Source: Fusobacteriota bacterium (GTDB lineage Bacteria > Bacillota > TC1). Taken from it: a stretch of DNA of 56,060 bases. Made by a program: the position numbers and the translations under genes. The DNA is taken from positions 1-56,060 of the forward strand of contig JAKEGG010000019.1 of the NCBI GenBank assembly GCA_022615965.1, given 5' to 3'. The notes beneath the pieces are model-generated. The model searched no databases. It was not told the DNA's origin and saw nothing but the letters and a program-made list of their open reading frames with translations. This document shows, piece by piece, positions 1 to 56,060 of this stretch (positions are counted from its first letter, which is position 1; each line of letters starts with the position of its first letter).

Positions 1-563
1 AAATATATTAAGATATGATCGAACATGTAATCAAAAAAGACATACCAGATGAATTGATAGATGAAGACACCAAATATCATATCAATCCAACAGGAAGATT
101 TGTTATAGGTGGACCATTAGGAGATACAGGATTAACTGGCAGAAAAATTATTGTTGATACTTATGGTGGTGCAGCTTCACACGGTGGAGGAGCTTTTAGT
201 GGTAAAGATCCAACTAAGGTAGATAGATCAGCAGCTTATGCTGCAAGATATGTTGCTAAAAATATTGTTGCAGCTGGCTTAGCAGACAGATGTGAGATAC
301 AGTTATCTTATGCAATTGGAATAGCAAAACCAATTTCAGTTTTTGTAGATACCTATGAAACAGGAAGATTGCCAGATGATAGGATCGTAGAAATAATCAA
401 TGAGCATTTTGATTTAAAACCAGCAGCTATTATCAGACATTTTGATTTAAGACGACCTTTATATAAAAATACTGCAGCTTATGGTCATTTTGGCAGAGAA
501 GACCTTGACTTGCCATGGGAAAAAGCTGATAAAGCGGATATATTAAAAGCATATCTTGATTAG
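1..563 (+). CDS. metK: S-adenosylmethionine synthetase, C-terminal part (cut by window start, possible frameshift)
   Basis: MetK makes S-adenosylmethionine from methionine and ATP in the cytoplasm. The visible part (ATG at 15 onward, 182 residues) covers the C-terminal half and carries family signatures: [47 protein letters not shown] and the end motif AAYGHFGRE. The protein is normally close to 400 residues, so the N-terminal half lies outside the window. The ATG at 15 is not a true start, because MetK has no break there. An in-frame TAA sits at 9-11, while frame 1 reads KYIK up to about base 12, which would join well to MIEHVIK if one base were added. This looks like a one-base deletion or a sequence error at the very edge. 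The family assignment is certain; the integrity of the gene is not. Confidence 0.9.
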
Positions 564-1301
564 GTGGTGATTAAAATTAAGAATATTGGAAGGAACCTTT
601 ACATCAATAATATTGCTAGTAACAGGTGCCAGATGATCGCCCAGGAAGCCTCTTTTAGTAGTGGCTTTGGTAAAAATGACACTAAGGTAGCATTACCCTT
701 TTATCTGGTAAAGGAAAGGTTGTATTCTGCTCTTACTCAAATTTTATTAGTAGGAGGAGAGTATCCTTCGTATGGGTTGATCAATGTACAAAGTGAGGAT
801 AAGGGGATCATCGAAGAGGTTTGCAGATGTTTTCTGGAACTAGGCAATAAACTGGATATCAACTTTGATTTCAATATTCAAGTAGTAAAAAGCATATCAA
901 CTTCCTTTATTATTTCCTTATATTCATTTGCAGAACTTGAAGACCTAAAATTAAACAAGACAAGTGAAGGTCAATGGATATATTTAGCTAAGCTAAAAAA
1001 TGAAAAAACAAGCTTTGAAGACGATTTGTTTTTTGAACTGGAGTTTATCAAGGATATAGCTTCTTCCAAAGGAATATCAGAATCCTACTTATTAAGGGAT
1101 GAGTCTATAAATAAAGGACTAAAAAACCTTATGAAGACACAGGATTGCTTCTTCATAGAAGGTAATCATAGTGAAGATACTTTGAAAAAATTCAGACGTG
1201 GAACAGGATTACTTATTATTTCACCATACAAGCTTTTAAGAACTGATGATAAAAGTGTGGAAATTCAGGAAATAGGTAGTGTATTTAATAAAAGCATATA
1301 A
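564..1301 (+). CDS. Uncharacterised protein, possibly a diverged PurM/HypE (AIR synthase)-like protein
   Basis: This 245-residue protein starts with GTG directly after the metK stop (TAG then GTG), so it is probably translationally coupled to metK. I do not recognise it firmly. Residues about 30-110 (FSSGFGKNDTKVALPFYLV, then an Ala/Leu-rich helix ending LLVGGEYP, then GLINVQSE) follow the pattern of a family of HypE/PurM-like proteins. In those, a Gly-rich stretch is followed by VKVP..VGRFTARVALMEVL.VGA. The Asp and Gly residues used for ATP binding in true AIR synthases are mostly absent here, so any nucleotide-binding role is doubtful. There are no membrane segments or signal peptide. A terminator hairpin follows the stop. 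The coding call is secure; the family link is a weak pattern match. Confidence 0.6.
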   Translation: MVIKIKNIGRNLYINNIASNRCQMIAQEASFSSGFGKNDTKVALPFYLVKERLYSALTQILLVGGEYPSYGLINVQSEDKGIIEEVCRCFLELGNKLDINFDFNIQVVKSISTSFIISLYSFAELEDLKLNKTSEGQWIYLAKLKNEKTSFEDDLFFELEFIKDIASSKGISESYLLRDESINKGLKNLMKTQDCFFIEGNHSEDTLKKFRRGTGLLIISPYKLLRTDDKSVEIQEIGSVFNKSI

Positions 1302-1303
1302 AA

Positions 1304-1328
1304 AAAGGAAGATTTTTAATCTTCCTTT
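1304..1328. terminator. Bidirectional Rho-independent terminator between convergent genes
   Basis: A perfect 10-bp stem (AAAGGAAGAT at 1304-1313, ATCTTCCTTT at 1319-1328) has a 5-nt loop, with A-rich sequence before it and T-rich sequence after it. It serves the gene ending at 1301 and, read in reverse, the TM2 gene, whose stop codon lies in the loop. Confidence 0.8.
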
Positions 1329-1540
1329 ATCCATTTAGTCAGGAAATTACCTGATTTATCTGTAAAGCTGCCAATTATTATCATAATTAAATCCATGATC
1401 CAGCCTATTCCAAAAAATCCAGCTGTTATCAGCCAGATAACTCCTGTACCTATCTTACCAACATAGAACCTATGTAGTCCGAATTCACCTAAGAATATAC
1501 ATAAAAGTAAAGTTATAAGTCTTGATTTGTTTGATTCCAT
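1316..1540 (-). CDS. TM2-domain small membrane protein
   Basis: This 74-residue protein starts at the ATG reading 1540-1538, chosen because AAGGAGAT lies a few bases upstream. A longer open frame to 1657 exists but has no ribosome site and would add an unlikely N-terminus. The sequence is typical of the TM2 family: a charged start (MESNKSR), a first hydrophobic helix with [14 protein letters not shown], a Gly-rich turn, and a second helix containing [14 protein letters not shown], then a charged tail. TM2 proteins are two-helix inner-membrane proteins whose role in bacteria is mostly unknown. The gene stands alone on the minus strand, head to head with the pyr operon, with the pyr promoter upstream of it. 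Family assignment is confident; function is not. Confidence 0.85.
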
Positions 1541-1610
1541 TAAAGATCTCCTTAAAAATATATAATAATAATAAAGTAAAAAAATCTTTAAAGCAATAGT
1601 CAATAAAGAA

Positions 1611-1639
1611 TTGACAAGGTACTGGATTAATAGTAATAT
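1611..1639 (+). promoter_or_regulatory. Sigma-A-type promoter of the pyr operon
   Basis: A perfect -35 TTGACA (1611-1616), a 17-bp spacer and -10 TAATAT (1634-1639) place transcription start near 1646. That leaves a leader of about 140 nt before pyrR, which holds the PyrR attenuator. Confidence 0.85.
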
Positions 1640-1654
1640 ACAAATAGTACAAAA

Positions 1655-1772
1655 CATCTTTAAATTGGTACGAGAGACTAAAAAGATGATATGAATATAA
1701 TATTTATTGCAGCTGCTAGATTTACAAGAATACTATAGTCTATCTGATTTGTTAGTCAGATAGACTTTTTTT
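1655..1772 (+). promoter_or_regulatory. PyrR-dependent transcription attenuator of the pyr operon
   Basis: Three mutually exclusive parts can be seen. (1) A PyrR-binding anti-antiterminator: outer stem CATCTTT (1655-1661) with AAAGATG (1682-1688), inner stem TTGGT with ACTAA, and loop ACGAGAG at 1670-1676, which matches the NGNGAG core of the known PyrR-binding loop. (2) An antiterminator: AGACTA (1675-1680) can pair with TAGTCT (1736-1741), overlapping both other structures. (3) A terminator: an 11-bp perfect stem (1737-1747 with 1756-1766) followed by a T run at 1767-1772. By analogy with Bacillus, UMP-bound PyrR would stabilise the first hairpin and let the terminator form. Structure is visible in the sequence; regulation is inferred from the known family. 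Confidence 0.85.
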
Positions 1773-1785
1773 ATGGGAGGCAGAA

Positions 1786-2352
1786 ATGAAAAAATATGTT
1801 GAAAAAGCAATAATCATGGATGAGGAACAGATGGACAGAGCCATAAAAAGAATTACTCATGAAATCCTGGAGAAAAATAAATCCTTGGATAATGCGGTTA
1901 TTCTAGGCATCAGAACCAGAGGAGTGCCATTAGCAGAAAGGCTAAAAAAGGCAATGCAGGAAATACATAATATCGATATTCCAATAGGAGTACTGGATAT
2001 CAACCTTTATAGAGATGACCTTACAGCTTTAACTGAACAACCAGTTATCTACCAAACTATTATTCCAGATGGAGTTAAGGGGAAAAAAATAATCCTGGTT
2101 GATGATGTTCTTTATACTGGAAGAACAATCAGAGCAGCACTGGACTCAGTGATAGATTTAGGTAGACCAGAAAATATCCAGCTGGTTGTTTTGATAGACA
2201 GAGGACATAGGGAGCTACCGATCAGAGCAGATTATGTTGGTAAAAATGTTCCTACTTCCAGAAGAGAAAAAATAGTGGTAATGCTAAAAGAAATGGATGG
2301 AACTGACAAAGTTATGATTCATGAACTTGCTGATGAGGAGAAAACATGTTAA
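1786..2352 (+). CDS. pyrR: PyrR bifunctional regulator / uracil phosphoribosyltransferase
   Basis: PyrR is an RNA-binding attenuation protein that senses UMP/UTP, and in many bacteria it also has uracil phosphoribosyltransferase activity. The 188-residue length is typical. The PRPP-binding loop is seen as [12 protein letters not shown], and other family blocks are [38 protein letters not shown] and NVPTSRRE. The ATG at 1786 follows GGGAGG at 1775-1780. It is the first gene after the attenuator and overlaps pyrB by 7 bases, so it would autoregulate the whole operon. Identification is very secure from sequence and context. Confidence 0.97.
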
Positions 2353-3281
2353 AATATAAGGATTTACTTGGACTAAGGAATATTACTAAAGAAGAAATAG
2401 ATGAAATACTGGAAACAGCCATTCCTATGAAGGATATTATCAAAAGAGATATTAAAAAGGTGCCTACTTTAAGAGGAAAATCTATGGCAACCCTCTTTTT
2501 TGAAAATAGCACCAGAACCAAATCATCCTTTGAAATAGCAGCTAAATATTTAAGCGCTGATTGCACTAATCTTGCTGTTAGCACCAGCAGTGTACAAAAA
2601 GGTGAAACCTTGATCGATACAGCAAAGACTCTTGAAGTGATGGGTATCGAGCTTTTTGTAATGCGACATGGAGCCAGTGGAGCACCTCATTTCCTGGGCA
2701 GAAATACAAAAGCAAGAATCGTCAATGCTGGAGATGGTATGAATGAACATCCAACTCAAGGCTTGCTGGATATGTATACCATGAAGGATAAAAAAGGTGA
2801 TCTATCAAATCTTACAGTAACGATTTTAGGAGACGTTGCTCATAGCAGAGTAGCTAGAAGCAATATCTGGGGTTTAATAAAATATGGCACTAAAGTAAGA
2901 GTAGTCGCTCCTGAAACCTTGATTCCTGTAGAATTACAAAAAATGGGAGTAGAGGTCTATACAGACGTAGATAAAGCTTTAAAGGGAACAGATGTAGTTA
3001 ATGTGTTAAGACTTCAAAAAGAAAGACAGTCCAGCGGTTTGTTACCTAGTCTGTCAGAATACAACAAATTCTGGGGACTAACAGAAAAAAGATTGGAGCT
3101 TTTGAATTCTGATGCCATTATCATGCATCCTGGTCCAATGAACAGAGGTGTAGAAATCATGCCAGAAGTATATGAAAATCCTAATTCAGTTGTAGATGAA
3201 CAGGTAACCAATGGTGTTGCTGTCAGAATGGCAATACTATTTCTTATGATGGGAGGTAAAGGTAGTGAAGATATTAATTAA
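2346..3281 (+). CDS. pyrB: Aspartate carbamoyltransferase catalytic subunit
   Basis: PyrB joins carbamoyl phosphate and aspartate to give carbamoyl aspartate, the first committed step of pyrimidine synthesis. The protein has 311 residues, the usual length for the catalytic chain. The carbamoyl-phosphate motif STRTKSSFE, the HxxS-type HPTQ block ([12 protein letters not shown]) and [11 protein letters not shown] are present. The start overlaps the end of pyrR and follows GAGGAG. No pyrI regulatory-chain gene follows, so the enzyme is probably an unregulated trimer as in Bacillus (inference). carA/carB are not in the window, so carbamoyl phosphate is made elsewhere. Confidence 0.97.
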
Positions 3282-4554
3282 AGGTGGCAAAATCATCGAC
3301 CCCAAAAACTCAGTTGAAGGAATTTATGATTTATTGATTGAAGATGGGAAAATCAAGGAAATAGGCGATAATATTGCAACAGATAGTCAGGATATTGAAA
3401 TAATCGATGCTTCAGGCAAACTGGTTTTTCCAGGGCTTATTGATATGCATGTTCATTTACGAGAACCAGGTCTAGAACATAAGGAGACTATTCAAACTGG
3501 ACTTCAAGCTGCAGCCAAGGGAGGGTTTACTACTGTTGCTTGTATGCCTAATACTAAACCAGCAATAGATGATAGAACGATCGTTGAAGCTTTAGATAGA
3601 AAAGCCAGAGGTGAAAAAATAAACTTAAAAGTTATAGGGGCGGCAACTAAAAATATAGATACTGATCAGCTAACTGAAATGGGTGACCTAAAGGAAGCTG
3701 GGATAGTTGCAATCAGCAATGATGGTAAACCTGTTAAAAATGCTTATATAACCAGAAGAGTATTAGAATATGCTAAACAATTTGATTTAATATTAATTGA
3801 ACATTGTGAAGATGAAAGCCTGGCTAATGGAGGTTTTATTCATGAAGGTTATTACTCAACTATTTTAGGATTAAAGGGAATTCCTAGAGAATCTGAAGAC
3901 TTGATCGTAGCCAGAGACATTGCATTGGCCCAAATGACTGATGCTAAAGTACATATTGCGCATATCAGCAGCAAAAACTCAGTAGAACTAGTAAGAGAAG
4001 GTAAAAGGAAAGGTATCAAGGTTACAGCAGAGGTTACACCTCAGCATCTAGTACTAACTGATGCAGCTGTTGAAGGTTTTGATACCTCAACTAAAATAAA
4101 TCCTCCACTAAGAAGTGAAGAGGACAGAATAGCCTTGATTGAAGGCTTACAGGATGGAACTATAGATATCATTGCTACTGACCATGCTCCTCATGCCAGA
4201 TATGAGAAAGAAGTGGAATATGCTTATGCTCCATTTGGAGCTGTGGGACTGGAAACTGCTCTTGCCTTGATCAACACTAAGCTGGTTAAAGAAGGTGTGA
4301 TTTCTTATAGTCAACTAGTGGGAAAAATGGCTAATAGGCCAGGAGAAATTTTCAAACTAGGTGGAGATCTGTCAATAGGTTCAAATGCAGATGTAATAGT
4401 ATTTGATCCAGATAAAAAATGGACAGTTGATCCTGATAAATTTTATTCTATGGGTAAAAATACTCCGTTTAAAGGTTGGGAGCTTGAAGGAGAGGTTGTT
4501 CATACTATCTGCAAGGGGGAGTTTGCTTTAAAGGATGGAAAGGTAACTGAATAA
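3265..4554 (+). CDS. pyrC: Dihydroorotase (class I)
   Basis: PyrC cyclises carbamoyl aspartate to dihydroorotate. The 429-residue protein has the zinc motif DMHVHLREPG, the segment GGFTTVACMPNT, and the later metal and substrate blocks EHCED, HIAHISS and ATDHAPHA. Its length and motifs fit the long class I type found in Firmicutes. The start is GTG at 3265 inside the last codons of pyrB (17-base overlap), with GGGAGG eight bases upstream. Its TAA shares one base with the ATG of pyrK, so the two genes are tightly coupled. Confidence 0.96.
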   Translation: MKILIKGGKIIDPKNSVEGIYDLLIEDGKIKEIGDNIATDSQDIEIIDASGKLVFPGLIDMHVHLREPGLEHKETIQTGLQAAAKGGFTTVACMPNTKPAIDDRTIVEALDRKARGEKINLKVIGAATKNIDTDQLTEMGDLKEAGIVAISNDGKPVKNAYITRRVLEYAKQFDLILIEHCEDESLANGGFIHEGYYSTILGLKGIPRESEDLIVARDIALAQMTDAKVHIAHISSKNSVELVREGKRKGIKVTAEVTPQHLVLTDAAVEGFDTSTKINPPLRSEEDRIALIEGLQDGTIDIIATDHAPHARYEKEVEYAYAPFGAVGLETALALINTKLVKEGVISYSQLVGKMANRPGEIFKLGGDLSIGSNADVIVFDPDKKWTVDPDKFYSMGKNTPFKGWELEGEVVHTICKGEFALKDGKVTE

Positions 4555-5321
4555 TGATTTATAAGGAGATTGGAAAAGTCCTTGAAAATAAAGCATTGAT
4601 CAAGGACTCAATATACCTGATTACTATTGATTTGCAAAATATTGCCAAAGAAGCCTTGCCAGGACAGTTTGTAGAAATCAAAACAGGTGACTTACCTTTG
4701 CTGAGAAAACCTATCAGTATATTTGATGTTGATAAAAATAACGGACTAGTATCTTTGCTTTATCAAGTAAGAGGCAAGGGTACAAAAAATCTTTCTGGCT
4801 TTAAGTCAGGTGAATACATAGATATTATTGGTCCATTAGGCAATGGCTTTACTATTGATAAAAAAGAACAAGAAATACTATTGGTAGGCGGAGGAATTGG
4901 TATAGCTCCATTGTATTATCTGGGAAAAGAACTTAAGTCTAAAGGAAATAGCCTTAAGTTTATCTTAGGTTACAGCTGTAAGGATGAATCCTATGCTGTT
5001 GATTTCTTTAGGCAAGTTGCAGAGGTTGAAATCAGTACTATGGATGGAAGCCTGGGCTGTAAAGGTCATGTTGGGAGAATAGTTGAAAAACTTGATATCA
5101 GCAAGGTAACTGCAATATATGCCTGTGGGCCAGAACCTATGCTAAAATATCTTAAGAAGTTTGAGCAAGAGGTAGACCTTGAGCTTTCCTTAGAAGCCTA
5201 CATGGGTTGTGGACTAGGAGCTTGTATTAGTTGTGTCTGTGAAAAAACTGATGGTTCCTATGCCAGGGTATGTAAGGATGGACCTGTATTTAAAGGGAAG
5301 GAGATTTCTTTTAATGAATAA
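4554..5321 (+). CDS. pyrK: Dihydroorotate dehydrogenase electron transfer subunit
   Basis: PyrK is the FAD and [2Fe-2S] subunit that passes electrons from dihydroorotate on PyrD to NAD+. The protein has 255 residues. The FAD-binding block (about residues 48-60, PLLRKPISIFDV) and the nucleotide-binding GGGIGIAPLYYL are seen, followed by CGPEPMLKYLK. A C-terminal cysteine cluster, MGCGLGACISCVCE with a later VCKDGPVF, holds the [2Fe-2S] centre. Its presence beside pyrD defines the class 1B enzyme of Firmicutes. The ATG overlaps the pyrC stop by one base. Confidence 0.95.
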   Translation: MIYKEIGKVLENKALIKDSIYLITIDLQNIAKEALPGQFVEIKTGDLPLLRKPISIFDVDKNNGLVSLLYQVRGKGTKNLSGFKSGEYIDIIGPLGNGFTIDKKEQEILLVGGGIGIAPLYYLGKELKSKGNSLKFILGYSCKDESYAVDFFRQVAEVEISTMDGSLGCKGHVGRIVEKLDISKVTAIYACGPEPMLKYLKKFEQEVDLELSLEAYMGCGLGACISCVCEKTDGSYARVCKDGPVFKGKEISFNE

Positions 5322-6222
5322 ACTGCATTGTGACCTTGGTAAATTAATACTAAAAAATCCGGTAACTGTAGCATCAGGTACCTTTGGTTCAGGTAAGGAA
5401 TTCAAAGATTTCTATGATTTATCTCAGCTGGGAGGAATTATGGTAAAAGGAACAACACTTCTGCCTAGAAGGGGCAACCAGCCTCAAAGACTAGTAGAAA
5501 CGGCAGGTGGGGTAATTAACTCTATTGGACTGGCTAATGGTGGTGTAGATGACTTTTTAAACAATATCTTGCCAGAGGCAAAAGATTATGGAACGGCTAT
5601 CATAGTCAATATTTCCGGGGATACTACAGATGATTATGGAAGAATGGCTGAAAAACTCAGCGTACCTGGAGTTGCTGCTTTAGAAGTAAATATATCCTGT
5701 CCTAATGTCAAACATGGAGGCATAGCCTTTGGGACAGTACCTGATATGGCTAGAGAAGTGGCGACAATGGTAAAAAATAATACAGATCTACCGGTTATTA
5801 TGAAGCTTTCACCTAATGTGACCAATATTGCTGAGATGGGTGCAGCTGTTGAATCTGGTGGTGCTGATATTATTTCTATGATCAATACCCTGATAGGAAT
5901 GGCAATAGATATAAAAAATAGAAAACCAATAATTAAACATATCATGGGTGGTTATTCAGGACCACCCATCAAACCAGTAGCCTTAAGAATGGTTTATCAG
6001 GTTTACAAAACAGTTAAAATACCAATCATTGGTATGGGGGGCATAATGAATACAGAAGATGCCATAGAGTTTATTATGGCTGGTGCCAGTGCAGTTAGTG
6101 TTGGTACAGCAAATTTTGTCGACCCATATACCCCATTAAATATCATTCAAGGCTTAAATAAATATGTAGAGGAAAATGGATTAAGCTCCTATAAGGAGAT
6201 AATCGGAGCAGTCCACAGATAG
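5314..6222 (+). CDS. pyrD: Dihydroorotate dehydrogenase, class 1B catalytic subunit
   Basis: PyrD oxidises dihydroorotate to orotate using FMN. The ATG at 5314 is chosen because AAGGAG lies about 8-10 bases upstream and the protein then begins MNKLHCDLGKLILKNPVTVASG, the usual PyrD start. An upstream ATG at 5233 would add 27 unrelated residues inside pyrK. The protein has 302 residues. Visible motifs are NISGDTTDDYG, EVNISCPNVKHGG (with the class 1B active-site Cys), IMKLSPNVT and IGMGGI. It overlaps pyrK by 8 bases, and the two subunits form a heterotetramer in characterised homologues. Confidence 0.96.
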   Translation: MNKLHCDLGKLILKNPVTVASGTFGSGKEFKDFYDLSQLGGIMVKGTTLLPRRGNQPQRLVETAGGVINSIGLANGGVDDFLNNILPEAKDYGTAIIVNISGDTTDDYGRMAEKLSVPGVAALEVNISCPNVKHGGIAFGTVPDMAREVATMVKNNTDLPVIMKLSPNVTNIAEMGAAVESGGADIISMINTLIGMAIDIKNRKPIIKHIMGGYSGPPIKPVALRMVYQVYKTVKIPIIGMGGIMNTEDAIEFIMAGASAVSVGTANFVDPYTPLNIIQGLNKYVEENGLSSYKEIIGAVHR

Positions 6223-6231
6223 GAGGTTAAT

Positions 6232-6948
6232 ATGAAAGCTAAGGAAAGACTTATTGTTGCATTAGATGTTGATACGAAAGAGGAAGTAGAGTTTTTAGTT
6301 AATGAATTAAAAGATGATATAGGTATGTTTAAAGTAGGCTTACAACTTTATACTAGTATGGGTAATGAAATTATCAGCTATATCAAATCAAGAGGAGGAA
6401 AAATTTTTCTTGATTTAAAACTACATGATATACCTAATACAGTAAGCGAGACTGTCAGAGTATTAACAAAACAAGGTGTAGACATGATGAATGTTCATAG
6501 TCAGGGAGGTTTTGAAATGATGAGACTGGCTAAGGAAACATCACTTAAAACAGCTGCTGAGCTAGGGATAGAAGCACCACAGTTAATAGCAGTAACTATA
6601 CTTACCAGCCTTGGGGATGAAGAAGTGGAAAAAATCGGCTATAATAAATCTTCAAAAGAAATGGTTGAACATTTAGGTGTGCTTACTAAAGAAGCAGGAT
6701 TAGATGGGGTGGTTTGTTCTCCTCTTGAAGCAGGGATAATCAAAGATGCTTGTGGGGATAAATTTATTACAGTAACACCTGGCGTAAGACCTCTTGGGGA
6801 AGATGTAGGAGATCAAAAACGTATTACTACTCCCAAAAAAGCTATTGAGGGAGGATCAACCTATATTGTTGTAGGAAGACCGATTACCAAAGCAGAAAAT
6901 GTTAAAGTAGCAGCCAAAAAAATTGTGGCTGAAATGGAAAATCTATAA
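6232..6948 (+). CDS. pyrF: Orotidine 5'-phosphate decarboxylase
   Basis: PyrF converts OMP to UMP. The 238-residue protein contains the signature FLDLKLHDIPNTV with its catalytic Lys/Asp array, an N-terminal LIVALDVDT strand, and the phosphate-binding end TPGVRP and VVGRPIT. It starts at an ATG after AGGAGG, nine bases after pyrD. Its placement ahead of pyrE gives the last two steps of the pathway in reverse order, common in Firmicute pyr operons. Confidence 0.97.
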   Translation: MKAKERLIVALDVDTKEEVEFLVNELKDDIGMFKVGLQLYTSMGNEIISYIKSRGGKIFLDLKLHDIPNTVSETVRVLTKQGVDMMNVHSQGGFEMMRLAKETSLKTAAELGIEAPQLIAVTILTSLGDEEVEKIGYNKSSKEMVEHLGVLTKEAGLDGVVCSPLEAGIIKDACGDKFITVTPGVRPLGEDVGDQKRITTPKKAIEGGSTYIVVGRPITKAENVKVAAKKIVAEMENL

Positions 6949-6961
6949 AAAGGAGAATATT

Positions 6962-7540
6962 ATGAGATTATCAACTGAAGAAATTAAAAAAATATTTATT
7001 GATTCTGGAGCTCTTTTAGAGGGTCACTTCAGATTAACCTCAGGCAGACATAGCGACAGATATATTCAGTGTGCCAGAGTATTGATGGAGCCTAAATACA
7101 CTGCAGCTTTATGTTCTCATTTAGCAGAAGCCTTCAAAGACAAGGAGGTTGATATAGTTGTGGGTCCAGCTATGGGTGGCATAGTGATTTCCTATGAAAT
7201 GGCTAGACAGCTTGGAGTTCCATCACTATTTACTGAAAGAGTAGATGGAAAAATGACTTTAAGAAGAAATTTTGAAATCGAAAAAGGACAAAAGGTACTG
7301 GTAGTAGAAGATGTTGTTACTACTGGAGGCAGTGTCAAGGAAGTGATCGATATTGTAAAAGAAAAAGGTGGAGAAGTAGTTGGAGTTGCTTTGTTGGTGG
7401 ATAGAAGCAATGGTAAAGTAGACTTAGGTACAACAATAGAAGCTTGTCTTTCTATGGATGTAGTTTCATATGAAGAAAGGGAATGTCCTCTATGTAAAGA
7501 AGGTAAACCAATTGTTAAGCCAGGTAGCAGAGCTAATTAA
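6962..7540 (+). CDS. pyrE: Orotate phosphoribosyltransferase
   Basis: PyrE attaches ribose phosphate from PRPP to orotate. The ATG at 6962 is preferred because AAAAGGAG precedes it; an upstream GTG-type start would extend into pyrF. The 192-residue protein has the PRPP motif VLVVEDVVTTGGSVKE, the N-terminal GHFRLTSGRHSD block and a cysteine-containing tail (ECPLCKEGKP). That tail is typical of the longer PyrE group in clostridia and archaea. It is the last pyr gene. No clear terminator hairpin follows before the moeA promoter. Confidence 0.96.
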   Translation: MRLSTEEIKKIFIDSGALLEGHFRLTSGRHSDRYIQCARVLMEPKYTAALCSHLAEAFKDKEVDIVVGPAMGGIVISYEMARQLGVPSLFTERVDGKMTLRRNFEIEKGQKVLVVEDVVTTGGSVKEVIDIVKEKGGEVVGVALLVDRSNGKVDLGTTIEACLSMDVVSYEERECPLCKEGKPIVKPGSRAN

Positions 7541-7566
7541 TGTAAACTTTTTCAAAATTTCATTAA

Positions 7567-7595
7567 TTGATTTTGATATTTTACCATATTATAAT
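7567..7595 (+). promoter_or_regulatory. Promoter of the moeA-mobB-fdhA cluster
   Basis: TTGATT (7567-7572), 17-bp spacer and TATAAT (7590-7595) form a good sigma-A-type promoter, with the likely transcript start near 7602, about 20 bases before the moeA ATG. It separates the formate dehydrogenase cluster from the pyr operon. Confidence 0.75.
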
Positions 7596-7623
7596 TAAGA
7601 AAATAAGCTATGAAAAGAGTAGA

Positions 7624-8850
7624 ATGAAAAAATTTATTACTATAGAAGAAGCTAGAAAAATACTTTTTGCTTCTTTGAATGTACTGGACAGTGAAACTAT
7701 AAATATAACTGAAGCCTTAGGTCGAATTGCTAGTGAAGATATCTTCACTAGCATCAATATGCCTAATTTTAGAAAATCTCCCTTTGATGGCTATACCTTA
7801 AGCAGTACCAGAATTATTCAAGCATCTTATAACAGTCCTGTTGATCTACCAGTTGACGGTATCATAGCTGCAGGACAATTTCCAAAAAGTATCAAGGCTG
7901 ATGGCGTATATAAGATAATGACCGGAGGTCTGGTGCCAGATGGTTATGATTGTGTAGTCAAAAAAGAAGATACAGACAAAGGTGATGAGATAGTAAAAAT
8001 CTATAAAGCACATACAACTGGTGAGAATGTGATTTCTATTGGAGAAGACGTTAAGCTGGGAGATAAGGTCATTGAACAGGGAACCGTGATTACACCAGGA
8101 ATAGTTGCCATGCTAACTTCAATCGGATATGAATTTATCCAGGTCTATAAAAATCCTTCAGTTGCTTTGCTGACAACAGGTGATGAAATCATTGAATTAG
8201 GTCAGGAACTAGGGATTGGACAGATATATAACAGCAATAGATATGCACTTGAGGCGTATCTGACAGATTTAAAAACCAAGGTTAGAGATTATGGAATAGC
8301 TAAGGATGACCTAGAAGAATTGAAAGCCAAGCTTTATAGGGCTTTATTAGAGAATGATTTAGTAATAACAACTGGTGGAGTTTCAGTCGGTGACTTTGAT
8401 CATATAGGAGAACTATATGAGTTACTAGGAATAGAAAAGCTTTTTTGGGGTGTACAAATGAAACCAGGGACTCCACTTCTGGCTGGAAAATGGCAGGATA
8501 AATTAGTAATATCTTTACCAGGTTCACCAGCCGCTGGTTTAGTAGCCTTTGAAATCATAGCTGCTCCTGTGATTAGAAAGCTTAAGGGACAAAAAAAGTA
8601 CTTAAAGACTAAACATACAGGGAAAATGATAGTAGATTTTAAGCGAAAAAGAGATATGCCACGTATCTTAAGGGTGATAGTTGAAGATGGGGAAAAAGGC
8701 TATGAAATAAGACTCTCTGGAAAACAAAATGCTGGAGTTCTCCATTCTTTGATCGACTATAATGCTTTGGCTGTTGTAGGTAAATCAGATGAATGCTTGA
8801 AAAAAGGTGATTTAGTAGATTTCTATTTCAATTTTGAGGCTGGTTTTTAA
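7624..8850 (+). CDS. moeA: Molybdopterin molybdenumtransferase
   Basis: MoeA inserts molybdate into adenylylated molybdopterin to form molybdenum cofactor. The ATG at 7624 gives 408 residues, the usual length. A TTG start at 7567 is rejected because it lies inside the promoter. Family blocks are seen: EALGRIASEDI, PFDGYTLSS, IMTGGLVPDG, LLTTGDEI, NSNRYALEA, TTGGVSVGDFDH and PGTPLLAG followed by LPGSPAAG. It overlaps mobB by one base and sits directly upstream of the formate dehydrogenase that needs the cofactor. A tungsten role is also possible, as MoeA homologues serve both metals. Confidence 0.94.
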   Translation: MKKFITIEEARKILFASLNVLDSETINITEALGRIASEDIFTSINMPNFRKSPFDGYTLSSTRIIQASYNSPVDLPVDGIIAAGQFPKSIKADGVYKIMTGGLVPDGYDCVVKKEDTDKGDEIVKIYKAHTTGENVISIGEDVKLGDKVIEQGTVITPGIVAMLTSIGYEFIQVYKNPSVALLTTGDEIIELGQELGIGQIYNSNRYALEAYLTDLKTKVRDYGIAKDDLEELKAKLYRALLENDLVITTGGVSVGDFDHIGELYELLGIEKLFWGVQMKPGTPLLAGKWQDKLVISLPGSPAAGLVAFEIIAAPVIRKLKGQKKYLKTKHTGKMIVDFKRKRDMPRILRVIVEDGEKGYEIRLSGKQNAGVLHSLIDYNALAVVGKSDECLKKGDLVDFYFNFEAGF

Positions 8851-9344
8851 TGAAAACACCGGTTTTGGCTATATCAGGCTATTCAAATTCTGGCAAGACA
8901 ACTTTATTAGTTAAAATTATTGAAAAACTAAATAATCAAAAATTTAAGGTTGGAGTAATTAAACATCATGGACATATATCATCAAATGATGACGAGGTAC
9001 TTGCTGCCAGGAGAAAAAAAGATACAGACAAACTAAGTGCTGCTGGTTCTAAAGTAGTTATTCTAAAATCTGGGGATTCGAATATTGAAGGATATTTATC
9101 AGAATTAGAAAGCTGTGATCTGGATCTGATATTATTAGAAGGCTTTAAATATTCTGACTTTCCTAAATTATTTATAGATGATGAAAATTTTAGAGCCAAT
9201 AGTTTTGATTTTACAAATATTATAGGTATAATTAGTAATATGAAGGATGATAGTTACAATGGAATAACTTGTCCTGATTTTAACTATTATGATGTAGATA
9301 GCATCGTAGAATTTATAGAAAAAACAATATTGAAAGGAGAATAG
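8850..9344 (+). CDS. mobB: Molybdopterin-guanine dinucleotide biosynthesis adaptor protein
   Basis: MobB is a small P-loop GTPase that assists MobA in making the bis-molybdopterin guanine dinucleotide form of the cofactor, which formate dehydrogenases use. The 164-residue protein has the Walker A motif GYSNSGKTTL at residues about 9-18, followed by KVGVIKHHGH with its conserved histidines, and DLILLEGFK. The ATG overlaps the moeA stop (TAATG). The fdhA start lies five bases after the mobB stop, which supports a dedicated cofactor-enzyme operon. No mobA is in the window. Confidence 0.92.
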   Translation: MKTPVLAISGYSNSGKTTLLVKIIEKLNNQKFKVGVIKHHGHISSNDDEVLAARRKKDTDKLSAAGSKVVILKSGDSNIEGYLSELESCDLDLILLEGFKYSDFPKLFIDDENFRANSFDFTNIIGIISNMKDDSYNGITCPDFNYYDVDSIVEFIEKTILKGE

Positions 9345-9349
9345 TATAA

Positions 9350-12025
9350 ATGGTTTCTATTACTTTTAATGGTAATAAAATGGAAGTTTCAGAAGATAAA
9401 ACTCTACTGGAAATCGCAAGAGAAAATGGCATAGATATTCCAACCTTATGCTATAACAAAAAGCTAAAACTATTTTCAGGTTGTAGGATGTGTGTAGTTG
9501 AGGTAACAGGCAGAAAAAATTTAGCCGCAGCCTGTTCAACAAAACCACTAGCAGGAATGGTGGTACAAACTGATTCAGAAAAAGTAATTAAAGCGAGGAA
9601 GGATATACTAGACTTATTAGTATCAAATCATCCTGAAGGCTTAGAATCATCAACCAAGGTTGGAGATGACCGCTTCAGAGAATATGCAGTCAAATATGGA
9701 GTGACCCAAGGATCATATAAAGGTGCTGTGAGGAATTATGAAATAGATGATGCCAATCCTGCCTATTTAAGAGATCCTAATAAATGTATTTTATGTGGAC
9801 AATGTATCAGCACTTGTGATCAAATACAGATAACCCATACCATAGACTTTTTAGGTAAAGGCTTTGATACCAAGGTAGCTACAGCCTTCGACCTGCCGAT
9901 CAGCACAGATAACTGTAGATTATGTGGTCAGTGTGTTAGTGAATGTCCAACAGGAGCTTTGATCCATAAACAACTACAATTTGTTGATCCTGCAAAGGTT
10001 ACTAAAGTAAGAACAACATGTCCTTTCTGTGGAACTGGTTGTAATTTTGACTTGAATGTAGTAGATGGAAAAGTAGTAGGTGTTACACCTATAGATGAAG
10101 CAACAGTAAATAATTCATCTTTATGTGTTAAAGGAAGATATCATTCTGACATGCTTTATAATAAAGATAGACTGACAACTCCATTAATCAAAAAAGATGG
10201 ACAGTTCGTTGAAGCTACCTATGATGAGGCTTTTAATTTTATCGCTGAAAAATTTAAGGAAGTAATCGACAAGCATGGAGCTGATTCTGTCACTGGACTA
10301 TCTTCAGCCCGTTGTACAAATGAGGATAACTATGTTTTCCAAAAATTATTCAGAGCCGGCTTTGGTACTAACAATATAGACCATTGCGCCCGAACCTGAC
10401 ATGCTCCAACTGTTGCAGGTCTTGCAACAACATTTGGTAGTGGAGCTATGACAAACTCAATTGGTGAAATAGAAGACAATGAGGTTTTATTCATAATAGG
10501 TTCAAATGCAACTGAAGCTCATCCTATTATTGGTAATAAAATGAAAAAAGCAGCTCAAAAAGGAGCCAGACTTATTGTTATAGACCCAAGAAGAACTGAA
10601 TTAGCCAGTTTGGCTAAATATCATCTGCAGTTAAAGTCAGGTAGTGATGCTGCTTTAGTCAATGGTTTGATGCATATTATCATCAAAGAGAACTGGCAGG
10701 ACCAGGACTACATTGATGAAAGATGTATCGGCTTTGAAAGCTTGAAGGAAAATGTAGAAAGCTATACTCCAGAATATACTGCAAAGATTACTGGCATTAA
10801 TGTGGATACTCTTTATAAGGCTGCCAAGCTATATGCTAAAACTAAAAAAGCAGGTATTTTCTATACTTTAGGAATAACTGAACATACAACAGGTACAGAC
10901 AATGTTATGAATCTGGCCAACCTAGGTATGTTAACTGGTCATGTAGGAATTGAAAATGCTGGAATCAATCCATTGAGAGGACAAAATAATGTTCAAGGAG
11001 CTTGTGATATGGGAGCTTTGCCTAACTATTTTCCAGGCTATAAATTCTGTGATAATCAGGATAATGTAGATATTTTTGAAAAGCTATGGGATACTAAGCT
11101 TGATGATAAACTTGGTTTAAGAATCCCTGAAATGCTAGATGGGATCATGGATGGCAATGTAAAGGCAATGTATGTTATGGGTGAAGATCCAGTATTAACT
11201 GATCCTGATGCCAATCATGTCAGAAAAGCTTTAAATGCTTTAGACTTTTTAGTAGTTCAAAATATTTTCTTAACTGAAACTGCCAAGCTAGCTGATGTAG
11301 TACTACCAAGCACTGCTTATGCTGAAAAGGACGGAACCTTTACCAATACAGAAAGAAGAGTTCAAAGAGTCAGAAAAGCTGCTGATGCTCCTAACAATCT
11401 GATGATCGACTGGCAGATGACTAGTGAAATCGGTAAAAGGATGGGCTATAAAGGATTTGAATATCATAATTCTGAAGAAATATTTGAAGAAATAAGAAAA
11501 TCAATTCCATCTTATGCGGGTATAAACTATAAGAGAATAGATAAAGATGGCTTACAATGGGGTTGTCCTACTATTGATAGTCCGGGATCCAAGTATTTGC
11601 ATTCAGGTGAATTTACCAGAGGTAAAGGCTTGATGTTACCTATTGAATACCTGCCACCAGCAGAATTAGTAGATGAGGAATATCCAGTTCTTCTAAATAC
11701 AGGAAGAATGCTTTATCACTATAATGTTTCAACCAGGATTTCTGATACACTAGAAGCAATAAGACCAGTTGAAAGAGTAGAGATAAATCCAGTTGATGCT
11801 AAAAAATATGATTTGGATAAAAATAGTATCATAAGAGTTACATCAAGAAGAGGATCTATTACAGCTAATATAACAATTACTGACAGAGTTAGTCCAGGTA
11901 CTATCTATATGACTTTCCACTATAAGGAATCTCCGGTAAATGAGCTGACAAATTCAGCCTATGATCCAGTTACTAAGACTGCTGAGTATAAAATTACTGC
12001 AGTTAAAATTGCAAAGGAGGCCTAA
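9350..12025 (+). CDS. fdhA: Formate dehydrogenase alpha subunit, selenocysteine-containing, NuoG-like N-terminus
   Basis: This enzyme interconverts formate and CO2 at a Mo/W bis-MGD centre. One frame of 892 codons is read if TGA at 10397-10399 encodes selenocysteine (residue 350). The context CARTUHAPTVAGL matches the formate dehydrogenase active site, and a SECIS-like hairpin follows. Domains: [2Fe-2S] (C34, C45, C48, C62); a NuoG-like linker at about 90-118; two [4Fe-4S] clusters (C146-C149-C152-C156 and C189-C192-C195-C199); then the molybdopterin domain with its own [4Fe-4S] (C224, C227, C231, C259). Length agrees with the roughly 890-residue FdhA of acetogens. Oddly, the linker keeps HPEG but has lost the three cysteines of the usual His/Cys3 cluster. 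It sits between mobB and the NuoEF-like gene. Selenocysteine genes selA/B/D must lie elsewhere. Confidence 0.95.
10397..10429 (+). other. Selenocysteine codon with bacterial SECIS-type hairpin
   Basis: The UGA at 10397-10399 is followed after 11 bases by a 6-bp stem TGTTGC (10411-10416) / GCAACA (10424-10429) with loop AGGTCTT. The GGTCT in the apical loop and the flanking GTTGC match the loop of the Escherichia coli fdhF SECIS, which binds SelB. Confidence 0.88.
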
Positions 12026-12031
12026 ATAAAG

Positions 12032-13690
12032 ATGATTGATATTGAAAATAAAAACCAATTAGATGCTTTAGTTTCATTTATGAATGAAAACAGAGAAGCA
12101 AAGGGTGTATTGATGGCTACTTTATTAAAGGCCCAAGAGCTTTATGGCTATATTTCTGAAGATATGATCAGGACTATAGATAGAGTATTAGGAGTGCCAG
12201 CATCTAGAGTAGATAATATTGTTCATTTCTATTCATTTTTTCATACTACACCTGTTGATTATGTTGAAGCAACTGAAAATTATGAATCAAAGCAAGAAAA
12301 AAGATATAAATCAGCTGATATCTCAGTAGATGGCAAAAATCCTGGTATTTTAGATACATATACTGATCTGGATTCTTATGTTGCTGGAGGTGGATTACAA
12401 GGATTGGTATCAGCCTTGAGTTCACTTAACACAACTGTGATTCAGTTGATAAAGGATTCAGGGTATAAAGGCAGAGGTGATGGAGGTTATGTTGCAGGCT
12501 TAAAGCTGGAGCAAGTAGCCAATGTTGATGATCCTAACAAAGGAGTAATCTGCAATGCTGACTCATTATCAAGAGCTCTTGACTACAAGATAATCAAGGA
12601 AAATCCATTTAAATTAATTGAAGCTATGATTATTGCTGGTCATTGTATAGGAGCTGTTAATGGCTATATTTATACCCAAGATGTTAAAGATATGGAAAAA
12701 GCAGTTAAAGATGCCTATCAAGCGGGTCTTTTAGGAGATTCAGTATTAGGCAAGGATATTGCTTTCAATATTGAAGTAAGATATTCTGCTGATCAATTTA
12801 TTAGTCCAAGAGAAGTAGAAACAAATGAATATATAGAAAGAGACTTGAATATTCACAGAGACAAAAAGGTTGTAGATAGGTCATTTGGTATTTATGGAAG
12901 ACCTAGAGAATATTATATTTCTGAAAAATGTATTGGTTGTACTAAATGTGCCAAAAATTGTCCTGTATCCTGTATAGCCAGTGCACCTAAGGTCAGACAT
13001 ATTATCGATTCAGCTAAATGTGTAAGATGTGGTATGTGTATGTCAGTCTGTCCTGTGGCAGCAATCATCTTTACAAATTATGTGGCCAATGTTGAAACTT
13101 TGATCAACCTGCCAGATATTATTTTAAAAGGTGCTGAAGCATATAAGGAAGCCGGTAATCCAAAAAATCCTGGTATGAAAATCATTTCGATTGAAGGAGA
13201 TGTTAATAAGCCAGGCTTAGTAGAAGTACCAACTGATGCATTACTAGGGAATATTATTGCTGATTATGCTGGTGGTAGCCTAGGAGAAATCAAAGGTGTT
13301 AGAGTAGGGGGTCCAATAGGACCAATACTTACAAAAGAGGCATTGGAAAAGCAAATTGATTTTGAAGCTCCTTTAAAATACGGATTGATCACAGGTGTGA
13401 TGGAAGGAATAAGTTTGTATGTAATTGCTGATCAAACTTCGATATTAGACATAGCACTTAAATCAGTAGAATATTCTGTGAAAGAATCTTGTGGTAAATG
13501 TACACCTTGTAGAGAAGGAACAAAAAGAGCAGAAGAGGCTCTTAATTCATTATCAATTAACAGAGAAGATGCTTTAAATAAGCTGGAAAATCTGGCAGAG
13601 ATCATGTCAACAGCTTCTCTTTGTTCCTTGGGTCAGCTGGCTCCAACAACAATTACCAGTATTTTGGCCAACTATAAAGATGAACTATAG
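12032..13690 (+). CDS. NuoE/NuoF-like fusion with internal 2[4Fe-4S] ferredoxin and eroded FMN/NADH site
   Basis: This 552-residue protein is the likely electron-transfer partner of FdhA (starts six bases after it). Residues 1-72 match the helical N-terminus of NuoE (AQELYGYISEDM, HFYSFF), but the NuoE [2Fe-2S] half is missing. Residues about 104-552 are NuoF-like. The FMN loop GRGGAGFPTGLKW reads GRGDGGYVAGLKL (147-159), the NADEGDPG motif reads NADSLSRA (175-182), and the GEET motif is lost (YSADQFISPREVET, 251-264). A ferredoxin domain (C300, C303, C306, C310; C330, C333, C336, C340) is inserted at about 292-348, within the NuoF core. The SLBB part and the N3-type [4Fe-4S] (C487, C490, C493, C531) are intact. 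Direct NADH oxidation looks unlikely. A ferredoxin-linked or scaffold role is inferred. Confidence 0.85.
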   Translation: MIDIENKNQLDALVSFMNENREAKGVLMATLLKAQELYGYISEDMIRTIDRVLGVPASRVDNIVHFYSFFHTTPVDYVEATENYESKQEKRYKSADISVDGKNPGILDTYTDLDSYVAGGGLQGLVSALSSLNTTVIQLIKDSGYKGRGDGGYVAGLKLEQVANVDDPNKGVICNADSLSRALDYKIIKENPFKLIEAMIIAGHCIGAVNGYIYTQDVKDMEKAVKDAYQAGLLGDSVLGKDIAFNIEVRYSADQFISPREVETNEYIERDLNIHRDKKVVDRSFGIYGRPREYYISEKCIGCTKCAKNCPVSCIASAPKVRHIIDSAKCVRCGMCMSVCPVAAIIFTNYVANVETLINLPDIILKGAEAYKEAGNPKNPGMKIISIEGDVNKPGLVEVPTDALLGNIIADYAGGSLGEIKGVRVGGPIGPILTKEALEKQIDFEAPLKYGLITGVMEGISLYVIADQTSILDIALKSVEYSVKESCGKCTPCREGTKRAEEALNSLSINREDALNKLENLAEIMSTASLCSLGQLAPTTITSILANYKDEL

Positions 13691-13723
13691 TAGTTGAATA
13701 AATCAAATTCCATTAAAATATAT

Positions 13724-13753
13724 AAGGAGAAGAACAATGAAGTTCTTCTCCTT
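13724..13753 (+). terminator. Terminator after the formate dehydrogenase cluster
   Basis: A 12-bp perfect stem AAGGAGAAGAAC (13724-13735) / GTTCTTCTCCTT (13742-13753) with a 6-nt loop is followed by a short T-rich stretch. The convergent exporter gene ends 36 bases further on. Confidence 0.75.
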
Positions 13754-13788
13754 ATTTCTCTTGTAGAATAAATATATGCCTGATCAAA

Positions 13789-14235
13789 TCAGACTTTGAT
13801 TTTAATTTTTTTCAACATGGTGGTAATTGAAGAGGCAATAATAATACTCATGACTATGGCAAATAAGATTTGGATAGTTAGATTGGCATTAACTAATATT
13901 TCTGTAAAATCCTGGTTAACAAAGCCAAGTACCATTTTAAATATATTAAAACCAGGTAGTAAGGGTATGATACCAGCTACCAGATATATCTGAAGTGGTT
14001 TTTGTCTTTTTCTGGTTAAATATATGGCTAAAAATGATACTAATAAGGTTGCAATCAATGTAGCAATTACCATATTGTCAGATAAACTTAAGATATAGAC
14101 ATAGGCTCCATAGCATATCGAAGCCAACAAAGCATTGATTGGTAAATCTTCTTTATCAGCTTCCATGGCAATACTGAAAAAACCAGTCCCAACTCCAATC
14201 AAAATGATTTTGATTATAATAATTAAAGTTTCCAT
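13789..14235 (-). CDS. Threonine/serine exporter family protein, small (ThrE C-terminal-like) subunit
   Basis: This 148-residue, almost wholly hydrophobic protein has about four to five membrane segments and matches the YjjB/DUF3815 half of split ThrE-type exporters. It contains the recognisable LPINALLASICYGAYVY, the loop LTRKRQKP and VAGIIPLLPG. It overlaps the upstream partner gene by 13 bases on the minus strand, as is usual for the pair, so the two probably form one membrane complex exporting threonine, serine or related small molecules. In related systems substrates vary (for example succinate for YjjPB), so the substrate here is not certain. Confidence 0.85.
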   Translation of the reverse strand: METLIIIIKIILIGVGTGFFSIAMEADKEDLPINALLASICYGAYVYILSLSDNMVIATLIATLLVSFLAIYLTRKRQKPLQIYLVAGIIPLLPGFNIFKMVLGFVNQDFTEILVNANLTIQILFAIVMSIIIASSITTMLKKIKIKV

Positions 14236-14996
14236 ATTACTCCTCCACTAATAAATAAATATAAGGAAAGAACAGCTCCAACCCCAATACTTAAACCAGC
14301 TGCTAAAATAATAGCATCTATACCTCGACTGGCTCCGGTAATAAAATCACCGTTAACCAGATCTCTGATTGCAGTAACAGCCATAACACCAGGAGTAAGA
14401 ATTATAATCACACTGGAAATCATCTTGTTATATTGCATTTCTGGGTAAAACTGGAAAGTTATCAGGCTAAGGAAGCTGATAACAGCACCAGCTAATATAT
14501 TAGAGAGAAAAAAGGGCATATTTTGTCTCATGAAATACTGAATCAAATATGCAGGTAGTAGTGTGATGAAAAAAATAGCTAAAGCACCAGCCAAAGAGGC
14601 GCCATATCCTAAGGTAAAAAGTGCAGTTGCTATTGAAGTGGCTATAACCTTCATCCAAACAGGATAGGTTATAGAAATATCGATTGCTTCTAATCCTTCT
14701 TCAAGCTTTAATAGATCAGATTTTCCTTGGTTGTATTCTAATGCTAGTTTGCTGACAAAACTAAGCTTATGAAGATTGTTTTTCCTTCTTGCTATGCTTT
14801 TTGTCATAGTAATAGGTGGTTGATCAGCATATTGTACTGTAATGATTATAGCAGTACCAATTATTGTGATGTTCTTATCTATTATATCCTTATCTTTTAA
14901 TATTAGATTTATAATATTTTGAGCTCTATAGGTTTCTGAGCCATTTTTCAACATTATTTCCCCAGCTCTTAGGGCTAAACTTAAGTTTTTAGACAT
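14223..14996 (-). CDS. Threonine/serine exporter family protein, large (ThrE N-terminal-like, DUF1212) subunit
   Basis: This 257-residue protein begins MSKNLSLALRAGEIMLKNG after the ribosome site AGGAG. Its N-terminal cytoplasmic part (GSETYRAQNII, a typical family block) is followed by about five transmembrane helices (residues about 115-257), including ILTPGVMAVTAIRDLVNGD. This is the YjjP/DUF1212 half of a split ThrE exporter. It is the first gene of a two-gene minus-strand operon with the small subunit. In an amino-acid-fermenting organism, export of surplus amino acids would fit, but that is inference. Confidence 0.87.
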   Translation of the reverse strand: MSKNLSLALRAGEIMLKNGSETYRAQNIINLILKDKDIIDKNITIIGTAIIITVQYADQPPITMTKSIARRKNNLHKLSFVSKLALEYNQGKSDLLKLEEGLEAIDISITYPVWMKVIATSIATALFTLGYGASLAGALAIFFITLLPAYLIQYFMRQNMPFFLSNILAGAVISFLSLITFQFYPEMQYNKMISSVIIILTPGVMAVTAIRDLVNGDFITGASRGIDAIILAAGLSIGVGAVLSLYLFISGGVIWKL

Positions 14997-15105
14997 TTAA
15001 TTCTCCTGTACAATTTCATACTGACTATATTATATAATATCTGAAAAAATTTAGCTCTATATATCTTAATCATTTATGATATAATTATTCCTAGCGAGGT
15101 TAAAA

Positions 15106-15675
15106 ATGGTATTAATAGTAGATAATTATGACTCTTTCACCTATAATATTGTAGAGTATTTAAAAGTATTAAAACAAAATATAGTTTTATATAAGAATGA
15201 TGATGCCAGGATTTTTAATGAAGATTTTTCAAAAATAAATCATATCATTATTTCTCCAGGTCCAAAAAAACCAGAGGATTCCAAGTACTCCTTGGACATA
15301 GTAAAAAAATTTATCGGGAAAAAACCAATATTTGGTATATGCCTTGGACATCAGATTATAAATCATTTATATGGAGGTACTCTGTTGAAGGGCAATCCTG
15401 TTCATGGTATTGTTGATCCTGTTTTTCATAATGGGGAAGGGCTTTTTTTAAACATTAAAAATCCTTTGTTAGTAACTAGATATCATTCACTATCAGTAGA
15501 TGAAGCTAACTTGAATCCTGCTTTAAAAATAACATCAAGATTAGAGGATAATACTATAATGAGTATAGAAAACCAAGAAAAAATGCTATATGGTGTACAA
15601 TTCCATCCTGAAGCTATTCTTACAGAATGTGGTTATCAAATATTTGAAAATTTTTTAAGGATCAAAAATGATTAA
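15106..15675 (+). CDS. pabA: Aminodeoxychorismate synthase glutamine amidotransferase
   Basis: PabA supplies ammonia from glutamine to PabB for 4-amino-4-deoxychorismate, the precursor of p-aminobenzoate in folate. The 189-residue protein begins VLIVDNYDSFTYNI and has the class I amidotransferase nucleophile in FGICLGHQII and the His-Glu pair in VQFHPEAILTE. TrpG is very similar, but the following pabB with a PIKGT motif and the pabC and folBK genes make PabA the right name. It overlaps pabB by eight bases. A TATAAT lies at 15080-15085, but no good -35 box can be seen. Confidence 0.93.
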   Translation: MVLIVDNYDSFTYNIVEYLKVLKQNIVLYKNDDARIFNEDFSKINHIIISPGPKKPEDSKYSLDIVKKFIGKKPIFGICLGHQIINHLYGGTLLKGNPVHGIVDPVFHNGEGLFLNIKNPLLVTRYHSLSVDEANLNPALKITSRLEDNTIMSIENQEKMLYGVQFHPEAILTECGYQIFENFLRIKND

Positions 15676-17035
15676 TAAGTTAGTAGTTGAATTTGAATAT
15701 AATATAGATAATTTAATAAGAAGTCTATATAATGAAAAATATTTTTTTCTGTTAGATAGCAATAGAAATCATGATGTTCAAAGTAAATATACCTACTTAG
15801 GAATAAATCCAGTAGATTATTTGATAATCGATGATATTGATAATATAAATAAATATGAAACTTTAACAAAATTAAATGAATTTTATTCTAAATATCGCAA
15901 GGACACCATAGAAGGTATTGATGAAAGTACTTTCAATACTGGTTTTCTATCCTTTATCAGCTATGACCTCGGTCTGATATTTGAAGATATAAAAAGAAAA
16001 AGCAATGGCGAGCAACATAAGTTACCACTAGCTTTTATTGGTTATTATCCGGTTATAATTAAAATAGCTGAGAAATCTAATGAGAAATCACTGATCACAA
16101 TAAATTATGATGTTGAATACCATAAAAGAGCTCTTGATTTAGTAGAAAAGATCAAGAAAATTCAAATTGAAATAAGTGAATCAAAAGATAATGTGAATAA
16201 CTTTCAGTTAACATATCAGGAAGAATTTCCTGATTATAAAGAAAAAATCAGTATAATAAAGAATTATATATATGAAGGTGATATTTACCAGGTAAATTAC
16301 ACAAGACAATTTAAAGGCTATATGGAAGGTTTGAATGTTGCAGAATTATATATCAACTTAAGGAAAAAGAATCCCGCACCTTTTGCCTGTTTCATTCATG
16401 GTAATAACTGGAGTATTTTATCAACGTCACCAGAAAGACTGATAAAAAACACAAATAATAAACTGACAACCAGGCCTATCAAAGGTACCATTGCTGTAGC
16501 TGATGATTATCAACAGAATGAGCAAAATAAAAAGATACTACTAAATAGCATAAAAGACAAAAGTGAGCTATTGATGATCGTAGATCTTGAAAGAAATGAC
16601 TTAAGTAAAATTGCAGTCCCGGGAAGTGTGAAAGTGGAGGAATTATATAAGTTAGAAACATATGAAACAGTACACCATTTAGTTAGTACCATTTCCTGTA
16701 TGCTGGATATGGACTATTCACCCTTAGATGTTATCTACAATATCTTTCCAGGTGGTTCAATAACCGGAACTCCCAAAAAAAGAGCTATGGAAATTATTGA
16801 AGAGCTTGAGGAATATGACCGTGGCATATATACTGGCTCTATTGGATATATAGATCATAATGGTAATTTTGATTTTAATATTGCCATAAGAACAGTAGTG
16901 GTAGAAGACCAGGAGGTTAAATTCAATGTAGGTGGTGGTATTACCTGGAAATCAACTGCAGAAGAAGAATTTAAAGAAACAGAAGTTAAAGGCTTAGGAA
17001 TAATGAAAGGTTTAGGCATTGAATATAATAGTTGA
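15668..17035 (+). CDS. pabB: Aminodeoxychorismate synthase component I
   Basis: PabB aminates chorismate to 4-amino-4-deoxychorismate. The 455-residue protein carries the chorismate-binding signature across its C-terminal half: YQVNYTRQF, STSPERLI, TTRPIKGT, LLMIVDLERNDLSKI, YETVHHLVSTI and FPGGSITGTPKKRAME. The Lys in PIKGT is diagnostic for PabB, since TrpE has PIAGT. The N-terminal 130 residues are more variable. It overlaps pabA upstream and pabC downstream, so the three enzymes are probably made together. Confidence 0.95.
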   Translation: MINKLVVEFEYNIDNLIRSLYNEKYFFLLDSNRNHDVQSKYTYLGINPVDYLIIDDIDNINKYETLTKLNEFYSKYRKDTIEGIDESTFNTGFLSFISYDLGLIFEDIKRKSNGEQHKLPLAFIGYYPVIIKIAEKSNEKSLITINYDVEYHKRALDLVEKIKKIQIEISESKDNVNNFQLTYQEEFPDYKEKISIIKNYIYEGDIYQVNYTRQFKGYMEGLNVAELYINLRKKNPAPFACFIHGNNWSILSTSPERLIKNTNNKLTTRPIKGTIAVADDYQQNEQNKKILLNSIKDKSELLMIVDLERNDLSKIAVPGSVKVEELYKLETYETVHHLVSTISCMLDMDYSPLDVIYNIFPGGSITGTPKKRAMEIIEELEEYDRGIYTGSIGYIDHNGNFDFNIAIRTVVVEDQEVKFNVGGGITWKSTAEEEFKETEVKGLGIMKGLGIEYNS

Positions 17036-17759
17036 AGACCATAAAGCTATATATGAATATGGGCTGGGTATATTTGAAACTGTTTTGGTGGAAGACGGTA
17101 TACCTCTATTTTTTGATTATCATTACCAAAGATTTATATACGGTTTAAAATACTATTTACAGTTAAATTTAGATGATGAGAGAAAAACATTATTAAAGGA
17201 AGAGTTAAGGTCTAGGATCATACCTGGCACCTATGCCTGGAGATATATTTATAGCGAAGGAAATATATATGTCTCAAACAGAGGGTTAAGTGAATACCCA
17301 GGGGATAAACTGGAGATATCCGCTAAAATCAGAAAAAGCAAGGAAATTAAATATCAGTTTAAGACAACAGACTATCAAGAAAGACTGGATGATTTGCAAA
17401 GATCTAGAGCTGCTGGTTTTTTAGATAATATTTATTTCAATGACCAAGGTATCGTAACAAGCACATCTATAGCTAATATTTTTTTTATTAAGGATAATAA
17501 GCTATATACCCCGAAACTATCTTCAGGGGTTTTAAATGGAACAATTAGAAATGTCATTAAAGAAGGATTTGATGTAAACGAAGTAGACTATAAGCTAAGT
17601 GATATCATCAAGCTGGATTCTATCTTTATAACCAACTCTTTAATGGGAATTATGAGAATATGTAGAGTCGGTGAGTATAGATATGAAACTGAATCATCAT
17701 ATTTAGATGCGATAGAAAAATACTATTTAGAAAGAAAAAGGAAGGAAATAGGAAAATAA
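17019..17759 (+). CDS. pabC: Aminodeoxychorismate lyase (class IV PLP enzyme)
   Basis: PabC releases pyruvate from aminodeoxychorismate to give p-aminobenzoate. The 246-residue protein belongs to the class IV aminotransferase fold. YEYGLGIFETVLVEDG is the N-terminal block, the PLP lysine is most likely in FKTTDYQERL, and SIANIFFIKDNKLYTP with GTIRN completes the cofactor site. The start is TTG at 17019 inside pabB, about nine bases after GAAAGG. No ATG would give a complete N-terminus. The order pabA-pabB-pabC-folBK supports PabC over a branched-chain aminotransferase. Confidence 0.9.
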   Translation: MNIIVEDHKAIYEYGLGIFETVLVEDGIPLFFDYHYQRFIYGLKYYLQLNLDDERKTLLKEELRSRIIPGTYAWRYIYSEGNIYVSNRGLSEYPGDKLEISAKIRKSKEIKYQFKTTDYQERLDDLQRSRAAGFLDNIYFNDQGIVTSTSIANIFFIKDNKLYTPKLSSGVLNGTIRNVIKEGFDVNEVDYKLSDIIKLDSIFITNSLMGIMRICRVGEYRYETESSYLDAIEKYYLERKRKEIGK

Positions 17760-17760
17760 T

Positions 17761-18615
17761 ATGTTAGATAAAATATGTTTGAAAAACCTGGAATTTTACG
17801 GTTATCACGGTTTCTACAAAGAAGAAAATGATTTAGGTCAAAGATTTAGAGTAAGTGTAGAAGCTTATTGTGACTTATCCTATGCTAAGGAAAGTGGAGA
17901 TTTAAGAGATTCAATTAATTATGTTGAAATTTTTGAAGTAGTCAAAGAGGTGTTTTTTAGCAAAAAATATAAAATACTTGAAGAACTTAGTTATGATATT
18001 GGTAAAAAAATATTAAAAAAATTCATCAGAGTTAAAAAAGTAACTGTTGAGGTTAAAAAGCCAGAAATACCTGTTCCAGTTACCTGTGATTATTTTAGTA
18101 TTACTCAGGAAATAAAACGTGAAGAAATAGCCTATATAGGACTAGGTAGCAATATGGGTGATAGGATAGGCTATTTAGATTCAGCAGTCAGGCAGCTAAA
18201 CTATAATCAGGATATAGAAGTTTTGGATCTAAGCTCAGTATATGAAACAGAGCCCTTTGGTTATACAGATCAAGATAGCTTTCTCAATATGGTGGTGAAA
18301 ATAAAAACCAGCCTTGACCCATTATCCCTCTTGAAATATTGTAACTATATAGAAGGTAATTTATTTAGAAAAAGAGATGTTAGATGGGGTCCAAGGACAA
18401 TTGATATTGATGTGTTGACTTATGGTGATATAAAGTATCAGGATGAAGTTTTGACTATCCCACATCCTGGAATTTTAGAAAGAGCCTTTGTAATGATACC
18501 ACTACTTGATGTAGCAGATTCAGAACTGATTATTGATAGAGCGATGGTGCAGGAAAAGCTAAAGGAGCTAGATGATTCTGGCGTGAAACTATTTAAAAAA
18601 GATTTATCATATTAA
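17761..18615 (+). CDS. folBK: Bifunctional dihydroneopterin aldolase / HPPK
   Basis: Two folate enzymes are fused in 284 residues. Residues 1 to about 118 are FolB (GYHGFYKEENDLGQRF with the active Glu; INYVEIF; EVKKPEIPVP with a conserved Lys at 100), which cleaves dihydroneopterin. Residues about 123-284 are FolK (YIGLGSNMGDR, SVYETEPFGYTDQDSFLN and the signature RWGPRTIDIDVL), which pyrophosphorylates hydroxymethyldihydropterin. The ATG is one base after the pabC stop. Together with pabABC this makes both halves of dihydropteroate, but folP and folE are not in the window. A strong terminator follows. Confidence 0.95.
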   Translation: MLDKICLKNLEFYGYHGFYKEENDLGQRFRVSVEAYCDLSYAKESGDLRDSINYVEIFEVVKEVFFSKKYKILEELSYDIGKKILKKFIRVKKVTVEVKKPEIPVPVTCDYFSITQEIKREEIAYIGLGSNMGDRIGYLDSAVRQLNYNQDIEVLDLSSVYETEPFGYTDQDSFLNMVVKIKTSLDPLSLLKYCNYIEGNLFRKRDVRWGPRTIDIDVLTYGDIKYQDEVLTIPHPGILERAFVMIPLLDVADSELIIDRAMVQEKLKELDDSGVKLFKKDLSY

Positions 18616-18630
18616 ATGTTATTGTAGTAA

Positions 18631-18670
18631 AAATATGAAGGAGATAAAATTTTCTATCTCCTTCATATTT
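18631..18670. terminator. Bidirectional terminator between folBK and rqcH
   Basis: A perfect 16-bp stem, AAATATGAAGGAGATA at 18631-18646 with its complement at 18655-18670, has an 8-nt loop. A/T tracts on both sides let it serve both convergent genes. Confidence 0.88.
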
Positions 18671-18672
18671 AT

Positions 18673-20298
18673 TTAATCAGAATCAACAATTATTGTTTGA
18701 TAATCAGTATATATAGCATGACCAAGACGGTGGGAGGGATGTCGCTTCACATATTTTTTTAAGGTATAATCTACTTGGATTTTAGCACTACTTTTAGATG
18801 AAGCTTTAGCTGCAGTCAGAGCAGCTTGTAGAAGGCTATTTTCTGAATAAGTGTTTCCAGATAACCTTTTCCTTAAAATAACATGGGCTCCAGGAGCGTT
18901 TTTGATATGGAACCACATATCATCTTTATAGGCTAATTTAAAAGTTAAATAATCGTTTTGTTTATTATTGTGCCCTATGAAAATCAAATCGCCATTTCCT
19001 AGTTGAATGCTTTCAATGATGGTCTGTTTACTTTTTTTCTTTTTAGCTTGATAGTTCTTTATTAAGCCTAATTCAATCAATTCATCTCTTATCTCATCAT
19101 ATTCTGCAATATTGGAAATATTATCAAGGCTAGTCTTGATAGAGTAAAGATAATATAATTCATCATTAACCTGCTCTAAAAGTTGTCGGCTTTGCTTAGA
19201 CCCTTCTTTGATCTTAGAATATTTTTTAAAAAACCTCTTAGCATTAACAGCAGGAGAATATCTCTGGTCAAGCTTGATTAAAATTCTATTATTTTCATTA
19301 TAATAGTTTTCCAATTCAACTTCACTTTGATTACTGGTAAGTCTATATAAATTAGCAGATAGCAATTCACCTTTAACTCGATAGTCATCAGCATTACTGC
19401 CTGATTTGATGTTATCCATATAAATCAGTTTTTTCTTTTCTGATTTTTTGATTTGCTTTTCTAAAACCTGGCTTAATTTACCATATGTTTTAGTTCGTAG
19501 TTTCTGATCCAGATAATGTATGAACTTTTGATTAATTTCCTCATTTAATATTCTTGAAGGACTATGGTATCCAGCTGTATGCTCTTGTAAAAGCTGAAAT
19601 AAATTCATTAATAGCTCCTGGTCTACTTCTCCGACAGTCAAATCATCATAACCTTTTGTGGCCAGAATATCGAGAATAGATTTTTTACTGAAGCCCTGTA
19701 GGCTTTTTTGTAAAGTTAGGGCAAGACTGTTTTCAGGAGAAAATCTTCTGAGAAGCTCATCTAGAGCACCAATTGAAAGTTCTTCTAGAAAAGCCTTTGA
19801 AGTTAAAGGGGGGAAGTTGTATTTTCTCTTAGGCAATATTTCTCTAAAGCCATTGATACCAATAGGGTACTTATATAATGCATCAATGATTATTTCATTT
19901 TCTGCTAATATGATATTGGAATACTTTCCCATTAGTTCAAGATATAAGGTTTTAATTGTTTTAAGACCAATTTCATTATAGTTCTCAATGCTTATTTCTA
20001 TTAACCTTTCATAGCCTAGCTGACTAATAGCTGTGATTTTACCACCTTCAAGATGTTTTCTTAATGACATACAAAAGGTAGAAGGCTGGTCAGGGTTATT
20101 ATAGGTCTCTCTAGTTAACTGTAGAGAACAAAAGTCAGGATTGACACTTATTATTAGTCTGTTGTATTCATCAACAGAGTTTTTAAGTTTGATTAAAATA
20201 AGCTTTTCTAATGGATGATATATTTTATCCATACGATTATTTATAAGCTGTGATTGCAGATATTTTATTTCTTTTGCTATGGTAAGTCCATCGATCAT
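18673..20298 (-). CDS. rqcH: NFACT-family ribosome quality control protein RqcH
   Basis: RqcH (Rqc2/NEMF family; older names FbpA, YloA) binds obstructed 50S subunits and adds alanine tails to stalled chains, marking them for degradation. The protein has 541 residues, near the family length. It starts MIDGLTIAKEI after AGGAGG, with an NFACT-N domain (about 1-200), a coiled-coil middle rich in Lys/Glu/Leu, and a C-terminal NFACT-R domain (MWFHIKNAPGAHVIL, ASKSSAKIQVDYTLKKYVK). At the catalytic DR pair (Asp97-Arg98 in Staphylococcus and Bacillus) this protein reads Glu97-Arg98 within GYERLIEI, a mild change. It is a single-gene minus-strand unit. Confidence 0.94.
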   Translation of the reverse strand: MIDGLTIAKEIKYLQSQLINNRMDKIYHPLEKLILIKLKNSVDEYNRLIISVNPDFCSLQLTRETYNNPDQPSTFCMSLRKHLEGGKITAISQLGYERLIEISIENYNEIGLKTIKTLYLELMGKYSNIILAENEIIIDALYKYPIGINGFREILPKRKYNFPPLTSKAFLEELSIGALDELLRRFSPENSLALTLQKSLQGFSKKSILDILATKGYDDLTVGEVDQELLMNLFQLLQEHTAGYHSPSRILNEEINQKFIHYLDQKLRTKTYGKLSQVLEKQIKKSEKKKLIYMDNIKSGSNADDYRVKGELLSANLYRLTSNQSEVELENYYNENNRILIKLDQRYSPAVNAKRFFKKYSKIKEGSKQSRQLLEQVNDELYYLYSIKTSLDNISNIAEYDEIRDELIELGLIKNYQAKKKKSKQTIIESIQLGNGDLIFIGHNNKQNDYLTFKLAYKDDMWFHIKNAPGAHVILRKRLSGNTYSENSLLQAALTAAKASSKSSAKIQVDYTLKKYVKRHPSHRLGHAIYTDYQTIIVDSD

Positions 20299-20349
20299 AT
20301 GAAATCCTCCTATTACTTAATTTATTTTATCATATTATTGCTGATTTTA

Positions 20350-20378
20350 TTGAAATAAAGTGTTGAAAAAAGTATAAT
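20350..20378 (+). promoter_or_regulatory. Promoter of the ATP synthase operon
   Basis: TTGAAA (20350-20355), 17-bp spacer and TATAAT (20373-20378) make a strong promoter. The predicted start near 20385 leaves a leader of only about 12 nt, just enough for the GGAG ribosome site at 20387-20390. Confidence 0.82.
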
Positions 20379-20396
20379 ATTCTTATGGAGTAAATT

Positions 20397-20621
20397 ATGA
20401 AGAAAAATAATGATAGTACCAAACAGACCATATCAATACCTAGAGCGATAGCTTACGCAACATCAACATCTTTTACCATTATAACCCTTATACTAATAGG
20501 TTATTTTGTAGGTAAAAAATGGGGCACTACGGGAATGGGTATTGGTATTTTAATTGGTGGACTGCTTGGTATTTTTTTAATGTTAAATGAATTATATGTG
20601 ATTTTTAAAAAGAAAAAGTAA
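20397..20621 (+). CDS. AtpI/AtpZ-like ATP synthase accessory protein
   Basis: This is a 74-residue protein with a polar N-terminus and two membrane helices (about residues 18-40 and 46-68). The turn between them holds FVGKKWGTTGMGIGILIGGLLG, and a lysine-rich tail follows. This is the pattern of the AtpZ/AtpI family, which precedes atpB in many operons and is thought to aid c-ring assembly or ion uptake. It is the first gene of the operon, immediately downstream of the promoter, with atpB 13 bases on. The exact family, AtpI or AtpZ, cannot be settled by eye. Confidence 0.85.
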   Translation: MKKNNDSTKQTISIPRAIAYATSTSFTIITLILIGYFVGKKWGTTGMGIGILIGGLLGIFLMLNELYVIFKKKK

Positions 20622-20634
20622 AAGAAGGATCTAA

Positions 20635-21342
20635 ATGGGATTTATCGTTGATTATTTAAATGGAATTATAGAAGAGCTACCATATTTGCTTGAGACTACT
20701 AAGCCAATTATTTTTTTTGAAAAAGGTGATTTTAGAATATCCTCGTTTGTAACAACAACTTGGATAGCTATGTTTTTAATAATTGCTTTTGTACTTATAA
20801 TAACTAGTAAACTAGAAATAAAGCCTACTACCAGAAGACAAGCTATAGCAGAAAAGATTGTATTTTCTTTCTATAGTTTCTTTAAAGAAATACTTGGTGA
20901 TAACGCTAGAAAAGTATACGGTATGCTTGGTAGTTTTTTTCTAATCATCCTGGTGTTCAACTTTATGTGGGTAATACCAACTTTTACAGTACCGACTTCG
21001 AGTTATAGTACTACATTGGCCTTAGCCCTATTAGCCTATTTGTATTCACAAATGATAATAATCAAAAAGGTCAACCTGAAAAACTATATTATTAGTTATG
21101 GACAGCCAAACCCGCTGATGATCATAGGTAATGTTCTATCAATTATAGCAAGACCTTTGTCATTATCTATGCGTTTATTTGGCAATATGTTTGCGGGTAA
21201 AATATTAGATTCATTGATAATGATGACATTGCCATTACTGGTGCCTATAGCATTCAGTTTGCTAAGTATATTAGCTGGGGGAATTCAAGCTTATGTTTTC
21301 ACATTGTTAGTAACAATGTTTATAAATGAAGGATTAGAATAA
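20635..21342 (+). CDS. atpB: ATP synthase F0 subunit a
   Basis: Subunit a forms the half-channels that carry ions to and from the c-ring. The 235-residue protein has five to six transmembrane helices. The essential arginine is R180 in SLSMRLFGNMFAG, and the earlier SFFKEILGDNARK and FNFMWVIPTFTVPT are family blocks. The last helix contains GGIQAYVFTLL. It lies between the AtpI/Z-like gene and the c subunit, the normal order. Confidence 0.96.
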   Translation: MGFIVDYLNGIIEELPYLLETTKPIIFFEKGDFRISSFVTTTWIAMFLIIAFVLIITSKLEIKPTTRRQAIAEKIVFSFYSFFKEILGDNARKVYGMLGSFFLIILVFNFMWVIPTFTVPTSSYSTTLALALLAYLYSQMIIIKKVNLKNYIISYGQPNPLMIIGNVLSIIARPLSLSMRLFGNMFAGKILDSLIMMTLPLLVPIAFSLLSILAGGIQAYVFTLLVTMFINEGLE

Positions 21343-21354
21343 GGAGGAAAAGAA

Positions 21355-21561
21355 ATGGAATTTATCGGATTAGGACTTTCAATTGGAATCGGGACTTTAG
21401 GAGAGGCTTTGGTTGTAAAACAAGCTATAGACTCTTTGGCAAGACAGCCGGAAATGGCTAGTACCTTCAGAACATTTATGATCGTAGGGGCAGCTATTGT
21501 AGAAACTGGTATTATTTATTCATTTATATTAGGTCTACTGATTTGGGTTAAGTTGGGGTAA
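21355..21561 (+). CDS. atpE: ATP synthase F0 subunit c with two-carboxylate, Na+-type ion site
   Basis: Subunit c forms the ion-driven rotor ring. The protein has 68 residues and two helices joined by the conserved loop ARQPE (29-33). The ion-binding carboxylate is E50 in the motif IVETGIIYS, where Thr51 and Tyr55 match the Ser/Thr and Tyr of Na+-binding c subunits. A second carboxylate, E17 in GTLGEALVV, aligns with Gln32 of Ilyobacter and Glu32 of Fusobacterium nucleatum; the E17-E50 spacing of 33 equals that of E32-E65. The sequence therefore suggests a sodium-coupled rotor of the two-carboxylate type. It starts at ATG after AAGGAGG. Confidence 0.95.
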   Translation: MEFIGLGLSIGIGTLGEALVVKQAIDSLARQPEMASTFRTFMIVGAAIVETGIIYSFILGLLIWVKLG

Positions 21562-21570
21562 AAAACTAAT

Positions 21571-22080
21571 ATGGAAGAAATGCTCGACCTATTAAACTTT
21601 AATCTCTCGGATTTTATTTTTCAGGTTATAAATATCAGTATTTTGCTTTTCTTTTTAAATAAGTTTCTATTTAAAAAGGTAATGGCAGTTATCGATGACA
21701 GAAACAAAGAGGTCAATAATGTCTATAATGATATTGATGAAGCCTGGGGTGAAATAAAAACTAAAGAAAACAAGTATTCAGCCTTACTTACTAATGTTAA
21801 GGCCGAAACTGATGATATAATTGCAAAAGCCAAACAAGAAAGTAAATTGATTAAAGAAAAATCCCTTATGGAAGCCAGGGAAAGTGCTGACAAAGAAATA
21901 AAACGGGCCAGATTATCTATTGAAAGTGAAAAAAGAGTTGCTTTAGAGGAAATCAAAAGCAATATTTCTGAACTAGTTGTCAAAAGCACAGAAGCGGTTT
22001 TAAAAGACAATTATAAAGACAGTACAAAACAACCAGTAGCTGAGCAATTTATCAATGGTTTAGGAGAAAAGAATGAGTAG
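21571..22080 (+). CDS. atpF: ATP synthase F0 subunit b
   Basis: Subunit b is the peripheral stalk that stops the catalytic head from turning. The 169-residue protein has one N-terminal membrane helix (about residues 12-33, ending FFLNKFLFKKVMAVIDDRNKEV, quoted here only as a landmark) and a long Lys/Glu-rich helix. That helix has the AKQESKLIKEKSLMEARESA pattern typical of the right-handed coiled coil. It overlaps atpH by eight bases, so b and delta are translationally coupled. Confidence 0.94.
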   Translation: MEEMLDLLNFNLSDFIFQVINISILLFFLNKFLFKKVMAVIDDRNKEVNNVYNDIDEAWGEIKTKENKYSALLTNVKAETDDIIAKAKQESKLIKEKSLMEARESADKEIKRARLSIESEKRVALEEIKSNISELVVKSTEAVLKDNYKDSTKQPVAEQFINGLGEKNE

Positions 22081-22618
22081 TCTGGCTGTAATTGAAAGAT
22101 ATAGTCGTTCTTTGTTTCAGGTTGCAGAAGCTAATGATACAGTTGAAGATATCAAAAATGAATTACAAGCATTAGCTAAGGTTTTTACTGAGGATGATAA
22201 ATTGAAAACATTTTTCACTTCTCCTGGAATCAAGTCAGAGATTAAGGCGAATCTGTTAAAAGAGACCCTTGATAAAGGTGGATTTTCTCGATATACGATC
22301 AATTATTTCAATCTGTTAATGGAAAATAACAGGTTTGATTTTAATGTACCATATTTGTCAGCTGTGACTTTCAATAATTTTTATTTAAAAAGCCAAGGAA
22401 TAAAAAAAGGGAAAATAATTCTTGCAAAAGAATTAAATGAAATCGAAATAGCTAAATTAACTCAGGAAATATCTGAAAAATTGGGATTTAAGTTAGAACT
22501 AAAATATCAGTATGAACCTGAACTAATTGATGGCATCTATCTGGAAATTGAAGGTGTAGTGTACGAAGATAACCTGAACAAGAGATTAGTTAAATTGGAA
22601 AAATGGTTGAAGGGATAG
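22073..22618 (+). CDS. atpH: ATP synthase F1 subunit delta
   Basis: Subunit delta connects the peripheral stalk to the top of F1. The 181-residue length is normal. The N-terminal helical domain starts [18 protein letters not shown], and the C-terminal part holds the family block [20 protein letters not shown], a form of the usual DPSLIGGIVIRIGD.VID.S motif. It lies between atpF and atpA, overlapping the former and five bases from the latter. Confidence 0.93.
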
Positions 22619-22622
22619 AACA

Positions 22623-24137
22623 ATGTATTTGAAACCAGAAGAAATTAGTAATATTTTAAAAGAAAAAATAAAAAGCTTTAACTTTAATATGGAAAAAGAA
22701 GAAGTAGGTACAGTTATCCAGGTAGGTGATGGTATTGCTTTAGTTTATGGTTTGGAAAATGTTATGGCTGGAGAAATAGTACTTTTTGAGAATGATATTA
22801 AAGGAAGTGTTTTAAATCTGGAAGAACACCACGTAGGTGTAGTTATTTTAGGTGAATATAAAGATATTAAGGAAGGCAGCCTGGTAAAGAGAACCGGTCA
22901 GGTTTTAAGTGTACCATGTAGTGAAAAATTATTAGGCAGGGTAATCAATCCTTTAGGTGAAGTAATCGATGGGAAAGAAGCTATTGTTAGCAATATCTAT
23001 TACCCTATTGAAAAGGAAGCACCTAAAATTATTGACAGAGACTTTGTTAGAACTCCATTAGAAACTGGTATAAAAGCAATTGATGCTTTAGTTCCTATTG
23101 GCAGAGGACAAAGGGAATTAATAGTTGGTGATAGACAAACAGGAAAAACTTCAATAGCAATTGATACAATCATCCATCAAAAAGGTAAAGATGTAATTTG
23201 TATTTATGTAGCTATAGGTCAAAAGGCTTCTAGTATTGCCCAAATAACAAGGGAATTGGAAACTGAAGGAGCTATGGACTATACGATAGTGGTTGCGGCT
23301 ACTGCCAGTGATCCGGCATCAATGCTCTACATAGCACCATATTCTGGTTGTGCCATTGGGGAGTATTTTATGGATCAAGGTAAAGATGTTTTAATAGTTT
23401 ATGACGATTTATCAAAGCATGCAGTAGCTTATAGAGAGATATCATTGCTATTAAGAAGACCACCTGGAAGAGAGGCTTATCCTGGTGATGTATTTTATCT
23501 TCACTCAAGACTGTTAGAAAGAGCTTCGAAAGTAGCTCCATCTCTTGGTGGAGGTTCAATTACTGCTCTGCCAATAGTAGAGACACAAGCTGGAGATATT
23601 TCTTCATATATTCCTACAAATGTTATTTCTATTACAGATGGTCAGATATTTTTAGAAACAGACCTATTTAATGAAGGTATAAGACCAGCAATCAATCCAG
23701 GTGTTTCAGTTTCAAGGGTTGGAGGTAATGCTCAGTTTCCTGCTTTAAAACAGGTAGCTGCATCATTAAGAATAGATTTGGCTCAATATAGGGAACTGGA
23801 AGCATTTTCTCAGTTTAGTTCTGATTTGGATATTGAAACTAGAAAGAAACTGATACGTGGTGAAAAGCTAGTAAATATTTTGATTCAGCCAAACTATAAG
23901 CCAGTAGGGGTTGAACAACAGGTCATTTCTATATATTCTGCAAATCTGGGAATTTATGATGAGCAGGAAACAGAAGAAATTCAAAATCTGGAAAAAGAAG
24001 TATTTGATGTTGTAAGCAGTAAAAATGCAGAGATTTTAAATAAAATCAGAAATAAGGAAAAGCTTTCTCCAGAAGATTTCAATAGTTTGAAAGATACAAT
24101 CAACGGATACATGGAAAGCAAAGCTCAAGAGGAGTAA
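22623..24137 (+). CDS. atpA: ATP synthase F1 subunit alpha
   Basis: Alpha forms the non-catalytic nucleotide sites of the F1 hexamer. It has 504 residues, the standard length. The N-terminal beta-barrel contains [11 protein letters not shown], the Walker A motif is GDRQTGKTS (169-177), and the family signature [14 protein letters not shown] with the arginine finger lies near residue 360. It starts with ATG at 22623, four bases after atpH, and ends one base before atpG. Confidence 0.98.
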
Positions 24138-24138
24138 A

Positions 24139-26428
<2,290 letters not shown>

Positions 26429-26431
26429 AAC

Positions 26432-26851
26432 ATGAAAAGTGATTTACTATTAGAGGTTTTATCCCATCATGGTCAAATTGTCAAAGAAGATGAGGTGGAA
26501 TTAGTTGATGTTCCTACTATGTTAGGGCATACAACTATTCTTTCAAATCATACAGCATATTATGGAGCAGTTCAGATAGGTGTATTAAGGTATAAGAAAA
26601 ATGGTGTAAATAAAAAAGTTGCCATAGGGACACATGGAATAGTTGAGGTGTTTAAAAACCACGTTACAATAATAGTACATACTGCTGAAAGAGCAGAAAA
26701 TATTGATGTGGCAAGAGCAAAAATAGATAAGGAAGAAGCCCTTGAGCTTATCAGTAATGGCATTGCTAAAACACCCGGTGGGTTTGATGTACAATTAGCC
26801 TTAAAACTAGCTAATTATAGAATTGCTCTTGGAGAAGAAATTGAAAGTTGA
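26432..26851 (+). CDS. atpC: ATP synthase F1 subunit epsilon
   Basis: Epsilon binds the base of gamma and can inhibit ATP hydrolysis. The protein has 139 residues. The N-terminal beta-sandwich contains TMLGHTTILSNHTAYYGA in place of the common G.LGVLPGHAPL pattern, and the C-terminal helical part includes DVARAKIDKEEALELI. It is somewhat diverged but in the correct place as the last F1 gene. Its final codons overlap the next gene, a PHP phosphoesterase. Confidence 0.93.
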   Translation: MKSDLLLEVLSHHGQIVKEDEVELVDVPTMLGHTTILSNHTAYYGAVQIGVLRYKKNGVNKKVAIGTHGIVEVFKNHVTIIVHTAERAENIDVARAKIDKEEALELISNGIAKTPGGFDVQLALKLANYRIALGEEIES

Positions 26852-27641
26852 TTTTCATATTCATTCTGATTTATCAGATGGTAGATTTAGCTATTATTTT
26901 CTAGAAAAATTAATTAAAGCAAATCAAATTAAGCATTTTAGCATCACCGATCATGATATTTATGATCACATGCTTGATGCTTTTTTTATGTCTGATGCAT
27001 ATAAGTATTATCCAGGAATGGAAATTTCAGCTAAAAACTATACTAATAATAGAAAAGTACACTTTCTAACCTATAACTTTAATAAAAATTCACCAATCTT
27101 TAATGAATATTCTGAATATTTCATAGATTTAAGAAATAAAAATATTGAAGAGATACTGAAAAACTTAATAGATAGCGGATATAAATTTGATCAGGATAAA
27201 TTAGAAACTAGAAAGTCTAAGGGTTTAGCCATCTATAAGCAACATGTAATGGTTGAATTAATTAAAGCAGGCTATGACCATCAGATACATGGGGAGTTAT
27301 ATAAAAAACTAAAACAGGAAGGTATCTTTACTGATATAAAATATTTATCCTGGATAGAAGCTGTTAAACTGATAAAGGATATAGATGGATTAGTTATTCT
27401 TGCTCATCCTGGACTATATGATAGTTGGGAACTGCTTGAGGATTTGAAGGGAATAGGACTTGATGGTATTGAGGCTTTCCATAGTAAACACAATGATGAG
27501 GAAACACTGAAGGCACTTGATATCGCCCAAAAAAATAATATATTAATAACTGGAGGCAGCGACTATCATGGTTGGAAAGCTGAACTGCCTGGAATTGATA
27601 TTGAAATAAAATATATAAAGGATTTTTTAAAGAATACATAA
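26841..27641 (+). CDS. PHP-domain phosphoesterase
   Basis: PHP proteins are metal-dependent phosphoesterases, and the short TrpH/YciV-like forms act on nucleotide or histidinol phosphate-like substrates. The TTG at 26841 is preferred because GGAG lies six bases upstream; it gives 266 residues, and an earlier TTG at 26823 would add six. Motifs I (KVDFHIHSDLSDG), II (SITDHDIYDH), the Glu/His block (YYPGMEISA), VILAHPGLYD and GGSDYHG are all present, so the metal site is complete. It overlaps atpC and shares one base with the next gene, so it is co-transcribed with ATP synthase. The substrate is unknown. Confidence 0.87.
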   Translation: MKVDFHIHSDLSDGRFSYYFLEKLIKANQIKHFSITDHDIYDHMLDAFFMSDAYKYYPGMEISAKNYTNNRKVHFLTYNFNKNSPIFNEYSEYFIDLRNKNIEEILKNLIDSGYKFDQDKLETRKSKGLAIYKQHVMVELIKAGYDHQIHGELYKKLKQEGIFTDIKYLSWIEAVKLIKDIDGLVILAHPGLYDSWELLEDLKGIGLDGIEAFHSKHNDEETLKALDIAQKNNILITGGSDYHGWKAELPGIDIEIKYIKDFLKNT

Positions 27642-29038
27642 TGAGTATACTACCAGATAAATTTTTAACTAAATATAAAAAATTATTAGATGAAAATGAA
27701 TTTAAAGAATTTATTGAATCTTTAAATGTAAAGCCGTTATCAGGCATACGATACAATCAGCTAAAAATCAACCAAGATGATTTTTTAAAAAAAACAGGAC
27801 TTAATGAGGATCAAGTACCTTGGTGTCATACAGGGTATTACTATAATATAGATGACTTTGAAGAAAAACTGAGTATCAATCCATATTATCATGCTGGATT
27901 ATACTACTTTCAGGAACCTTCAGCTATGTTCCCTGGTGAATTGCTGATCGATGTTTTGGAAAATAATAATAATGATAATATTAGAATAATTGATCTATGT
28001 GCAGCTCCTGGAGGTAAAACAACTCAAGTAGCTATGAATAGCAACAAGTCGGATTTTATCCTAGCCAACGAAATTAATCCTAAAAGAGTAAGGGCTTTAA
28101 AGAAAAACATAGAACTTTATGGAATTAAAAATTGTCTTGTTACTAATACAACCGGTAAAAAACTATTTGAAAGTTACGGCAGCTATTTCGACGTGGTTTT
28201 GATCGATGCTCCATGCTCTGGTGAAGGTACCTTTAGAAAAGATAAAAAAGCAATCAAGGATTATGATGATTATGGTGATAGCAGTATTATAAAAATACAA
28301 AGAGATATTATTGATTATGGAGTTAAGTTGCTAAAAAATAATGGTATACTAATATACTCTACCTGTACCTATGACCCAGATGAAAACGAAAATAATATCC
28401 AGTATATTCTCAATAATTATGATTTTAATGTATTAGAAATAATTAAGCCAGGCAACATTTCTGATGGCAGACCAGAATGGATAAATGATGGAAGATCTGA
28501 CTTAACTAAAACTGCCAGGATATGGCCTCATAAAGCAAAGGGAGAAGGACATTTTGCAGCTAGATTAATAAAATTATCCGGAGAAGAATATAAAAATAAG
28601 AAAAATAATATCAAGTGGTTAAAGTACAATGATCTGGATTTAAAAGTGAGAGAATTTATCAGTAAATATCTTAGTGTCCAATATTCTGATAAATACTTTT
28701 TGACCAGAGATAATTTAGTATATATGTTTGAGAGAAAATATGATATTTACCTGGAAAATAAAATCCAATATATGGGTACTTTGTTAGGTGAAATCAATAA
28801 GTACCAGTTTGTACCTGGTCAAAGCTATATTATGACCTTAAAAGAAGAAGAGATTAGTAAAAAAATAAATCTAACTACAGAGGATGCAAACAGATATATC
28901 AAAGGAGAAACATTGGAATTATCCTTAGATGATGGCTACTATGGTGTGATTTATGATGGATTTCCACTAGGATGGTGTAAAGCCAAAGCTGGAGTTTTTA
29001 AAAACCTTTATGATAAAAACTGGAGAAAAAGTTATTAG
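27641..29038 (+). CDS. RsmB/RsmF-family rRNA (cytosine-5-) methyltransferase
   Basis: This 465-residue NOL1/NOP2/sun-family enzyme methylates cytosine in rRNA or tRNA with AdoMet. The AdoMet motif DLCAAPGGKTTQVA, LANEINPKRVRALKKN, the motif IV cysteine in LIDAPCSGEGTFRKD, and the motif VI cysteine in IYSTCTYDPDENE are intact. The C-terminal part (about 330-465) resembles the RsmF extension with a PUA-like end (GFPLGWCKAKAGVFKN), so the best guess is an RsmF homologue. It starts at TAATG on the PHP stop. The exact modified base cannot be predicted. Confidence 0.9.
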   Translation: MSILPDKFLTKYKKLLDENEFKEFIESLNVKPLSGIRYNQLKINQDDFLKKTGLNEDQVPWCHTGYYYNIDDFEEKLSINPYYHAGLYYFQEPSAMFPGELLIDVLENNNNDNIRIIDLCAAPGGKTTQVAMNSNKSDFILANEINPKRVRALKKNIELYGIKNCLVTNTTGKKLFESYGSYFDVVLIDAPCSGEGTFRKDKKAIKDYDDYGDSSIIKIQRDIIDYGVKLLKNNGILIYSTCTYDPDENENNIQYILNNYDFNVLEIIKPGNISDGRPEWINDGRSDLTKTARIWPHKAKGEGHFAARLIKLSGEEYKNKKNNIKWLKYNDLDLKVREFISKYLSVQYSDKYFLTRDNLVYMFERKYDIYLENKIQYMGTLLGEINKYQFVPGQSYIMTLKEEEISKKINLTTEDANRYIKGETLELSLDDGYYGVIYDGFPLGWCKAKAGVFKNLYDKNWRKSY

Positions 29039-29044
29039 GAGAAG

Positions 29045-29824
29045 ATGATGATAGGTGTAATCAACAATAAGTTAACAGAAAATATTGAAATAGAAAAATG
29101 GAAAACCAAAGGTATGCTATATGAGGTATTCAGAGTAATAGAAGGAAAACCTTTATTTCTTAATGAACATTTAAACAGATTGAAAAATATAGCCATTGAT
29201 GCAAATACAGAGGTTTTAAAAGAGTCAATAAAGATTTTAATCAAATCTATTGATATCAATATAAGTCAGAATATATTTTTAAGCTATGATCCTGTTAACG
29301 GTGCTAATATAGTTTTTTTTACAAAAAGCTTTTATCCACCAGAAAAATGGTTTGATGTGGGTGTTGATATTGGCTTGTTGGAAATAAAAAGAGATAACCC
29401 AAATTTAAAAATATATAATGATGAGTATAAAAGTAAAGTAGATAGCTATTTAAAAGATAATAATTATTTTGAAACATTGATAGCTCATGACAATATTGTT
29501 ACCGAAGGCAGTAGATCAAACGTTTTCTTTATTAAAGAAAACACGATAATTACTACGCCAATAGTTGATGTACTCCCTGGAATAACCAGAGATAAAGTGA
29601 TTTATGTATTGAATAAACTGGGAATGGAAATTCTGGAAAAGGAAATATTGATATCAGAGCTACAAAGCTATGATGGTTGTTTTATTACAGGTACATCTAT
29701 TGATGTTTTACCAGTTAGAAAACTTCAGGAGATTTCTTATGAGACAGGTAGAAATGAAGTATACAAAAAAGTATATAAAGAGTTTGAAAAAGTCAAGGAA
29801 GCTGATTTAAATGACTATGCCTAA
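29045..29824 (+). CDS. Class IV PLP-dependent aminotransferase-like protein
   Basis: This 259-residue member of the class IV (BCAT/D-amino-acid transaminase/PabC) family has a likely PLP lysine in PNLKIYN. Phosphate-binding and substrate blocks are seen as IVTEGSRSNVFFIKE, VLPGITRDKV and FITGTSIDVLPV. The last two resemble D-alanine transaminase and BCAT more than PabC. Two adjacent ATGs (29045 and 29048) are possible starts; the second has better spacing from AGGAGA. A dedicated pabC is already present at 17019, so this paralogue probably has another substrate, which I cannot name. Confidence 0.82.
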   Translation: MMIGVINNKLTENIEIEKWKTKGMLYEVFRVIEGKPLFLNEHLNRLKNIAIDANTEVLKESIKILIKSIDINISQNIFLSYDPVNGANIVFFTKSFYPPEKWFDVGVDIGLLEIKRDNPNLKIYNDEYKSKVDSYLKDNNYFETLIAHDNIVTEGSRSNVFFIKENTIITTPIVDVLPGITRDKVIYVLNKLGMEILEKEILISELQSYDGCFITGTSIDVLPVRKLQEISYETGRNEVYKKVYKEFEKVKEADLNDYA

Positions 29825-30521
29825 GTTATTGAATAATACCCAAATTAAATATTTAGCAGCCTTTTTTATGTTACTTGATCATCTAGCCTTGATTGTTTTA
29901 CCAGAACAAAATCTTATATATTTCTTTTTAAGATCTATAGGAAGACTGGCAGCTCCTATATTTTTTTGGGGCATCAGCGAAGGAGCCTGGCATACAAAAA
30001 ATGAAAAAAAATACCTGGTAAAAATATTGATTTTTGCCTTGGCTTTTCAGTTGATATACATGCAGGTATTAGGGGAAAGCATAAACTTAATAAATATTTT
30101 TTTAAGTTATAAAAATATATTTTTCACCTTGGCACTTGGTTTAGCTGCAATAATCGTAATCAAGAAAAACCCAGAAAGTAAAGTTTTGATGTTAATTTCA
30201 ATTCTACTATTTCCTATTTTGGGTCAAATCATCAATGTGGATTATGGTTGGTATGGTGTATTAACAATTATACTTTTCTATATATTCAGAAAAGATAATT
30301 TGAAACTAATAATTGCAATTATTTTGGCTAATGCTGGACACTTTTTATTCAATATAGGTAAGTTGCCATTGATCTGGAATTCTATTCAACTATTATCTAT
30401 ATTAAGCCTTTTTATTATATTTTTATATAATGGAGAAAGAGGTAAAGGCAGTAAATATTTCTTCTATGTTTTTTATCCGGCACACTTGATTATTCTATAT
30501 GCTATCAGCTACTTCTTGTAA
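29811..30521 (+). CDS. TraX-family integral membrane protein
   Basis: This 236-residue protein has about seven to eight predicted membrane helices. The N-terminus, NNTQIKYLAAFFMLLDHLALI, and the following RSIGRLAAPIFFWGISEGAWHTKN match the TraX family, named after the F-plasmid pilin acetylase, with a conserved Asp-His (LLDH) and Arg. Chromosomal TraX-like proteins of Firmicutes have no assigned role; acetylation of an extracytoplasmic target is possible. It overlaps the aminotransferase by 14 bases and, tail to tail, the CMD gene by 27 bases. Confidence 0.85.
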   Translation: MTMPKLLNNTQIKYLAAFFMLLDHLALIVLPEQNLIYFFLRSIGRLAAPIFFWGISEGAWHTKNEKKYLVKILIFALAFQLIYMQVLGESINLINIFLSYKNIFFTLALGLAAIIVIKKNPESKVLMLISILLFPILGQIINVDYGWYGVLTIILFYIFRKDNLKLIIAIILANAGHFLFNIGKLPLIWNSIQLLSILSLFIIFLYNGERGKGSKYFFYVFYPAHLIILYAISYFL

Positions 30522-30851
30522 CACTTTATAGGCTTGAATTGCTTTAGGAAAGCCGTTATAAAGATAGCTTTGAAGGACTATTTCCAATAGTTCTTCAATT
30601 TTTATTCCTTGGTTGATTCCTGCTAGCATATGGTTTTTTAGCTGCTGTGGGGCACCACCTTGAGCTATCAACATTGAGATTGTAATCAGCTCTCTATCTC
30701 TTAAGCTTAATCCCGGTCGGGAATAGATATCAGCAAAAGCGTGTTCGACTATCATTTCACCTAAAAAACCTAACTCTTCTTTCAAGTCAGTTCTTGGGTT
30801 ACCCCATATTTGGGTTATAGTATCTGTTCCTTTTTTTATTTTATCATCCAT
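30495..30851 (-). CDS. Carboxymuconolactone decarboxylase (CMD) family protein
   Basis: This 118-residue all-helical protein starts at the ATG read from 30851, which has GAGGTG five bases upstream; an ATG at 30863 is also possible. The segments LSLRDRELITISMLIAQGG and LKNHMLAGINQGIKIEELLE are typical of PcaC-like proteins. The CxxC motif of AhpD-type peroxidases is absent, so it is not an alkyl-hydroperoxide reductase. True protocatechuate metabolism is unlikely in this organism, so the function is unknown. It is divergent from the rubredoxin-flavoprotein gene and shares a palindromic control region with it. Confidence 0.87.
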   Translation of the reverse strand: MDDKIKKGTDTITQIWGNPRTDLKEELGFLGEMIVEHAFADIYSRPGLSLRDRELITISMLIAQGGAPQQLKNHMLAGINQGIKIEELLEIVLQSYLYNGFPKAIQAYKVLQEVADSI

Positions 30852-30878
30852 AATGCACCTCATTTTACCTTATATTAT

Positions 30879-30901
30879 AAGATAATATAAGATATTATCT
30901 T
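30879..30901. promoter_or_regulatory. 23-bp perfect inverted repeat, candidate operator (NsrR-like layout)
   Basis: Arms AAGATAATAT (30879-30888) and ATATTATCTT (30892-30901) are perfect inverted copies around a 3-base centre. The AAGAT...ATCTT ends and total length equal the 11-1-11 layout of NsrR sites, although the inner bases differ. It lies between the divergent CMD and rubredoxin-flavoprotein genes. Confidence 0.5.
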
Positions 30902-30940
30902 GTTATCTAACATTATATCATTTAATCCAATAAAAAAAAT

Positions 30941-30955
30941 GATATAATTTATATC
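30941..30955 (+). promoter_or_regulatory. Palindrome GATATA-N3-TATATC over the likely -10 box of the rubredoxin-flavoprotein gene
   Basis: The -10-like TATAAT at 30943-30948 lies inside a 6+3+6 perfect palindrome, just before the AAGGAGG ribosome site. No good -35 box is seen, which fits a regulated promoter. Low-complexity A/T sequence makes chance palindromes common. Confidence 0.4.
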
Positions 30956-30971
30956 AAAAGGAGGTGTATCT

Positions 30972-31802
30972 ATGAAGTGGACATGTAAAGTATGTGGATA
31001 TGAAATGGAAGGCGACAAGCCTATTGATATTTGTCCGATCTGTGGTGTGGATAGCAGTAATTTTGAAGCTGAACAGATCGCTAAGTCAGAAAATATAGTA
31101 GAAACCTATAGTGAAGAAGAATTAAAAACAGCAATCAGGCAATTTTCCTATGGAATGTACGTAATAACCAGCGAATTTGATGGTATAGTCAATGGACAAG
31201 CTGCTAATTCTGTAATGCAGTTAACTAGTCAACCTAGACAGATATCTGTTTGTATGAATAAAAGTAACTATACTACCAGTTTGGTTTTAAGAAAAAGAGA
31301 ACTGGTAGTAAATGTAATTGGTCAGGATGAATATAATGCAATAGCTAATTTTGGTTTTTCATCAGGACGAGATAAAAATAAGTTTGAGAATTATAAGTAT
31401 GAAATGAAGCATGGATCACCATATTTAAAGGATCATGCTCTTTCTGGATTATTCTGTCAGATTGACCAAGAAATCGATGTTGGAACTCATAAGCTTTTTA
31501 TTTGTTCAATTAAAGATGGTTTTGTTAATAATAATAAAAAAGGAATAGCTCCTTTGACCTATCTCGATTTTAGGACAATTAAAAAAGGTGGAAACCTTGA
31601 ATCAAAAAAAGAGGCTAAAATCGAAGTTCAAGAGGATAAAGCGGTGGTGAAAGATAAAAGTAATCAAGATAAATATGTATGTAAGATTTGTGGCTATGTA
31701 TATGATCATGAAATTGAGGGAACTCCATTTGAAGATTTGCCAGATACCTATGTATGTCCATTATGTGGTGCGCCAAAATCTGAGTTTGAAGTAATTAAGT
31801 AG
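30972..31802 (+). CDS. High-molecular-weight rubredoxin-like flavoprotein (rubredoxin-flavin reductase-rubredoxin)
   Basis: The 276-residue protein has three parts. Residues 1-30 are a short rubredoxin-like iron site (C5, C8, C21, C24). Residues about 45-205 are an FMN flavin reductase domain ([48 protein letters not shown]). Residues 235-276 are a rubredoxin (C237, C240, C262, C265; [13 protein letters not shown]). Moorella Hrb has a flavin reductase plus one rubredoxin, passing electrons from NADH to the diiron flavoprotein FprA for NO or O2 reduction. A similar oxidative/nitrosative defence role is inferred; no fprA is in the window. AAGGAGG precedes the ATG. Confidence 0.9.
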
Positions 31803-31841
31803 ATATTCTTTATTATCATAGTAATAATTTTAAAAATATAC

Positions 31842-31870
31842 TTGAAAATAATTTCTAAAAAGTATATAAT
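31842..31870 (+). promoter_or_regulatory. Promoter of the tRNA cluster
   Basis: TTGAAA (31842-31847), 17-bp spacer and TATAAT (31865-31870); expected start near 31877, about 20 bases ahead of tRNA-His. Confidence 0.85.
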
Positions 31871-31898
31871 TATTTTTGCGTCTATGAAAATGAAGTAT

Positions 31899-31974
31899 GG
31901 TGGGTGTAGTTCAGTGGTAGAGCGCTAGTTTGTGGCACTAGAAGTCGTGGGTTCAAATCCCATCATCCACCCCA
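31899..31974 (+). tRNA. tRNA-His (GTG)
   Basis: A full cloverleaf can be drawn. The acceptor GTGGGTG/CATCCAC has the extra 5' G opposite C73 that marks tRNA-His, the anticodon is GTG in loop TTGTGGC, the T arm contains GGTTCAAAT, and an encoded CCA end is at 31972-31974. Confidence 0.97.
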
Positions 31975-31977
31975 TAT

Positions 31978-32053
31978 GATCCATTAGCTCAGTCGGTAGA
32001 GCACCTGACTTTTAATCAGGGTGTCCCGCGTTCGAGTCGCGGATGGATCACCA
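31978..32053 (+). tRNA. tRNA-Lys (TTT)
   Basis: Acceptor GATCCAT/ATGGATC, anticodon TTT (loop CTTTTAA), T loop TTCGAGT, discriminator A and encoded CCA. It follows tRNA-His by three bases. Confidence 0.97.
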
Positions 32054-32055
32054 AT

Positions 32056-32140
32056 GCGGATGTGGCGGAATTGGCAGACGCGCTAGATTTAGGCTCTAGT
32101 GAGTAAGATCGTGGGGGTTCAAGTCCCTTCATCCGCACCA
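32056..32140 (+). tRNA. tRNA-Leu (TAG)
   Basis: Class II tRNA of 85 nt with a long variable arm (TGAGTAAGATCGT), acceptor GCGGATG/CATCCGC, anticodon loop TTTAGGC giving TAG, and encoded CCA. Confidence 0.96.
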
Positions 32141-32143
32141 CTT

Positions 32144-32218
32144 GCGGAAGTGGCTCAGTGGTAGAGTATCTCCTTGCCAAGGAGAGGGTCGCGGGTTCAA
32201 ATCCCGTCTTCCGCTCCA
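32144..32218 (+). tRNA. tRNA-Gly (GCC)
   Basis: Acceptor GCGGAAG/CTTCCGC, anticodon stem TCTCC/GGAGA with loop TTGCCAA (GCC), T loop TTCAAAT and encoded CCA. Last tRNA of the four-gene cluster. Confidence 0.97.
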
Positions 32219-32220
32219 AT

Positions 32221-32252
32221 AAAAATACCTCGAATTTTTTCGAGGTATTTTT
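32221..32252 (+). terminator. Terminator after the tRNA cluster
   Basis: A 13-bp perfect stem AAAAATACCTCGA (32221-32233) with complement at 32240-32252 and a T-rich end, two bases after tRNA-Gly. Confidence 0.88.
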
Positions 32253-32274
32253 ATATAAAAAAGTTAGCCATAAC

Positions 32275-32303
32275 TTGTTACAAACATAATATTATTGTAT
32301 AAT
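32275..32303 (+). promoter_or_regulatory. Promoter of tig
   Basis: TTGTTA (32275-32280), 17-bp spacer and TATAAT (32298-32303); expected start near 32310, 24 bases before the tig ATG. No CIRCE or CtsR-like heat-shock operator is visible here. Confidence 0.8.
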
Positions 32304-32333
32304 AATAAATTAGGAAACGAAGGGAGAATTAAA

Positions 32334-33671
32334 ATGGCAAATAAAATAATTAGTAAAGAAAACAATATAGTTTCAGTGGAAATTACAGTTGAGGCGGAAG
32401 TAGTGGAAAAGGCTTATAAGCAAGCTTCTAAAAGTTTGAGTGAAAAGGTTTCTATACCAGGATTCAGAAAAGGTAAAGTGCCAGCAGATATTCTGGAAAA
32501 ACATGTTGGCGAAGGCTCTATTATCGAAGAAACGGTTGACATAATTTTACCTGAAGAATATGGAAAGACTATCTTTGAAAATGATCTACAACCTATTGAC
32601 AGACCTAAAGTAGATATTATTGAGTTTGATAAAAAAGGTCCAGCAGTATTTAAAGTAGAAATTCAAGTTGTACCTGAAGGTGTTTTAGGAGATTATTCTG
32701 GTTTGAATCTAGAAAGAAAAATGATTACTTTAGATGAAAACTATGTAGCTTCTGAATTAGAAGCCATGAGAACGAAAACTGCTAAAGTAGAAATAACTGA
32801 AGACCCTGCTGCTGAAGGAGATACTGTTGTTATAGATTTTGAAGGTTATATTGGCGAAAAGCAATTTGATGGAGGTACCGGTCAAGATTATCCTTTAGAA
32901 TTAGGTTCTAAAACATTTATTCCTGGCTTCGAAGAACAATTGATTGGAGTTAAAGCTGGTGAAAATATCGATGTTAATGTTAAATTTCCTGAAAACTACC
33001 ATGCTGAAGACTTAAAAGGTCAGGACTCAGTGTTCAAGGTAACTATCAAAGAAGTAAAAAAGAGGATATTAAGTAAATTAAATGATGATTTTGCCAAAGA
33101 AGTAAGTGATTTCGATACTTTAGAAGAACTTAAAGAAGATATTAGAAAAAGCCTTAAAAACCAAAAACAAGAACAAGCAGATAATGCTCTAAGAACTCAG
33201 GCGCTTGATTTAGCTATTAATAAAATTGAAGTAGAGATACCTGAAATCATGATCAAAGAAAGAACTGATCAATTTATGAAAGATATCCAGGGTGATCTTC
33301 AACAACAAGGAATGGAATTAGATAAGTATTTTGAATTAACTGGTATGACAGAAGAAAAAGTTAGAGAAGAATACAGACATAATGCTATCAAGCATATTAA
33401 GAGAGATATTCTATTAGATGCAGTAGCTGCTAATGAAAAGCTAGTTATTACAGCTGAAGATTTTGATCAAGAAATAACTGCAATGTCACAGATTTATGGA
33501 CAACCAAAAGAAATGTTAGATGGTTATTTTAAAAGTCCAGAGAATTTAAAAATGCTGGATAAAGGTTTAAAAAGAGAGAAAGCACTTCAAAGAATAATAG
33601 AACTAGCAAATATCAATGAAGTTGCTGAGGAAAAAGTGGAAGTTAGTGATTCTAAAATCAAAGAAGACTAA
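32334..33671 (+). CDS. tig: Trigger factor chaperone / peptidyl-prolyl isomerase
   Basis: Trigger factor binds the ribosome exit tunnel and helps new chains fold. The ATG at 32334 is preferred over an upstream TTG because AGGGAG precedes it and the protein then begins MANKIISKENNIVSVEI. It has 445 residues. The ribosome-binding signature is VSIPGFRKGKVP (near residue 40). The FKBP-like domain (about 155-240) starts EGDTVVIDFEGYIGEKQFDG, and a C-terminal helical chaperone domain follows. It heads the tig-clpP-clpX-lon block usual in clostridia. Confidence 0.96.
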   Translation: MANKIISKENNIVSVEITVEAEVVEKAYKQASKSLSEKVSIPGFRKGKVPADILEKHVGEGSIIEETVDIILPEEYGKTIFENDLQPIDRPKVDIIEFDKKGPAVFKVEIQVVPEGVLGDYSGLNLERKMITLDENYVASELEAMRTKTAKVEITEDPAAEGDTVVIDFEGYIGEKQFDGGTGQDYPLELGSKTFIPGFEEQLIGVKAGENIDVNVKFPENYHAEDLKGQDSVFKVTIKEVKKRILSKLNDDFAKEVSDFDTLEELKEDIRKSLKNQKQEQADNALRTQALDLAINKIEVEIPEIMIKERTDQFMKDIQGDLQQQGMELDKYFELTGMTEEKVREEYRHNAIKHIKRDILLDAVAANEKLVITAEDFDQEITAMSQIYGQPKEMLDGYFKSPENLKMLDKGLKREKALQRIIELANINEVAEEKVEVSDSKIKED

Positions 33672-33693
33672 TTTCATATAAGGAGTATAAATT

Positions 33694-34275
33694 ATGTTAA
33701 TACCTATGGTAGTAGAACAAACTAGTGCAGGTGAAAGATCTTTTGATATTTATTCAAGATTGCTTAAGGATAGAATAATATTTTTAGGATCAGAAATAGA
33801 TGATAATTTAGCTAATTTGGTAATAGCTCAATTACTATTTCTCGCTGGAGAAGATTCAAGCAAGGATATTAGTTTATATATCAATAGCCCAGGTGGCTCG
33901 ATTACAGCAGGTATGGCTATTTATGATACGATGCAATATATTCAACCAGATGTTTCAACAATTTGTGTTGGCATGGCTGCCAGCATGGGTGCCTTTTTAT
34001 TGAGCTCTGGAGCTAAAGGTAAAAGATTTGCTCTGCCAAACTCTGAGGTTATGATTCATCAGCCTTTAGGTGGCACTTCAGGACAGGCAGTAGATATTGA
34101 TATCCATGCCAAAAGAATCATGGCTATAAAAACCAGACTGAATAAGATACTGGCAGCAAATACTGAACAGACCTTAAAGCGTATTGAAAAAGATACAGAT
34201 AGAGATTATTTTTTAACTGCTGATGAGGCCAAAGAATATGGCATCATCGATGAAGTTTTTAATAAAAATCTATAA
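33694..34275 (+). CDS. clpP: ATP-dependent Clp protease proteolytic subunit
   Basis: ClpP is the serine peptidase chamber that degrades unfolded proteins fed by ClpX or ClpC. The 193-residue protein has the catalytic triad Ser97 ([10 protein letters not shown]), His122 (MIHQPLGG) and Asp171 (TDRDYF), plus the N-terminal axial loop region and DNPGG-like block [12 protein letters not shown]. It lies 22 bases after tig and ten before clpX, consistent with one transcript. Confidence 0.97.
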
Positions 34276-34284
34276 GGAGTAAAA

Positions 34285-35541
34285 ATGAGTAAAAATCAAG
34301 ATGACGGCTTATATTGCTCTTTTTGTGGAAAACATAGATCAGAAGTAGACCAGCTTATCTCAGGCCCTGGAGTCTATATTTGCAATGATTGTATTGAACT
34401 TTGTTATGATATCTTATCTAAAAATGAAGTTATGGAAGATGAAGATATTGTTTTCAATTTTGAAAGTCTGCCAAAACCGAAAGAAATAAAGGAATATCTA
34501 GATCAATATGTGATCAGCCAGGAAGATGCAAAAAAGGTTTTATCAGTAGCTGTATACAATCACTATAAGAGATTATTATCGAATAGTGATGAAAGTAAGA
34601 ATAATGATATTGAGCTTCAAAAATCCAATATTTTACTTATTGGACCTACTGGGAGTGGTAAAACACTGCTTGCTCAGTCATTAGCTAAATTTTTAAATGT
34701 CCCTTTTGCTATAGCTGATGCTACAACCTTAACTGAAGCTGGTTATGTAGGTGATGATGTGGAGAATATTCTGCTTAGACTTATTCAGGCTGCAGACTTT
34801 AATGTTAAAGTTGCTGAAAAAGGTATAATATACATCGATGAAATTGATAAGATTGCCAGAAAATCTGAAAATGTATCTATAACAAGAGATGTTTCAGGGG
34901 AAGGCGTTCAACAAGCCTTATTAAAAATTATAGAAGGAACTGTTGCTACTGTTCCACCAAATGGTGGCAGGAAGCATCCCCAACAAGAAAACATAGAAAT
35001 TGATACTAAAAATATTCTGTTTATCTGTGGTGGAGCCTTTAATGGTCTAGATAAAATAATCAATACCAGAGCAGGAAAAAAATTGCTAGGCTTCAATAAA
35101 AGTGTTAGAAATCAGCAAGATGAAAAAATTGAAGCTATAGATACCTTAAAGGATGTACAGCCCGATGATATTATTAAATATGGATTGATACCTGAATTTA
35201 TTGGTAGGGTTCCGGTTATTACATCACTAGAGCCCTTAGATCAAAAAGCATTGATTAGAATATTAAATGAACCTAAAAATGCTCTTTTGAAGCAATATGA
35301 AATTTTAATGGAATATGATAAAGTAAAATTAGTAGTAGATGAAAAAGCAATTATTGCAATAGCTGAAGAAGCTTTAAACAGGAAAACAGGTGCCAGAGGA
35401 CTAAGAAGCATCATGGAAAAAATAATGACTGATGTGATGTTTGAAATCCCTTCAAAAACTAATATCACAGAATGTAAAATTACTGAAGAAGTAGTTAAAA
35501 AAGGAGTAAAACCAATCTTAAAAAAGAAAAAAATATCATAA
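34285..35541 (+). CDS. clpX: ATP-dependent Clp protease ATP-binding subunit ClpX
   Basis: ClpX is the AAA+ unfoldase of the ClpXP protease. The 418-residue protein begins with the four-cysteine zinc domain (CSFCGK, CNDC). It has Walker A GPTGSGKT, the pore/AAA block [19 protein letters not shown], Walker [12 protein letters not shown], and GFNKSVRN, a form of the IGF-like docking region that ClpX uses to contact ClpP. A weak hairpin lies between it and lon. Confidence 0.97.
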
Positions 35542-35544
35542 TCT

Positions 35545-35571
35545 AAGAGCAGCAGAAATACTGTTGCTCTT
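35545..35571 (+). terminator. Weak hairpin between clpX and lon, partial terminator
   Basis: An 11-bp stem (35545-35555 with 35561-35571, one G-U pair) and 5-nt loop AAATA is followed by only a few T residues. It may lower readthrough from clpX into lon or stabilise the clpX mRNA end. Confidence 0.5.
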
Positions 35572-35591
35572 TCTTATAAGGAGGTAAAGAT

Positions 35592-37955
35592 ATGAGTGAT
35601 AAAATGGTAAATATATATGATAAAAACCAGGTGGAATTTGTAATAGATGAGCAATTACCAATCTTACCTTTACGTGGCATGGTAGTTTTCCCAAAGTCAC
35701 TGGTTAATTTAGATGTAGGAAGAACTAAATCAATTGAATCTTTAAATAGGGGAATGAATACTAATAAAAAGATATTTATGGTAACTCAAAGAGATACCAT
35801 GGTGGAAGATCCATTGCTTGAGGATTTATATGAAATTGGTGTGATTGGGGAAATAAAGCAAATAATGAAATTACCAACTGGTATCGTGCGCATATTAGTT
35901 GAAGCTAAATCAAGAGGTAAAATAAAAAAACTATATCCAGTTGACTCTCACTTTGAAGGTACTATTCAGGAAATCAAGAATGTAGAAAATATCGATTCTT
36001 TAGAAATAAAGGCTTTAACCAGACTGATGCTTCATGATTTCAATGACTATGTTAATATTAATTTGAATTTTTCCAATGAAGTGATCAATAAAGTGAAAAA
36101 TATTGAAGATGCAAATGTAGCAATAGATTTGCTTAGTACAAATCTACTGCTTAAATATACTGAGAAGCAAAAAATCCTGGAAATGAATGATCTGAAAGAA
36201 AAGCTGGAAAATATCATCAATATACTTTCGGTAGAAAAAAACTTAATTGCCTTGGAGAAGGAACTAGGGGAAAAAGTAAAAGCCAGCATAGATAAAGCAC
36301 AAAAAGAATATTATTTAAGGGAACAAATCAAGGTAATTAAAAAAGAATTAAATGAAAAAGTTGATTATGAAGAAGAAGTAGATAAATTAAGAGAGAGGTT
36401 GAATTCTGGACAATATCCTAAAGATGTCTATAATAAAATCAAAAAAGAAATTGACCGACTTGAATCTATGTCCCCCAATATGACTGAAGGATCAGTTATA
36501 AGAACCTATATCGATTGGTTGTTAGATTTACCTTGGACAGCTAAAACTGAAGAATATATTGACTTGAACAAAGTAAAGAGTGTATTGGACAAGGGTCACT
36601 ATGGACTTAATGAAGCAAAAGAAAGAATAGTTGAGTATTTGGCTGTTAAGAAACTGGTAAAGGATAAAAGTAAAGCACCGATATTATGCTTTGTAGGTCC
36701 TCCGGGAACTGGAAAAACCTCACTTGCCAGTGCTATTGGTGATGCAATAAATAGAAAATTTGTAAGAATGTCTTTAGGTGGAGTAAGAGATGAAGCTGAG
36801 ATCAGAGGTCATAGAAGAACCTATGTTGGTGCTTTACCTGGAAGAATAATTCAAGGAATGAAGCAAGCAGGAACTAAAAATCCAATCATTTTATTAGATG
36901 AAATAGATAAACTTGGAGCTGATTATAAAGGTGATCCATCTTCAGCGCTGTTAGAAGCCTTAGATCCTGAACAAAACAACATGTTTAGCGATCATTATAT
37001 TGAAATTCCATTTGATTTAAGTGAAGTATTGTTTATTACTACAGCAAATAATTTAGCAACTATACCAGGACCATTAAGAGATAGAATGGAAATAATCACA
37101 ATATCCAGCTATACAGATAAGGAAAAAAAAGAAATTGCTAAAAAACATCTTTTCTATAAACAAATAAAAGCTAATGGCTTAGAAAACTATAATATTACTA
37201 TACAAGATTCAGCCATATTAGATATTATTAGAAAATATACCAGAGAAAGTGGTGTGAGAAATTTAGAAAGATCAATTGGCAGATTGCTTAGAAAGATGGC
37301 TGTAGGTATATTAGATGGTACGTTAAATGAAGAAAAATATATAATTACATCTATAGAAGTTAATAAGTATCTTGGAGTTCCAAAGATCAATGATTTTTCA
37401 GCAAAGAGAAAAACAGAAGTCGGCGTAGTTAATGGACTGGCAGTTACCTCTTTCGGTGGAGATGTTCTGATAATTGAAGGTACTAAATACAATGGTACAG
37501 GAAAGTTATTGTTAACTGGCCAGCTTGGTGATGTTATGAAGGAGTCTGTTCAAGCTGCTATAAGCTATCTTAAATCAAAAAACATAATTCCTGAAAGTCT
37601 TGAAGCTTCAGGCTCTGACTTACATATACATGTGCCAGAAGGAGCAATCCCTAAGGATGGACCTTCAGCTGGTATTGCTATGGGTATCGTAATAGCCTCA
37701 ATATTCTTAAACAAAAAAATAAAAAAAGATTTAGCAATGACTGGAGAAATAACAATTAGAGGACATGTACTTCCTATTGGTGGTGTCAAAGAGAAAGTAT
37801 TAGCTGCCTATAAAGAAGGAATAAAAAATATCATCCTCCCAAAAGGCAATGAAATGAATATAGTTGATATACCTGAAGAGGTTAGAAAAAAAGTGAATAT
37901 TCATTTGGTAGAAAGTTTTGATGAAGTCTTAGAAATAGCTTTGGAGAATAAATGA
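35592..37955 (+). CDS. lon: ATP-dependent protease Lon
   Basis: Lon is a self-contained AAA+ serine protease that degrades damaged and regulatory proteins. The 787-residue protein has an N-terminal LON domain (LPILPLRGMVVFPKSLVNLDV as landmark), Walker A GPPGTGKTSLA, Walker B ILLDEIDKLG, and a C-terminal protease domain. The catalytic serine is in KDGPSAGIAMG and the paired lysine in IGGVKEKVLAA. It starts at ATG 35592 after AAGGAGG and overlaps engB by four bases. The usual clostridial lonB gene is not present between clpX and lon. Confidence 0.97.
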   Translation: MSDKMVNIYDKNQVEFVIDEQLPILPLRGMVVFPKSLVNLDVGRTKSIESLNRGMNTNKKIFMVTQRDTMVEDPLLEDLYEIGVIGEIKQIMKLPTGIVRILVEAKSRGKIKKLYPVDSHFEGTIQEIKNVENIDSLEIKALTRLMLHDFNDYVNINLNFSNEVINKVKNIEDANVAIDLLSTNLLLKYTEKQKILEMNDLKEKLENIINILSVEKNLIALEKELGEKVKASIDKAQKEYYLREQIKVIKKELNEKVDYEEEVDKLRERLNSGQYPKDVYNKIKKEIDRLESMSPNMTEGSVIRTYIDWLLDLPWTAKTEEYIDLNKVKSVLDKGHYGLNEAKERIVEYLAVKKLVKDKSKAPILCFVGPPGTGKTSLASAIGDAINRKFVRMSLGGVRDEAEIRGHRRTYVGALPGRIIQGMKQAGTKNPIILLDEIDKLGADYKGDPSSALLEALDPEQNNMFSDHYIEIPFDLSEVLFITTANNLATIPGPLRDRMEIITISSYTDKEKKEIAKKHLFYKQIKANGLENYNITIQDSAILDIIRKYTRESGVRNLERSIGRLLRKMAVGILDGTLNEEKYIITSIEVNKYLGVPKINDFSAKRKTEVGVVNGLAVTSFGGDVLIIEGTKYNGTGKLLLTGQLGDVMKESVQAAISYLKSKNIIPESLEASGSDLHIHVPEGAIPKDGPSAGIAMGIVIASIFLNKKIKKDLAMTGEITIRGHVLPIGGVKEKVLAAYKEGIKNIILPKGNEMNIVDIPEEVRKKVNIHLVESFDEVLEIALENK

Positions 37956-38542
37956 AAATTAAACAAGCAGATTATGTTTTAACAGCAGTGTATAAGGATC
38001 AATATCCTACTGAGGGGTTAAAGGAAATAGCCTTCGTGGGAAGATCCAATGTAGGAAAATCATCATTAATAAACCTTTTAACAAACAATAAGAAGCTAGC
38101 CAGAACAAGTGGTCAGCCAGGTAAAACCAGAACTATCAACTATTTTTTGATAAATAAGGAGTTTTATTTTGTTGATTTACCTGGTTATGGTTATGCCAAG
38201 GTGGCAAAAGAAACCCAGAAAACCTGGGGGAAAATGATGGAACAATATCTTATCAATAGGGAAGAACTTAAGGCAGTTGTACTTCTTGTGGATATCAGAC
38301 ATAAGCCTTCAGTTGATGATAGAAACATGATGGAATTCTTACAGTACTATGAAATACCAGTTATAATAGTTGCTACAAAGTCTGATAAAATAAGTAGAGG
38401 ACAGAGGCCTAAATATATTAAAGTAATAAGAGATACCCTTAATGCCAGGTCCTATCCTGTTGTTCCCTGTTCAGTACTAAATAAGGAAGGTATAGAGGAA
38501 CTTTTATCAGAAATTGAAAGGAAGATTGAACCAATTGAATGA
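37952..38542 (+). CDS. engB: Ribosome biogenesis GTPase YsxC/EngB
   Basis: EngB is an essential GTPase for 50S ribosome assembly. The 196-residue protein has G1 GRSNVGKSSL, G2 near KTRTINYF, G3 DLPGYGYA, G4 ATKSDK and the terminal SVLNKEG. The ATG overlaps the lon stop (ATGA), a very common gene pair in Firmicutes. Its end overlaps the start of speA slightly. Confidence 0.96.
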   Translation: MKIKQADYVLTAVYKDQYPTEGLKEIAFVGRSNVGKSSLINLLTNNKKLARTSGQPGKTRTINYFLINKEFYFVDLPGYGYAKVAKETQKTWGKMMEQYLINREELKAVVLLVDIRHKPSVDDRNMMEFLQYYEIPVIIVATKSDKISRGQRPKYIKVIRDTLNARSYPVVPCSVLNKEGIEELLSEIERKIEPIE

Positions 38543-39983
38543 GTTTAAAGACCTACCGCTATATTCAGCATTAAAAAAATATATTCAAACTAACAGAACA
38601 CATTTTGATGTACCTGGACATAAAAGAAATCCCAAAAATTTACTACAAAAAGAATTTTTTGATTTTAAACTCCAAGAATTAGATGTCAGCTCAGCAAAAG
38701 ACCTGGATTTAATAGGAACTCCTAAGGGGGTTATTAAGGATGCCTCAAGACTTATGGCCAGAGCTTTTTCAGCTGGTGATGCTTATATGATGCTTAATGG
38801 AACAACTTCTGGTGTTCAAAATATGATATTATCTACTATCAAACCAGGTGAAAAAATAATTTTACCTAGAAATATCCATAAATCAGCTATCAATGCTCTT
38901 ATACTTTCAGGAGCAGTTCCTGTATATATAGAGCCAGTGATTGATATTGATTTCGGTGTAGCCCATGGTGTTACAACAGAAGATATAAAGCATGCAATAA
39001 GCAATAATAGAGATGCCAAAGCTGTATTAATAATCAATCCCACCTATTACGGAGCAACTTCTGATTTGATTGAGATTGCCAATTTGGCTCATGAGAATCA
39101 TATGTTATTATTGACCGATGAGGCACATGGAGCTCACTTTTATTTCAATAAGAATCTCCCTATTGGCAGCATGACTATTGGTGCAGATATGTCTGCAGTT
39201 AGCTTGCATAAAACAGGTGGTTCTTTAACTCAAAGCTCAATAGTTTTATCTCATAGAAGAAATATTGATTTTTATCATGTCATGAAAACTATAGACTTAA
39301 CTCAAACAACGAGTCCATCATACTTGCTATTGGCTAGTCTTGATGTTGCCAGATATGTTTTAGAGCATGATGGCTCAAAACTTCTTGATGATGCATTATA
39401 CATAGCTGAGTATGGCAGAAAGAAGGTTAATGAAATAGATGGATATTATGCTATTGGCCAGGAAATCAAAGGCAATCCAGGTGTTTTTGATATTGATTTA
39501 TCAAAATTGTCAATAAAGGTCTCAGGGATAGGTTTAACAGGGATAGAGGTTTATGATATTTTAAGAGATAAATACAATATCCAGGTTGAACTTGGAGATA
39601 TCCATACGATAATGGCTGTAGTATCTATTGGTGATACCATGGAGATGATGGATAGACTTATTTTTGCATTAAAAGATATTAAAATCAAATATGCTACTAA
39701 CAAGAAATTTACTACAGATTTCCTATATAGCAGACCGATAATGGTAGTAACTCCTCGTGAGGCATATTATTCCAACAAGAGAATGGTCAGCTTAGATGAA
39801 GCAGTAGGTGAAATATCTGGTGAATCTGTGATGGCTTATCCACCTGGGATACCAATTGTAGCTCCTGGAGAAAAAATTACCAAGGAAGTTGTAGCATATA
39901 TTGAATTCTTAAAAAAACAGGACTGTATTTTAACAGGAACAGATGATCCTACAATAGATACTATACAGGTGTTAGGTAGTTAG
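38535..39983 (+). CDS. speA: Arginine decarboxylase (Orn/Lys/Arg decarboxylase, fold type I)
   Basis: This PLP enzyme probably decarboxylates arginine to agmatine. TTG starts at 38514, 38526 and 38535 are possible. The last has AGGAAG about ten bases upstream and gives MNEFKDLPLYSALKK, close to Bacillus SpeA. It has about 482 residues. Motifs: HFDVPGHKR, NGTTSGVQ, TDEAHGAHF and the PLP lysine in SLHKTGGSLTQ. The fold alone could also mean lysine or ornithine decarboxylase. The agmatinase gene immediately downstream argues for arginine. Confidence 0.9.
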   Translation: MNEFKDLPLYSALKKYIQTNRTHFDVPGHKRNPKNLLQKEFFDFKLQELDVSSAKDLDLIGTPKGVIKDASRLMARAFSAGDAYMMLNGTTSGVQNMILSTIKPGEKIILPRNIHKSAINALILSGAVPVYIEPVIDIDFGVAHGVTTEDIKHAISNNRDAKAVLIINPTYYGATSDLIEIANLAHENHMLLLTDEAHGAHFYFNKNLPIGSMTIGADMSAVSLHKTGGSLTQSSIVLSHRRNIDFYHVMKTIDLTQTTSPSYLLLASLDVARYVLEHDGSKLLDDALYIAEYGRKKVNEIDGYYAIGQEIKGNPGVFDIDLSKLSIKVSGIGLTGIEVYDILRDKYNIQVELGDIHTIMAVVSIGDTMEMMDRLIFALKDIKIKYATNKKFTTDFLYSRPIMVVTPREAYYSNKRMVSLDEAVGEISGESVMAYPPGIPIVAPGEKITKEVVAYIEFLKKQDCILTGTDDPTIDTIQVLGS

Positions 39984-39991
39984 GAGATACT

Positions 39992-40867
39992 ATGGAAAAA
40001 ATTGATGAAACATTTATGAGCTTTGATAAACCTTATCATCAAGCAGATATTGTTTACTTCGGAGCACCCTTTGATGGAACAGCCTCGTTTAAAAAAGGAG
40101 CATTCTTTGGACCTAAAGCAATAAGAGAGGATTCATATGGTTTAGAAACCTATAGTCCGTATCAAGACCAAGATCTTGAAACTGATACAAAAGTAGTAGA
40201 TGTTGGAGATTTGAATTTTAGTGGAATGGGAACAGAAGAAGTTTTAGATGATATCAATGAATTTATCGAAAAAATTATCAATGATGATAAAATACCACTA
40301 ATGGTTGGAGGAGAACATCTGGTAAGTTACCCTGTAGTAAAAGCACTGAAGGAAAATTACCCTGATTTAGCAGTCATACATTATGATGCCCATATGGACC
40401 TACGTTATGATTATGAAGGGGATAAGTTGTCTCATGCTACTGTAATGAGAAGAATATATGAATCAATAGATAGTAGATCGATATATCAGTTTGGAATAAG
40501 GTCAGGTACAAGAGAGGAATTTGCTTTTTCCAAAGAAAAATGCCATACCCATTTATTTGAAGTGACTGGTTCTGAAAAACTACTGGATATTTTAAGAGAC
40601 AGACCTGTTTATATAACAATAGATTTAGATGTTTTAGATCCAGGGATATTTTCCGGAACTGGAACACAAGAACCAGGTGGTGTAACTTTTAAAGAATTGT
40701 TAGATAGTATCATCAATCTAGATGGATTGAATATAGTAGGTGCAGATATAGTTGAACTGGCCCCTAATCTTGATAATAGTGGTGTATCAACAAGCTGTGC
40801 TTGTAAAGTAGTCAGAGAAATGGCAATAATATTGAGTAAAAGCAGAAGGAGAAGAGCTGATGGCTAA
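39992..40867 (+). CDS. speB: Agmatinase
   Basis: SpeB hydrolyses agmatine to putrescine and urea. The 291-residue ureohydrolase has the dimanganese motifs [18 protein letters not shown] and [22 protein letters not shown]. It lies eight bases after speA and overlaps speD by eight bases. Together with speA this gives the arginine-agmatine-putrescine route without ornithine. Formiminoglutamase or guanidinobutyrase are alternatives in the fold, but context favours agmatinase. Confidence 0.93.
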
Positions 40868-41651
40868 AAAAATGAAACTTTACGGATTTAATAACTTAAC
40901 CAAAACTTTAAGCTTTAATATTTTTGATATTTGTTATACAAGAGATAATGATGAGCAAAATTCCTATAAGGCCTATATTGATGAACAGTTTAATGCAGAA
41001 AGAGTAACTAATATTTTAAAAAATGTTACAGAAATCATTGGAGCATATATACTGAATATTGCAAAACAGGATTATGATCCAGAAGGGGCTAGTGTTACTA
41101 TCATGATATCTGAAGAAAAGGTTTCCAAAAAATATCTTGATCCTTCTTGTAATGCAGGTCTTATTCCTCCAACTGATGTAGTTGCTCATTTAAATAAAAG
41201 TCATGTTACTGTTCACACTTATCCTGAAAGCCATCCTAGAACTGGAGTATCATCATTTCGTGCTGATATTGATGTTTCTACCTGTGGTACTATTTCACCA
41301 CTTAAGTGTTTGAAATATTTGATAGATAGCTTTGATTCAGATATAATCAATATTGATTATAGAGTCAGAGGGTTTACTAGAGATTTAAAAGGTAAAAAGT
41401 ATTATATAGATCATAAAATCTCTTCAATTCAAGATTATATACCAAGGGAAACGAAAAACAAATATAATATGATTGATGTTAATGTTTATCAAGAAAATAT
41501 ATTTCACACTAAAATGATGTTAAAGGACTTTGTCCTTGATGAATATCTATTTGAAATTTCTGAGGATGATCTTGATACCAAAGAAAAAAATAAAATTATC
41601 AAAGAAATAAAAAAAGAAATGAAAGAAATTTTTTATAGCAAGAATTTTTAG
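40860..41651 (+). CDS. speD: S-adenosylmethionine decarboxylase proenzyme (long bacterial type)
   Basis: SpeD makes decarboxylated AdoMet, the aminopropyl donor for spermidine. The 263-residue length matches the Escherichia coli type rather than the roughly 125-residue Bacillus type. Self-cleavage is expected between Lys113 and Ser114 in [15 protein letters not shown], with Ser114 becoming the pyruvoyl group. The family block [19 protein letters not shown] is intact. It sits between speB and speE. Confidence 0.95.
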
Positions 41652-41660
41652 GAGGTAATT

Positions 41661-42509
41661 ATGGATTTATGGTTTACTGAAAATCACACTGAAAATGTTA
41701 AGTTTTCAATCAGAATTAAGGAGCAGATCTATCATGATAAAAGTCCTTTCCAAGATATAGATTTCTTCGTTTCAGAAGAGTTCGGTACATTCTTTACTTT
41801 AGATGGCTTGATCATGGTAACAGAAAAGGATGAGTTTATTTATCATGATATGATAGTTCATGTTCCTATGGCTGTTAATCCGGAAATAAAGAATGTTTTA
41901 GTTATAGGTGGTGGTGATGGTGGAACTGTTAGAGAATTAACCAGATATAAAGGTATTGAAAATATCGATATGGTGGAAATAGACGAGAAAGTAGTTGTGG
42001 CTTGTAAAAAATATTTACCTCAAACTGCATCTAATTTAGATGATAATAGAGTGAGTTTATATTTTGAAGATGGTGTAGCATTTATAGAAAGAAAGAAAAA
42101 TGTATATGACTTAATACTAATTGATTCAACAGATCCAATCGGTCCAGGGGAAGGATTATTTACAAAGACATTTTATAATAATTGCTATGAAGCTTTAAAT
42201 GAAGCTGGTATTTTAATTAATCAACATGAAAGCCCATATTACGAACGTGATAAAAAAGCTATGCATAGGTCTCATTTAAGATTAAAGGAAACATTTCCAA
42301 TATCGATGGTCTATCAGTTTCATATGCCTACATATCCATCAGGACATTGGCTATTTGGTTTTGCATCTAAAAAATTTCATCCATTAAATGATATAAATGA
42401 AATAGAATGGCTAAAAAATGATCTGGATACTAACTACTACAATTTGGATATACATAAAGGGGCTTTCGCATTGCCAACCTATGTTAAGAAGGCTTTAGAA
42501 AATGAATAA
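41661..42509 (+). CDS. speE: Spermidine synthase
   Basis: SpeE transfers the aminopropyl group to putrescine. The 282-residue protein has the signature VLVIGGGDGGTVRELTRY, the decarboxylated-AdoMet Asp/Glu residues in VEIDEKVV, and the catalytic aspartate in LILIDSTDPIGPGEGLF. The ATG at 41661... is preceded by GGAGG at about 41651. It completes speA-B-D-E, and a terminator follows 14 bases later. Confidence 0.96.
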   Translation: MDLWFTENHTENVKFSIRIKEQIYHDKSPFQDIDFFVSEEFGTFFTLDGLIMVTEKDEFIYHDMIVHVPMAVNPEIKNVLVIGGGDGGTVRELTRYKGIENIDMVEIDEKVVVACKKYLPQTASNLDDNRVSLYFEDGVAFIERKKNVYDLILIDSTDPIGPGEGLFTKTFYNNCYEALNEAGILINQHESPYYERDKKAMHRSHLRLKETFPISMVYQFHMPTYPSGHWLFGFASKKFHPLNDINEIEWLKNDLDTNYYNLDIHKGAFALPTYVKKALENE

Positions 42510-42522
42510 GGATCATGAAAAT

Positions 42523-42549
42523 AAAGGCAGCTAATAATATGCTGCTTTT
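42523..42549 (+). terminator. Terminator of the polyamine operon
   Basis: A 9-bp stem AAAGGCAGC (42523-42531) / GCTGCTTTT (42541-42549, one G-U) with a 9-nt loop runs into a T-rich stretch. The remaining 130 bases to the next gene are very AT-rich and probably hold its promoter, but no clear -35/-10 pair stands out. Confidence 0.75.
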
Positions 42550-42681
42550 TCTTTATAATTATAAAATTTTTCTATGATAAAAATAATTTCATAAATTATT
42601 TTATATAAAAATTAACTATATTTATATTATAGTAAATTTAGTGTATACTTAATAAGTAGATAATTTGAAAGGAGAAATTTT

Positions 42682-43617
42682 ATGAAAAAAATAATTATTG
42701 GTATCATTCTATTATTTTTGATTTTATTTGTGAGTGGTTGCTCAGATAAAAAGGAAAGCTATATTAATGCAAATGACCCAATCGTTTTAGGCACAATGAT
42801 CGATACTGAGGGAGGAGTAATTGGTAACCTTATTATGCTATCATTGGAAGAAAACAATTATTTAGTGGAAGATAAAATACAGTTTGGTACACCTGATGTT
42901 CAAAGAAAAGCCTTGTTAGAAAAAGTTCTGGATATTGGTGTTGATTATACCGGAAATGGACAATATTATAGCGAGGGATATCCAGCAGCAACATGGTCTG
43001 ATGCTGAGGATGCCTATAAGGCAATCAATCAAGCAGATTTAAATAATGGCTTGGTATGGCTAAAGCCTGGCCCAGCAAATAATACTGAGTCCTTAGCAAT
43101 CACAAAAGAGTTTAGTAAGAAAAATTCAATCATAACGATGTATGATTTTGCTAAATATGTTAACAATGGTGGCAAAGTAAAACTAATTACAGCTCAGACC
43201 TTTGCTGAAAATATAGTTGGCTTAAAGGGTTTGGAAGAAAGCTATGGCTTTAAGTTAAAACCAGAACAATTAATACTATTACCTCATGGAAATACCAGTG
43301 AGATGATCAAAGCCTTGGCTGAAGGTACTAATGATGTTAATGTATCCCTTGTTTATGCTACTGATGGAGCATTAAATGAATTGAATTTAGTTATTATTCA
43401 AGATGATAAATCCATACCCCCTGTGTATAATCCATCAGCTGTTGTAAATAAAGATGTAGCTGATAAATATCCTGATATCAAAATGATTATTGAAGAGGTT
43501 TTTTCTGGGCTAGATAATGCTACTTTACAAGAAATGAATAAAAAGGTAGTAGTCGATGGTTTAAGTCCAAAAGAAGTGGCTAAGGAATACTTAAAAACGA
43601 AGGGAATCATTAAGTAA
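42682..43617 (+). CDS. Glycine betaine-type ABC transporter substrate-binding lipoprotein (YehZ/OsmF-like)
   Basis: This 311-residue secreted lipoprotein has an N-terminal signal MKKIIIGIILLFLILFVSGC with lipobox cysteine at 20, followed by a type II binding-protein fold of the OpuAC family. The region VLDIGVDYTGNGQYY and the end AKEYLKTKGIIK are family-like. With the three following genes it reproduces the order and sizes of the E. coli yehZ-yehY-yehX-yehW system. That system is osmotically induced and binds betaine weakly, so the natural substrate may be another compatible solute. Confidence 0.88.
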   Translation: MKKIIIGIILLFLILFVSGCSDKKESYINANDPIVLGTMIDTEGGVIGNLIMLSLEENNYLVEDKIQFGTPDVQRKALLEKVLDIGVDYTGNGQYYSEGYPAATWSDAEDAYKAINQADLNNGLVWLKPGPANNTESLAITKEFSKKNSIITMYDFAKYVNNGGKVKLITAQTFAENIVGLKGLEESYGFKLKPEQLILLPHGNTSEMIKALAEGTNDVNVSLVYATDGALNELNLVIIQDDKSIPPVYNPSAVVNKDVADKYPDIKMIIEEVFSGLDNATLQEMNKKVVVDGLSPKEVAKEYLKTKGIIK

Positions 43618-43619
43618 TT

Positions 43620-44756
43620 TTGAAATTATCAAATTTTTTAAATAAATACAGAATTATTTTTATAAATTTGTTTATTTTATTTAGTTTAGTATTTTTACCT
43701 GTTATTGAAATAAAAAAAAACAGATTAGTTAAGGGAGAGGTATTAGGTGCATTCTCCCTTAATTATCAATTGATATTGATAATTATTTTATTAGCTTTAA
43801 TTGTAATCTTGTTTAATAAGAAAAGGATGATTGGAATGATTATTGCCTATAACATATTGTTTTGGCTTATAACATTTCTTTTTTATTTCAATAATCTTAA
43901 TAGTGGCTATATTTCTTTTAGCATAGGCTATTATCTTGTATTAACTGTTATATTTTTAATTATTAAACTTGAAGGTAGGAATATAAGCAAAAGTAAACTT
44001 CTTTTTACATCAATGTTACTTTTGAACATTATTATAATATTTTTCATTATTCAATTTAATTTTTTTGACCAATTATCATTAATAAGGGAACTGTCAATCA
44101 AGGAAGATCAGTTTTATACAGCAATAGTAGATCATATGATATTGAGTATTTTAGCAGTAGTTCTAGGTGCATTGATTTCTTTGCCACTTGGTTATTTTAT
44201 TGCACATAGCAGATTTTTAGATAAATTGATACTTGTACCATTGAACCTAATGCAGTCTATTCCAACCTTGTCATTTTTTGGGCTTTTATTTCCTATCTTA
44301 TCATTTCTAGGAAGCATAGCAGTATTTGCAGCTATAGGCATTACTGGCATAGGCTGGGCACCTGCCTTGATAGTTCTAACAGCATATACACTTCTACCTA
44401 TCGTTAGAAATACTCAGGCTGGTTATCGTAATATTAGTCCAGAATATTTAGAATGTGGCAAAAGTTTAGGTATGAATAAATTTCAATTACTTGTTGAGAT
44501 TGAATTACCTTTAGCATCTCCATTAATTATTACAGGTTTAAGGATTGCTTTGGTTCAAACAATTGGTGCAGCAGTCTTGGCAGGACTAGTCGGAGCAGGA
44601 GGACTTGGTAGCTTGTTATTTTTAGGTTTAGCTCAGTCATCTATCGATTTGATAATTTTAAGTATAATTCCAATTGTTTTTTTTACTTTATTGCTAGATA
44701 GTATTTTTAAGTCTGGTGAGAATATATTAAGGAGAAAAATTAATGATACAGTTTAG
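43620..44756 (+). CDS. ABC transporter permease, YehY-like, with extra N-terminal helices
   Basis: This 378-residue permease starts with TTG at 43620, two bases after the binding-protein gene; no ATG lies near. About five extra N-terminal helices (residues 10-165) precede the BPD_transp_1 domain (about 185-375). The cytoplasmic coupling loop is EYLECGKSLGMNKFQLLVEIELP. E. coli YehY (about 385 residues) has the same two-part layout. It pairs with the smaller permease at 45671 and overlaps the ATPase gene by 14 bases. Confidence 0.87.
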   Translation: MKLSNFLNKYRIIFINLFILFSLVFLPVIEIKKNRLVKGEVLGAFSLNYQLILIIILLALIVILFNKKRMIGMIIAYNILFWLITFLFYFNNLNSGYISFSIGYYLVLTVIFLIIKLEGRNISKSKLLFTSMLLLNIIIIFFIIQFNFFDQLSLIRELSIKEDQFYTAIVDHMILSILAVVLGALISLPLGYFIAHSRFLDKLILVPLNLMQSIPTLSFFGLLFPILSFLGSIAVFAAIGITGIGWAPALIVLTAYTLLPIVRNTQAGYRNISPEYLECGKSLGMNKFQLLVEIELPLASPLIITGLRIALVQTIGAAVLAGLVGAGGLGSLLFLGLAQSSIDLIILSIIPIVFFTLLLDSIFKSGENILRRKINDTV

Positions 44757-45681
44757 AAATATTTGCAAAAACTATGGTTCAAAATTTGTACTGAACAATA
44801 TATCTTTTACTATTGATAAGGGAGAAGTTTTTGTTTTGTTAGGACCTTCAGGTTGTGGGAAATCTACAACAATTAAGTTGATCAATAAATTGTTAGTCCC
44901 TGATAGTGGTCAGATATTTATAAATAATGAAGATATTGCTTTGATCAATGACTTGGATTTAAGAAAGAAAATAGGTTATGTAATACAAAATGTAGGTTTA
45001 TTCCCTCATATGAATGTAGAACAAAATATTGCTATTGTACCTAAATTACTTCGACTAGATAAAGATAAAATTCATAAAAAAGTAGAATATTTATTAGAAT
45101 TTGTAGGTCTTGATGTTCAGGAATTTATTCATAAATATCCTAACCAACTATCAGGTGGTGAAGCCCAAAGAGTAGGTGTTGCCAGGGCTTTAGCTGGAAA
45201 TCCAGAAATCATACTAATGGATGAACCTTTTGGAGCTTTAGATCCTGTCAACAGATATAAATTGCAAAGAGAGTTTTTAAAGATCAAGAAAAAACTAGAT
45301 AAAACAATCGTCTTTGTTACTCATGATATTGAGGAAGCAATTTTACTAGGTGATAAAATTGCAATAATGGATGATGGTAAGATTATTCAGACTGGAAGTC
45401 CTGATGAAATTGTATTTCATCCAAAAAGTAGTTTCATAAGTAGCTTTTTAAGAGGTGAAGGTGCATTGTTATTATTGTCTAAATATAAGATAGGGGAAAT
45501 GAATTTAAATGAAAATACTAATTCGCTGAATTTACCAAAATTGAGCAATGAAAATTCATTAAAAGAAGCTTTAGCCAAAATTTTAGAAACTGGCAGTGAT
45601 TATGTTGCCACTGAAGATAAAATTATTTCATTGAGTCAAATTCTTGAAAAGGCAAGGATGGAGAAATTAAATGAAGATTAA
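44743..45681 (+). CDS. ABC transporter ATP-binding protein, YehX/OpuBA-like
   Basis: This 312-residue ATPase drives the osmolyte transporter. Walker A GPSGCGKST, Q-loop YVIQNVGLFPH, signature LSGGEAQRVGVARAL, Walker B ILMDEPFGALDP and the H-loop VTHDIEEA are complete. The C-terminal 80 residues are a degenerate extension where OpuA-type proteins have CBS domains, with a partial TGSDYVATEDKIISL pattern. It overlaps both neighbouring permease genes. Confidence 0.9.
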   Translation: MIQFRNICKNYGSKFVLNNISFTIDKGEVFVLLGPSGCGKSTTIKLINKLLVPDSGQIFINNEDIALINDLDLRKKIGYVIQNVGLFPHMNVEQNIAIVPKLLRLDKDKIHKKVEYLLEFVGLDVQEFIHKYPNQLSGGEAQRVGVARALAGNPEIILMDEPFGALDPVNRYKLQREFLKIKKKLDKTIVFVTHDIEEAILLGDKIAIMDDGKIIQTGSPDEIVFHPKSSFISSFLRGEGALLLLSKYKIGEMNLNENTNSLNLPKLSNENSLKEALAKILETGSDYVATEDKIISLSQILEKARMEKLNED

Positions 45682-46402
45682 ACTCAGCAATATAGTCAGC
45701 ATAACTATATTGCTTTTATTCTTGATTTTTATAGTGGTTTTTGATAAAGAAATAGAATCTGCCTTAAGGGAATATTTTGATAAATCATCATTTATCAGCA
45801 GCATACCTCTATATACTTATCTGTTAGAACATATAAAAATTGTTTTCTTTTCATCCATATTATCTATATTTATTGGTTTTACTATAGGATTATTTATTAC
45901 TACTAAAGGTGGCGAAATACTTAAAGAACCAATTTTAGATATAATAAAAATTGGTCAGGCTTTCCCCTCAGTAGCTATTTTGGCCTTATTGATACCATTT
46001 ATTGGATATGGAATAACTGGAGTGGTAATTGCCTTGATTATGTATTCATTAATGCCAATAATATACAATACATATATAGGTATAAATAATATTGATAAAG
46101 ATGTTATTGAAGGAGCTATGGGCATGGGATTAAATGAGTGGCAGCTTTATTATTTGGTAAAATTGCCACTTGCTGCTACTATTATTATTAGTGGAATAAG
46201 AACAGCGGTTGTTGTTAACATCAGTGCTGTAACCTTAGCTGCAGCTGTAGGTGCCGGAGGGCTTGGGGTTCTTATTGTCAATGGTGTCAGAACCTTTGAT
46301 ACTGTAATGATCCTAAGAGGTGCAGTTCCAGTTGCTTTATTAGCTTTGATTTGTGAAATATTATTTATTGAAATAGAAAATCGTTTTTTTGTAAATAAAT
46401 GA
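45671..46402 (+). CDS. ABC transporter permease, YehW-like
   Basis: This 243-residue permease has six or so membrane helices and the coupling loop KDVIEGAMGMGLNEWQLYYLV. It begins at an ATG inside the end of the ATPase gene. With the YehY-like protein it would form a heterodimeric channel, as in OpuC/Yeh systems. It ends the four-gene operon; no strong terminator hairpin is visible before the ppdK promoter. Confidence 0.9.
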   Translation: MKIKLSNIVSITILLLFLIFIVVFDKEIESALREYFDKSSFISSIPLYTYLLEHIKIVFFSSILSIFIGFTIGLFITTKGGEILKEPILDIIKIGQAFPSVAILALLIPFIGYGITGVVIALIMYSLMPIIYNTYIGINNIDKDVIEGAMGMGLNEWQLYYLVKLPLAATIIISGIRTAVVVNISAVTLAAAVGAGGLGVLIVNGVRTFDTVMILRGAVPVALLALICEILFIEIENRFFVNK

Positions 46403-46443
46403 CAAATTATATAATCCAAAAGATACATTCATGTTGATTTTTA

Positions 46444-46458
46444 TGGTATAATAATACC
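46444..46458 (+). promoter_or_regulatory. Extended -10 promoter of ppdK overlapping a short palindrome
   Basis: TGGTATAAT (46444-46452) is an extended -10 element without a good -35 box. It overlaps the palindrome GGTAT-AATA-ATACC (46445-46458), a possible operator. The ribosome site GGAGG is near 46471. Confidence 0.5.
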
Positions 46459-46484
46459 TAGTTTTTATAAGGAGGAAATAAATA

Positions 46485-49112
46485 ATGTCAAAGAAATTTG
46501 TTTACATGTTCAGTGAAGGCAATGCTTCCATGAAAAATATTTTAGGAGGTAAAGGTGCAAACCTAGCAGAAATGACTTTGCTTGGAATGCCGATCCCACA
46601 AGGATTTACTGTTTCTACTGAAGCTTGTAATGATTATTATGATAAAGGACAAGTAATAGATCAGGAAATTGTCAGTCAAATAGAGGCTGGAATTGTAAAT
46701 CTTGAAAAAATATCTGGTAAAAAATTTGGTGATACCCAAAACCCATTATTAGTATCTGTTAGATCTGGAGCCAGAGCTTCAATGCCTGGAATGATGGATA
46801 CAGTTTTAAACTTAGGTTTAAATGATATTTCAGTTGAAGCTTTAGCTGAAAAGTCTGGCAATGCCAAATTTGCCTACGACTCTTACAGAAGATTTGTTCA
46901 GATGTTTGCTGATGTAGTTAAAGGTATTGAAAAATCATATTTTGAAAGAGAATTAGATAAAATCAAAGAAGCAAAAAATGTTAAAATCGATATGGATCTG
47001 ACTAAAGAAGATTTTAAAGAAGTTTTAACTAAATTTAAAGCTATATATTTAGAAAAATTAGGAGAAGAATTCCCGCAGGATCCTAGAACTCAGCTTTTAG
47101 AATCTATTACAGCTGTATTTAGATCATGGGATAATCCAAGAGCAAATGTTTATAGAAGAATGCATGATATACCTAGTTCATGGGGAACAGCTGTTAACGT
47201 TCAAATGATGGTTTTTGGTAATTTAGGAGATACTTCTGGAACAGGTGTTGCCTTTACTAGAAACCCAGCTACAGGAGAAAGAAAAATATTTGGGGAATAT
47301 CTGATCAATGCTCAAGGGGAAGATGTTGTGGCTGGGATCAGGACTCCAAAGCCGATTTCAACTTTACAAGAAGATATGCCTGAAGCATATGATGAGTTTA
47401 TAGCAATTGCTAATAAATTGGAGCAGCACTATAAAGATATGCAGGATATGGAATTTACCATTGAAGATAAAAAGCTTTACTTCCTACAAACAAGAAATGG
47501 CAAAAGAACTGCTCAGGCTGCCTTAAGAATTGCTGTTGAATTAGTTGATGAAGGTATGATTACTGAAGAAGAGGCAGTTATGAAGGTAGATCCTAAACAA
47601 TTGGATCAGTTATTGCATCCAGCATTTGATCAAGCAGCATTAGAGAATAGTCAGGTTATTGCCAAAGGTCTTCCAGCTTCACCAGGTGCTGCAGCAGGAA
47701 AAATCTACTTTACAGCTGAAGATGCTAAAGAAGCTAAAGACAAACGTGATGAAAGAGTGATTTTAGTAAGACTTGAAACTTCTCCAGAAGATATTGAGGG
47801 TATGGTAGCAGCTAAAGGTATTCTGACAGTAAGAGGTGGTATGACTTCTCATGCTGCAGTAGTAGCTCGTGGTATGGGTACATGCTGTGTAGCTGGTTGT
47901 GGTGAAATTAAAATCAATGAAGAAGAGAAAACCTTGATTGCTGGTGGAAGAGTATTCAATGAAGGTGATTATATATCATTAGATGGTTCAACAGGCAATG
48001 TTTATGGTGAAGATATTAAAACAGTAGCTCCTGAAATTTCTGGAGATTTTGCGATTTTGATGGGTTGGGCAGATAAAATCAGAACTTTAAAAGTTAGAAC
48101 CAATGCTGATACACCAAATGATGCTAAAAGGGCTGTTGAGTTCGGAGCTGAGGGTATTGGCCTAACAAGAACAGAGCATATGTTCTTTAACGAAGACAGA
48201 ATATTCCAAATGAGAAAAATGATTCTATCAACTACTTTAGATGAAAGAAAAGCAGCACTAGATAAATTATTGCCTATGCAAAGGGAAGATTTTATTGGTA
48301 TTTATGAAGCGATGGAAGAAAGACCTGTTACAATAAGGCTTTTGGATCCACCATTACATGAATTCTTGCCACAGGATGCTGAGGCAATTGCAGCCTTAGC
48401 TAAGGATATGGGCATCAGTATCCTAACTCTTAACGAGAAAATTGATTCTTTACATGAATTTAATCCTATGATGGGACACAGAGGCTTAAGACTTGCAGTT
48501 ACTTATCCAGAAATAGCAGAAATGCAAACCAGAGCTATTATAGAAGCTGCCATTAATGTAAATAAAAACAAAGGCTATAAAATAGTACCAGAGATAATGA
48601 TACCTTTGGCTGGTGATGCAAAAGAGTTAAAATATGTTAAAGATATTGTGGTAGCAACAGCTAATAATATTATTTCCGAATCAAATTCTGATATAAAATA
48701 CATGGTTGGTACTATGATTGAAATACCTAGAGCTGCTTTAACAGCAGATAAAGTAGCTGAAGAAGCAGAATTTTTCTCATTTGGTACTAACGATCTGACT
48801 CAAATGACCTTTGGTTTTTCCAGAGACGATGCAGGTAATTTCCTTGATGATTATTATTCTAAAAAAATCTATGAATCTGATCCTTTTGCAAAGCTTGATC
48901 AGGAGGGTGTAGGACAGCTGATAGAGATGGCAGTTAAAAAAGGTCAGTCAACCAGACCTAATATCAAATTAGGTATTTGTGGTGAACATGGTGGTGACCC
49001 TTCATCTATCGATTTTTGCTATAGGGTTGGTTTGCAATATGTAAGTTGTTCACCTTTCAGGGTGCCAATTGCCAGATTAGCAGCAGCTCAAGCAGTATTG
49101 AATAATAAATAA
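46485..49112 (+). CDS. ppdK: Pyruvate, phosphate dikinase
   Basis: PPDK interconverts pyruvate, ATP and Pi with PEP, AMP and PPi. In anaerobes it can run either for gluconeogenesis or for ATP gain in glycolysis. The 875-residue protein has an N-terminal ATP-grasp domain (GGKGANLAEM, SVRSGARASMPGMMDT), the central phospho-histidine in GGMTSHAAVVARGMGTCCV, and a PEP/pyruvate TIM barrel with FGTNDLTQMTFG and the catalytic cysteine in LGICGEHGGDPSS. It stands alone after its own promoter. Confidence 0.98.
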   Translation: MSKKFVYMFSEGNASMKNILGGKGANLAEMTLLGMPIPQGFTVSTEACNDYYDKGQVIDQEIVSQIEAGIVNLEKISGKKFGDTQNPLLVSVRSGARASMPGMMDTVLNLGLNDISVEALAEKSGNAKFAYDSYRRFVQMFADVVKGIEKSYFERELDKIKEAKNVKIDMDLTKEDFKEVLTKFKAIYLEKLGEEFPQDPRTQLLESITAVFRSWDNPRANVYRRMHDIPSSWGTAVNVQMMVFGNLGDTSGTGVAFTRNPATGERKIFGEYLINAQGEDVVAGIRTPKPISTLQEDMPEAYDEFIAIANKLEQHYKDMQDMEFTIEDKKLYFLQTRNGKRTAQAALRIAVELVDEGMITEEEAVMKVDPKQLDQLLHPAFDQAALENSQVIAKGLPASPGAAAGKIYFTAEDAKEAKDKRDERVILVRLETSPEDIEGMVAAKGILTVRGGMTSHAAVVARGMGTCCVAGCGEIKINEEEKTLIAGGRVFNEGDYISLDGSTGNVYGEDIKTVAPEISGDFAILMGWADKIRTLKVRTNADTPNDAKRAVEFGAEGIGLTRTEHMFFNEDRIFQMRKMILSTTLDERKAALDKLLPMQREDFIGIYEAMEERPVTIRLLDPPLHEFLPQDAEAIAALAKDMGISILTLNEKIDSLHEFNPMMGHRGLRLAVTYPEIAEMQTRAIIEAAINVNKNKGYKIVPEIMIPLAGDAKELKYVKDIVVATANNIISESNSDIKYMVGTMIEIPRAALTADKVAEEAEFFSFGTNDLTQMTFGFSRDDAGNFLDDYYSKKIYESDPFAKLDQEGVGQLIEMAVKKGQSTRPNIKLGICGEHGGDPSSIDFCYRVGLQYVSCSPFRVPIARLAAAQAVLNNK

Positions 49113-49132
49113 AAATTAGTAAAGGAATTTCA

Positions 49133-51283
49133 ATGTATACTGATTATATATTTCTGGATATATACTATATAAAAGGAATCATCAATAGACAACTTATTGT
49201 TCAAGGTGCAATTATTGAAAACAATGAGTTTGAATTTAAAATTTATTATGATGATATTGAACAGCATGTAAATATGAATTACCACACAGACAGTGGCCAG
49301 TTTGAAATTGAACAACCTGTAGGCAAAACAGTAAAAAAGGTGAAATTGATTTTGATCCTAGATGAGAAAGAATTATTGCTATTCGAACTTAAAGCAGGAA
49401 TATTTATTAGCTTTATAAAGAAAGTAATTAAGAGGATCGTAAGATTTTTTAAAATAATCAAAAAACTATTTATTTTATTGGGCAAAGGATTTAAATTTCT
49501 CTGGAAGCAACATAAATTCTTAGTTCCGCCAAAGTTCTGGCCCAAATATTTCCAGTCATTTATTAAATTGCTAAGAAGAAGTGTGATTTTTGATTATTAT
49601 ATTTCTAGTGATCCAAGTGACTATAATAAATGGCTGAAAGAGAATGAGTCAGAACCTAAAATCTTTAATTTTGATTATAGACCATTAATATCTGTTTTGA
49701 TTCCAGTATATAATGTGAAAAGTAGATACCTAGCTGATTGTCTCGATTCTATTTTAGCTCAAAACTATGATAACTGGGAAATATGTTTAGTAGATGATAA
49801 ATCAACAAATCAGGAAACATTAGATACGATAACTGAATATGCACAGAAAGATAAAAGGATAAAAGTAAAATTCAGGACCGAAAATGGACATATCAGCAGA
49901 GCCACTAATGATGCTCTTGATATGGCGAATGGAGAATTTATTGCTTTAGTAGACAATGATGATATATTAACAGTCGATGCCCTTTCTGAAGTTGTTAATA
50001 TGATCAATACTCATCAGGACATTGATTTGATTTATAGTGATGAAGATAAAATCAACTTAAAGGGTGAGAGAACTGATCCTCACTTTAAACCTGATTTTTC
50101 ACCTGATACTTTAATGAGCCTAAATTACATTACTCATTTAAGTGTCCTTAGAACAAGTCTGGTAAGGGAAATAGGTGGTTTTACTGTTGGCTTGGAAGGT
50201 GCTCAGGATTATGATCTTTTATTAAGATTTACTGAAAAAACAAGCAAAATATTTCACATTCCAAAAGTGTTATACCATTGGAGAATAATACCTGGTTCAA
50301 CTTCCATGGAAATAGATAATAAGTCCTATGTTGTTGAAGCTGGAATTCAAACGCTGCAAAATGCATTAGACAGAAGAGGATTAAAGGCTAAAATAGTTGA
50401 ATCTAAAGTGAAAACTTTATATAGGGTTGAATATGATGTATCAGATGAACCACTGGTATCAATTATCATTCCTATTAGAGATCAGTGGAAAATCACTAGT
50501 CAATGTTTAGAATCCATATATGAAAAAAGCAGTTATAAAAATTTTGAAATAATTATTGCTAATAATGGCAGCCAGGAAAAGCAGACTTATGATTTATTAA
50601 ATGAATATAAAAAAAATCATGAGAATTTTAAAGTTTTAGACATTGATATTCCTTTTAATTATTCTAAAATAAATAATGAAGCAGTCAAATTTGCCAAAGG
50701 TGATTACCTTATTTTACTTAACAATGATATTAAGGTATTAAGTAGTAACTGGATTGAAATCATGGTTGGCTATGCAAAACTTGAACATGTAGGTGCTGTA
50801 GGTGCAAAATTATTATATCCTGACTTGAAGGTACAGCATGGAGGAGTTATCTTGGGTATGGGTGGTGTAGCTTGTCATGCATTTATCGACTCAGTCAGAA
50901 ATGATATAGGACATTATGGAAGATTGATTGTTCCATATGATTTTGGTGCTGTAACAGCAGCATGTTTGGCAATTAAAAAATCAAAATTTCATGAGGTAGG
51001 TGGTCTCAATGAAGAGTTGGCTATTGCCTTTAATGATATAGATTTTTGTGTAAAATTATTAGATAAAGGATATTATAATTTATTAGCTCCACAAGTAGAA
51101 TTGATACATTATGAGTCAAAATCCAGAGGACACGACACTACAGGTAAAAAGTATGAGAGATTCAAGATCGAACATAAGTATATGAGAGATAAATGGGGGA
51201 ATAAAATAAAATTTGATCCATTTTATAATATAAATTATAGTAGAACCTTTTGGTATTTATTAGATAAGAAAAAAACACATTAA
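49133..51283 (+). CDS. Tandem-domain family 2 glycosyltransferase
   Basis: This 716-residue protein has an unknown N-terminal region (1 to about 175, rich in Lys and aromatic residues, perhaps membrane-associated). It is followed by two GT-A (GT2) domains. Domain one begins ISVLIPVYNVKSRYLADCL and has the metal motif VDNDD. Domain two begins VSIIIPIRDQWKITSQCL with the motif LNNDI. No integral membrane helix is clear. Such two-domain enzymes usually build rhamnose-rich or other cell-wall polysaccharides. It is an orphan here between ppdK and gdhA, so the polymer cannot be named. Confidence 0.85.
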   Translation: MYTDYIFLDIYYIKGIINRQLIVQGAIIENNEFEFKIYYDDIEQHVNMNYHTDSGQFEIEQPVGKTVKKVKLILILDEKELLLFELKAGIFISFIKKVIKRIVRFFKIIKKLFILLGKGFKFLWKQHKFLVPPKFWPKYFQSFIKLLRRSVIFDYYISSDPSDYNKWLKENESEPKIFNFDYRPLISVLIPVYNVKSRYLADCLDSILAQNYDNWEICLVDDKSTNQETLDTITEYAQKDKRIKVKFRTENGHISRATNDALDMANGEFIALVDNDDILTVDALSEVVNMINTHQDIDLIYSDEDKINLKGERTDPHFKPDFSPDTLMSLNYITHLSVLRTSLVREIGGFTVGLEGAQDYDLLLRFTEKTSKIFHIPKVLYHWRIIPGSTSMEIDNKSYVVEAGIQTLQNALDRRGLKAKIVESKVKTLYRVEYDVSDEPLVSIIIPIRDQWKITSQCLESIYEKSSYKNFEIIIANNGSQEKQTYDLLNEYKKNHENFKVLDIDIPFNYSKINNEAVKFAKGDYLILLNNDIKVLSSNWIEIMVGYAKLEHVGAVGAKLLYPDLKVQHGGVILGMGGVACHAFIDSVRNDIGHYGRLIVPYDFGAVTAACLAIKKSKFHEVGGLNEELAIAFNDIDFCVKLLDKGYYNLLAPQVELIHYESKSRGHDTTGKKYERFKIEHKYMRDKWGNKIKFDPFYNINYSRTFWYLLDKKKTH

Positions 51284-51331
51284 ATAGTAGTTTTTTAGCT
51301 TTAATTATTATGAAGTTAGCTTATTTTGATA

Positions 51332-51360
51332 TTGACTAGCTATCAGTGAGATAATATAAT
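51332..51360 (+). promoter_or_regulatory. Promoter of gdhA
   Basis: TTGACT (51332-51337), 17-bp spacer and TATAAT (51355-51360), with start expected near 51367 and GGAGG at 51384-51388. Confidence 0.83.
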
Positions 51361-51394
51361 TAAAATATAATGACAAAAAAATTGGAGGTTATTG

Positions 51395-52651
51395 ATGAGC
51401 AAGAAATACAATCCTTATGATCAGATGCTGGCAACTTTAGACAAAGCAGCTGGTATGATGAATGTTCCTGACAGTGAATACAATTTTTTGAGGTATCCAG
51501 AAAGGGAATTAAAGGTGTCTCTACCTGTAAGAATGGATGATGGAACTGTAAAAGTATTTGAAGGTTTTAGAATTCAGCATTCAAGTTTAAGAGGTCCATG
51601 TAAAGGTGGTATCAGATATCATCAGGATGTAGATCAGGATGAAGTAAAAGCACTAGCTGCTTGGATGTCCTTAAAGTGCGCTGTAGTTAATATTCCATAT
51701 GGTGGAGCTAAAGGTGGCATTAAAGTAGATCCAAGAGAATTATCAGTATATGAGCTGAAAAACTTAACCAGAAGATTTACTGCTGCAATTCTTCCATTAA
51801 TCGGACCAGAGAGCGATATTCCTGCTCCAGACGTTAATACAAATGCCCAGATCATGGGTTGGATCATGGATACATATAGCATATTTATGGGACACTCTGT
51901 ACCAGGGGTTGTAACTGGAAAACCTTTAGATATTGGTGGTTCATTAGGAAGACCTGAAGCAACAGGCAGAGGTGTTATGTTCGCTACCAGGGAAATGCTT
52001 AAAAAACATGGTAAGAAACTAAATGAAATTACTGTTTCTGTACAAGGTTATGGTAATGTTGGTAAAACAGCAGCAACTTTGTTATATGCTGAAGGTAGCA
52101 AGATAGTAGCTATTGGAGATGTATCTTGTTCAATTAGAAATAAAGCTGGATTAAATATACCTGAAATAAATGATTATGTAGCTAAAAATGGTGTTCTTAA
52201 AGGCTATAAAGGAGCAGGGGTAGAAGAAGTTACAACAGAAGAATTATTGACTTGTGAATGTGATGTACTTGTTCCAGCAGCTTTAGAAAACCAAATTACT
52301 GAAAAAATAGCTGAAAAAATCAAAGCTAGCTATATAGTAGAAGGTGCCAACGGACCTACTTCTTCAGAAGCTGATGTTATTCTTAATAAAAAAGGAATCA
52401 TTGTAATACCTGATATCCTAGCCAATGCAGGTGGAGTTGTCGTTTCTTACTTCGAATGGGCACAAAATATCCAATCATTAATGTGGAATGAAGAAGAAGT
52501 AAACAGCAAGCTTGAAAATATTATGATTAAAAGTTTCCAAGAAGTTTGGGATACAAAAGACCAATATAAGACTGATATGAGAACAGGCGCATTTATTGTA
52601 GCTATGAGACGTCTGGTAGAAGCCAGAAAAATTCGTGGAGTATTTCCATAA
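51395..52651 (+). CDS. gdhA: Glutamate dehydrogenase
   Basis: This enzyme deaminates glutamate to 2-oxoglutarate and ammonia, the entry to glutamate fermentation. The ATG at 51395 is chosen over an adjacent TTG; it gives 418 residues. Substrate lysines lie in GPCKGGIRYH and the catalytic site in PYGGAKGGIKVDP. The Rossmann fold shows VQGYGNVGKTAATLL and PAALENQI. Size and sequence resemble the NAD-dependent enzymes of Peptoniphilus and clostridia, but cofactor preference is inferred. It is a monocistronic gene with strong promoter and terminator. Confidence 0.96.
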   Translation: MSKKYNPYDQMLATLDKAAGMMNVPDSEYNFLRYPERELKVSLPVRMDDGTVKVFEGFRIQHSSLRGPCKGGIRYHQDVDQDEVKALAAWMSLKCAVVNIPYGGAKGGIKVDPRELSVYELKNLTRRFTAAILPLIGPESDIPAPDVNTNAQIMGWIMDTYSIFMGHSVPGVVTGKPLDIGGSLGRPEATGRGVMFATREMLKKHGKKLNEITVSVQGYGNVGKTAATLLYAEGSKIVAIGDVSCSIRNKAGLNIPEINDYVAKNGVLKGYKGAGVEEVTTEELLTCECDVLVPAALENQITEKIAEKIKASYIVEGANGPTSSEADVILNKKGIIVIPDILANAGGVVVSYFEWAQNIQSLMWNEEEVNSKLENIMIKSFQEVWDTKDQYKTDMRTGAFIVAMRRLVEARKIRGVFP

Positions 52652-52668
52652 ACCGATTATTAGTTTCC

Positions 52669-52696
52669 AAAAGCCCATAGTTTTCTATGGGCTTTT
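52669..52696 (+). terminator. Strong terminator after gdhA
   Basis: A perfect 12-bp stem AAAAGCCCATAG (52669-52680) / CTATGGGCTTTT (52685-52696) with a TTTT loop and T tail; 14 bases ahead of queA. Confidence 0.92.
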
Positions 52697-52710
52697 TATT
52701 TAGGAGTAAA

Positions 52711-53742
52711 ATGAAAGTAAATTTATTTAATTACGAATTACCAGAAGAATTAATAGCTCAAAGACCTACAGAACCAAGAGATAGTTCCAGACTTTTAATG
52801 GTAAATCCAGAAAAAAAAACAATGATCGACAAACATTTTTGTGACTTACCAGAATTTCTGGAATCAGGTGATATTTTAGTTGTAAATAATAGCAAAGTCA
52901 TACCTGCAAGGTTGTTTGGTAAAAAGAAAACAGGTTCAAATATCGAAATTCTATTGTTAAAAAGACTGGAACAAGATATTTGGGAAACCCTGGTAAGACC
53001 TGGAAGAAGATTTAAGGTTGGAGATAGGGTAGAATTTTCAGATAAATTAAGGGCTACATGTCTAGAGATAAAAAAGGATGGTAATAGGATTATCCAGTTC
53101 TATTATGAGGGGACTTTTGAAGAAATATTAGATGAACTGGGTGAGATGCCATTGCCTCCATATATAAGAGGAGAATTAGCTAAAGAAGAAAAAGACCTTT
53201 ATCAAACTGTATATCATAGGGAAGGTGCATCAGCAGCAGCTCCAACAGCTGGCTTACACTTCACCAATGAACTTTTAGAAAAAATTGAAAAAAAAGGGGT
53301 AACTATTTTATCAGTAATGTTGAATGTAGGCTTAGGAACCTTTAGACCAGTTAAAGTAGAAAATATTTCAGAACATACAATGCACTCAGAATATTATGAA
53401 ATTGAAAAAGAAGTATCTGATAAATTAAATAATGCTTTAGCGTCTAATAATAAAATAATTGCTGTTGGTACAACCACAATAAGAGTACTTGAAAGTAACT
53501 TTAGGGAGTTTGGCAAAATCAAAGAAGGTAGCTTTTGGACTGACATATTTATAACACCTGGCTTTGAATTCAAAGTTGTAGATTCACTGATTACTAATTT
53601 TCATCTGCCAGAATCTACTTTAATAATGTTGATTTCAGCATTTATGGGACACCAGTTTACTATGGATGTTTACAAGGAAGCTGTTAGAAGAAAGTACAGA
53701 TTCTTCAGCTTTGGTGATGCAATGTTTATAAATAAGGAGTAA
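52711..53742 (+). CDS. queA: tRNA preQ1(34) S-adenosylmethionine ribosyltransferase-isomerase
   Basis: QueA converts preQ1 in tRNA wobble position to epoxyqueuosine, using AdoMet as ribosyl donor. The ATG at 52711 follows AGGAG; an open frame to 52687 runs through the terminator and is rejected. It has 343 residues and family blocks LIAQRPTEPRDSSRLL, VNNSKVIPARLFG, MPLPPYI and GAAPTAGLHFT (here SAAAPTAGLHFT). It is three bases upstream of tgt, the enzyme that acts just before it. Confidence 0.96.
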   Translation: MKVNLFNYELPEELIAQRPTEPRDSSRLLMVNPEKKTMIDKHFCDLPEFLESGDILVVNNSKVIPARLFGKKKTGSNIEILLLKRLEQDIWETLVRPGRRFKVGDRVEFSDKLRATCLEIKKDGNRIIQFYYEGTFEEILDELGEMPLPPYIRGELAKEEKDLYQTVYHREGASAAAPTAGLHFTNELLEKIEKKGVTILSVMLNVGLGTFRPVKVENISEHTMHSEYYEIEKEVSDKLNNALASNNKIIAVGTTTIRVLESNFREFGKIKEGSFWTDIFITPGFEFKVVDSLITNFHLPESTLIMLISAFMGHQFTMDVYKEAVRRKYRFFSFGDAMFINKE

Positions 53743-54861
<1,119 letters not shown>

Positions 54862-54911
54862 AAACCTTAGGATAATGATAAAATAAAAAGAACGAAAGAA
54901 AGAGGTGTTTT

Positions 54912-55244
54912 ATGGAAATATTATTATACGTATTGCCTATTTTGGTAATATTCTATTTTCTGATGATTAGACCACAGCGTAAACAAAAAAATGAAAAAAT
55001 TATAATGTTAAAAAATATCAAAATTGGTGATGAGGTCATTACTTATAGTGGTATACACGGCAAGGTATCAAAAAATCCTGAAGACAAAGATTCTTTTACT
55101 ATGGAAATAGCAAAAGGCGTTGAATTAGTTGTAGAAAAAGAAGCGATATTTAAAAATGTTTCTCAAGTTGAAAGAAATAAGATAGAAGCTGATAAAATAA
55201 AAGCTGAAAAAGAAGCAGCTAAGGCTAATAAAAACAAAAAATAA
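54912..55244 (+). CDS. yajC: Preprotein translocase accessory subunit YajC
   Basis: YajC is a single-span membrane protein that associates with SecDF in protein export. The 110-residue protein begins with one membrane helix (about 2-18), followed by the signature MIRPQRKQKNEK, then the domain MLKNIKIGDEVITYSGIHGKV and a Lys/Ala/Glu-rich tail. It follows tgt, the standard order. The usual secD and secF genes do not follow; a terminator and relA do. Confidence 0.94.
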   Translation: MEILLYVLPILVIFYFLMIRPQRKQKNEKIIMLKNIKIGDEVITYSGIHGKVSKNPEDKDSFTMEIAKGVELVVEKEAIFKNVSQVERNKIEADKIKAEKEAAKANKNKK

Positions 55245-55256
55245 GAATTTTAAATA

Positions 55257-55285
55257 AAAAACAACCTGATTATAAGGTTGTTTTT
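55257..55285 (+). terminator. Terminator after yajC
   Basis: An 11-bp stem AAAAACAACCT (55257-55267) / AGGTTGTTTTT (55275-55285) followed by more T residues. A TATAAT at 55318-55323 may be the -10 of the next gene, without a clear -35. Confidence 0.85.
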
Positions 55286-55358
55286 TTATTATTCTTTTAA
55301 AAAGTCTAAATATTTAGTATAATTATAGAGTATGCATATATAATAAAAGAGGTTAATT

Positions 55359-56060
55359 ATGAACATAACTATTCAAGATATAATAAATGATATGAAAAAA
55401 TATATTCCTGATTTAAATGAAGAAAAAATCAGAGAAGCATATCATCTTGCAAATGAATCACATAAAGGGCAGTTTAGAAAATCAGGAGAAGCCTATATAA
55501 TACATCCTTTACATGTTGCAAAGATATTAACACCTATGCAAATGGATGAAGCTACAATAATCTGTGCCTTATTACATGATGTGGTTGAGGATGTAGATGA
55601 AATATCTATTGATATGATTGAAAATAAATTTAGTTCAGAGGTTGCCTATATAGTAGATGGCCTGACTAAATTGAAAAAAATCAGTTCAATGAAAAGACAA
55701 ACTCTTCAAGTTGAAAACTTAATGAAGATGTTTCTTACCACCTCCAAAGATATTCGAGTTGTACTAATTAAACTAGCAGACAGATTACATAATATGAGAA
55801 CCTTAAAATATATGGCAAGAGATAGACAAATGTCTATTGCTAAAGAAACATTAGAGATTTATGCTCCAGTTGCTCATAGATTAGGTGCATTTCAGATCAA
55901 ATGGGAATTAGAGGATCTATCATTTAAGTATCTTGAGCCTGAAAACTATAATCATCTGGTAGAGCAAATATCAAGAAAAAGAGAAGAAAGAGAAGCAGAT
56001 GTCAACGAGATTATAGAAAAAATAAAAAATAATCTTAAGGAATTAAATATAGAGGGTGAA
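55359..56060 (+). CDS. relA: RelA/SpoT bifunctional (p)ppGpp synthetase/hydrolase, N-terminal part (cut by window end)
   Basis: Rel controls the stringent response by making and degrading (p)ppGpp. Only the first 234 codons are seen. The ATG at 55359 follows AGAGG. The HD hydrolase domain is complete: HKGQFRKSGEAYIIHPLHVA, the metal motif ALLHDVVED, and ADRLHNMRTLKYM. The segment YAPVAHRLGAFQIKWELEDL marks the link to the synthetase domain, which lies outside the window with the TGS and ACT domains. An intact HD motif means hydrolase activity is likely. Confidence 0.95.
   Translation, partial: MNITIQDIINDMKKYIPDLNEEKIREAYHLANESHKGQFRKSGEAYIIHPLHVAKILTPMQMDEATIICALLHDVVEDVDEISIDMIENKFSSEVAYIVDGLTKLKKISSMKRQTLQVENLMKMFLTTSKDIRVVLIKLADRLHNMRTLKYMARDRQMSIAKETLEIYAPVAHRLGAFQIKWELEDLSFKYLEPENYNHLVEQISRKREEREADVNEIIEKIKNNLKELNIEGE

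What the first reader, a model, noticed from the sequence alone, without database searches (positions are those of the whole stretch)
21355..21561. ATP synthase c subunit with two carboxylates, suggesting a Na+-driven rotor
E17 and E50 are spaced 33 residues apart, as are E32 and E65 in the Fusobacterium nucleatum c subunit, described as a two-carboxylate Na+ rotor. The ET motif at 50-51 and Tyr55 fit Na+ binding. The second-shell residue T67 of Ilyobacter is Gly here, so the site is a variant. Sodium coupling would shape energy conservation and implies a Na+ pump such as Rnf elsewhere.
Basis: partly seen in the sequence, partly recalled or inferred. Interest (0 to 1): 0.62.

Follow-up and report, generated by a model that had tools for sequence, protein, structure and literature searches.

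The report
Two-carboxylate ATP synthase rotor, ion unresolved
This is an ordinary bacterial ATP synthase gene cluster whose spinning ring has a second acidic residue at each ion site; that feature alone does not show that sodium rather than protons drives it, and the residues around the site and in the neighbouring stator fit neither standard type cleanly.

Summary
It lies in a complete atp operon. The inference "two carboxylates, hence Na+" does not hold. The F. nucleatum paper itself says the extra Glu is permanently protonated, is roughly equivalent to Gln, and also occurs in H+-driven synthases. The B. pseudomallei N-type ring (Glu, Glu-Thr, non-polar 67, Tyr) is H+-selective. In this family (6 genomes) E17, E50, T51 and G52 are invariant, but Tyr55 is Phe in 4 of 6. 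All 17 other two-carboxylate [ST]66 c subunits sampled keep T67 and Y70. The operon falls outside the clostridial Na+-ligand clade, and its closest a subunits belong to H+-type enzymes. Against a plain H+ reading, the genus's a subunit lacks every acid at E. coli positions 218, 219 and 245 (K189 and S211 here), which all 49 H+-type relatives have; a nearby Asp192 may substitute. Rnf is the only primary pump found, but it can move either ion. Coupling ion: H+ or mixed H+/Na+ about 0.55, Na+ about 0.40. A variant of a known kind.

The parts
21355..21561 (+). atpE, c subunit, 68 aa, site string E17/I48/E50/T51/G52/Y55 (Ilyobacter 32/63/65/66/67/70)
21403..21405 (+). codon of E17, second carboxylate on helix 1 (position 32)
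   Evidence: sequence; aligned to 3zk1
21502..21510 (+). codons of E50 (ion-carrying Glu), T51 (Ser66 position) and G52 (Thr67 position)
   Evidence: sequence; invariant in 6 family genomes
21517..21519 (+). codon of Y55 (Tyr70 position); Phe in 4 of 6 family members
20635..21342 (+). atpB, a subunit; stator Arg180 (E. coli 210), Asn184, Gln218 kept; Ile170 (conserved acid ten residues before the Arg), Gly188/Lys189 (218/219), Asp192 (222), Ser211 (245)
20397..20621 (+). small two-helix membrane protein in the atpI/atpZ position; no family match
   Evidence: position; (0 families)
21571..22080 (+). atpF, b subunit
   Evidence: TIGR01144 above cut-off
22073..22618 (+). atpH, delta subunit
   Evidence: TIGR01145 above cut-off
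22623..24137 (+). atpA, alpha subunit
   Evidence: TIGR00962 above cut-off
24139..25026 (+). atpG, gamma subunit
   Evidence: TIGR01146 above cut-off
25019..26428 (+). atpD, beta subunit
   Evidence: TIGR01039 above cut-off
26432..26851 (+). atpC, epsilon subunit
   Evidence: PRK13446 E = 1.9e-24 (below curated cut-off)

Best explanation
This is the c subunit of an ordinary F1Fo ATP synthase with a two-carboxylate rotor. E50 is the ion-carrying carboxylate that meets Arg180 of subunit a at each step. E17 on the inner helix is most likely always protonated and acts as a hydrogen-bond donor, in place of the Gln of related rings. T51 supplies the hydroxyl ligand. The Thr that holds the structural water in Na+ rings is Gly52. 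The site is therefore intermediate in polarity, and the coupling ion is most likely H+, or H+ and Na+ both depending on pH and salt, as reported for Methanosarcina acetivorans. Strict Na+ coupling is not shown. Rnf is probably the primary pump that feeds it. Shown: residues, operon, conservation, Rnf genes. Inferred: protonation of E17, the role of Gly52, the ion.
For: Residues and operon. PMC3692424: the second Glu is constitutively protonated, worth about a Gln for selectivity, and present in H+-driven S. pneumoniae and M. tuberculosis enzymes; the M. acetivorans enzyme couples both ions. PMC5376962: a ring with E30/E61/T62/M63/Y66 is H+-selective by NCD-4 labelling. PMC2359735: predicted Na+ enzymes all have a polar residue at 67. 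The 17 two-carboxylate [ST]66 c subunits outside the family keep T67 and Y70, whereas the family has G67 (6 of 6) and F70 (4 of 6). AtpB+AtpA+AtpD and AtpA+AtpD trees place the family outside the clostridial Na+-ligand clade. The closest a subunits in 299 genomes of the phylum (24 loci) all pair with QxEALF-type c subunits (one QFETLF).
Against: The a subunit of the genus has no acid at 218, 219 or 245, whereas 49 of 49 H+-like relatives do and Na+-set relatives never have one at 218/219 (0 of 35). Locus L049 combines Q32/T66/G67/Y70 with a Na+-like stator (Gly218, Leu219, Asp245), so Gly67 may be compatible with Na+. Rnf is the only primary pump found. 'H+ or mixed' covers two mechanisms.
Confidence: 0.55

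Rival explanations
1. Na+-driven rotor: E50, protonated E17, T51 and the I48 carbonyl bind Na+, and water in the space left by Gly52 completes the shell. Rnf makes the Na+ gradient.
For: E32, T66 and (here) Y70 equivalents present. The a subunit lacks acids at 218/219, as in 35 of 35 Na+-set enzymes and unlike 44 of 49 H+-like ones. L049 shows Gly67 next to a Na+-like stator. Rnf present, no other primary pump found in the family.
Against: Gly67 breaks the Na+ ligand rule of PMC2359735. Y70 is not conserved in the family. The Na+-set stator features Asp245 and the acid ten residues before the Arg (35 of 35) are missing. Not in the Na+-ligand clade. H+-selective precedent with the same local pattern.
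Confidence: 0.4
2. Degenerating or specialised Fo: the rearranged half-channel (K189, D192, S211; no acid at 170) reflects a weakly coupled or hydrolysis-only enzyme.
For: Several conserved channel acids are absent in all six family members. Two genus-mates carry a second, N-type ATPase.
Against: Arg180, Asn184 and Gln218 of the channel, both rotor carboxylates and all F1 genes of the window are intact; the channel residues are conserved in every family genome examined. The window's genome shows no second c subunit or V-type enzyme (genome 80% complete).
Confidence: 0.05

Closest known systems
Fusobacterium nucleatum c11 ring (PDB 3zk1/3zk2), two-carboxylate Na+ rotor
   Same: Two Glu 33 residues apart, hydroxyl residue after the ion-carrying Glu, Tyr five residues after it
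   Different: Gly instead of Thr67; Tyr not conserved in the family; shorter subunit (68 vs 89 aa); not in the same clade as ligand-set enzymes
Ilyobacter tartaricus c11 ring (PDB 1yce), Na+ rotor
   Same: Ion-carrying Glu, hydroxyl at 66 and Tyr70 equivalents
   Different: Glu instead of Gln32, Gly instead of Thr67
Burkholderia pseudomallei N-type c17 ring (PMC5376962)
   Same: Two Glu, Glu-Thr, non-polar residue at 67, Tyr; measured as H+-selective
   Different: Met rather than Gly at 67; N-type operon, whereas this is an F-type operon
QFEALF-type F-ATP synthases of the same phylum (e.g. L154, L155, L158)
   Same: Closest a subunits by profile score; Phe at 70 as in most of the family; same F-type operon
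   Different: Gln32, Ala66, Leu67 in c; Glu218 and Glu/Lys219 in a
L049 (Clostridiales MAG), c site Q/I/E/T/G/Y
   Same: Thr66-Gly67-Tyr70 pattern
   Different: Gln32 and a Na+-like stator with Asp245; nested in the Na+-ligand clade

Membership tests
F-type ATP synthase | Complete a, c, b, delta, alpha, gamma, beta, epsilon operon with stator Arg and rotor carboxylate | tested here: met
Two-carboxylate c ring (F. nucleatum type) | Glu at positions 32 and 65 | tested here: met
   invariant in 6 of 6 family members
Na+-driven c ring (complete ligand set) | Ser/Thr at 66 | tested here: met
   T51
Na+-driven c ring (complete ligand set) | Polar residue (Ser/Thr/Gln/Arg) at 67 | tested here: not met
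   G52 in all 6 family members; rule from PMC2359735
Na+-driven c ring (complete ligand set) | Tyr at 70 stabilising the ion-carrying Glu | tested here: inconclusive
   Y55 in the window and G002; Phe in G001, G003, G004, G005
Na+-driven F-ATP synthase (clostridial ligand-set clade) | Groups with ligand-set enzymes in trees of AtpA/AtpD (and AtpB) | tested here: not met
   (FastTree; deep order uncertain)
Na+-driven F-ATP synthase (stator pattern seen here) | No acid at a218/219, Asp at a245, acid ten residues before the stator Arg | tested here: inconclusive
   first met, other two not met
H+-driven F-ATP synthase (stator pattern seen here) | Acid at a218, a219 or a245 | tested here: not met
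   absent in the 5 genus members (K189, S211); Glu at 245 in G001; possible substitute Asp192
Na+-driven F-ATP synthase | Na+ protection from DCCD/NCD-4, Na+-dependent ATP synthesis | not testable with these tools
   needs protein
Na+-driven F-ATP synthase | c11 stoichiometry | not testable with these tools
   needs the ring

The most novel reading that the evidence does not exclude
A lineage of F-type ATP synthases that moved from an H+-type rotor site (Gln32, Ala66, Leu67, Phe70) towards Na+ or mixed coupling by a different route (Glu32, Thr66, Gly67, sometimes Tyr70), while rebuilding the stator inlet channel (loss of the acids at 218/219/245 and ten residues before the Arg; new Lys219 and Asp222). 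It would be a coupling-ion switch without the standard Thr67 ligand.
Probability: 0.3. Interest if true: 0.5.

Novelty: new variant of a known kind. Interest (0 to 1): 0.3.

Why it matters
The family mixes features of both classes in rotor and stator, so one labelling experiment on it would test how far Thr67 and the stator acids set the coupling ion.

Tried and rejected
Two phylum-wide pattern searches were void: my pattern had two surplus N, did not match the window, and its hits are chance. The corrected pattern was validated on known loci first and gave 11 true hits and 1 chance hit, G274. Rnf as evidence for Na+: rejected, because Rnf occurs in 10 of 10 genomes of the order, including those with H+-type c subunits, and can be Na+-independent. 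Residues of the Rnf Na+ path (PMC11889175) were read but not used; I found no basis there to tell Na+ from H+ Rnf. An ML tree with IQ-TREE failed on the thread setting and then timed out; FastTree was used. In one search the column for E. coli Glu196 is shifted by gaps, so I counted the conserved acid by its distance from the stator Arg. In one search the position-245 regex misread L041 and L131, both Asp. Structure prediction was not run: a single hairpin without its ring says nothing about ion choice.

Full report
Observation. The ORF at 21355-21561 (+) encodes a 68-residue protein with E17, E50, T51, G52 and Y55. It matches PF00137, and its alignment to the solved F. nucleatum c ring places E17 on the second glutamate. 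Neighbours are atpB, F, H, A, G, D and C in order, with a small unclassified membrane protein in the atpI/atpZ position.

What the motif means. In the F. nucleatum ring, Na+ is bound by Glu32, the carbonyl of Val63, Glu65, Ser66 and a water held by Thr67, and Glu32 carries a permanent proton. The same paper says that this extra Glu contributes to selectivity about as Gln or Asn would, and that the double-carboxylate motif also occurs in H+-driven synthases such as those of S. pneumoniae and M. tuberculosis; the M. acetivorans enzyme is reported to couple both ions. The B. pseudomallei N-type ring has E30, E61, T62, M63 and Y66 and was found to be predominantly H+-selective, against the sequence-based prediction. 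So E17, the E-T pair and Y55 together do not identify the ion. A 2008 survey states that all predicted Na+ enzymes carry Ser, Thr, Gln or Arg at position 67, and predicted H+ enzymes Leu, Ile or Val. Gly fits neither.

Conservation. Ten genomes of the order are held, six of them in the window's family. In all six, E17, E50, T51 and G52 equivalents are kept, but position 55 is Tyr only in the window and G002 and Phe in four others. Among two-carboxylate c subunits with Ser/Thr at 66 outside the family, all 12 in named genome contigs and all 5 true hits in 299 genomes of the phylum have Thr67 and Tyr70. Gly67 with Thr66 was seen once elsewhere, in L049, with Gln32.

Phylogeny. Trees of AtpA+AtpD and of AtpB+AtpA+AtpD put the family on its own fully supported branch, outside the clade of clostridial enzymes with the complete Na+ ligand set. 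The deep order is uncertain: FastTree, rooted on the long N-type branch. In a profile search with the family's a subunits, the 24 loci outside it that were read all came with c sites of the type Gln32, Ala66, Leu67, Phe70 (one has Thr66). Descent from an H+-type site with Gln-to-Glu, Ala-to-Thr and Leu-to-Gly changes is the simplest reading (inference). Two-carboxylate sites also sit on several separate branches of these trees, so the motif seems to have arisen more than once.

Stator. In E. coli, aE219 and aH245 line the inlet half-channel (PMC11121307). After removal of duplicates, 49 enzymes with H+-like c sites all have an acid at 218, 219 or 245 (44 at 218/219). None of 35 with the full Na+ set has an acid at 218/219, and 27 have Asp at 245 by regex (29 after correcting two misreads). 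The window's genus has Gly188, Lys189 and Ser211 at these places, with a new Asp192 one helix turn on. The other genus of the family (G001) has Gly219 and Glu245. A conserved acid ten residues before the stator Arg (35 of 35 Na+ set, 36 of 49 H+-like) is missing in all six. These counts are not phylogenetically independent. So the stator lacks the H+-type acids but also two Na+-set features. L049 shows that Gly67 can sit with a Na+-like stator.

Genome context. Rnf genes are present, and RnfD is found in 10 of 10 genomes of the order. In the six family genomes no Na+-decarboxylase beta subunit, membrane pyrophosphatase, V-type A subunit above cut-off, or Ech/complex I large subunit was found. 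Two genus members have N-type ATPase genes; the c subunit, seen in G003, carries the full Na+ set. The window's genome is 80% complete, so its absences are weak. Rnf activity is Na+-dependent in C. tetanomorphum and B. fragilis but Na+-independent in C. ljungdahlii and V. cholerae, so it does not settle the ion.

Verdict. The Na+ conclusion is possible but not established. I put H+ or mixed coupling at 0.55 and Na+ coupling at 0.40. This is a variant of a known kind, worth one labelling experiment.

Noticed in passing
L097 (G003:C1:56000-70000) and L096 (G004:C18): Two genus-mates carry N-type ATPase genes besides the F-type one; G003's N-type c subunit has the full Na+ ligand set (Glu, Glu-Ser-Thr, Tyr).
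   Followed up: partly
loci: Across about 90 enzymes the c-site class predicts the a subunit: acid at 218/219/245 in 49 of 49 H+-like, no acid at 218/219 in 35 of 35 Na+-set enzymes, most of which have Asp245. Could serve as a second marker of coupling ion.
   Followed up: partly
window 21355-21403 versus L143 (G001): The inner helix of c is four residues (about one turn) shorter before the second Glu in the window than in the sister genus (16 versus 20 residues).
   Followed up: no
L005, ORF starting near 2707: A Halanaerobium contig holds a second c-like gene whose ion-carrying Glu is Gly (SGSTGIY), next to a normal atpE.
   Followed up: no
L025, ORF starting near 2879: Thermotalea contig holds a fused multi-hairpin c gene, one hairpin without the carboxylate (AQSTGIY), beside a normal atpE, like the c1 subunit of Acetobacterium woodii.
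   Followed up: no
L049, 3463 onwards: A clostridial c subunit with Gln32, Thr66, Gly67, Tyr70 and a Na+-like a subunit, nested in the Na+-ligand clade.
   Followed up: yes
L094 (G006:C78): One member of the order has a membrane pyrophosphatase; the four genomes of the other family have V-type ATPases, absent from the window's family.
   Followed up: no
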